Assembly: GCF_011065895.1 (NCBI RefSeq)
Contig: NZ_JAALCR010000045.1
Coordinates: forward strand, 1 to 37,849
DNA from: Paludisphaera rhizosphaerae
Lineage (GTDB): Bacteria; Planctomycetota; Planctomycetia; Isosphaerales; Isosphaeraceae
DNA: 37,849 nucleotides
Direction: 5' to 3'
The notes under the pieces are model-generated. The model ran no database searches. It saw only the letters and a list, made by a program, of their open reading frames with translations, and was not told the origin of the DNA. Shown in pieces: positions 1-37,849 of this stretch (its first letter is position 1; the number at the start of each line of letters is the position of its first letter). A program made the translations under genes and the position numbers.

Positions 1-266
1 AGTGCATGTATGCGGTCCAAATATGTTGGTGCCGGCCGCACTCTGACCACCACACCTGGCAGTACCGTGGAAAACCGGAGTTCAGATTTCGAGTTTTTGC
101 CGATCCCGCGTCGGCGCAGATTCGGCTGTCCAGCGAAGACAGTGGGCGTTTGTGAGCCGTGTGTGATAAAATCTAATCTACGATGAAAGACATACTTACG
201 TCTTCATCTTCGTGAATAACGAGCCGTCCGCGTTCTATAAGGGCACTCGCGATGCGATTCGAGGAC
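1..266. other. Gene-free left edge
   Basis: I see no convincing gene here. The short open frames have no ribosome binding site and no recognisable protein. The stretch leads into the repeat cluster beginning at 267. A gene lying mainly left of the window cannot be excluded. Confidence 0.5.
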
Positions 267-486
267 GAAAATCGGTGTCGAAAATCGGTGTCAGTTCTAT
301 TTTCTGTCGAAAATCGGTGGACGGAAAAATGTGGAAAATCGGTGGACGGAAAAATGAACTGACACCGGTTTTCTCTGTCGAAAATCGGTGGACGGAAAAA
401 AGAACTGACACCGGTTTTCCTTCGGACCGACGGGCGAGGAAGACGGAAAAAAGAACTGACACCGGTTTTCCTGACACCGGTTTTCC
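267..486. repeat. RAYT-type hairpin repeat cluster, both orientations (BIME-like)
   Basis: The cluster contains one complete plus-strand unit (280-304) and three complete minus-strand units (348-373, 394-420, 445-471), with partial units at 267-279 and 472-486. All share the core CGGTGTCAGTTC. Short inverted arms bracket the core: GAAAAT/ATTTTC at 280-304, and GGAAAA/TTTTCC at 394-420 and 445-471. Plus-strand half units (GAAAATCGGTG at 309, 334 and 380) are joined head to head to minus-strand units. For example, 380-390 pairs with 409-419 with one mismatch, so paired units form larger palindromes, as in mosaic REP elements. The same core recurs in the array before the transposase at 1975. Short frames crossing the cluster simply translate the repeat. 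Confidence 0.85.
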
Positions 487-993
487 TCGAGCACAATCCC
501 GAGAGTAGTGAGGCTTGGATCTACATCGCCATGATCCACCGTATGTCCCGCTACTGCATGCCGGAGCGCAATCGAGACGAGGACCTGCTCAGGCGACCTC
601 CAAAACGCCTGAAAACATGATTTCTAGACGGCCTCTGAGCTTCCATGGCACGGTCATCTGTGCAACCGATACTTCGGTGGAAAAGCAGTATCTTTCCGAA
701 ATTTTCCCTTACTGTGGAGTGTTTCTGGGATATTATGTTCACTGAATTCACGAGTTCGGACGCCGGTAGAGCGGACGTTCTGCGCGTGTCGCGATGACGC
801 GGAGAAGGAGCGGTACGATCGGGAGTGGGGCGACGAGGCCCGGGGTGGGTTGGAGGACGCGTCGCGGGTCATTGTTGGCGTCCGCTCCGCGCGAATGAAT
901 CGGTCGATCGGCGCTTTGGCCCATGCCGCATCGAGCCTTTACCCCCCACGGCTCCGGTCGGAACCTTGTATCGCACAACAGGAGAGCGTCACC
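487..993. other. Gene-free stretch before the 994 gene
   Basis: Beyond the repeats I recognise nothing coding. The stretch from about 600 to 745 is less GC-rich than its surroundings. TATTAT at 731-736 could be a -10 element, but I find no good -35 box, so no promoter is called. The ribosome binding site of the next gene is GGAG at 981-984. Confidence 0.5.
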
Positions 994-1677
994 ATGTCTC
1001 ATCCGACGCAACGTCCCGGGCGCCTGTTTGGTCTCGGATCGCGGTGGCCGAGTTCTGCGTCTCGGGACTCGCGACGACAGCGAAACAGCATCCCGCTTGA
1101 GGTGGCGCCGCTCGAATCCCGCTGCCTGCTGTCGGTCGACATGGCCGGTTTGCAGCGGTCGGGCATGATCGCGCATCGCATGGACGTGGCGGATCAGATC
1201 AGCGAGATCCGGAGCCTGGCCGCCGGGCCGGCCAAGAGGGCAGCGCTCAAGGCGCTCCTCGGCAGGGATACGGTGAAGGAGCCGTTCTACTGGTCGACCA
1301 GGAACGTCTCGATACTCAGGCATCCCTCGGGCGCGGCCGCGGTGGAGGTCTCGTATTGGAGTTCCGGGAGGAATCCCTGGGACGCGATTTATGGGTACAG
1401 CGGGTTCTCGCTGCAGGCGGGGGCGACATACGAGATCCAATACGGCGCGTCGCAGATCCTCACGGACAACAAGAATCGGACCTTCCGGATCAATCTCCAG
1501 GAGGCGGACGCGCCGTTCAAGTCGTTCTTCATGGACGATGCGGTGGGAGACGGCCGGGTTTATACGCAGAAGGTCACGATTCCGTACACGGTCCCGGATG
1601 CGTCGCTGCAGTTCCAGTTCGGCGGCGGCGGTCACCGGGAGTTCGTCTTCACGGCGTTCAGCATCCGTAAGGTCTGA
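994..1677 (+). CDS. Secreted/surface protein of unknown function with LEPR-like motif
   Basis: The product is 227 residues and I do not recognise its function. The start at 994 has GGAG about nine bases upstream; the frame is open further upstream but that part has no protein-like character. Near residues 31-42 the sequence VAPLESRCLLS resembles the LE-x-R-x-LL motif at the N-terminus of many exported planctomycete proteins, and the same kind of motif occurs in the proteins at 33053 and 35534. The preceding segment is rich in Arg and Ser, not a classical hydrophobic signal peptide. From about residue 80 to the end, aromatic- and glycine-rich alternating strands (YWS, FGGGGH, FSIRKV) suggest a beta-sandwich, perhaps carbohydrate-binding-like, but this is a guess. 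The gene sits between the two RAYT repeat clusters and could be a passenger or a bystander. Confidence 0.7.
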   Translation: MSHPTQRPGRLFGLGSRWPSSASRDSRRQRNSIPLEVAPLESRCLLSVDMAGLQRSGMIAHRMDVADQISEIRSLAAGPAKRAALKALLGRDTVKEPFYWSTRNVSILRHPSGAAAVEVSYWSSGRNPWDAIYGYSGFSLQAGATYEIQYGASQILTDNKNRTFRINLQEADAPFKSFFMDDAVGDGRVYTQKVTIPYTVPDASLQFQFGGGGHREFVFTAFSIRKV

Positions 1678-1752
1678 GCGCGGCCGAGAAGGAGGCTGAC
1701 GTTCCGGTCGAGTTTGTGGAACCCGGCGCGGTCTCAGCTTGCTCTATCTGAC

Positions 1753-1960
1753 GAAATTCGGTGTCAGTTCTATTTCCTTGGACGAAATTCGGTGTCAGTT
1801 CTATTTCCTTGCGTCGTGACCGAGTTGGAAATTCGGTGTCAGTTCTATTTCCTTGCGTCGTGGAAATTCGGTGTCAGTTCTATTTCCTTGCGTCGTGACC
1901 GAGTTGGTGTGGACGAAATTCGGTGTCAGTTCTATTTCCTTGCGTCGTGACCGAGTTGGT
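1753..1960 (+). repeat. RAYT-adjacent direct repeat array, five units
   Basis: Five same-orientation copies start at 1753, 1784, 1827, 1862 and 1915. Each consists of inverted arms around the conserved core TCGGTGTCAGTTCT. The arms are GGAAAT/ATTTCC in copies three and four (1827-1852, 1862-1887) and GAAAT/ATTTC in the others. A tail containing gcgtcgtgaccgagttgg follows copies two, four and five in full; it is cut short after copy three and almost absent after copy one. Uneven tail truncation suggests repeated duplication and recombination. The array ends 15 bases before the transposase start at 1975, the usual place for repeats handled by a RAYT. Confidence 0.85.
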
Positions 1961-1974
1961 GAGACGTTGAAGGC

Positions 1975-2664
1975 ATGGGACGATCGCTCCGACTGGTGGA
2001 GGACGGCCTGGTCTATCACGCGATCAATCGCGGCAACAACCGCGACGTCGTCTTCCTGGACGACGACGATCATGCGGCGTTCCTCGACGCCCTGGGGCGG
2101 ACGCAGGCGAAGTATCCGTTTCGGTTGTTCGGCTACTGCCTGATGTCGAACCACTTTCACCTCCTCCTGAGGCCGGAGGAGGGCGTCTCGATCAGTCGAG
2201 TGCTCCAGTCGCTGACCGTGACGCATACCTGGCGATATCACCGACGACGGCGGACGTCAGGGCATGTCTGGCAAGGTCGATTCAAGAGCCCCGTCGTGCA
2301 GGACGAGGGCCATCTACTGACCGTCCTCCGCTACATCGAGGCTAATCCGCTGCGTGCCGGGATGGTTGAGGATCCAACGACCTACCGCTGGTCGAGCGCC
2401 CCGGCCCACGCGACGGGCCTCGCCAACCCGCTGCTCGCGCCGTTCCCCGAGTGGGACGCCCTCGGACGCGACGAACGCTCGCGACAATCGGCCTGGCGTC
2501 GCAAGCTGCGCGGATCTCAGCCCGAGGCCGAGATCCTGGCGATCCGCACCTCGCTCCGTACCGGCCTCCCCTTCGGCGAACCGGAATGGGCCGACAGCCT
2601 CGCCGCCGCTCTCGGCCGAACGCCTCCCCGCCCTCGGGGTCGGCCGAGGAAGGCGGAGGAATGA
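1975..2664 (+). CDS. rayT: REP-associated tyrosine transposase (RAYT, Y1/HUH family)
   Basis: The product is 229 residues, normal for the family. RAYTs are single-domain HUH nucleases related to IS200/IS605 TnpA. They cut single-stranded DNA next to REP-type hairpins through a catalytic tyrosine and are thought to spread or maintain those repeats. Visible hallmarks are the N-terminal YHAINRGN segment (14-21), the HUH motif NHFHLLL with His60 and His62, GHVWQGRFKS (96-105), and RYIEANPLRAGMV (119-131) with Tyr120 the likely nucleophile. The C-terminus ends in a basic RPRGRPRK tail like an AT-hook. All catalytic residues are present, so the gene looks intact. It begins directly after five copies of a hairpin repeat whose core also occurs at 267-486. 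There is no strong ribosome binding site; translation may depend on the repeat leader. Confidence 0.92.
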   Translation: MGRSLRLVEDGLVYHAINRGNNRDVVFLDDDDHAAFLDALGRTQAKYPFRLFGYCLMSNHFHLLLRPEEGVSISRVLQSLTVTHTWRYHRRRRTSGHVWQGRFKSPVVQDEGHLLTVLRYIEANPLRAGMVEDPTTYRWSSAPAHATGLANPLLAPFPEWDALGRDERSRQSAWRRKLRGSQPEAEILAIRTSLRTGLPFGEPEWADSLAAALGRTPPRPRGRPRKAEE

Positions 2665-2953
2665 ATCGACGCCGAGTTTTGTGGATACCGAGACTTGTAC
2701 TGGACCCCCGCGTCGCCTTCCATTGGAACCCAGAGTAGCCCCCGGCCGTCGCTCCCGCTCGACTCATGAGCGTGCCGCCATCCAGGTTCCCCGGGTCGAG
2801 GTTCTCAATCGCGGCGATCTCGCTTCCTCTTGACATCCGGGGCGAGTCGGGGCATCTTGCCGAGTGGCACCACGGACGAGCCTGAAACCGATTTCCTCGC
2901 CTCGTCCAGGTCGCATACGACCCCATCGCCGGCCCTCATGGAGGAGAACGCCG
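2665..2953. other. Intergenic region after RAYT
   Basis: There is no recognisable gene, and no further copy of the CGGTGTCAGTTC repeat occurs on this side of the transposase. GGAGGAG at 2940-2946 is the ribosome binding site of the next small gene. Confidence 0.5.
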
Positions 2954-3157
2954 ATGACGAGCCTCATGGAAAGCCCCGACCGAGTGGTCGCCTGCGTCGG
3001 GATGATGGCCCGAGACGCCCTTCGGCCTGATTCAGACCAGGCGCTGGACCGCTGTCTGGAGGACGTCGACCTCCTCCGCCGCGAGGAGCGCATCACGGAC
3101 GCGCAACGGGAAGCTCTGCGGCTGATCCTGCTGGGGATCGGCCTGCACTCGGCCTGA
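2954..3157 (+). CDS. Small hypothetical protein, 67 residues
   Basis: The start ATG at 2954 is preceded by a strong GGAGGAG (2940-2946) seven bases away, which supports a real gene. The predicted protein (MTSLMESPDRV... to LLGIGLHSA) is soluble and largely helical, with acidic and arginine-rich stretches such as LDRCLEDVDLLRREERIT. It has no signal peptide, membrane segment or cysteine-rich motif. It lies 54 bases upstream of the phosphohexomutase gene on the same strand and may be co-transcribed with it. I do not recognise a family and assign no function. Confidence 0.6.
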   Translation: MTSLMESPDRVVACVGMMARDALRPDSDQALDRCLEDVDLLRREERITDAQREALRLILLGIGLHSA

Positions 3158-3211
3158 TCGAGAAGCCGGCGCCATCGACGAAGACGAGCACGCGGGAAGG
3201 ACGGCGAGGTC

Positions 3212-4585
3212 GTGAAGGGAACGCGGATCGCGAGCGTCTCCGGGATCCGGGGATGGGTGGGAGACGGGCTCGACCCGGCCTCGGCGTTGGAGTTCGCGGC
3301 GGCCTACGCCGCCTGCTGCGGCCCCGGTCCAATCATCCTCAGCCACGACGGCCGCATCAGCGCGCCGGTCTTCGAGTCGGCCGTCGCTTCCGGGTTGGCC
3401 GGCTCCGGGCGTGAAGTCCTGAAGGTCGGGCCGACCGCCACGCCGACCGTGGGCTTCCTCGTCCGCGAACTTGGCGCGGCCGGGGGCGTGCAGATCTCGG
3501 CCTCGCACAACCCGCCCGAGTACAACGGCCTGAAATTCTTCCAGCCCGCCGGCATGGTCCTTGGCCCCGCCGAAGGCCGCGCCATGCTCGACCGCTGGAC
3601 CCGCAAGGACTTCGCCTGGGCCCCGTTCGACGGCCTGGGACGCATTCGTTCCCTCGACGACCCCGACGAATCGCACCTGCAAAAGGTGCTGCAAATCGTC
3701 GACGTCGAGGCCATCCGCGCCCGAGGATTCACCGTGGCCCTCGACGCCTGCCATGGCGCGGGGGGGCGGATGGGTCGCGAACTTCTCCGCCGCCTGGGCT
3801 GCCGCGCGATCGTCCTGGGAGGCGAGCCCGACGGCCGCTACGACCACACGCCCGAGCCGACCGAGAAGAACCTGTCGGAGTTCGCCCGCGTCGTGCCGGC
3901 GATCGGCGCAGTCGTCGGCTTCGCTCAGGATCCCGACGCCGACCGTCTCGCCCTGATCGACGAGAAGGGGCGTTACATCGGCGAGGAGTTGACTCTGGCC
4001 CTGGCGGCGCTCCGGCGGCTGGAGCAGCAGCCGGGACCCGTCGTCCTCAACCTCTCGACCTCGATGACGACCGAGGCGCTGGCCCGCGATCGCGGCTGCC
4101 CCGTGCACCGAACGCCCGTCGGCGAGATCCACGTCGTCGGCGGCATGCTGGAGCATGGCGCGGTGCTCGGCGGCGAGGGGAACGGCGGCGTGATCGACCC
4201 TCGCGTCGGTCTGGTTCGCGACAGTTTCGTCGGCATGGCTGTGACGCTCGACCTGCTGGCCTCCGGGCCGGCTTCGAAGCCGCTTTCGGACTGGGTCGAC
4301 GAGCTTCCCCGGTTCGCGATGGTCAAGGATCAATACCCCCTGCCCTCCGGGATGGGCCCGGCGGACGTCGCGGGCCTCTGGGACCAGATCGCCGCGCAAC
4401 ACTCAACGGCCCAGGCCGACCGTCGCGACGGCCTTCGGCTGTCGTGGGGCGATCGCTGGGTCCACGTCCGAGCCAGCAACACGGAGCCGATCGTCCGCGT
4501 GATCGCCGAGGCCCCGCAGGCCCCCGACGCCCACGCGATGGCCGAGGGCGTGGGGCGTCAAGTCAGCGGGGAAGGCCGCTCATGA
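3212..4585 (+). CDS. glmM: Phosphoglucosamine mutase / phosphohexomutase
   Basis: The product is 457 residues of the alpha-D-phosphohexomutase superfamily, which moves phosphate between C1 and C6 of hexose phosphates. In GlmM the product, glucosamine-1-phosphate, feeds UDP-GlcNAc synthesis in the cytoplasm. The phosphoserine loop is ISASHNP (95-101) with Ser98 as catalytic residue. The magnesium loop is DPDADR (240-245), the sugar loop GEGNGG (321-326), and the phosphate-binding loop RASNTEPIVRV (420-430). The start is GTG at 3212, with GGGAAGGA about ten bases upstream. The stop overlaps the start of the HAD phosphatase gene by four bases. The sugar specificity (glucosamine, mannose or glucose) cannot be settled from motifs alone, so the symbol is the best guess. 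Confidence 0.85.
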   Translation: MKGTRIASVSGIRGWVGDGLDPASALEFAAAYAACCGPGPIILSHDGRISAPVFESAVASGLAGSGREVLKVGPTATPTVGFLVRELGAAGGVQISASHNPPEYNGLKFFQPAGMVLGPAEGRAMLDRWTRKDFAWAPFDGLGRIRSLDDPDESHLQKVLQIVDVEAIRARGFTVALDACHGAGGRMGRELLRRLGCRAIVLGGEPDGRYDHTPEPTEKNLSEFARVVPAIGAVVGFAQDPDADRLALIDEKGRYIGEELTLALAALRRLEQQPGPVVLNLSTSMTTEALARDRGCPVHRTPVGEIHVVGGMLEHGAVLGGEGNGGVIDPRVGLVRDSFVGMAVTLDLLASGPASKPLSDWVDELPRFAMVKDQYPLPSGMGPADVAGLWDQIAAQHSTAQADRRDGLRLSWGDRWVHVRASNTEPIVRVIAEAPQAPDAHAMAEGVGRQVSGEGRS

Positions 4586-5292
4586 GCGTCGAGGGCGACG
4601 TCTGGCCGATCTTCAACGAACCTCCGTCCGCGGCGTTCATCGACGTCGACGGCACTCTGCTCGCGGAGACGACGACGTACCTCTTCGCCCGGATCCTGAT
4701 GCGCCGGGGTCTGCTGCGCCGCTCCACCCTGCTCCGCGCCCTCTACCACGGACTCCAGCACCGCTTCGGCCGGCTCGACTATGGGTCGTTGATCAACGTC
4801 GGCTTGAAGCACATCACGTCGATCCCAATGGTCGACCTGGAGCGGATCGCCTACGAGAACTTCGCCGAGCACGTTAAGCCGAGGCTCTATCCCGGGGTGG
4901 TCGACCACTTCAACGCCCTTCGCAAACGAGGGACGCCCCTGGTGCTGGTCTCGTCGTCGCCGGGGTTCGTCCTGGAACCTCTGCGGATCTTCCTGGGATG
5001 CGTCGATGCCCTGACGACAAAGGTCGTCGTCAGTCGCGGAAGGTTGGTCGGCGTCGGCAGCGGCCCCCCCTGCTACGGCGAGGGCAAACTCTTCTGGGCG
5101 GAAGAATGGGCCGCTCGCAACGGCCTCCCCATGGAACGCGCTGCGGCCTACGCCGACAACTGGAGCGACCGCTCGCTCCTGCAACACGTCGGCCGAGCGG
5201 TCGTCGTCCACCCGGGAAAGCGGCTGTCCAAGATGGCCCGCGAACTCGGCTGGGACGTCGTCCGCCCTTCGCGGCCGGCTCGGGGATCGTAG
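4582..5292 (+). CDS. HAD subfamily IB phosphatase-like hydrolase
   Basis: The product is 236 residues. HAD-IB enzymes are magnesium-dependent phosphohydrolases that work through an aspartyl-phosphate (SerB-like and related enzymes). Motif I is FIDVDGTLL with Asp21 and Asp23, motif II is VLVSSS (121-126), the motif III lysine is Lys169 in GEGKLF, and motif IV is ADNWSD (191-196), in place of the usual GDSxSD. A C-terminal HPGKRLSKMARELGW segment is typical of HAD-IB members. The ATG at 4582 overlaps the mutase stop as ATGA, indicating translational coupling; longer readings of the frame run into the mutase gene. The coupling suggests a phosphorylated sugar or related metabolite as substrate, but that is inference. 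Confidence 0.85.
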   Translation: MSVEGDVWPIFNEPPSAAFIDVDGTLLAETTTYLFARILMRRGLLRRSTLLRALYHGLQHRFGRLDYGSLINVGLKHITSIPMVDLERIAYENFAEHVKPRLYPGVVDHFNALRKRGTPLVLVSSSPGFVLEPLRIFLGCVDALTTKVVVSRGRLVGVGSGPPCYGEGKLFWAEEWAARNGLPMERAAAYADNWSDRSLLQHVGRAVVVHPGKRLSKMARELGWDVVRPSRPARGS

Positions 5293-5470
5293 GGGGATCT
5301 GGCACGCCTCGCTGGATTCCGACGAGGCCAGGTCCTCCCCAGGGGGCAATGGCGACTCGGGGGAGAGGTAATTTTCATTAATGAATTCTGGCGAAGTCTC
5401 CGGTAAGGTGAGCGCCTGACGTCCGGAATCGTCCGGAGGATTACGGCCGCCCTCCTTCTGGAGGCATCAC

Positions 5471-6451
<981 letters not shown>

Positions 6452-6496
6452 CCGACCATTTCCTTCCGGCCGACGCCCAGCCTCCCGGAGGATCTC

Positions 6497-8032
6497 ATGA
6501 GCCGCACGGCTTCCCCTGATCGGCTGCCTGAGCCGTCCTCGCGCTCGGCCTCCGCGCTGAACCTGATCGGTGGGACCTGGGTCGAAGGTCGCGGGGACGT
6601 GAGTCGCGATATCTACAACCCTGCAGATACAGCCGAGATGTTGGCCCCCGTGCGCGAGGCCTCGCCTGATCAGGTGGACGAGGCGTGCGCTGCCGCTGCT
6701 CGAGCATTCCCCGGCTGGCGAGCCACGCCGGCGCCGGATCGGGCGCACGTCCTGTTCAAGTTCCGGGATCTGCTGGAGAAGAACTTCGCGGACCTGGCGC
6801 ACAGCATCGTCCGCGAGAACGGCAAGCTGCTGGGCGAGGCGCGCGGTTCGCTTCGTCGCGGGCTCGACGTCGTCGACTTCGCCTGCGGCATTCCCTCGCA
6901 GATGATGGGGCAGACCCTGTCCGACGTCTCGCGGGACGTTGATTGCCTGACCTTCCGCGAGCCCATGGGCGTGGTGGTGGGCATTCCTCCCTTCAATTTT
7001 CCGGCCCTGATTCCACTGTGGATGATGTCGGTCGCCGTCGCCTGCGGAAACACGTTCATCCTCAAGCCCGCCGAGAAGGCGCCGCTCACCGGCACAAAAC
7101 TTGTAGAAATGTTCACTGACGCCGGACTGCCGCCGGGCGTCGTCGGCGTGGTCCAGGGGAGCAAGGGCGTCAGCGAGCGTCTCATCGCCGACCCGCACGT
7201 CCAGGCGGTCTCCTTCGTCGGCACGTCGGCCGTGGCGGAGTCGGTCTATCGCATCGCAGGGGCCCACGGCAAGCGGGTTCAGGCGCACGGCGGGGCGAAG
7301 AATCATCTGATCGTCCTGCCGGACGTCGACACGGAGCGGATCCTGCACGAACTGATCGGATCGTGCTTCGGCTCCGCGGGCCAGCGCTGCCTGGCCGGGA
7401 GCGTGCTGGTGTTGGTCGGCGACCGGGCGCGGCAGGACGCCGTCGCCGACGCCTTCATCCGCGCGGCGAGCCAACTCAGGCTGGGGGACGGCCTGGACGA
7501 TGCCGCGACTCTCTGCCCCGTGGTGAACGCGCGAGAGGAAAAGCGGATCCGGGCCGCGATCGACCGCGGCGTGGTGGAAGGAGTCCCGCTACGCCTCGAC
7601 GGCCGTTCCCAGACCGCGCCCGACCGGCCGCGCGGCTGCTTCATCGGGCCGACGGTCTTCGACGATGTGACGCCGGAGATGTTCATCGGCCGAGAGGAGA
7701 TCTTCGGCCCGGTGGTGAGCCTGATGCGCGCCCCCGACCTGGACGCGGCGATCACCTTGGCGAACCGCAGCCGATACGGCAACACGGCCTGCCTCTTCAC
7801 GCAATCGGGCGCGGCGGCCCGCACCTTTCGCGAACGAATCCAGGCCGGGATGCTCGGCCTCAACGTCGGCGTGCCTGCGCCGATGGGGTTCTTCCCGTTC
7901 GGCGGCTGGAAAGACTCGATCTACGGCTATCACAACACGCAGGGCGCCGACGCCGTCGCCTTCTACACACGCAAGAAAGTCGTCACCGAACGCTGGTTGG
8001 GCGCCGAGGGGCCGAAGGAGGGGTGGGTCTGA
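6497..8032 (+). CDS. mmsA: CoA-acylating methylmalonate-semialdehyde dehydrogenase
   Basis: The product is 511 residues. The family oxidises (methyl)malonate semialdehyde with NAD+ and CoA to propionyl- or acetyl-CoA plus CO2, in valine and myo-inositol breakdown. Features are the N-terminal LIGGTWVEG, FREPMGVVVGIPPFNFP (153-169), the HGGAKNH segment (264-270) that replaces the usual general-base glutamate region, FGSAGQRCLA with catalytic Cys298, and the IFGPVVSL and FPFGGWKDS motifs. The start at 6497 has GGAGG upstream. It follows the aldo/keto reductase closely. No other valine or inositol catabolic gene is visible here, so the physiological pathway stays open. Confidence 0.93.
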   Translation: MSRTASPDRLPEPSSRSASALNLIGGTWVEGRGDVSRDIYNPADTAEMLAPVREASPDQVDEACAAAARAFPGWRATPAPDRAHVLFKFRDLLEKNFADLAHSIVRENGKLLGEARGSLRRGLDVVDFACGIPSQMMGQTLSDVSRDVDCLTFREPMGVVVGIPPFNFPALIPLWMMSVAVACGNTFILKPAEKAPLTGTKLVEMFTDAGLPPGVVGVVQGSKGVSERLIADPHVQAVSFVGTSAVAESVYRIAGAHGKRVQAHGGAKNHLIVLPDVDTERILHELIGSCFGSAGQRCLAGSVLVLVGDRARQDAVADAFIRAASQLRLGDGLDDAATLCPVVNAREEKRIRAAIDRGVVEGVPLRLDGRSQTAPDRPRGCFIGPTVFDDVTPEMFIGREEIFGPVVSLMRAPDLDAAITLANRSRYGNTACLFTQSGAAARTFRERIQAGMLGLNVGVPAPMGFFPFGGWKDSIYGYHNTQGADAVAFYTRKKVVTERWLGAEGPKEGWV

Positions 8033-8354
8033 CCGCCCTCATCCGCAGGCCTGGCGCCCGCCAACAGGACTCCCCTCCCCTCGCCGACATGCGCAACAGA
8101 TCTCCCGATGCCTCGCGGACGGCTGCGGCGACGAGCGATCAAGAGTTCCGAGTTCTCAGCCGTGAGTTCTGAGCGGGGGGAGCCGTCTCGTCGAACTCGC
8201 CTGGAATTCGCATCTCGGCGTGCGGCGATCTCGTTGAAAGAGCGAGTTCCGGTCGGTCGTGTTGCGCTGGTCGGATGGGGCGAGGCCCCGGTGGGGCGGC
8301 TTTTCCTCGGATCCACTCGGTGAGTGGGGACCACTCTATTACTTGGAGCGGCCT

Positions 8355-8396
8355 AATTCATCCGCGCGCGGCGAATGGCCAAGACGCGGATGAATT
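8355..8396. repeat. Perfect 12-bp inverted repeat
   Basis: AATTCATCCGCG at 8355-8366 is exactly complementary to CGCGGATGAATT at 8385-8396, with an 18-base loop. It could be an operator, a terminator for mmsA (the gene ends 320 bases upstream, which is far), or the end structure of a small mobile element. Confidence 0.75.
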
Positions 8397-8537
8397 GGGT
8401 GGGAGGCGGGTCGGGGGGACTGTGGGTAGACGCACTCCTCGATTGACGCGGCCGGGATCCGACCGACTCCGTTTCCGGGATGCGCTACGAGTTCGGGGGC
8501 GGTATGGGAGCTCTGCACAACCTTCGCCGATCGCAGC

Positions 8538-8553
8538 GCTACGCGGGCGTAGC
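8538..8553. repeat. Short palindrome GCTACGC-GG-GCGTAGC
   Basis: Seven-base arms at 8538-8544 and 8547-8553 are separated by GG. It has the same design as the CCACGC/GCGTGG palindromes at 9056-9069 and 9111-9134, and both here and at 9056 the palindrome is closely followed by sequence like atcacgcc or gatgcc. Confidence 0.5.
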
Positions 8554-8642
8554 CATCACGCCGACGGGCGTCTCTTTCTGCCATGCTGACCATCGAGGTG
8601 TCTCGTGGACTTGGACGCTCCTCGATCAACGCCGCCAGAATC

Positions 8643-8820
8643 CTCAATCCAGAAATGGCTTCCGGCGGATGCTCGTGATGTTGAGCGCGGAGTGTCTTCA
8701 AAATTGGTCAATCGAAGCCAAACGTCGAGAACCTCTGCTTGATCGCAACCTGCGACAGATTCGATGTTTGCGAAGTTGTGGCGGTGTCGGCGGCGGGAGC
8801 GATCAAAGCCAATCAGAGCC
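8643..8820 (+). repeat. Diverged direct repeat, copy 1
   Basis: It starts ctcaatccagaaatgg and continues through cggcggatg, ttgagcg and tcgaagccaa, ending near gatcaaagccaatcagagcc. The same ordered blocks occur in the copy at 9151. The first 80 bases are clearly related; beyond that the match is patchy until the gatcRaagccaa block. Confidence 0.65.
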
Positions 8821-9045
8821 AGCGATTCGGTCGGCGCGGGGTGGGGGAGAAGCGAGGATCGACGGTGAGTTGAGGGCAGACCGTCGCCGTCGAGTCGGCT
8901 GCTTGGGAGAGGGGGGTTGTTCCGTTGGTCGGCGGGCTGGCTACTTTCGTAATGCAGAGAGGACCGAGTCGTGCAGGCTTCCGGTGGGCGCTGCGGACGA
9001 CCAAAGACACTCCTCGCTTAACTCCACCGAAGAAGGACGGATCGG

Positions 9046-9141
9046 GGTGCCAGGGCCACGCTTGCGTGGTGATGCCAAGGGCGAAGGTCACGCACTCGCC
9101 GGCGGCGGTTCATGGCCACGCAAGCGTGGCCATGGCACCCG
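9046..9141. repeat. Pair of inverted palindromic repeats
   Basis: The left element (about 9046-9075) contains CCACGC-tt-GCGTGG at 9056-9069. The right element (about 9107-9141) contains CATGGCCACGC-aa-GCGTGGCCATG at 9111-9134, a perfect 11-bp palindrome. The flanks ggtgcca (left) and tggcaccc (right) show that the two are copies of one element in opposite orientation. Together they could fold as two small hairpins or one large one. Confidence 0.7.
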
Positions 9142-9150
9142 ATTCCAACC

Positions 9151-9330
9151 CTCAATCCAGAAATGGTTTTCGGCGGATGGCAGTGGTATTGAGCGAGGAG
9201 CGTCCGAGAAAATGGGCGATCGAAGCCAATTTCAGGGGCGGTCGTGGACGCGTAAGGATCTATCTGTAAATAGGTTGCGGGCTGTGGTCGGCGTTTGCGA
9301 GGCCGACGATCGAAGCCAAGCAAAGCCGCC
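9151..9330 (+). repeat. Diverged direct repeat, copy 2
   Basis: It matches the copy at 8643 in order: ctcaatccagaaatgg, cggcggatgg, attgagcg and gatcgaagccaa at 9218-9229. A last block, gatcgaagccaagcaaagcc at 9308-9327, corresponds to 8801-8820. The two copies are about 508 bases apart. Confidence 0.65.
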
Positions 9331-9601
9331 GGGAGGGGCAGGCGCGGGATGGGTAGGCGTGGATGGGAAGATGTTAGCAGCCCGGGGAGTAATGGCCTGG
9401 GAATGCCCTGACTTCGGCTTGACCGAGCTGGATGGGGGGGCTACAGTCCCGCCGATCGTGGGTCCAGACTGGACCCGAGACGTCGGCGTCACAGGGATGT
9501 GGGTCGACGGTCCCATCGTTCGCGGTCCTCGCGCTCTCGTTCATCTCTTCGAGAGCGCCCCGGGGGTTCTCCCCGTTGCGGAAGAGCAAGGAGGCAGGTC
9601 C

Positions 9602-11629
9602 ATGCGTCGGACAGTCCCCAGGCGGTCCTGGGCGGTGGGAGCATTGGTCGCGGTCACGGCGCTGGGGTTGGGCCGAGCCGTCATCGGCGCCGGCCCGTTG
9701 CCCACGGCCGCGTCGAAGAAGGCCAAGGCTCAGGACAAGGCCGCACCCAAGATCGAGGAGGCGGTCGGCGACCTGGCCTACGTCTTCGAGAACGGCGAGA
9801 CGACCGTCGAGGGGGTCGGGCTCGTCTCGAACCTCGACGGCACCGGCGGCGACGCGCCGCCCTCGTGGCAACGCGAGCAGCTCGTCGACGACATGAACAA
9901 GGCGGGCATCGATCACCCGAGCAAGCTGCTCGAAAGCAAGCAGTACGCAATGGTGATCGTCCGCATGAAGATCCCGACCGGTGGCTCCCCGCGCGACCGG
10001 TTCGACGTGGATCTGGAACTGCCTCCGGCAAGCTCGGTCAAGAGCCTGGCCGGCGGCTACCTGATGTTCACCCGTCTTCGCGAAGTCCTGCACACCGGCG
10101 GCGGCCCCAAGCAGGGCACGGACCTGGCGACCGCCATCGGCCCGGTGATGATCGGCGACGCCAAGGACCCGAACAACCCCAAGGCGGGCCGGGTGCTGGG
10201 CGGGGGCCGGGTCAAGAAGGAACACCCCTTCAAGCTGATCCTGAAGGACGACCGCCGCTTCATCCGCAACGCCAAGATGGTTGAGTCCGTCGTCAACGAG
10301 CGGTTCCACCAGAACGAGCACGGGCAACAAAAAGGCGCGAGCACGGCCAAGACCGACACCTTCCTTGAGCTGCGTGTGCCGGCGGTCTACCACCAGAACC
10401 AGCAGCGATACTTCCGCGTCGTGCAGCTTCTGCCGATGGTGGACACCCCCCAACTACGCGAGCAACGGCTCAAGGCGACGGCCGCCGAGCTCCTCGATCC
10501 CAAGACGTCCGGTATGGCCGCGCTCAAGCTGGAGTGCTTCGGTCCCAGCGCCGCCCCCGCGCTGGAGGCGGGATTGAAGAGCGAGGACGCCCACGTCCGG
10601 TTCTTCTCGGCCGAGGCCCTGGCCTACCTGGATCAGTCCAGCGGGGTCGAGACCCTGGGCAAGACAGCCATCGAGCTGAAGCAGTACCGGGCCTACGCCC
10701 TGGCCGCGTTGGCAGCGATGGAGGACCCCGCGGCGCGGGCGAAGCTCCGTCATCTGATGGACGAGCCGGACATCGAAGTCCGCTACGGGGCCTTCAACGC
10801 CCTGCGGACCCTCGACCCGACCGACGCCATGCTGGGGCAAGTCCGGATCCTCGACGAGCCTCCCCGCGATGAGATGGAGGAGGACAACGGGGGCGACGGG
10901 ATGACCGCGCTGATCCAGAGCCGACGCGCTCGACCCGACGATCCCTTCTCGCTCTACATGGTTGAATCCGACGGAGCGCCCGTGATCCACGTGTCGAGGA
11001 GCCGTCGGTCGGAGATCGTCCTCTTCGGGCGAGCCCAGAACATTCTCCCGCCGCTGGTGCTGGGAGAGGGGGACATCCTCCTGAACGCAGCCGACCACGA
11101 CGACGGCGTGGACATCTCCAAGATCGTCCCCAGCCGGTTCGGCTCGGAAATGAAGGTCCGCAGCTCGCTGGATCTGGGCGACGTCATCCGCCAGGTCGCC
11201 CGACTGGGCGCCACCTACCCGGAGGTCGTGGCGATCCTCGAAGCCGCCGAACGGCAGAAAAATCTCCCCGGAGCCCTCTTCGTCGACTCGGTGCCGAAGG
11301 CCAACATGCAATATTTGTCCAAGGCGCTGATGGGCAAGGATGAGATGCCCAAGGCCGACTCGGAGGTCAAACCAGCCTCCGGCTCGTTCATTCGCCGGAT
11401 GTTCACCCGGGGCCGTGGGGATTCCGAGCCGACCAAGACGGCCGATAAGTCGGCCCAAAAAAGCAGTTCAAAGGACGACGACGTCGCTTCTGATGCCGAC
11501 GGCGACAAAATTTCCGCTAAAAAAGACGACGCCTTGAAGCGGACTTCCGGTGAGTCGGCAGAGGCTTCCGAGAGCGAGGGCGACCGACGTCCCCGGCTGC
11601 TCGACGTCTTTCGTCGCCGCAACGATTGA
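9602..11629 (+). CDS. FlgI-like (flagellar P-ring) domain protein with HEAT-like repeats
   Basis: The product is 675 residues from ATG 9602, chosen for AAGGAGG at 9588-9594 and because an Arg-rich, hydrophobic signal peptide (MRRTVPRRSWAVGALVAVTAL) follows at once. Residues about 55-280 resemble FlgI, the periplasmic P-ring subunit of the flagellar rod bushing: VEGVGLVSNLDGTGG (69-83), IPTGGSPRDRFDVDLEL (124-140), then GGYLMFTRLR and AIGPVMIG. Residues about 300-410 form helical HEAT-like repeats (GPSAAPALEAGLKSEDAHVR, then a second with MDEPDIEVRYGAFNALR). The last 85 residues are charged and low-complexity. No flagellar gene is nearby, and true FlgI is about half this length, so a periplasmic role unrelated to a motor is plausible. 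The exact role is unknown. Confidence 0.8.
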   Translation: MRRTVPRRSWAVGALVAVTALGLGRAVIGAGPLPTAASKKAKAQDKAAPKIEEAVGDLAYVFENGETTVEGVGLVSNLDGTGGDAPPSWQREQLVDDMNKAGIDHPSKLLESKQYAMVIVRMKIPTGGSPRDRFDVDLELPPASSVKSLAGGYLMFTRLREVLHTGGGPKQGTDLATAIGPVMIGDAKDPNNPKAGRVLGGGRVKKEHPFKLILKDDRRFIRNAKMVESVVNERFHQNEHGQQKGASTAKTDTFLELRVPAVYHQNQQRYFRVVQLLPMVDTPQLREQRLKATAAELLDPKTSGMAALKLECFGPSAAPALEAGLKSEDAHVRFFSAEALAYLDQSSGVETLGKTAIELKQYRAYALAALAAMEDPAARAKLRHLMDEPDIEVRYGAFNALRTLDPTDAMLGQVRILDEPPRDEMEEDNGGDGMTALIQSRRARPDDPFSLYMVESDGAPVIHVSRSRRSEIVLFGRAQNILPPLVLGEGDILLNAADHDDGVDISKIVPSRFGSEMKVRSSLDLGDVIRQVARLGATYPEVVAILEAAERQKNLPGALFVDSVPKANMQYLSKALMGKDEMPKADSEVKPASGSFIRRMFTRGRGDSEPTKTADKSAQKSSSKDDDVASDADGDKISAKKDDALKRTSGESAEASESEGDRRPRLLDVFRRRND

Positions 11630-12224
11630 CATGACGCCATAAGGCTTTACGTCGAGGCGACGGTCGCCGTCGCCTCGACGTAGGCTCCCCCCGCAGTGAA
11701 CATCCCCCGCCAGCCCTTTCATCCCTAACCGCCGTTGCGATTCCTCCATTCGGGGCAACTGCTCTCCGCCCCATCTAAAGTCGCAGGCCGCGCGGTTCGA
11801 ATATTAGTCGTGACGGTCAGGTCCGCTACGGCAAGGAAGCGAGCGAGACGCCCTTGAAGGACGCGGGCTGGAGCCGACCTACGATCTGGAAGGATCGCAA
11901 GGGCTCTCGGTCTTTATCGATGACGGGGAATCGGGCCGCCGAAGCCTTCGCCCACGATGGGAAGGGCGGCTCACAACTCGGAGACAGACTCTCGGAAACT
12001 TGAGTCTGGAAACGGGTTGTAGGAACGCCGCTTCCCGGGGCGATAAAGAACGGGGGAAGGGTCGGAGCGATTGGATGGGTTCTGAAGCGTCCGGCGGCCG
12101 CCCCACGACGGGAGGCCGGCGCGACGACGACGAGCCCCCCGCCGCGAGCCGACGTGGTTCCCATCCGGAGGGAGGAGGAAGCCTCCGTGGCCTCGCACCC
12201 AACAGGGCGAGTGGAGTCCTCGAG
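11630..12224. other. Intergenic region before the HTH-receiver gene
   Basis: It holds the hairpin at 11648-11682 and otherwise nothing I can name. The open frame of the next gene reaches back to 12000 but the upstream part is Arg/Gly-rich and lacks conserved features. GGAG at 12213-12216 serves the start at 12225. Confidence 0.5.
11648..11682. terminator. Perfect 16-bp hairpin after the FlgI-like gene
   Basis: TACGTCGAGGCGACGG (11648-11663) pairs perfectly with 11667-11682 across a three-base loop. It lies 18 bases after the stop codon. No T tract follows on either strand, so it may be a terminator aided by factors or an mRNA 3' stabiliser. Confidence 0.6.
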
Positions 12225-12800
12225 ATGAAGAAGGTGTTTACAACCGGCCAGGTCGCGAAGATTTGCAAGGTCGCGCCTCGGACCGTAAGCAAGTGGTTCG
12301 ATTCGGGCCGCCTGCGTGGATATAGAATTCCCGGCTCTCAGGATCGCCGGATTCCGCGGGAACACCTCCTGCGGTTCCTCAAGGAGCATGGAATGCCCTT
12401 GGGCGATCTCGAGGCCGAGGTCTACAATAAGATCCTGGTCGTCGGGGCCGACGCTCCGCTCCAGGCCGTTCTCCGGGATCACCTCCGCGAGGGGGACGAC
12501 TTCCGGATCGAAACCGCCGCGTCGGGATTTGAAGCCGGCATCCGCGCCGAAAGCTTCCACCCCGATTGCATCATTATTGACATGGCCCTGGGTCGTATCG
12601 AGGCCGGGCAGATCGCGCAGAACCTGCGCAAGAGCCCCGACCATCAATCGACGATCCTCCTGGCGCTGACCAGCGACGAACCCGGCGAGGAGACCTTCTC
12701 GCTCGGCTTCAACGACGGCTTCAAGAAGCCGTTCGACGGGGCCCTCCTCGCCGAGCGGATCCGTCGGCTTATCTCGCAGAAGAAGTCGGAAGAGCCTTGA
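12225..12800 (+). CDS. HTH (excisionase/MerR-like) plus receiver-domain regulator
   Basis: The product is 191 residues. The N-terminal domain (about 4-55) is a winged helix of the excisionase/BldC type: FTTGQVAKICKVAPRTVSKW, then a wing GYRIPGSQDRRIPREHLLRFL. A response-regulator receiver domain follows (about 68-185): ILVVGADAP, CIIIDMAL with the candidate phosphoacceptor Asp119, LLALTSD with Thr149, and FKKPF with Lys168. The acidic pair that normally follows the first strand (DD) is Gly74-Ala75 here, with only Asp76 left, so magnesium-dependent phosphorylation may be weak or absent. The order DNA-binding then receiver is reversed from classical regulators. No histidine kinase is adjacent. 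The start at 12225 has GGAG eight bases upstream. Confidence 0.85.
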   Translation: MKKVFTTGQVAKICKVAPRTVSKWFDSGRLRGYRIPGSQDRRIPREHLLRFLKEHGMPLGDLEAEVYNKILVVGADAPLQAVLRDHLREGDDFRIETAASGFEAGIRAESFHPDCIIIDMALGRIEAGQIAQNLRKSPDHQSTILLALTSDEPGEETFSLGFNDGFKKPFDGALLAERIRRLISQKKSEEP

Positions 12801-12888
12801 TCCGGTCGCGGGCCGTCGCGCGTCGTCTCGAGGACCCGCCGCCGATCCGCCCCGACCCTTAAGCGAGACGCCGGTCCTCCGGCCGATC

Positions 12889-12951
12889 GAGCCCGGCTGC
12901 CCGCTGCTTCGACCTTTCCCCAAGGGTCGAAGCAGCGGGCGGCCCGGGCTC
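12889..12951 (+). terminator. Long hairpin after the HTH-receiver gene
   Basis: GCCCGCTGCTTCGACC (12899-12914) pairs perfectly with 12925-12940. The stem continues outward (12889-12898 with 12941-12951) through a GU pair and one bulge, giving about 26 pairs. CGGCTTT follows, a weak T tract. It separates the regulator from the glycosyltransferase gene. Confidence 0.65.
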
Positions 12952-13037
12952 GTCGGCTTTCCCCCTGGAATCAAACCAACGGCCCGCCGTACCATGGGGC
13001 CCGCTCGTTCGATCCGATTCCCCGAGGCCGTTCCCAC

Positions 13038-14636
13038 ATGCCCGATCCACCGGCACGGGGCCTTTCCCGCCACCGCCGCCTCGGCCTCGTCGCGGGCCTC
13101 GTCGCCGCGACGGTCACGATCGCCACGCTGCAAGGGCCGGGGCTCACCATCGACGAACCGCTCGACGTCCGACCGGGACGCGACTACGTCACCCTGCTCT
13201 TTCGCACGGGTCTGCGGTTCTTCGAGCGGTCGAACGTCGACGGCCTCTTTCGCGACAACGCCGAGCATCCCCCCCTCGGCCGCTGGCTGCTGGGGATCGC
13301 TTCGCACACGTTTGGGCCGTTTCAGGCCTGGCTGTTGGGGCCTGACCCGACGGGGCTCTACGTGGTCGCGGGCCGCGTCGCGCCGGCCCTTTGCTTCGCT
13401 CTGCTCGTTGGACTGATCGCCGCCGAGGCCGCCCGCCGCTGGGGGACTGTCGCCGGGGTTGCCTCGGCGTGGGCGCTCCTGACGATGCCTCGCGTCTTCG
13501 CCCACGCCCATCTGGCAGCGCTCGACACGTTCATGAGCCTCTTCTGGACCCTTGCGCTGTTGACCGCGGCGCGAGCCGTCGACTCGCGGCGGCCCATTCT
13601 CCTGATGCTCGTTGCGGGCCTCACCTGGGGGCTGGCTCTCCTGACGAAGATCCACGCCTGGTTCCTGCCGCCCCTTGTCTTGGCCTGGGCTCTCGTCCGA
13701 CTGCGTCCAACTCGGGCGGTCGTCGCGGTCGCCGGCTGGCTTGTGGTTGGAATCGTGACGTTCGTGGCGGGATGGCCCTGGCTCTGGTACGACACGGCGT
13801 CGCGCTGGGCCGCGTTCTGGGGAACGGGAGTTCAACGGACCTCGATCCGGGTCGAGTATTTCGGCCGGATCTGGACCGACCGCGAACTCCCCTGGCATTA
13901 CCCGTGGTTCTACTTCGCCGTGACGGTCCCGGTGTTGTTCCAGGTTCTAGGAATCGGGGGGCTGATTCGAGCCTGGCGAAATCGTCGCGAGGAGCCGTTC
14001 CCGCTCTTGCTGGCCGCCTCGATCCTGCTGTTTCTCGTCCTCTTCTCCACCCGAGCGCCCGTGTACGACGGCGAGCGGTTGTTCCTGCTGGCGTTCCCAG
14101 CCTGGGCGATGCTCGCCGGCCTCGGTTTCCAGCAGGTGTGGGAGCGATGGGGGGCCTCGACCATGGCCCGTCGCCTGCTCACCCTACTGATGATCTGCCA
14201 GGCTTTCGGGACGATTTCCATGCACCCGTTCGGCCTCAGCTATTACAACCTGCTCGTCGGCGGGCTGGCTGGAGCGGAGCGACTGGGACTGGAACCGACC
14301 TACTGGGGGGACGCCGTCGACCGGGTCCTGCTCGACGATCTCGCAAAACGGATCCAGCCGGGGGAGGTCGTCGCCCTGGTCCCGACGCTCTTCCCCGGCC
14401 AGGGGGTCGTCACCACGACGAACCGCCTGGTGCGCAAGGACGTCGTGATCCAGGATGAGTCGGAAGTCTCGCGAGCCGACTGGGTGCTAATCTCCCGCCG
14501 TCGGGCGTACTGGCCGGCTGCTCTGGTGCAACGACTGGAGGACGGCTCGGGCCGGATGGTGGCCTCTCGCTCCCGCCAGGGCGTCTGGCTGGGGGCGCTC
14601 TGGCACTTCCCCAAACGACCCAACTCCTCTCCCTGA
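13038..14636 (+). CDS. GT39-like membrane glycosyltransferase (PMT/ArnT type)
   Basis: The product is 532 residues with about ten hydrophobic membrane segments. GT-C fold enzymes of this type transfer a sugar from a polyprenyl-phosphate donor to an acceptor on the outer face of the cytoplasmic membrane. The first outer loop carries the acidic pair Asp39-Glu40 in LTIDEPLD, the usual catalytic position, followed by the conserved EHPPLGRWL (76-84). Further signs are HAHLAALDTFMSLFW and GLTWGLALLTKIHAWFLPP. The soluble C-terminal part is short. The start at 13038 follows a terminator-like hairpin, so the gene probably has its own promoter. The acceptor could be protein, lipid or a wall component; the sequence does not decide. 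Confidence 0.85.
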   Translation: MPDPPARGLSRHRRLGLVAGLVAATVTIATLQGPGLTIDEPLDVRPGRDYVTLLFRTGLRFFERSNVDGLFRDNAEHPPLGRWLLGIASHTFGPFQAWLLGPDPTGLYVVAGRVAPALCFALLVGLIAAEAARRWGTVAGVASAWALLTMPRVFAHAHLAALDTFMSLFWTLALLTAARAVDSRRPILLMLVAGLTWGLALLTKIHAWFLPPLVLAWALVRLRPTRAVVAVAGWLVVGIVTFVAGWPWLWYDTASRWAAFWGTGVQRTSIRVEYFGRIWTDRELPWHYPWFYFAVTVPVLFQVLGIGGLIRAWRNRREEPFPLLLAASILLFLVLFSTRAPVYDGERLFLLAFPAWAMLAGLGFQQVWERWGASTMARRLLTLLMICQAFGTISMHPFGLSYYNLLVGGLAGAERLGLEPTYWGDAVDRVLLDDLAKRIQPGEVVALVPTLFPGQGVVTTTNRLVRKDVVIQDESEVSRADWVLISRRRAYWPAALVQRLEDGSGRMVASRSRQGVWLGALWHFPKRPNSSP

Positions 14637-14690
14637 AACGATGTCGAGCACGTCGGTCGTCGCCGTGAAAGATTCGCGAAGGGGAGATCT

Positions 14691-14705
14691 AGCCCGCGAC
14701 GGGCT
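14691..14705. repeat. Small hairpin after the glycosyltransferase gene
   Basis: AGCCCG (14691-14696) pairs with CGGGCT (14700-14705) around CGA, followed by an AT-rich run (gattcgtaaaatacgttt). It may be a weak terminator or part of the moaC leader; the evidence is slight. Confidence 0.35.
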
Positions 14706-14754
14706 GATTCGTAAAATACGTTTAGAACGAATTGAACGAAATCTCGAGGGCTGA

Positions 14755-15237
14755 ATGGGAGACTTGAGCCATTACGACGACCAGGGGGCCAGCCGGATGG
14801 TCGATGTATCGGCCAAGGCTCCTTCCCTGCGCGTTGCTAGGGCGAGCGGTCTGGTTCGGATGGCTGAGTCGACGTTGCGCTTGATCCTTGATCGTGGCGC
14901 GTCGAAAGGGGACGTCTTGGAGACGGCCCGGCTGGCTGGCATCATGGGGGCGAAGCGCACCGGCGATTTGATTCCGCTTTGCCACCCGATCGGTCTGGAC
15001 TCGGTCCAGGTCGACCTGACGCCACGGCCGCCGGACGTCGTCGAGATTTCGGCGACGGCCAAGGTCCATGGCCGGACGGGGGTCGAGATGGAGGCGATGA
15101 CTGCGGTCAGCGTCGCCGCTTTGACGATCTACGATATGTGCAAGGCGGTAGACCGCGGCATGACGATCGAGCGGATCCGGCTGGAGGAGAAGGCCGGCGG
15201 CGTTCGGGGCGAGTTCAGGCGAGACGGATCGGATTGA
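14755..15237 (+). CDS. moaC: Cyclic pyranopterin monophosphate synthase MoaC
   Basis: The product is 160 residues, full length for the family. MoaC acts after MoaA in molybdenum cofactor synthesis, turning 3',8-cyclo-7,8-dihydro-GTP into cyclic pyranopterin monophosphate in the cytoplasm. Conserved segments are MVDVSAKAP (15-23), [18 protein letters not shown] (65-82), [20 protein letters not shown] (109-128) and KAVDRGM. Asp127 and Lys130 are the catalytic pair, nearly the same numbering as in E. coli (128 and 131). No other moa or moe gene is in the window. The polyprenyl synthase gene begins 22 bases downstream, so the two probably share a transcript. Confidence 0.97.
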
Positions 15238-15259
15238 GAGCAGCGGAGCGGAGACGGGC

Positions 15260-16267
15260 ATGAGCATACCTACGGGGCTGAAGGCGGAAGAGAGCCGGAA
15301 GACGCTGACGCGCCTGTTCGCGCCGATCCAGGCCGGGCTGGCGGACGCCGACCGGATCTTCCAGGAGGAGCTGCAAAGCCGGTTCCCGTTCGTGCAAGCC
15401 CTCGTGGAGCACTGCGGCGACTACCAGGGGAAGCGGCTGCGCCCCGCTCTGGTCCTGCTGGCCGGCGGCGCCAGCGGGGGGATCGTCCACGCGCACCCCG
15501 TGCTGGCCGCGGTGGTTGAGATGATCCACACCGCGACCCTCGTTCACGACGACGTCCTCGACGAGTCCATGGTTCGCCGCCACGCGGCCACCGTGAACGC
15601 CGAGTGGGGGAACGAGTCGGCCGTTATGCTGGGCGACTACCTCTTCTCGCACGCCTATCACCTGGCTGCCTCGCTGGAATCGACCCTCGCCTGCCGCTGG
15701 ATCGGCAAGGCGACCCATGAGGTCTGCGAAGGCGAGATGCAGCAGATCCACCATCGCGGCAATCTCGACCTCGACGAGGTCTCTTACTTTCAGATCATCG
15801 CCGGCAAGACAGCCGCCCTGACGGCGGTCTCCAGCCGGCTTGGAGCTCACTACGCCGGGGCCGACGCCGCCGTCGTCGACGCGATGGAGGCCTACGGCTA
15901 CCACGTCGGGATGGCCTTTCAGATCGCCGACGACGTTCTGGACATCTGGGGCGACGAACGCGCGACAGGCAAGAGCCTGGGAACTGATCTCGAGAAGCAG
16001 AAGCTCACCCTGCCTCTGATCCGCCTTCTGGAAATCGGCGAGCCGTCCGTCGTCGAGTTGACTCGCCGGCTTCTCACGGAAGCTCGCGCCGAGTCGCGCC
16101 GCCGTCTCCAACCGCTGCTGGAGGAGTCGGGCGCGCTGGACTACGCCTGGTCCAGGGCCCGCTGGCACGTCGACCAGGCCATCGCGACGCTGGACGTCGT
16201 TGGTCCTTCCGAGTTCAAGGACGTCCTCGCCGAAATGGCCGGTTACGTCGTCCGCCGCTCCGCCTGA
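15260..16267 (+). CDS. Long-chain polyprenyl diphosphate synthase
   Basis: The product is 335 residues of the trans-isoprenyl diphosphate synthase family, which condenses isopentenyl diphosphate onto an allylic primer. Long-chain members make the side chain of respiratory quinones. Visible features are GKRLRP (57-62), the first aspartate-rich motif DDVLD (97-101) and the second DDVLD (224-228), plus GKTAAL (182-187), ending in the shared RR-containing C-terminus. Five residues before the first motif stands a small Ala92, which permits a long product; a bulky aromatic there would limit it to C15 or C20. This fits an IspB/HepS-like role. Clustering with moaC is probably not functional. Exact chain length is not predictable here. 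Confidence 0.9.
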   Translation: MSIPTGLKAEESRKTLTRLFAPIQAGLADADRIFQEELQSRFPFVQALVEHCGDYQGKRLRPALVLLAGGASGGIVHAHPVLAAVVEMIHTATLVHDDVLDESMVRRHAATVNAEWGNESAVMLGDYLFSHAYHLAASLESTLACRWIGKATHEVCEGEMQQIHHRGNLDLDEVSYFQIIAGKTAALTAVSSRLGAHYAGADAAVVDAMEAYGYHVGMAFQIADDVLDIWGDERATGKSLGTDLEKQKLTLPLIRLLEIGEPSVVELTRRLLTEARAESRRRLQPLLEESGALDYAWSRARWHVDQAIATLDVVGPSEFKDVLAEMAGYVVRRSA

Positions 16268-16713
16268 CCCACCCCAAACCTTCCCGTTTACGCGATTGAT
16301 CGGCCCACGCTCGCGTCGATCCTTGCAAGGTCGGAATCTTGTCCGAGTGCCTCGACGGCCTGTCTCAGGCTCGTTCGAGGCTCCTTTTTCATGCCGTTGG
16401 CGGATATTGGAGAGCCGTTCCTTCAGTCCCCGCCCTGTCTGTGAATTATTTGGGGCTTTTTCGATTGCAAGGCGGCTTTCGAGAGCTATGATGAGGCTGA
16501 AGGCTCTATGTTTGGGGATGCGGGAACTTGTTGTCCCATCCTCAGGAGACCGCGGCACCCTTGGCCGAGGTTGCATGTTTTAGGCCTTCGAATCGCCCTC
16601 CGTCTGGTACAAACGTCGTCCGATTCTCAATCTGGCGTCTGCGTATTTGTCGGATTTCTTTTAAGTTTAGGATCCATAATCCCCCCTATCGGGGAGAAGT
16701 CGATCACCGCGTC
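16268..16713. other. Intergenic leader of the XRE regulator gene
   Basis: There is no protein-coding gene that I trust. The stretch is less GC-rich than its neighbours and holds the promoter-like pair at 16465-16492 and a possible imperfect hairpin at about 16513-16542 (ggatg..ggga against tccc..atcc). If the promoter is real the mRNA leader is about 215 bases, unusually long. Confidence 0.45.
16465..16492 (+). promoter_or_regulatory. Candidate sigma-70-type promoter
   Basis: TTGCAA (16465-16470) and TATGAT (16487-16492) are separated by 16 bases. The -10 matches five of six consensus bases and the -35 four of six. It would start a transcript near 16499 reading into the XRE regulator gene. 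Confidence 0.35.
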
Positions 16714-17163
16714 ATGGAACTCAAGCAGAAGCTCCAGATGCTGATGAAGAGTCGCAACCTCAACGGTCAGCGGCTGGCGAGGCTCTCCAAGGTGAGCGAC
16801 TCGGAGATCTCGCGGATCCTTCAAGGGAAGTCGCGACCGGGGCTCGACAACGCCCTTCGACTGGCGCAGGCCGTGGGAGTCTCCCTCGACTACCTCGCCG
16901 ACGACCGGATCGATGTGGAGCCCTCGCAGGCTGAAGACGCGCTGACGGCCGAGGATCAGAAGATCCTGGGTCTCTGCAAGAAGATCGGCCATGAGGAAGC
17001 TCTGGACATCATGAAGGCCGTTCAGAGGATGGGCTACGAAGTCGCCATGGCGCGGCTCCTCGGAATCGCCGGACGACCCGTGATCGAACGCGACGACCAG
17101 ATTGGTGAGCCCCGCCCCACAGCGCTCTCCTCGAACGCTCCTCGCCCAACCGCAAGCGCCTGA
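16714..17163 (+). CDS. XRE-family HTH transcriptional regulator
   Basis: The product is 149 residues from ATG 16714. Residues about 4-58 are a Cro/CI-type helix-turn-helix: LKQKLQMLMKSRNLNGQRLA, LSKVSDSEISRILQGKSRPG and LDNALRLAQAVGVSLDYLAD. The rest is a helical segment (EDQKILGLCKKIGHEEALDI) with a short disordered Pro/Ser tail, and has no known sensor domain. The start was chosen because the HTH fold begins at once; the only purine-rich ribosome site (GGGGAG, 16691-16696) is 17 bases away, longer than ideal, so initiation may be weak or unusual. The gene converges with rpoN. Its target is not evident. Confidence 0.85.
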   Translation: MELKQKLQMLMKSRNLNGQRLARLSKVSDSEISRILQGKSRPGLDNALRLAQAVGVSLDYLADDRIDVEPSQAEDALTAEDQKILGLCKKIGHEEALDIMKAVQRMGYEVAMARLLGIAGRPVIERDDQIGEPRPTALSSNAPRPTASA

Positions 17164-17244
17164 CGCTTTCCGTCGCGTTCTCGTTCGATTCGTAAGTCGA
17201 TGAGCCGAACCAGGCTGGAGCTCGCTGATCTCGTGGCGAATTCT

Positions 17245-17271
17245 CATGGGCTGAGTACAACCCAGCCCATG
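17245..17271. terminator. Hairpin between convergent XRE and rpoN genes
   Basis: CATGGGCTG (17245-17253) pairs perfectly with CAGCCCATG (17263-17271) with a nine-base loop. Its position between two converging genes suggests a shared bidirectional terminator, although no T tract follows. Confidence 0.5.
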
Positions 17272-17351
17272 GGGCAATCTGCAGCACGGCCGACTACGGG
17301 GAAAGGTCACGGAGGCCGTCGCAGAGCGAGTCGGCCCCCGTTGGATAGCCG

Positions 17352-18806
17352 TTAGAACTGCTTGCGTTGGCGGCTCGAGGGGATCATCAGCGCCTGGCGG
17401 TACTTGGTGACCGTTCGACGGGCGACCTTCACGCCGTGGCGACCCATCTCATCGACGATGTCCTCGTCGGAGAGCGGGCTCGACTTGTCCTCCTTGGCGA
17501 CGACCTCAAGCAGCTTCTGCTTGATGGTGTCCCAGGCGATTTCCTCGCCGTCGGCGGTGACTGTGCCGCCGCCGAAGAATCGCTTCAGGGGGAAGATGCC
17601 TCGCGGGGTCTGAACCCACTTGTCGTCGACCGCCCGGCTGACCGTCGTGACGTGGACGCCCACGCGGTCGGCGATCTGCTGCATCTTGAGGGGCTCGATG
17701 AATTCCGGCCCCTTGTCCAGGAACGGCTTCTGGTGCTCGATGATCGCGCGGGCGACCTTCAGGAGCGTGTTTCGGCGCTGCTCGATCGACTCGATCAACC
17801 AGCGGGCCGACTGGATTCGCTTCTGGATGAACTCCTTGGCGGCCGGATCGGTCCCCTTGTTTCGAAGCTGCTTCTGGTAGTACCGCGAGATCGACAGGTT
17901 GGGAGTATGCTCGTCGACGAGGCGGACGTCGTAACCGCCGTTCTCGCTGGGCTCGACGATCAGGTCGGGGACGACGTACTGCGTGTTTTCGCTCAGGTTG
18001 AACGACGACCCGGGCCGGGGGTTAAGCCGGCGGAGGTGCTCGATCGCTTCCTTGATCGTCTCCATCGACAGCCCCGTCTTCTTCTCGATGGCGGGGAGCC
18101 GGTTGTGCTGAAGGTCGTCGATATGGTGGGCGATCAAAGTTCGCAGGACGTCGTAGAACGGGATCTCCGGCGTCAGTTGCAGCAGCAGGCATTCCCTCAG
18201 GTCGCGGGCGCCGACCCCAGGTGGATCCAGACGCTGAACCATCCGCAGAGCTTCTTCAGCCTGCTCGATGGTGACGTCGTGGCCGAAATCGCGGGCGATG
18301 TCGTGCAGAGTGACGTTTTTCGGGAGATACCCGTTGTCGTCGAGGTTGTAGATGATGTACTCGGCCAACTCGCGGACCAGGGGATCCGAGTCGAAGAAGC
18401 CGAGCTGCTCGGTGAGGCTGTCGTGAAACGAGCGGGGCCGCGACGCCATGTTCTGCATCGCGTCAAGCTTGCGGTCCCCTTCTTCGCTGAGCGCGGCGCG
18501 GCTGCGACGGGGGCCTTCGTCGTAAAGCTCACTCCAGTTCTCATCGAGGTTGATGAGGCTGTCGAACTCGTTCGGTTCGGGCTCAGTGGGCTCGGCGGCG
18601 GCCGGGCCGGCCGTTTCCTCACCGTCCTCGCCCGGCGTGGCGGACTCGCGGAGGTCGACCAGGACCGGGTTCTCACTCAGCTCCTGCTCGATCCGCTCCT
18701 GCAACGCCATGATCGGCAACTGGAGGATTTCCATCGACTGGATCATTCGAGGTGCCATGCGGAGGCGCATCTCGGTTCGCATCTGCTGAGACGTATCAAG
18801 ACGCAT
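17352..18806 (-). CDS. rpoN: RNA polymerase sigma-54 factor RpoN
   Basis: The product is 484 residues. Sigma-54 directs RNA polymerase to -24/-12 promoters and needs an AAA+ enhancer-binding activator. Region I is the N-terminal segment rich in Met, Gln and Leu (QQMRTEMRLRMAPRMIQSME, about 7-26). Region II is acidic (about 55-95). The core-binding domain follows (about 115-310), then the HTH (MQQIADRVGVHVTTVSRAVD) and, near the end, the RpoN box ARRTVTKYR (about 462-470), which reads the -24 element. All parts are present, so it should be functional. It lies 208 bases downstream of recR on the same strand. No activator or modulating gene (hpf, ptsN) is adjacent, unlike in proteobacteria. Confidence 0.97.
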   Translation of the reverse strand: MRLDTSQQMRTEMRLRMAPRMIQSMEILQLPIMALQERIEQELSENPVLVDLRESATPGEDGEETAGPAAAEPTEPEPNEFDSLINLDENWSELYDEGPRRSRAALSEEGDRKLDAMQNMASRPRSFHDSLTEQLGFFDSDPLVRELAEYIIYNLDDNGYLPKNVTLHDIARDFGHDVTIEQAEEALRMVQRLDPPGVGARDLRECLLLQLTPEIPFYDVLRTLIAHHIDDLQHNRLPAIEKKTGLSMETIKEAIEHLRRLNPRPGSSFNLSENTQYVVPDLIVEPSENGGYDVRLVDEHTPNLSISRYYQKQLRNKGTDPAAKEFIQKRIQSARWLIESIEQRRNTLLKVARAIIEHQKPFLDKGPEFIEPLKMQQIADRVGVHVTTVSRAVDDKWVQTPRGIFPLKRFFGGGTVTADGEEIAWDTIKQKLLEVVAKEDKSSPLSDEDIVDEMGRHGVKVARRTVTKYRQALMIPSSRQRKQF

Positions 18807-19014
18807 GATCCATTCCCCAGTGCCGACGGATGCCGCGAGGGCTGGGACGGCGAGCTTTCATACCAGCCGCCCTCGAAGTCGACGAGTACTCTAGCAAGTA
18901 TTATGCCATGGGTTTCCGCCGTTCAAGCCCTCACCTCGTAGGAACCGACGGAATGCCGCCGCCGATCGCGACAAGAGACTTGTAAGATGTTGGTGCCAAG
19001 GGGTTTGGGATCGG

Positions 19015-19620
19015 TCAGAACGGAGATCGACCAGCGATGGCGTCCGCCAACATGTCGCGGCTGGCGAACTCCAGGGTGCTTCCAGACGCCAGACCGCGAG
19101 CGAGTCGCGTAATGCGGACCGGTTCGTCTTGCAATCGCTGCGCGATGTACAGCGCGGTGCCGTCCCCTTCCAGATTCGGGTTCGTCGCCATGATCAACTC
19201 GCGGACGCCCTCCTCGCGAACGCGAGCCTCCAGGGCGGTGACGGTCAACTGGTCAGGACCCATTCCCTGCAGCGGCGCGAGCCGGCCGAGCAGGACGTGA
19301 TACACGCCCGGAAACGAGGACGATTTCTCGATCGCCAGCAGGTCGCGCGATTGCTCGACGACGCAGACCAGTGAATGGTCTCGTCGTTCGTCGCGGCAGA
19401 TGGTGCAGAGCGGCTGATCGACCTCCGTGAGGTGGAAGCAGCGTTCGCAGTGTCGGACCTGTTCCTTGGCTGTTCGGATCGCCTCGGCCAGTTCAAGGGC
19501 CTCTTCCGCGGGGCATTTCAGGATGTGGTGAGCCAGCCGTTCGGCCGACTTCGCTCCGATGCCCGGCAAGCGCCCCAGGGTGGTGGTCAGACGCTCCAAC
19601 GCCGCACCGTAGCCTGCCAT
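19015..19620 (-). CDS. recR: Recombination mediator RecR
   Basis: The product is 201 residues, normal length. RecR forms a ring clamp with RecO and RecF that loads RecA onto gapped single-stranded DNA. The N-terminal helix-hairpin-helix is LGRLPGIGAKSAERLAHHIL (15-34). A zinc finger uses Cys58, Cys61, Cys72 and Cys75. The Toprim domain begins at VCVVEQSRDLLAIE, with a later acidic motif in MATNPNLEGDGTA. The start codon lies one base after the ybaB stop, showing tight coupling. The order dnaX-ybaB-recR is classical in bacteria. Confidence 0.98.
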   Translation of the reverse strand: MAGYGAALERLTTTLGRLPGIGAKSAERLAHHILKCPAEEALELAEAIRTAKEQVRHCERCFHLTEVDQPLCTICRDERRDHSLVCVVEQSRDLLAIEKSSSFPGVYHVLLGRLAPLQGMGPDQLTVTALEARVREEGVRELIMATNPNLEGDGTALYIAQRLQDEPVRITRLARGLASGSTLEFASRDMLADAIAGRSPF

Positions 19621-19621
19621 G

Positions 19622-19963
19622 TCAGGAGCCTCCGCCGTCGGGCGGGAAGAAGCCGGGAGGGATGCCCCCCGCGAGTGAAGAGAACGACTGAGCGGCGTTT
19701 TCGCGGATCTTCACCATCGCGGCGTTCACCGCCGCCGCCGTCAGGTCTTCCAGCAGTTCCACGTCGCCGTCGGCGACCAGCTTGGGGTCGATCCGAATCG
19801 ACGTGATCTCCATTCGGCCGTTGACCTTGGCCGTTACGGCACCGCCGCCGGCCTCGCCCTGCGCCTCGATCTTTCCCAGGGCTTCAGCGGCCTTGGCCAT
19901 GGATTCGCGGATCTTCCCCGCGTTCTTCATCAGGTCGGCGAGATCACCGATTTTGCCGAACAT
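19622..19963 (-). CDS. ybaB: YbaB/EbfC nucleoid-associated protein
   Basis: The product is 113 residues. YbaB/EbfC proteins are small dimers that bind DNA and are found beside dnaX and recR in most bacteria. The N-terminal helix contains IGDLADLMKNAGKIRESMAK. The central sheet has VTAKVNGRMEITSIRIDPKL (43-62), followed by the helix LLEDLTAAAVNAAMVKIREN. The C-terminal GGIPPGFFPPDGGGS is a flexible tail longer in Gly/Pro than in typical members. The stop is one base from the recR start. dnaX ends 111 bases upstream. Confidence 0.95.
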   Translation of the reverse strand: MFGKIGDLADLMKNAGKIRESMAKAAEALGKIEAQGEAGGGAVTAKVNGRMEITSIRIDPKLVADGDVELLEDLTAAAVNAAMVKIRENAAQSFSSLAGGIPPGFFPPDGGGS

Positions 19964-20074
19964 CTTGGCGCGTCCCCCTGCTCGAAACCCTGAAAGTCCC
20001 CATCTGGAACCGCTTTTCCGCGACTCCCCATGATAAAGACTATTATCGCAGGTCAGTGGACTAATGTCGAGTTT

Positions 20075-21907
20075 TTACTCGCCGTCGGGCCGGGCTTCCG
20101 GTTCGAAGTGCGTGACGCGGGCTTCGAAGAGTTCGACGACCTTTTGAACGAGGGGGTCGCCGGCGAGTTGATCGACGCGGGCAGGTCCGGAATCGGCTGT
20201 TTCCGGCTGCGGCGAAACGGATTGCGACGCGTCGTAGCGAACGGTCACCGGCCGTTGGAGAAGCCACTGGAGACATTCGGCGATGCGACGACGAGCCTCG
20301 TCGGTCCCACAGGGGTCGACGACCTTGTTCTGCCCCGGCGTCGGCGCGATGATCAGAATGTCGGGTTCGTCGACGCCGAGAATCTGGGCCTGGCTCAGGC
20401 GCCAGGAGAGACTGCCCCCGACCTTCTTGAGGAGGTCCGGCCAGACCTGCTGGACGATCTCCACCTCGAGCGGCGGAAGCCCCTCGTTTCGGCGCGTCTG
20501 CTCTGGCGCAAGTCGCTGTTCTACGGCCGCTTGCGGCCGTTGGGGTGGCTCGGGCAGTGGGGGTGCCGTTCGGACGGGTTCGACGGGTGCTACGAAATTC
20601 GCGGGTTTGCCGATGCCCGTTTCGAGGCTCGCGATCGAATCCGCCTGCGAGAGCTTCTTCTTGACGCTGGTTGCTGAAGTCCTGGGCGGTGGTGTCGCGC
20701 CAGTCTCCAGGGCGCGGAGACGCTGGACGACCTCTCCGATTTCATCCAGGTTTTCGAGCCGTGCGACTCGGACGAGTGCCAGTTCGGCGAGCAGTCTACC
20801 GTGGGCGACGCCTCTCATTCGGGCTCGCGCCTCGGCGAGGATCTGAAGAGCAGCCAGAACCGCATCGGTCGACCAGCCCTCGACGGCCGCGTTGAGTCGA
20901 GGCTTCTGGCGCGGGGCGACGGTAAGGGTCAATGCGTCGGCGCCGATCGTGAGGACCATGGCGTCGCGGAGAAAGTCGATCGTGCCGGCGAGAAGTTCCG
21001 TCGGTTGGACCCCTTCGGAGGCGGCCTGGTCGAGCAGCGTCAGGGCGGCGGCTGAGTCGTGGCTTGCGAGGGCCTCGATCATGCCGATCAGGCGCTCGTC
21101 GCTGGCCGTGCCGAGGAGGCCGTGGACGACGTCGGGAGTGAGTTTGGGGCTTCCCGACGAGAGCATCCGCTCCAGCAGCGACTGGGCGTCGCGCATCGAT
21201 CCCCCAGCGCGTCGGCCGACGATCTGGAGAGCCTCCGCGTCGGCCTCGACGTGCTCGCGGTCACAGATCGCCTTGAGTGTTTCGACGATCGCCTCCGGCG
21301 AGATGCCCGCGAAGTCGTATCGCTGGCACCTCGAGAGGACGGTGATCGGGATCTTGTTCGCCTCGGTGGTGGCGAAGAAGAATTTGACGTGCGGTGGAGG
21401 TTCCTCCAGCGTCTTCAACAGGGCGTTGAACGCCCCGGTCGAGAGCATGTGGACCTCGTCGATGTAGTAGATCTTGAACCGCGATCGGCTGGGACGGAGC
21501 GAGACGTTCTGACGCAACTCGCGGACCTGCTCCACGCCGTTGTTGCTGGCACCGTCGATCTCGATCACGTCAACGTCCTGGCCGATCGAGATCGCCTGGC
21601 AGATGTCGCAAACCTGGCAGGGCTCCTCAGTTGGGCCGTTGACGCAGTTCAGGCACTTGGCGAAGATCCGGGCCATCGACGTCTTGCCGACGCCCCGGGT
21701 TCCGCAGAAGAGATACGCCTGCGCCAGGCGGTTCAGCCGGATGGCGTTGCGAAGGGCCTGGACGACATGGTCCTGGCCGACGACGTCCTCGAACCGTTGG
21801 GGACGGTAGCGACGGGCGACGACTGTGTAGGCGTCGGAGCTGGAACCCGATCGCGCCGCTGTTCCGTCGAGCTCGGCTCGCTGTTTCGACGCAGGACCTT
21901 GCGACAC
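20075..21907 (-). CDS. dnaX: DNA polymerase III subunit gamma/tau
   Basis: The product is the clamp-loader AAA+ ATPase that opens the sliding clamp and links polymerase cores. I chose GTG 21907 (610 residues): GAGGGAG lies nine bases upstream, and conserved sequence (AYTVVARRYRPQRFEDVVGQ) begins soon after. The frame stays open to a GTG at 22042, but that abuts the SRP RNA gene and its extra 45 residues look unconserved. Motifs are Walker A GTRGVGKT (69-76), a zinc module (Cys88, Cys97, Cys100, Cys103), Walker B YIDEVHML, and the SRC motif in VLSRCQRYDF. A proline-rich linker precedes the tau C-terminal region. I see no A-run that would programme the frameshift giving the short gamma form. 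Confidence 0.95.
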   Translation of the reverse strand: MSQGPASKQRAELDGTAARSGSSSDAYTVVARRYRPQRFEDVVGQDHVVQALRNAIRLNRLAQAYLFCGTRGVGKTSMARIFAKCLNCVNGPTEEPCQVCDICQAISIGQDVDVIEIDGASNNGVEQVRELRQNVSLRPSRSRFKIYYIDEVHMLSTGAFNALLKTLEEPPPHVKFFFATTEANKIPITVLSRCQRYDFAGISPEAIVETLKAICDREHVEADAEALQIVGRRAGGSMRDAQSLLERMLSSGSPKLTPDVVHGLLGTASDERLIGMIEALASHDSAAALTLLDQAASEGVQPTELLAGTIDFLRDAMVLTIGADALTLTVAPRQKPRLNAAVEGWSTDAVLAALQILAEARARMRGVAHGRLLAELALVRVARLENLDEIGEVVQRLRALETGATPPPRTSATSVKKKLSQADSIASLETGIGKPANFVAPVEPVRTAPPLPEPPQRPQAAVEQRLAPEQTRRNEGLPPLEVEIVQQVWPDLLKKVGGSLSWRLSQAQILGVDEPDILIIAPTPGQNKVVDPCGTDEARRRIAECLQWLLQRPVTVRYDASQSVSPQPETADSGPARVDQLAGDPLVQKVVELFEARVTHFEPEARPDGE

Positions 21908-22042
21908 GAGCCGGCGCTCCCTCGTGGTCGAGGCGCCGGCCGGGCGTCCTGCCTCGGTCGTGGCGGCCTCGGTTCGGTTCCTTCCGATCGTCGCGCCCGA
22001 CTTGCGGGGGCCTGGGAGAGCCGGGGAGGTTCTCCCGCGCAC

Positions 22043-22139
22043 ATGAGGGTGATGCTTATGGCTGCTGCGTTCCCGCCCTGACCAGGTTCACAAGCCCCCA
22101 TTGCCCGGGTCCCCCCCGGCTCACCCGGACCCCCGCCGC
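22043..22139 (-). ncRNA. ffs: Signal recognition particle RNA, bacterial small (4.5S) type
   Basis: Read on the minus strand, the gene contains GTGAACCTGGTCAGG, then a GCG-GGAA-CGC hairpin cap, then GCAGCAGCCATAAGC. This is the conserved helix 8 of SRP RNA: the asymmetric and symmetric loops (CAGG / AGCAGCC) that bind the Ffh M domain, closed by a GGAA tetraloop. The cap stem is GCG/CGC where the common form is CC/GG, a compensated change. A 5' GC-rich stem region (ccgggt...acccgg) precedes it. The ends are approximate (about 10 bases either way). It lies directly upstream of dnaX on the same strand. Confidence 0.85.
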
Positions 22140-22245
22140 GGACGGTGTCAGGTGAACACGCATTGTCGAGGATCCGATCGCCGGGTGCAAGGCCAACACC
22201 CGGCCGATCAGCGACGAACAGCGGGACCAGGCGGATTTTGCGGTC

Positions 22246-23385
22246 TCAGGCGGTCTTCTTACGCGTCGCCGCCAGGGCGAGAATCCCGTAAGCGGTGACG
22301 AGGTTGGCGTCGCCTTCCATGAAGCCGTCAGTCGGGTTGACCCACTCGCCGTTGGGGCCCTGACGCTTGGCCAGCGCGGTGGTCAGGTCGGCCCGCCAGT
22401 CGTGCTTCACGCCGGCGGAGTCCTCGAACTGGTCGGCGCCCAGCAGAGAGAGGGTCTTGGCGAACGCCTGGTAGTAGTAGTAGAGCCCGCGCTGGCCGAG
22501 GCCCGGATTCTCCTCGACCGAGTAGTTCTTCTTGAGGTAGGCCAAAGCCGCCTTGGCGCGGGGGTCTTCGAGAGTGAGGCCGGCGTAGATCAGACTCTTA
22601 AGGCCGGCGTAGGTCATCGAGGCGTAGGAACGGAGGCCGCCGTTGCTCTCATCCGGGCCGGCGACGCTCGTGCCGCCGTTGGCCGGCGTGTAGATGAAGC
22701 CGCCGTCGTTGATCTTCTTGGCCCAGGGCTGGTCGTTGAATTCGGAGTTCAGGTTCTGACATCGCGACAGAAAGACCAGGGCCTTCTGGAATGCTGGGTC
22801 GCTCGAAGGGACGCCGGTGTCGTGGAGGGCCTCGAGTGCGAACGTGGTGTTCGAGAGGTCGGGTCGGTTGCTGCGGCCGCCGTAGCCTGAGCCGCCGTAG
22901 AACGGGTCGGCCGGGGTCTTCCCCTCCTTCTCGTCCCACTGCTTGTCCTTGAGGAACTCCTGCGAGCCCTTGATGAGGGCGTTGTAACGGCCGTCGGTGT
23001 TGGCCTGATGGAAGGCCATGAGCGAAACGGCCGTGGAGTAAACGGCGTGCGCGGCGTCGGGGAGGCCGCCCTCGGGCTTCACGAACGTCTCCAGGTAGGC
23101 CAGCCCCTTGGCGACCGTCGGATCGGTCGGTCCGGCCATTCCCGACCGCAGGAGAGCCGTCACCGCCAGAGCCGTGATGCCGGGCTCCTTGCGGTCGGCC
23201 GACCAAACGCCGCCCGTGTCCTGACGCGATCGCAGGAACTGAACGGCCTTGGCGACTTGAGCCTCCGCCGAAGCCCTGGGCGCTTCTTGTCCGGCCGCTC
23301 GACCGGTGAAGACGCCGGAGACGGCCCCCAACGCCAACGCGCCGGCCGAGTTTTCAAGGAAGGTACGACGGGTAGGCTTTCTCAT
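22246..23385 (-). CDS. Tat-exported prenyltransferase/squalene-oxidase repeat protein
   Basis: The product is 379 residues. It opens with a twin-arginine signal, RRTFLENSAGALALGAVSG (6-24), ending near AAGQEA, so it is probably exported folded. The mature part consists of alpha/alpha repeats as in terpene cyclases and protein prenyltransferases: SRQDTGGVWSADRKEPGITA (about 53-72), YGGSGYGGRSNRPDLSNTTF and KRQGPNGEWVNPTDGFMEGD. It lacks the DxDD motif of squalene-hopene cyclases and a clear zinc site, so it is probably not an active cyclase. Similar stand-alone proteins are common in planctomycetes, with no established role that I know of. It diverges from treZ across 337 bases. Confidence 0.85.
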   Translation of the reverse strand: MRKPTRRTFLENSAGALALGAVSGVFTGRAAGQEAPRASAEAQVAKAVQFLRSRQDTGGVWSADRKEPGITALAVTALLRSGMAGPTDPTVAKGLAYLETFVKPEGGLPDAAHAVYSTAVSLMAFHQANTDGRYNALIKGSQEFLKDKQWDEKEGKTPADPFYGGSGYGGRSNRPDLSNTTFALEALHDTGVPSSDPAFQKALVFLSRCQNLNSEFNDQPWAKKINDGGFIYTPANGGTSVAGPDESNGGLRSYASMTYAGLKSLIYAGLTLEDPRAKAALAYLKKNYSVEENPGLGQRGLYYYYQAFAKTLSLLGADQFEDSAGVKHDWRADLTTALAKRQGPNGEWVNPTDGFMEGDANLVTAYGILALAATRKKTA

Positions 23386-23722
23386 GGGAAGAATCTCGCT
23401 TGACCGAGGCGGCTACGATTGTTCGGGGTCCTCATCGATTCGATCGCGCCGGCGGCTTCGCGCCAAGCGGCTGAACCTGAATGAGGTGGGACCGCCCTTA
23501 CTGCAAGTCAGATGCCTCGCCGCGGCTGGTTGCGTAAGATACTCGGCAGCAAACGGTTGCACCAACCTCGGGGTTGCTCTGATGCGGTCGATCGGCGGAT
23601 AATCCGCCACTGAGCGGCGATTCTTCGGCCGTCGGAACGCCGGGACCCGCCGGAACGGGAGTTGCACGCTCCCGCGTGGAGATGAGCGTGGGGTAAACGA
23701 GTGCCGACGATGGTTTGAAAAT
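23386..23722. other. Divergent promoter region, prenyltransferase-like gene / treZ
   Basis: The 337 bases must hold promoters for both genes. I find no convincing -10/-35 pair. A sequence at 23545-23561 (GGCA...TTGCA) resembles a sigma-54 site but its GG-to-GC spacing is 12, not the required 10. The treZ start is preceded by an AT-rich ggtttgaaaatatg with no strong ribosome site. Confidence 0.45.
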
Positions 23723-25699
23723 ATGTCATTAGGCAAGAATGATCGCGAGGCGGGAATCGAAAGCTTTCAGGACGAGCGGCGATTGCCGATTGGGGCTGAA
23801 GTCAGACCCGGCGGCGTCCATTTCCGGGTCTGGGCCCCGAAGCGGCGCAAGGTCGAGGTCGTCCTCGAAGGCCAGGCCGTCGCGCTTGAACCGGAGGCGG
23901 GCGGTTACTTCTCTGGCTTTGTGGCGGGGCCGGGAGCTGGAGCCGTCTACCAATATCGCCTCGACGGCGAGGGGTCCTTCCCCGATCCGGCCTCGAGGTT
24001 CCAGCCGAAGGGGGTTCACGGGCCGTCGGAGGTCGTCGATCCATCGAGCTTCGCCTGGACCGACTCCACCTGGAAGGGGATCAAACTTCCGGGGCAGGTC
24101 CTCTACGAACTTCACATCGGCACGTTCACGCGCGAGGGGACGTGGGATGCCGCCGTCGAACGATTGCCGCGGCTGGTGGAGGTGGGGGTTACGACGATCG
24201 AGGTGATGCCCGTCGCCGAGTTCGCGGGGACCTTCGGCTGGGGATACGACGGCGTCGATCTCTTCGCGCCCTATCACGGGTACGGGTCGCCTGACGCGAT
24301 GCGGCGGTTCGTCGATCGCGCCCATTCGCTCGGACTGGGCGTCATCCTGGACGTCGTCTACAACCACTTCGGGCCCGACGGCTGCTATCAGGGGCTCTAT
24401 TCGGACGACTACATCCACCGCGACCGAGCCAGCGGCTGGGGCGACGCCATCAACTTCGAATCTGCCCCGACTCGCGAGTATTTCCTCGCCAATGCGGGGT
24501 ACTGGATCGACGAGTTCCACCTGGACGGGCTGAGGCTCGACGCCACCCAGGCCATTCACGACTCGTCGAAGGACCAAATCCTCGCGGCTATCGCCCGGCG
24601 CGCTCGTGAGGCGGCAGGTTCTAGGTCGATTCTGATCTTCTCCGAGAACGAGCCCCAGATCGTCCGGCAAATCGCGCCGCAAAGCGAGGGGGGATACGGC
24701 CTGGACGTCCTCTGGAACGACGACTTCCACCACGCCGCCCGCGTCGCCGCCACGGGCCGGGCCGAGGCGTATTACTGCGACTACCAGGGCACGCCCCAGG
24801 AACTGATCTCGGCCGTGAAATGGGGGTTCCTGTTTCAGGGGCAGGTCGTGAAATGGCAGCAGAAACGCCGTGGAACTTGCGCGATCGGCGTACCTGCTCC
24901 GAGGTTCCTCGTGTATCTGGAGAACCATGATCAGGTCGCCAACTCCGCGCGGGGGAGCCGCCTGAAGACGCTGACCAGTCCGGGGCGATATCGGGCGTTG
25001 ATGGGTTTGACCCTGCTCTCGCCCCAGACCCCCATGCTGTTTCAGGGACAGGAACTGGGGAGTGAACGCCCCTTTCTGTATTTCAGCGACCACCACGACG
25101 AGCTAGCGAAACTCGTCCGCGAAGGCCGTCGCGAGGAACTGGCGGGCTTTCGCAGCACGACGCTACCCGAGCTGCGCGACTATCTGGCCGACCCAGGAGC
25201 GAGAGAGACGTTTCTCGCCTCCAAGCTCGTCGAGCCCGACGACTATCGGCAGGTCGCCGATTTCCGACTCATCCAGGATCTTCTGACGCTACGTCGCGAG
25301 GACCCAATCTTCCGTTCGCAGAATGCTGAGAAGGTCCATGGCGCGGTGATCGGCCCCGAGGCGTTTGCGCTCAGGTTCTTCGGAGAATCCGGCGATTGCC
25401 GGCTGGTTCTTGTGAACCTGGGCCGCGACCTTTATCCGACGGCCAACACCGAGCCGTTGCTCGCTCCGCCGATGGGGATGGACTGGTCGATCCTCTGGTT
25501 CAGCGAGCATCCTCGCTACAACGGCTCGGGCATCCCGCCGCTTGAGCCCGGTCAGCCGTGGCGTGCGCCGGGGCATTCGGCCGTCGTCCTGAAACCGATC
25601 GCCGCACCTGAACGTCCCGAAGCGGCCGAGCCTGGCTCGACCGCTGTCGAAGACTATGACATCCATCCGGGACTCCGGAAGAGTCGCCGGCGTGATTGA
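23723..25699 (+). CDS. treZ: Malto-oligosyltrehalose trehalohydrolase TreZ
   Basis: The product is 658 residues. TreZ cleaves the alpha-1,4 bond next to the terminal trehalosyl unit made by TreY, releasing trehalose in the cytoplasm. An N-terminal beta-sandwich (GAEVRPGGVHFRVWAPKRRK, about 24-43) precedes a GH13 barrel. Barrel motifs are LYELHIGTFTREGTW (127-141), [16 protein letters not shown] (205-220), the nucleophile Asp273 in LDGLRLDATQAIHD, the acid/base Glu308 in IFSENE, and the stabiliser Asp403 in YLENHDQVAN. treY and glgX, which supply its substrate, lie about 1.7 kb downstream on the opposite strand, beyond the sulfatase. It ends seven bases from the convergent sulfatase stop, with no terminator between. 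Confidence 0.95.
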   Translation: MSLGKNDREAGIESFQDERRLPIGAEVRPGGVHFRVWAPKRRKVEVVLEGQAVALEPEAGGYFSGFVAGPGAGAVYQYRLDGEGSFPDPASRFQPKGVHGPSEVVDPSSFAWTDSTWKGIKLPGQVLYELHIGTFTREGTWDAAVERLPRLVEVGVTTIEVMPVAEFAGTFGWGYDGVDLFAPYHGYGSPDAMRRFVDRAHSLGLGVILDVVYNHFGPDGCYQGLYSDDYIHRDRASGWGDAINFESAPTREYFLANAGYWIDEFHLDGLRLDATQAIHDSSKDQILAAIARRAREAAGSRSILIFSENEPQIVRQIAPQSEGGYGLDVLWNDDFHHAARVAATGRAEAYYCDYQGTPQELISAVKWGFLFQGQVVKWQQKRRGTCAIGVPAPRFLVYLENHDQVANSARGSRLKTLTSPGRYRALMGLTLLSPQTPMLFQGQELGSERPFLYFSDHHDELAKLVREGRREELAGFRSTTLPELRDYLADPGARETFLASKLVEPDDYRQVADFRLIQDLLTLRREDPIFRSQNAEKVHGAVIGPEAFALRFFGESGDCRLVLVNLGRDLYPTANTEPLLAPPMGMDWSILWFSEHPRYNGSGIPPLEPGQPWRAPGHSAVVLKPIAAPERPEAAEPGSTAVEDYDIHPGLRKSRRRD

Positions 25700-25706
25700 T
25701 CGTCGT

Positions 25707-27350
25707 TCAAGGGGCGGCGGAGACCGGGGCGGCCTTGGCGGCCGCCTTTTTGGCTGCTGCTGCCTTCTTCGCCGCCGGGGCCTCGCCCGGCATGAACGGA
25801 GCGTTGCCGAAGGCCTTACGCTCGGGTTTGGCGGGGACTTTGAGTTCTTCGCGAAGTCTGGCCAGCTCTCGCTTCAACTCGGCGACGATCGGAGCGCGGT
25901 TCGGATCGTCGTAGACGTTGCGCAACTCCTGTGGGTCTTCACGAAGGTCGAACAGTTCCCAGGCGTCGAGATCGGGCGTCTCGAATCGGACGAGTTTGTA
26001 GCGGTCGTTCACGACGCCGTAGTGCGGGCGGACGTGATGCGGGTCGGGATACTCGTAGTATTCGTAATAGAAGCTCTTGCGCCAGTCGTTCGGGGCTTCG
26101 CCGCGGAGGATCGGGACGAGGCTTTTCCCCTGGACTTCAGAAGGAACCGCCAGTCCGGCGACTTCCAGGAAGGTCGGCGCAAAGTCCAGGTTTGAGACGA
26201 TGCGTCCCTCCGCGGTGCCCGGCTTCACCACGCCCGGCCAACGGACGAGGCACGGGGTCTTCAGAGACTCCTCGAAGATCCACCGCTTGTCGAACCAGCC
26301 ATGCTCGCCCAGGTAGAAGCCCTGATCCGAAGCGTAGACGACGATCGTGTTCGTCGCGAGCCCTTCGTCGTCGAGGTATTTGAGCAGCCGGCCGACGTTT
26401 TCATCGACGGCCTTGATGCAGCCCAGATAGTCGTGCATGTAGCGGTTGTACTTCCAGCGGACGAGGTCGGCCCCCTGGAGGTTCGCTTTGCGGAAGGCTT
26501 CATTGCGAGGGTTGTAGTAGGCGTCCCAGGCTTGCTTCTCCTCAGGCGTGAATCGTTCCTTGAAGTCGTTCAACTTGAGGTCGTTGGCGTTCATCGTCTT
26601 GGCGATCGTCATGTCCTGATCGCGTTCGGCCAGCGTCCGGTTGGCGTAGTCGTCGAAGAGGGTCGCCGGTGGGTCGTATGTGCGATCGCCGTCATGACCG
26701 AGAAGTCGGATCGGCGGCGACCACGGCCGGTGCGGCGCCTTGTGCTGGGTCATGAGGAGGAAGGGACGCGACTTGTCCCGCTTCTTAAGCCAGTCGAGCG
26801 AGACGTCCGTAATGACGTCTGTGACGTACCCATCGCGCTGCTTGCGGACGCCCATCTCGATCATGTCGGGGGCGTAGTAGATCCCCTGCCCCGGCAGAAT
26901 GTTCCAGTAGTCGAAACCGGTCGGATCCGACATGAGGTGCCACTTGCCGACGATCGCCGTTTGATATCCCGCCCCTTGAAGGAGCTTCGGGAACGTCGTC
27001 TGGCTGCCGTCGAATCGGCTGTTCGAGTTGTTGTAAAAGCCGTTGAGGTGGCTGTATTTCCCGGTGAGGACCGTCGCCCGGCTGGGTCCGCAGATCGAGT
27101 TGGGGACCAGGCAGCGATCGAATCGCACCCCCTCCCGTGCGATCCGGTCGAGATTCGGCGTCTCCAGCAGCTTCCGCGGTTCGTTGTACGCGCCGACGGC
27201 CTGGTAGGCGTGGTCGTCGGAGAAGATGAAGACGATGTTGGGCCGGGGGGGCTCGGCTGCATTGGTCGGGGTGGTCGACGTCGACAGACACACGGCGGCC
27301 AGCGCGAACGCGGCCGCGACGCCGAGGGGTCGTGTGGGAGGCTTGGACAT
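25707..27350 (-). CDS. Exported type I sulfatase
   Basis: The product is 547 residues. Type I sulfatases hydrolyse sulfate esters using a formylglycine made from cysteine in CxPxR. Here this is CGPSR (87-91), Cys87, followed by ATVLTGK. The metal ligands Asp45-Asp46 sit in PNIVFIFSDDHAYQ. Later conserved blocks include VGKWHLM, HKAPHRPWSPP and YASDQGFYLGEHGWFDKRW. A signal peptide (1-32) points to export. The C-terminus is an Ala/Lys tail (KKAAAAKKAAAKAAP), histone-H1-like in composition and unusual for a sulfatase. The gene sits between treZ and treY without an evident link to trehalose. It most resembles iduronate/choline-type planctomycete sulfatases; the substrate is unknown. Confidence 0.93.
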   Translation of the reverse strand: MSKPPTRPLGVAAAFALAAVCLSTSTTPTNAAEPPRPNIVFIFSDDHAYQAVGAYNEPRKLLETPNLDRIAREGVRFDRCLVPNSICGPSRATVLTGKYSHLNGFYNNSNSRFDGSQTTFPKLLQGAGYQTAIVGKWHLMSDPTGFDYWNILPGQGIYYAPDMIEMGVRKQRDGYVTDVITDVSLDWLKKRDKSRPFLLMTQHKAPHRPWSPPIRLLGHDGDRTYDPPATLFDDYANRTLAERDQDMTIAKTMNANDLKLNDFKERFTPEEKQAWDAYYNPRNEAFRKANLQGADLVRWKYNRYMHDYLGCIKAVDENVGRLLKYLDDEGLATNTIVVYASDQGFYLGEHGWFDKRWIFEESLKTPCLVRWPGVVKPGTAEGRIVSNLDFAPTFLEVAGLAVPSEVQGKSLVPILRGEAPNDWRKSFYYEYYEYPDPHHVRPHYGVVNDRYKLVRFETPDLDAWELFDLREDPQELRNVYDDPNRAPIVAELKRELARLREELKVPAKPERKAFGNAPFMPGEAPAAKKAAAAKKAAAKAAPVSAAP

Positions 27351-27425
27351 ATCGCTGATCTCGACGGTCTAAAGGTTGCGGGCCCCGGTTCGGAGCCGGG
27401 ACCGCCGATTATACGACGGCTCCGC

Positions 27426-30400
27426 TCACTCCTCCATGAGAAGGGCCACGGGGAAATCCGCAAAAAGGACGGCGGCGGGGATTGAAGCGACTCCCTCGTG
27501 AACCTGGCTCGCGACGACGGCTCCGGTGAAGACGTCCCGATAGCGGAGGCCCGGTTCAAGGCCTGGCATGCGGACGATCGTTTCGCCCCAGGCGGCCTCT
27601 CCCAGCGGGCATTGGCCCTCGAAGCTCAGTCGCGTCGACAGCCGAGGCACCGCGACGACCGCCGACTCGTGTCCCAACCCGCGATGGAAGGCGAAGATCG
27701 ACCCCTCATGCTTTCCTGACGGCTGAAGGGGGGTGTAAGCCCCTTCGGCGAACAGGCGGGGCGATCGTCGCCGCGCATGAAGAGCCCGCCAGTGGACGTA
27801 GAGCTTGCCCCGGCCGTCGAAGACGTTCTCGGCAAGGTCGCGGGCCATCGTGGAGGCGTTGTCGCCGCATTCGCGGTGACGGCGGATCAGCATGTCGAGC
27901 ATCGATTTCCGGAGGTTGTAATCGACGGGGCGTCGATTGTCCGGGTCGACCAGGCTGAAATCCCAGATCTCGGTCCCCTGATAGGTGTCCGGAACTCCCG
28001 GCGCGGCGAGCTTTAGCAAGGTCTGAGCCAGCCCGTTGATTCGTCCGTGCCTGGCGACCCGACGTTGGAACGGCAGGAAGTCTCTGAAAAAGGGGGCGTT
28101 TCTCACCGGATCGAGGATGTCGCCGAGGAAAGCGTCCAGCGCCGCCTCGTATTCTTCAAAAGGGTTTTGCCAGCTCGTGTGGACCTTGGCCTCGCGTGTG
28201 GCCTTGAGCATGAACGCGCGGATTCGGGCGAGGAAGTCCGTCAGGCCGGCTTCGTCCAGGGGATCGAGCGGCCAGGCCCCCAGAAGGGTTTGGTAGAGCA
28301 AGTATTCTTCGTTGCGGCCAGGGACCGCGGACCCGTCGGCGAGCGCCCGATGGTGGACCAGGTTGAGGTCGGTCCAGTGGACGAAGGCGTCGAACCACTC
28401 CTCGGGAATCTCCGAGAGGACGTTGATGCGAGCGCGGACGTCCTCGCTGCGTTTGGTGTCGTGCGTCGAGAGCGTCGTGAGGGCGTAAGGGAATTTCCCC
28501 GCCCGTCGTCCGAGCCAGCGATGGAGCGAGGCTGGTGACGCGCCGAAATGATTGGGTTCGCCGCCCACCTCGTTCAGGGAGATTAAACGGTTGTAGACGT
28601 AAAACGTCGTATCTTCGATCCCCTTGGCGGTGGCCGGCGCCGTGACCTGCTGAAATTTGCCGGCGAAATCGACCTGAGAGGGTTCTCCTTCGGGAGTCGG
28701 GCCGACCGAGACGCGATCGAGCAACGTACGCGAGAGGAAGTCGAACACCGCCGATCCGAGCAAGGGATTGAGCCTTCGGGCGCGAGCCACGGCTCGACCG
28801 ACGAGTTGACGATCCTTCTCCGAGACCTCGTCGGCCGTAATGTAGCTGCGGTACACGGGGAAGGCGGCGATCACCTCGCGCAGGGCCGTCCGCAGCGCAG
28901 TCTGCGTGAAGTCGCGCGCCCGGCGGTCGCGGAGGGCGATCCGCTCAAGCTGATAGGCGAGGACGTGCAACTCGCTGGAGAGCGATGCGTCCATGATGAG
29001 CCGCTTTTTCTCCATGACGATGTCGCGGTAGGGCGTGGCGTCGTCGATCAGCTCTTCGTACTGGCGGGTGAAATCGTTCTCGTTCATGCCGTCGATGAAG
29101 AGCATGTTGATTCGATTGAGGGCGTCGTAACCCGACGTCCCGTGGACGGGCCAGTCCTCTGGCAGCGCCTCATCGAGCGCCAGAATCTTTTCGACGACCA
29201 CGTAAAGCCGGGGAGGCCAGCCGTGACCCGGCGCCGTCTCGGTCATGGCCTCGCGCAACTGGGGTTCGATCTCCTCCCAGGGGAGTTCCTCGGCGTGCGT
29301 TCCCTCGTGGTGGAGCCGATGCGCCAGGATCAGGAACAAAGCCGTCTGAAGTCGGTCCAGATACGTCTTGGGGTCGAGCAAACCGTCCGGGTGGTCGATG
29401 CGCAGGCCGGAGGCCGGCATCCGGCCGAGAATCCGGAAAATGTGGCTGTGGGTCTCGTGAACCACCTCCCAGCGGTCGGCTCGAAGGGCGGCGAGGGCGT
29501 TGATGTCGAAGAACCGGCGATAGTTGATTTCGTCGGTGGCTACGCGCCAGTAGGCGAGCCGGTAAGGTTGGGCCTGAAGCAGCTCGTCGAAGCCGTCGAA
29601 GCTGCCGGCTTCGCCCGGCTCGCCGTCGAGGACGTCGAGGGTCCGGTCGACGGCCTCTGCAATGCTCGGTTCGGCTGCCAGGAGGTCGCCTAGCCGGCGC
29701 TTGACGATCTCCTTCTCGCGGTGGCGCTCGTTGATGCGGTCCGCGGCCGTCTCGGTATGGTCAGGCAGGTTGCGAACGGCCGTGAGGATGCTCTGGAATT
29801 CCAGGACCCCATAAGCCATCGGTCCTAGCTCGGCGAGGATCGGCTCCAGGGCAGGTTCCATCACGGCTCGGTAGCTCTTGGGATCGAGCGGGAACCGGTG
29901 TTCGAAATAGCGAACGTGGAAAGCCCCGCCGTCGCGGCCCAGTTTCAAGTCGCCGGCCTCGAGCACGTCGCCATAGAGCCCGCCCAGGAACGGCAGCAGA
30001 ACGCGGCCCCGATTCTCAGGACGGGTCGGAGCGGCCCAGTCGATGTCGAAAGCGCCGGCGTAGATCGAGGCCTGGCCGTTTTCCAGAACGTCGTTCCACC
30101 AGGGATTCTCATTCCCGAGGATTCCCATGTGGTTGGGAACAACGTCCAGCAACAGCCCCATCCCTCGCTCGCGCAACGCTTCGAGCAACTTCTCGTGCTC
30201 GGCCTCCGTCCCAATTTCCGGGTTCAATTGCGAATGGTCCGTGATGTCGTAGCCGTGAGTGCTCCCGGGGGCCGCCTTGAGGTAGGGGGACGTATACAGG
30301 TCGGTGATTCCCAGCATGTCGAGATAGTCGATGATCGCGCGAGCGTCGTTGAACCGGAATCCGGCGTGCAACTGAATGCGATAGGTGGCCGTGGGGACGA

Positions 30401-30494
30401 TTCGGCGTCGGTCGACCTCGGCGAGAGCAGCCGTGAGCAGGCTGTCGATGTAAGGGTCTCGTGAAAAGGTCGCTGGGGACGTCGTATCTTCCAT
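27426..30494 (-). CDS. treY: Malto-oligosyltrehalose synthase TreY
   Basis: The product is 1022 residues, at the long end for the family. TreY turns the reducing end of maltodextrins into an alpha,alpha-1,1-linked trehalosyl unit, the substrate of TreZ. GH13 motifs are TATYRIQLHAGFRFNDA (35-51), GLLLDVVPNHMGI (113-125), the nucleophile Asp367 in LRIDHPDGLLDP, and the acid/base Glu435 in YVVVEKILA. GTSGYDALN (452-460) and the late PDTYQGTEIWDFSLVDPDNR block are diagnostic of TreY. It lies downstream of glgX on the same strand, separated by a hairpin (30531-30561), and 75 bases before the sulfatase gene. Confidence 0.96.
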   Translation of the reverse strand: MEDTTSPATFSRDPYIDSLLTAALAEVDRRRIVPTATYRIQLHAGFRFNDARAIIDYLDMLGITDLYTSPYLKAAPGSTHGYDITDHSQLNPEIGTEAEHEKLLEALRERGMGLLLDVVPNHMGILGNENPWWNDVLENGQASIYAGAFDIDWAAPTRPENRGRVLLPFLGGLYGDVLEAGDLKLGRDGGAFHVRYFEHRFPLDPKSYRAVMEPALEPILAELGPMAYGVLEFQSILTAVRNLPDHTETAADRINERHREKEIVKRRLGDLLAAEPSIAEAVDRTLDVLDGEPGEAGSFDGFDELLQAQPYRLAYWRVATDEINYRRFFDINALAALRADRWEVVHETHSHIFRILGRMPASGLRIDHPDGLLDPKTYLDRLQTALFLILAHRLHHEGTHAEELPWEEIEPQLREAMTETAPGHGWPPRLYVVVEKILALDEALPEDWPVHGTSGYDALNRINMLFIDGMNENDFTRQYEELIDDATPYRDIVMEKKRLIMDASLSSELHVLAYQLERIALRDRRARDFTQTALRTALREVIAAFPVYRSYITADEVSEKDRQLVGRAVARARRLNPLLGSAVFDFLSRTLLDRVSVGPTPEGEPSQVDFAGKFQQVTAPATAKGIEDTTFYVYNRLISLNEVGGEPNHFGASPASLHRWLGRRAGKFPYALTTLSTHDTKRSEDVRARINVLSEIPEEWFDAFVHWTDLNLVHHRALADGSAVPGRNEEYLLYQTLLGAWPLDPLDEAGLTDFLARIRAFMLKATREAKVHTSWQNPFEEYEAALDAFLGDILDPVRNAPFFRDFLPFQRRVARHGRINGLAQTLLKLAAPGVPDTYQGTEIWDFSLVDPDNRRPVDYNLRKSMLDMLIRRHRECGDNASTMARDLAENVFDGRGKLYVHWRALHARRRSPRLFAEGAYTPLQPSGKHEGSIFAFHRGLGHESAVVAVPRLSTRLSFEGQCPLGEAAWGETIVRMPGLEPGLRYRDVFTGAVVASQVHEGVASIPAAVLFADFPVALLMEE

Positions 30495-30530
30495 GGAGAG
30501 AGGCTCCGTATTCGGGAGGGGCCAGAACGA

Positions 30531-30561
30531 CGAAGGGGCGGGTCCGAGACCCGCCCCTTCG
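30531..30561 (-). terminator. Hairpin between glgX and treY
   Basis: CGAAGGGGCGGGT (30531-30543) pairs perfectly with ACCCGCCCCTTCG (30549-30561) with a five-base loop. On the minus strand it follows the glgX stop and is trailed by TCGTTCTGG, a poor T tract. It could attenuate read-through into treY or act as an mRNA-stabilising stem. Confidence 0.6.
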
Positions 30562-30596
30562 CGCCTCGTCGTCTGTAAATGGTAACAGAACGGGAA

Positions 30597-32834
30597 TTAG
30601 ACCCCCCGGTTCGGCGACCGTCGGTGAGAGGGGACCGGTGGAGACGGCTCCTGCGCCTCGCGGCGGAGCACCTCGACCTGTCGGGCCGAGACGTCCGCGT
30701 CTGCGTTCTCGGCGTCTCTGGTGAAGAAGACCGCCATCGAGCGGGCAGGAAGCTCGTAGACGAACCCACCTTCTGCGATCAGCGGCGTTTGATCGTCGGC
30801 GAATGTCTCCAGAGCCCGCCGCCAGACCTGCTTCTCATTAATCTTCGGGAGCGTGAACTGGATCGATTCATGGTGGGCGTTCAACAGAATCAAGCCGGTA
30901 TCGTCGAGGATCGGTTCGCCGCGTTCGTTGACGTCGTCGATCAGATCGCCGGCCAGTCGTACGCCCAGGCATTTGACAAAGCCCGCGTTCCAATCCTCGT
31001 CGGTCATCTCGTCGCCCGACGGGACGAGGAACGACACGTCCTTGATCTCCGAGCCTCGGAGCGCACGGCCCTGGAAGAACTTCCGACGTTGGAAGATCGG
31101 ATGCTCTCGGAAAAGCCGCGTCACTCGTTGTGTGAAATTCAGGAATTTCTTCTGGTCGTCGTTCAGATTCCAGTCGAGCCAGGTCAGCTCGTTGTCCTGG
31201 CAATAGGTGTTGTTGTTTCCCTTCTGGGTGTGGCCGATCTCGTCGCCAGCTAGCAGCATCGCAACCCCCTGAGAGAGCATCAGGGTGGTCATGAAGTTGC
31301 GCATCTGTCGCTGGCGGAGGGCGTTGATCTCAGGATCGTCGGTCGGCCCTTCGGCGCCGCAATTCCAGGAGTCGTTGTTGCTGGCGCCGTCGCGATTCTC
31401 CTCGCCGTTCGCCTCGTTGTGTTTCTCGTTGTAGGAAACGAGGTCCCTGAGCGTGAAGCCGTCGTGGCAGGTGATGAAGTTGATGCTGGCGCAGGGGGCT
31501 CGGCCGTTTTGCTCGTAGAGGTCGCTGGAGCCGGTGAGCCGCGTGGCGAACTCAGAGACCGTGCCGCCGTCCCCCTTCCAGAAGCGACGGACGTTGTCGC
31601 GGTACTTCCCGTTCCACTCGGTCCAGAGAACGGGGAAATGGCCGACCTGGTAGCCGCCCGGACCGACGTCCCACGGCTCGGCGATCAGCTTCACCTGCGA
31701 GAGGATCGGGTCCTGGTGAATGATGTCGAAGAACGCACCCAGGCGATCGACTTCGTAGAGTTCGCGAGCCAGAGTGCTCGCCAGGTCGAAGCGGAAGCCG
31801 TCGACGTGCATGTCGACGACCCAGTAGCGCAGGCTGTCCATGATGAGCTGGAGGACCTGCGGGTGACTCATATCGAAGGTATTGCCGCAGCCGGTGAAGT
31901 CCATGTAGTGGCGGCGGCTCTCGGGGCTGAGGCGGTAATAGCCGGCGTTGTCGAGCCCTCGGAAGGAGAGCGTCGGCCCCTGCTGCTGGCCTTCCGCCGT
32001 GTGGTTGTAAACCACGTCGAGGATGACTTCGATCCCCGCGGCGTGAAGGGCGCGGACCATCATTTTGAACTCACGGACCGCCGCCAGCGGATCGTTCGGC
32101 TGGGTCGAATATCGAGGGTCGGGGGCGAAGAACCCCAGAGTGTTGTAACCCCAGTAGTTGATGCGTCCCTTCTCTGTGAGGAAGCGATCGTCGACGTGGT
32201 AATGAATCGGCAGCAGTTCGACGGCCGTCACCCCCAAAGAACGGAGGTGTTGGATCGCCCCGTCGGAAGCCATGCCGGCGTAAGTCCCGCGTATCTTCTC
32301 GGTCACTTCGGGCATCAGCTTGGTGAAGCCTTTGACGTGAGCTTCGTAGATGAGCGTCTCGTGCCAGGGAGTCAGCGGCGGTCGATCATCTCCCCAGACG
32401 AACGATGTGTCGGCGACGGCTGCGAGGGGGGCGAAGGCGCCGCTGTCGCGTTTGTCGAAGGCCAGGTCCTGTTCGGGGCTGTCGAGCGGGTAGCCGAAGA
32501 GCGAATCGTCCCATTTCAGGTCGCGGCCGATGGCCTTCGCATAGGGGTCGAGGAGCAGCTTGTGCGGGTTGAAGCGATGGCCGTTCGTCGGCTCGAAGGG
32601 ACCCTCGATGCGATAACCGTACAACTGGCCCGGAACGACGTCGGGTAGATACTGGTGCCAGACGTTGGCTGTTTGTTCGCGTAACGCGATCGTCGTCGAC
32701 TCTCGCGTGGCGTCGGGGCCGTCGAAGAGACATAAAGAAACGCGACTCGCGTTCTCCGCGAAGACGCTGAAATTGACGCCGGCTCCGTCCCAGGTCGCTC
32801 CAAGAGGGAAAGGTCGTCCAGGCCAAACGCGCAT
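30597..32834 (-). CDS. glgX: Glycogen debranching enzyme GlgX/TreX
   Basis: The product is 745 residues. GlgX/TreX hydrolyses alpha-1,6 branches of glycogen or limit dextrin to give linear maltodextrins. An N-terminal CBM48 ([20 protein letters not shown], 5-24) precedes the GH13 barrel: [15 protein letters not shown] (163-177), [15 protein letters not shown] (268-282), the nucleophile Asp350 in [10 protein letters not shown], Glu386 in LIAEPWDVG, and Asp458 in [10 protein letters not shown]. It is first in the minus-strand set with treY, and with treZ it completes the trehalose route from glycogen. No typical strong ribosome site is seen upstream of the ATG at 32834. Confidence 0.96.
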
Positions 32835-33052
32835 GTGAGGGTATCCTCATGTGTGCCGATCGGATCGGCCTTGAGCATCGACGTGACGTCGTCGTCGCTC
32901 AGAGGCGAAGTTCGGTCACCACACATAAGCAAACCGCGCGCCGGAGGCTGCGTCCAGCCCTCGGCGCTTGAGAATGCAAGGCGGCTCAATCCAACGGCCG
33001 GCCTCATCCGGAGCGAGGTCGCGTTGGCCGGGAGTGAGCCGATTGCACTGGT

Positions 33053-35467
33053 TCAGCCGTGCCGCGGTCCGTAGATCCGGTCCGATTCCCGAGTCTTGAG
33101 GGGCGTCATTCGTCGGGGGCCGCGGAAGAGGGGCTTTGAGGAGGTCGAGGCGGTCGCAGTCGTCGAGGTCGTCGCGACAGCGGCCTTATGCCTTCGCCAC
33201 CACCGTAGAGCTGCCCGGCGGAGGTGGACGGTCGAGGCCGTGACGAACAGGACGCCCACGGGAAGGTCGAGTGACGACCGTTCGACCTGGCCGCTCGAGG
33301 GGACGACGGTTTCAGGCTCTGCCGCCGCAATCGGCTCGCCCGTGGTGGACGGCTCGGAAGTGGCGCCCAGACCGTCGAAGAGCCATTGGAAACCGCCCTG
33401 GAGAGCGGCGAGCACTCGGTCGGCCTTCAGGAGCGCCGCATCGTCGGCGTCGGGCGAGGCGGTATCGATTTTGGCGGTTTCGACCCTGACGACCTCGTCG
33501 TCGTGATCGCGCGAGGTAGCAAGACTCTCGGACGATCCGGCCGGGCCGCGGTCCTGACCGTCGTCCGACTGTGAGTTTGACGAGGAAAGGATCGCGCTCA
33601 GAGCCGAAGGCGATCGCCCCGCGGCCGGGGCGGCCCAGGCGACGGCGGTCAAGCTGCCGGGGACCGTTGGACCGACGCTGACGACGCCGTCGCCGTTCGC
33701 CCCCGGCCGACCGACCAGGGGAGGGGTCGTGGATGATCCGGCCGCCCAGGGCGAAGGACCCATCTCCACGGACCGCGCTGCGTCGGACCGTGCGGCGACG
33801 GGGGCGGTGAATGACGGCGTCGGCGTGATCGTTGTTGCGGAGACAGGCGTCGATGGCAGCGATGGAGATGAGGCGGAGCGATCGACGCCCAACCGGATGG
33901 CGAGGACGCCGCCTGGCCCCACGGCATCGGCGACGACGTCCATGTGCAGGGCGTCGTCGACCAGCGACCAGGTGCCAGAGACGGAGGCGCCGCCGACAGC
34001 CGTCAGGCGAACCGTGTACGCTCCGGGGGCCAGATAAAGCGGCAACTCGATAGGCTCGGAGCTGGAAGTTACGAATACCACTCCGTCAACGCCGATCACC
34101 TCGATCTGAAGCGAGCCAGACTGAGTATGCCCTCGGAGCGTGAGCAGGGCGTGTTCATCGACGACGATGGGGACGTCGGTCGATGAGCCGCCAGGCAGCG
34201 AGATCGCTCCCCCACCAAGTATTTTCGAGTGGCTCACCTTTGGCGGACTGGTCGGGGCCTCAGCGGTCGACAGGGTGAAGCTGCCGAGTGCTCCGGTTGG
34301 AAGGCCGCTCGCGACTGGAGTGCGCCCGATCAGATCGGCGAGCGGTCTGTCTCCAGAGACGATCACAGTGTACTCGCCGGCCGGAACCGCTGATGCGAAG
34401 GTAAACCCAACTCGTTGCAGGCCGTAATCCGCTCGGGTAGGCAAAACGTCGTAAGTCTGACCGTTGGAATCAACGACCTTCACGGAGTCTAGCCAGACCG
34501 TATTCGGATCGAGAGGCGCGGAGAACGCGAGCGTGAAACCCGTCGCGATTCCGTTGGAGTGGTCGACCGTGAAACTGGTTACGGTCGTCGGGCCTTTCGC
34601 GGGATCGGCCGTGATTCCTAGCCGATAGTCGCCACCGGGCTGGCCATCGGTCTTGGCAACGACGACGTAATAGTCGCCCGGCGCAAGTCCGAGGGAGAGA
34701 TACGGATCGTTGGCCGCGTTCAACTGGCCCCCCGGAACGTCCAGCGGCTGGAATTTTCCGGTCAGGGCGTCCTTTACGAGGTTGCCGGACTGGTCGTAGA
34801 CCTTCAACCCCGCGATGAGTTCGCTGCCGATCGCACCGGCGTCGAGTTGAATCGTCACTTGCCAGAGCGGTTGACTCGCACCGAGTTGGAAATGGTATAC
34901 ATCCTGAGCGCCGAGCGAGTTCGCGAGCGTCCCAGGTGTGAATAGGACCGAGGAGCCCACGACGCCGAGATCCTTGACGACGGGAGCGGAGGACTCAACC
35001 TGGAACTCGGCGATCTCCTGGTCCTTTGTGTAGTCCCAACGGCCTCTCGAGAGCATTTCCGACTGGAAGCCGGAGTGGAGGACGAAGGCGTAACGCCCAG
35101 GAGCCAGGGGCGCGGCGAGAGTGATGGTCACAACCCCCGAGCCTGGGTCGATTGAGACGTCTGCGTCCCCGTGATAATTGAGGACCGGCGTCTCCGACCC
35201 GTCGGACTCGATGCGGTCGAGGCCGACGAGGGCGTTCGTCCACGAGATCGCGAGAATTGGGCTCATTCGCAGCGTCAGGACCGTCGGCGACTCTGAGACG
35301 TCTATGACGGACCCGTCCGCAGGCGTGGTCGAGATGAGGCTGCTGAGAACCTCGCGCGAGGTACCTGAAGATGCGATGTCGGCGACGCCCATGGTTGAGG
35401 GGGTCCGCCGCTGCTCCAGAGGCTCAAACTCAAGCCCGGTCCAGTGTCTGGGAAGTCGCATCGTCAT
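33053..35467 (-). CDS. Large surface protein: Ig-like/PPC-like domains, C-terminal anchor
   Basis: The product is 804 residues with no recognised enzyme domain. The N-terminus bears the motif FEPLEQRRTPS (about 14-24), like the LE-x-R-x-LL motif of exported planctomycete proteins. Residues about 45-155 look like a bacterial Ig-like domain (STTPADGSVIDVSESPTVLT). Residues about 170-285 look like a PPC domain (DVYHFQLG, then LGLAPGDYYVVVAKTDG). A second Ig-like segment covers about 295-405 and another PPC-like segment about 420-525. A long Ser/Thr/Pro-rich linker follows. Near the C-terminus lies a hydrophobic segment (LPVGVLFVTASTVHLRRAAL) followed by RWWRRHK, and then about 45 more Thr/Ser- and Arg-rich residues. 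It is separated by 66 bases from the metalloprotease gene and may share its transcript. Confidence 0.8.
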   Translation of the reverse strand: MTMRLPRHWTGLEFEPLEQRRTPSTMGVADIASSGTSREVLSSLISTTPADGSVIDVSESPTVLTLRMSPILAISWTNALVGLDRIESDGSETPVLNYHGDADVSIDPGSGVVTITLAAPLAPGRYAFVLHSGFQSEMLSRGRWDYTKDQEIAEFQVESSAPVVKDLGVVGSSVLFTPGTLANSLGAQDVYHFQLGASQPLWQVTIQLDAGAIGSELIAGLKVYDQSGNLVKDALTGKFQPLDVPGGQLNAANDPYLSLGLAPGDYYVVVAKTDGQPGGDYRLGITADPAKGPTTVTSFTVDHSNGIATGFTLAFSAPLDPNTVWLDSVKVVDSNGQTYDVLPTRADYGLQRVGFTFASAVPAGEYTVIVSGDRPLADLIGRTPVASGLPTGALGSFTLSTAEAPTSPPKVSHSKILGGGAISLPGGSSTDVPIVVDEHALLTLRGHTQSGSLQIEVIGVDGVVFVTSSSEPIELPLYLAPGAYTVRLTAVGGASVSGTWSLVDDALHMDVVADAVGPGGVLAIRLGVDRSASSPSLPSTPVSATTITPTPSFTAPVAARSDAARSVEMGPSPWAAGSSTTPPLVGRPGANGDGVVSVGPTVPGSLTAVAWAAPAAGRSPSALSAILSSSNSQSDDGQDRGPAGSSESLATSRDHDDEVVRVETAKIDTASPDADDAALLKADRVLAALQGGFQWLFDGLGATSEPSTTGEPIAAAEPETVVPSSGQVERSSLDLPVGVLFVTASTVHLRRAALRWWRRHKAAVATTSTTATASTSSKPLFRGPRRMTPLKTRESDRIYGPRHG

Positions 35468-35533
35468 GGGTGCACCGCCGGAGGAACGAGGCTCCGGGCG
35501 CCGTCGAAGACGCCGCGGGCCGTCGCGTCGAGG

Positions 35534-37099
35534 TCAGGAAAGCCAGGTGGAACGACGCGTTCGAGAGTATTTATTCATGTTCCAATCGATATTCCAGCCC
35601 GCGAGAGCGTGGTCGATCGAGACGGTCGACGTGGAATTGCCGTCCGAAGCGTTCGCGAACGCCGATGTGGGCGTCGTGAGCCGCATCGCGTCGGCCGCGG
35701 CGCTGAAGCCGGTTCTCATGCCCGAGGGGTCGAAGGACATCGACTCAGAGAGAGCCTGAGGGTGCACGGTCAGAGTCGGCCCGGCCAGCAGTTCGTCGCC
35801 CACTGCGGAGAGGCCTCCGAGTTGGAGTACGCCGTGGTGGTCGTGATCCTGGCCCAGAACCGAGGCCAGCCAGCTCTGCACAGCCGCCGCGGCGGATCCG
35901 ATCGAGGTCGTCGAGTTCGACGGGGCGACGGGGCCGGCCGAGGTCGTCATCTGGGTGATGCCGCCTCCCTGGCTCGACTGCGCCGCGATCGCGGTATTGG
36001 GAGGGGCGACGAGCGCCATCTTCGACGTTCCGAAGTTGATCTGGAGGGCGTACGCGCCGGTGCCGCCGCTATCGCCGCCCGCCGACGCGACCCGAATGAA
36101 AAAGCCCTGGCCGGCGGTCACGCCTCCGACGGACAGGGTGGCAGTGCTCCCGGTACCCAAAGCGGCCCCGCTGTCCACTCCCAGGTAGTTGAGCGACGAG
36201 TCGAAGACCATCACCTGAGGTGCCAACAAGCTCAGGTTTTTGGATTGAGCCGTGACCGTGAAGCTGCCTATGTTGGTCTGCGGGATGGTCACCCAGAACC
36301 ACTCCGTCATCGTCGACGTCGTGATGTCGAGATCGGTCTGCGTAATCTGATTCAACGAAGTGCGATACTTGTCGAGGCTCTTGGCGTTGTACCAGATCTG
36401 ATTGTTCTGGCCGCCGCTGTTGTATGAGTCGTACTGGCGAGGCCCGTAGGCGCTGATGCTGTCGATGCCGGCGATGTCGTCGCTGTTGAGACTCTGCTTG
36501 ATGCCCGTGTAGTAGTAGTACATGACGGCCTTGGCGATGGTCGAATGGTCCATCCCCAGGGCGTGGCCCAGCTCGTGGATGGCGACCGTCTGCAGGTCGT
36601 AGTTGGCGTCGATCTTCCAGGAGACGTTGGAGTTGAGAACGATGTCCCCGGCGAGGGTCCCGCCGTTGAGCGGCGGGGGCGAATAGGCCGCCCCCAGCGT
36701 GCCGGAAGAGAGCGGCATGGCGCTGATTCTGATGTCGCCGAAATAGGGGGAGCCTTGCTGGTTTCCCGCGGAGCCGAGCGGTGCGCCGTTGTCGGAAACC
36801 TGGACCAGGTTGATGTTCGCCACTGCCTGCCAGACCGCGGCGGCCGAGGCGAACTCACGCTGCCAGACGTCAGATGATCCCAACGAATTGAGCGTCTGGA
36901 AGAGCGAACTGGAGTTAACGCCGATCGCGGTCCCGTCTGGGACGAAGCTGTAGGTGATTCTGGAACCGTAGGTCCAGTTCGCACCGAGAGTTGCATAGAG
37001 CAGCAAACGCTCCTCCAGCCCCTCGACCCTCGGCCGCCAACGGCGATTCGCGGTCCCGGAACTCCCCTCGCGTGATTGGTCCTGCGACTGCCGCATCAT
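35534..37099 (-). CDS. Matrixin-type zinc metalloprotease, exported
   Basis: The product is 521 residues from ATG 37099, chosen because GGGAG lies eight bases upstream; longer readings to 37198 add an unconserved leader. The N-terminus has an Arg-rich stretch and VEGLEERLLLYATLGANW (25-42), the LE-x-R-x-LL-like motif. The catalytic domain (about 40-215) carries the metzincin zinc motif HELGHALGMDH (His175, Glu176, His179, His185) and a likely Met-turn at Met193 in AVMYYYY. The family's DDIAGI block follows. Next comes a PPC-like beta domain (about 260-365), then a Ser/Thr/Ala-rich tail. Matrixins cleave extracellular proteins; no inhibitor or cysteine-switch prodomain is seen. Confidence 0.92.
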   Translation of the reverse strand: MMRQSQDQSREGSSGTANRRWRPRVEGLEERLLLYATLGANWTYGSRITYSFVPDGTAIGVNSSSLFQTLNSLGSSDVWQREFASAAAVWQAVANINLVQVSDNGAPLGSAGNQQGSPYFGDIRISAMPLSSGTLGAAYSPPPLNGGTLAGDIVLNSNVSWKIDANYDLQTVAIHELGHALGMDHSTIAKAVMYYYYTGIKQSLNSDDIAGIDSISAYGPRQYDSYNSGGQNNQIWYNAKSLDKYRTSLNQITQTDLDITTSTMTEWFWVTIPQTNIGSFTVTAQSKNLSLLAPQVMVFDSSLNYLGVDSGAALGTGSTATLSVGGVTAGQGFFIRVASAGGDSGGTGAYALQINFGTSKMALVAPPNTAIAAQSSQGGGITQMTTSAGPVAPSNSTTSIGSAAAAVQSWLASVLGQDHDHHGVLQLGGLSAVGDELLAGPTLTVHPQALSESMSFDPSGMRTGFSAAADAMRLTTPTSAFANASDGNSTSTVSIDHALAGWNIDWNMNKYSRTRRSTWLS

Positions 37100-37478
37100 C
37101 TGATGCACTCCCTTTGAAGCAACTCTGGAGAGGCCGCTCGCATTCCCTGGCGTCGCAGCAGTGCCGACCGATGAGGCAACCTCGTCCTCGCACGGCAAGC
37201 ACCTATTTGGGCCTCTAAGAACACCCTAGGTCACGTCTTGCGGCTTGTCCGAAAAATCGCGAAAAAAATAGCGATTTGCCGCGACCGCGGCCCGTTGGTG
37301 TGTTCTATGCTATTGCCCCTCTGAGTTTTAGGGCCGGCATGGAGGCGATGGGCCGAATCATCACTCGTGCACTCTGGAGTGAGGCAGACCGCTGAGATGC
37401 GTGATTCGAGCAAGCCGTGGAGACGGCGGGGACTGGGCGGGGAAAGTTGACCAGGAGGGCGGGCGAAAGTTGAGGCGC
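37100..37478. other. Intergenic region upstream of the metalloprotease gene
   Basis: There is no credible gene. AAATCGC (37254-37260) and GCGATTT (37271-37277) form a perfect 7-bp inverted repeat around an A-rich ten-base spacer, 155 bases before the metalloprotease start. This could be an operator or the end of a hairpin. The rest is unremarkable. Confidence 0.45.
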
Positions 37479-37530
37479 AAAAAAAAAGACGCCGGCATTC
37501 CGCTTCCTGATAGAAGCGGGACGCCGGCCG
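37479..37530 (-). terminator. Intrinsic terminator of the right-edge gene
   Basis: On the minus strand a stem forms from GCCGGC (37523-37528 with 37491-37496) and CCGCTTC (37500-37506 with 37513-37519), followed at once by nine T residues (37479-37487 on the plus strand, as A). It is the only textbook stem plus T tract in the window and lies about 80 bases after the stop at 37612. Confidence 0.9.
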
Positions 37531-37611
37531 TCGTAGTTTCGATGTAGATAACCCCTGCACGATCACGAGAGACGGCTGGATTTAGAGCCGTTTCGAGTCG
37601 CGCGGTAGGTT

Positions 37612-37849
37612 TCAGCCCTGGGGGGCAGCCTTCACCGGGGCCTGCGGGGCCGGGGCGATCTGCGGGGCCGGAGCGACCTTCGCAGGGGCCTGCGGGGCCG
37701 GAGCGACCTTCACCGGGGCCTGAGGAGCCGGGGCGATCTTCGCCGGAGCCTGAGGAGCCGGGGCGATCTTGGCCGGAGCCTGAGGAGCCGGGGCGATCTT
37801 CGCCGGAGCCTGGGGAGCCGGGGCGATCTTGGCCGGAGCCTGAGGAGCC
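37612..37849 (-). CDS. C-terminus of an Ala/Pro/Gln/Lys-repeat protein (partial)
   Basis: The frame is open on the minus strand from the window edge to the TGA at 37612-37614, with no start inside the window. The 78 visible residues are mostly tandem ten-residue units of the form KIAPAPQAPA, with Ile/Val exchange, ending VKAAPQG. Such Pro/Ala/Lys repeats give an extended, basic, flexible tail, seen in cell-wall-spanning or nucleic-acid-binding proteins. The true size and domains are outside the window, so no function is assigned. The intrinsic terminator 80 bases on supports a real gene. Confidence 0.75.
   Translation of the reverse strand, partial: APQAPAKIAPAPQAPAKIAPAPQAPAKIAPAPQAPAKIAPAPQAPVKVAPAPQAPAKVAPAPQIAPAPQAPVKAAPQG
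37631..37849 (-). repeat. 30-bp tandem repeat inside the right-edge gene
   Basis: Units of 30 bp (one unit reads cctgaggagccggggcgatc then ttcgccggag) repeat to the window edge. The copies nearest the edge are almost identical and those near the stop are more diverged and one is shortened. This gradient suggests recent expansion at the upstream side. Confidence 0.85.

Follow-up and report, generated by a model that had tools for sequence, protein, structure and literature searches.

One-sided truncated repeats beside a TIRYT-like Y1 HUH transposase in Paludisphaera rhizosphaerae

The transposase and its described relatives

Two groups of described elements come closest to the locus reported here. 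In the REP/REPtron systems of E. coli and S. maltophilia, short multi-copy repeats occur in direct and inverted order, beside and away from the gene of an HUH transposase, TnpAREP (RAYT). According to the passages of PMC8266576 drawn on here, the E. coli enzyme recognizes single-stranded REP and not inverted REP, HUH cleavage leaves a free 3' hydroxyl, and the known cuts fall 5' or 3' of the REP structure, not in its loop. The second group is the TIRYT/TIRtron class, whose terminal repeats carry the motif GGGGWSAS and in which some TIR families are repeated genome-wide as singles, dimers or groups, as stated in the corresponding sections of Di Nocera et al. 2013 (PMC3733652). According to Quentin et al. 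2018 (PMC6006769), TIRYT is probably equivalent to subclass 2.1, the second largest group there, for which the sections consulted report that no REP-like sequences were found. These sections give NHVH or NH[YF]H as the HUH signature, Y---NP as that of class 2, and YIELNP or Y[IV]HLNP as those of subclass 2.1.

We analyzed a stretch of 37,849 nucleotides of P. rhizosphaerae (contig NZ_JAALCR010000045.1, forward strand), hereafter the window. Short repeats lie in two arrays near its start, and an intact transposase ORF begins 35 nt past the last unit of the second array:

1975..2664, plus strand: intact Y1 HUH transposase (RAYT, TIRYT / subclass 2.1 type), 229 aa, with an HUH core, three predicted C-terminal helices and a PRGRPRK AT-hook-like tail

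The protein matched Pfam Y1_Tnp (4.7e-14) and NCBIfam REP_Tyr_transpos (80.5 bits, cut-off 80), and all 18 sequences of an alignment that includes it matched the latter at E<=0.001. The profile of this alignment matched 4er8, a structure of E. coli TnpAREP in complex with a REP hairpin (2.3e-11), which was also the best PDB match of the predicted fold (pLDDT 91.4; 7.2e-9). The window protein carries NHFH and YIEANP, one residue off YIELNP, and has the class 2 signature; among the 18 aligned sequences, H60 and H62 are invariant and Y120 is kept in at least 90%. Its C-terminal extension has no HTH match in Pfam, and its score against Pfam AT_hook (15.1 bits) is below the cut-off of 17.4. A GRP-type tail near the C terminus was found in 92 of 96 distinct complete relatives, 67 of which carry the strict form P.GRP[RK]. 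Such a tail, together with A/T-rich arms beside the repeat core, suggests contact with the minor groove, which would be an alternative reason for the composition of the arms.

The genome holds one intact gene and one fragment of the window transposase type. Counted over the wider family, it has two fragments and one other intact REP-type gene (L209, G000:C5:324934-325404), which is of a different type and has different flanking palindromes, like CCATGGCCACGCAAGCGTGGCCATGG. L038 (G000:C20:143334-143774), a transposase of the window gene's class that has decayed and contains in-frame stops, lies on a contig without the core described below. The HUH fold is shared with the IS200/IS605 elements (IS608, ISDra2), but with one intact gene and a fragment of its type, and one intact gene of another type, the window gene is not multi-copy as an IS would be.

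Repeat units in the window and beside related genes

The initial annotation had described nine full units in two clusters around a constant core, and we indeed counted nine exact copies of CGGTGTCAGTTC in the window. Four of these lie in the first cluster (286-464), one on the plus and three on the minus strand, and five in the second (1759-1932), all on the plus strand. The units and their incomplete copies are:

267..279, plus strand: 3'-truncated (5'-only) copy GAAAATCGGTGTC, abutting the full unit 280..304 and having an identical 5' arm
280..304, plus strand: full unit GAAAAT-CGGTGTCAGTTC-TATTTTC, core at 286-297
309..319, plus strand: 5'-only copy GAAAATCGGTG, read from the sequence, with no continuation into a plus-strand unit
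334-344, plus strand: 5'-only stub leading into an inverted full unit, not a plus-strand unit
345..373, minus strand: full inverted unit, core at 356-367
380-390, plus strand: 5'-only stub leading into an inverted full unit, not a plus-strand unit
394..420, minus strand: full inverted unit, core at 402-413
445..471, minus strand: full inverted unit, core at 453-464
471..486, minus strand: 5'-only copy GGAAAACCGGTGTCAG, sharing base 471 with the next full minus-strand unit and having an identical 5' arm
1753..1777, plus strand: full unit GAAATT-CGGTGTCAGTTC-TATTTCC, array 2 copy 1
1784..1808, plus strand: array 2 copy 2
1828..1852, plus strand: array 2 copy 3
1863..1887, plus strand: array 2 copy 4
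1915..1939, plus strand: array 2 copy 5, the closest of the array to the transposase gene
2663..2681, minus strand: possible degenerate inverted unit over the stop codon, seen by eye and weak, with an automatic inverted-repeat score equal to background

The stubs at 309-319, 334-344 and 380-390 all break after CGGTG. The window gene has no clear right-hand inverted unit, the degenerate candidate scoring 8. Between the arrays lies an ORF of 275 aa (850-1677, plus strand) without a Pfam or NCBIfam match. An Rfam scan of 91 kb returned a single match, unrelated to the repeats: a bacterial small SRP RNA gene at window positions 22020-22117 on the minus strand (63.7 bits).

For the class as a whole, we took the best 80 of at least 577 related loci, found with the alignment of the window and 17 relatives and drawn from named genomes, plus 26 from the family and the window. 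These 106 loci represent 99 distinct genes, on which the flank, motif and tail counts are based. Near-gene units consist of an A-rich arm, GG[GT]G[AT]CA, variable bases and a T-rich arm. In 74 of 97 loci, GKGWCA was present in the 130 nt before the start, compared with 4 of 97 for the reversed motif. In a set of 74 distinct units, the distance to the start was 46-57 nt in 52, and the motif took the form GTGTCA in 16. The two flanks contained an inverted match scoring at least 15 in 60 of 96 distinct loci, some of them in other phyla (controls: shuffled 0/96, same-strand flanks 7/96). Of 74 distinct upstream units, 28 carried the -35-like box TTGAC at their 3' edge, against 0 of 41 downstream units (P=5e-7); the upstream unit therefore probably overlaps the promoter of the gene in a good part of the class. 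A conserved loop, in place of a conserved stem, had initially been regarded as a peculiarity of this locus. The fixed middle is real, but the TIRYT-like relatives examined commonly have such a long invariant middle flanked by A/T-rich arms.

Judged from their sequences, the window repeats and transposase fit TIRYT / subclass 2.1 of the REP-associated transposases. They share with TIRYTs and TIRtrons, as characterized in the sections used here, a Y1 HUH protein with a C-terminal extension, non-GTAG terminal repeats with a GGGGWSAS-like motif, and TIR families repeated in the genome. They differ in the window core, GGTGTCAG, which matches GGGGWSAS at 7 of 8 positions (T for G), and in a right-hand TIR that is not recognizable, whereas the 60 relatives above have inverted repeats on both sides; moreover, the parts of PMC3733652 and PMC6006769 drawn on here make no mention of one-sided stubs or an AT-hook-like tail. 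With the REPtrons of PMC8266576, in the passages cited, the window shares a related transposase and the same arrangement of short multi-copy repeats. Unlike REPs, its repeats lack a GTAG/GTGG foot, the bases 5' of the 5' arm being variable (GACG, GTCG, CAGG and others); their conserved part is the middle, not the foot or stem, and their stems are weak. Overall, the repeat family is real, is rightly tied to an HUH transposase, and belongs to a known, little-studied class.

Spread of the core and pairing of the arms

A search of the whole genome (8.05 Mb, 110 contigs) recovered 53 exact cores, compared with one for the reversed pattern. The cores fall into 14 clusters on six contigs, four of the 14 with a single exact core, and 13 of the 14 do not directly adjoin the transposase gene. 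From these counts, the core is neither a chance occurrence nor confined to the window. Across 45 genomes of the family, own included, 30 contain at least one copy and eight contain four or more (53, 24, 14, 7, 6, 5, 4 and 4), with at most 3 for the reversed-pattern control in any genome. Of the five sister genomes in the genus, four (G029-G032) lack the core and the fifth carries 3 copies, so the expansion in our genome looks recent. A 66%-identical relative carries an identical core 42 nt from its gene. Some genomes carry several cores and yet lack a close transposase: in G044, with 24 cores, the best match has 41% identity and is 74% complete, and in G003, G034, G009 and G020 (7, 6, 4 and 4 cores) the best matches are at 38-46%.

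We also inspected the surroundings of the clusters. Thirteen ORFs of at least 120 aa overlap them, and none of the ten that were scanned had a Pfam match. A search for empty sites recovered no insertion site: at L033, the alignment with two sister genomes (82%) was confined to the right flank, and L035 gave nothing useful. The recurrence of CCGT-ending arms in G000, G001 and G003 speaks against the idea that 5' arms were captured from the insertion site of each cluster. A 226-base repeat at L033:3217-3442 has about ten copies of 97-99% in the genome; among the matches listed, a shorter part (query 364-488) occurs in all six genus genomes, and the whole query gives 76 to 125 matches per genus genome, both strands counted. 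By eye, a short element composed of GGATT[AG]CTCCC and a GC-rich hairpin adjoins four clusters (L032:6419, L033:3552, and L036 near 3270 and 5970), and in two (L033 and L036 near 3270) the arm of the cluster plus CGG also stands directly before it.

The initial annotation had further proposed that the arms differ yet remain complementary, under selection for a stem. Inside the window, the arms are indeed complementary over about 5-6 bp, as they are at two other loci of the genome (L031, L034). Across the genome, the 5' arms take forms such as GAAAAT, GAAATT, GAAAAC, AATAAT, GGTAAT, GATATT, GGGACAGG, GGGCCGT, GGCCGT, CACCCGT and GCCCCAT; most 3' arms are still variants of NNTTTTCC. In other clusters, complementarity is lost, as in the pairs GGGACAGG/ATTTTTCC, GGGCCGT/ATTTTCC, CACCCGT/CGTTTTC and GCCCCAT/TACCTTCC. 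Copies whose arms vary without pairing, which the initial annotation had itself named as evidence against its proposal, are present in the genome. Selection for compensating arms was not borne out either. Real arm pairs summed to 66 against a mean of 71.3 for swapped pairs, and 9022 of 10000 swaps reached or exceeded the real value; when junction copies were left out, the sum was 64 against 66.2 (15685 of 20000). In the covariation analysis of 16 distinct units, obtained after dropping 4 of 20 distinct rows whose post-core bases are those of the next copy, 65.6% of cells were paired compared with 64.1% after shuffling; 149 of 500 shuffles reached the observed level, and double changes were not enriched. 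The arms do not covary in this genome. Those in the window are near-interchangeable A-run/T-run variants, so the window alone could not show covariation, and complementary arms of this kind at one locus should not be taken for it. What stands of the proposed recognition of a hairpin by an HUH transposase is the link to such an enzyme, given the intact Y1 gene downstream, the 4er8 match and the units beside genes of relatives; what falls is the selection for a compensating stem.

In 20 core-bearing family stretches, hand-chosen from a larger number and including some that look like lone, possibly chance cores, the swap test leaned to pairing (102 vs 91.0, a value reached in 312 of 20000 swaps); pooled with our genome, the result was not significant (166 vs 158.7; 2615 of 20000). 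At the class level, 74 distinct units picked by motif and nearness to the gene only gave 370 against 341.1 (sd 8.6; 19 of 20000), one unit per core type (18 units) gave 93 against 82.6 (369 of 20000), and within one core type 44 of 20000 swaps were as high, with kinship among the loci controlled only in part. An earlier class-level test (407 vs 363.2, 0 of 20000) was discarded as biased, its units having been picked partly by pairing. Arms across different transposases thus pair above swapped controls, which supports a weak fold-back at the class level, where the hairpin may matter. Three window units were predicted to fold weakly as DNA, at -1.1 to -2.4 kcal/mol, and in the array-2 unit the two arms take no part in the most favorable fold. 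More stable folds, down to -6.3 kcal/mol, were obtained for some units that belong to other transposases of the class. With weak folds, several unpaired clusters and no covariation, the repeats do not have the stable, fully paired basal stem of a REP.

One-sided truncation and its possible origin

Many of the tandem copies are incomplete, with one organization: a 5' arm and the start of the core are followed by the 5' arm of the next copy, and the 3' side is lost. Our genome contains 19 5'-only copies and no 3'-only copy, and the 20 stretches of family genomes contain 15 and none, giving 34 against 0 in core-bearing stretches by two detection rules that are not mirror images. A symmetric test, with a 12-base probe for each half and mirror-image rules, was applied to 130 TIR ends of the wider class. 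It detected 20 5'-only copies, 19 whole copies and no 3'-only copy, distributed as 17 ends against 0; of the 20, all but one (L099) precede another 5' arm. In a separate listing, one of 18 5'-only copies was a full unit with a base change, and its three apparent 3' orphans proved on inspection to be full units with base changes or an overlap, leaving no genuine 3'-only copy.

The breaks are also concentrated. Among the 34 core-family events, 22 fall after 7-9 core bases (CGGTGTC, then A, then G), 8 after the full core and 4 elsewhere, so the commonest break lies just past GGTGTC(A/G); 22 or more at 7-9 would be rare under a flat spread over 5-12 (P=0.0012). The breakpoints thus spread over 7-9 and 12 and do not mark one bond, microhomology blurring the exact position. 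The wider class yielded 34 tandem pairs, 10 of them whole and the other 24 partial. Of these partial pairs, which need at least 5 nt for detection and are not all independent (four come from L129 and three from L102), 20 retain between 5 and 7 nt counted from the start of the motif, and 14 of the 20 retain exactly 6 (GGGGACA^ or equivalent). A match of the breaks to the CA/CT dinucleotides known for TnpAREP was not upheld, the commonest wider-class break following A. In array 1 of the window, 5'-only copies occur in both orientations within 220 bp (267-279 on the plus and 471-486 on the minus strand), and the asymmetry hence tracks the strand of the unit itself, not the direction of the fork. 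One-sided truncation in both orientations at one locus suggests that a 3' end arises within the unit on one particular strand.

We lean, by a modest degree of belief, towards the explanation that the adjoining TIRYT-kind Y1 HUH transposase has these repeats as its recognition (terminal-repeat) family, amplified in a REP-like manner, and that the arrays arose via 3' ends within the core CGGTGTCAGTTC. The transposase would most likely read the fixed middle GGTGTCA(G) in single-stranded DNA, while the A-rich and T-rich arms would provide a weak stem and/or a binding site for the C-terminal part and the AT-hook-like tail. A 3' end would arise inside the core, directly past GGTGTC/A/G and on the strand of the unit itself. 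Its simplest source would be a nick by the transposase, the adjoining enzyme belonging to a type that works on a single strand. Re-extension of this end from just upstream of the 5' arm would leave arm+GGTGTC(A) stubs before full copies, and the arrays would grow. Several observations count against this explanation: the lack of a clear right-hand unit, the T in the core where GGGGWSAS has G, the core-rich genomes without a close transposase, the TnpAREP cuts outside the REP structure, the AT_hook score below its cut-off, the scatter of the breakpoints and the partial dependence among truncated copies, and the empty-site search that yielded no insertion site. Rolling-circle origins are nicked in a conserved loop, and their stem may vary. 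A wider reading resembles this loop nicking: TIRYT transposases in general may cut within the repeat middle, after GKGWC(A) and not beside the hairpin, with the freed 3' end re-priming just upstream, so that arrays would be built through arm+GKGWCA stubs, and with the AT-hook-like tail holding the A/T-rich arms. We advance it tentatively and think it rather unlikely to hold.

Other processes could generate or maintain such copies. A weak palindrome might make the polymerase slip, leaving partial tandem copies with no role for the transposase; the copies are tandem, weak stems exist, and many junctions resemble short microhomologies (by eye, with no statistics). Slippage should depend on the nascent strand, however, and across arrays that face either way it would be expected to yield 3'-only copies as well as 5'-only ones, whereas 3'-only copies number zero and opposite-facing 5'-only copies lie within 220 bp in the window. 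We regard slippage as possible but unlikely. It is somewhat more doubtful still that the units are double-strand operators, in which the arm plus GKGWCA forms a half-site for the C-terminal helices and the AT-hook-like tail and stubs are selected as extra sites. TTGAC following upstream but not downstream units, the GRP tail in nearly all relatives and the three predicted helices speak for this reading, and the sub-threshold AT-hook match against it; autoregulation, moreover, cannot account for the 13 of 14 clusters that lie away from the gene. That the extra sites repress the gene or hold two ends together is, as a detail of the operator reading, of the same doubtful standing.

The view of the initial annotation, a hairpin family whose stems are kept complementary by compensating changes around a sequence-specific loop, we consider improbable. 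The complementary arms in the window, L031 and L034 agree with it, as do the class-level pairing and the family stretches taken alone, but our genome shows no covariation, the pooled test does not reach significance, non-complementary clusters are present and folding is weak. Least credible of all, and very improbable, is a tandem-repeat family unrelated to the transposase and its neighbor by coincidence. The clusters away from the gene and the sister genomes G029-G032 without the core would suit such a family. At 60 of 96 distinct related loci, however, equivalent units lie on both sides of the gene, which makes coincidence unlikely, and the 66%-identical relative has the same core beside its own gene.

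The spread of REP-type repeats is described as poorly understood in the abstract of PMC8266576, and a search of the open-access literature found no description of the present repeats or of one-sided stubs. The stubs are what is new here and the part most worth following up. Present in several members of the class, they offer a prediction, at the level of sequence, of the site and strand on which the enzyme would act.
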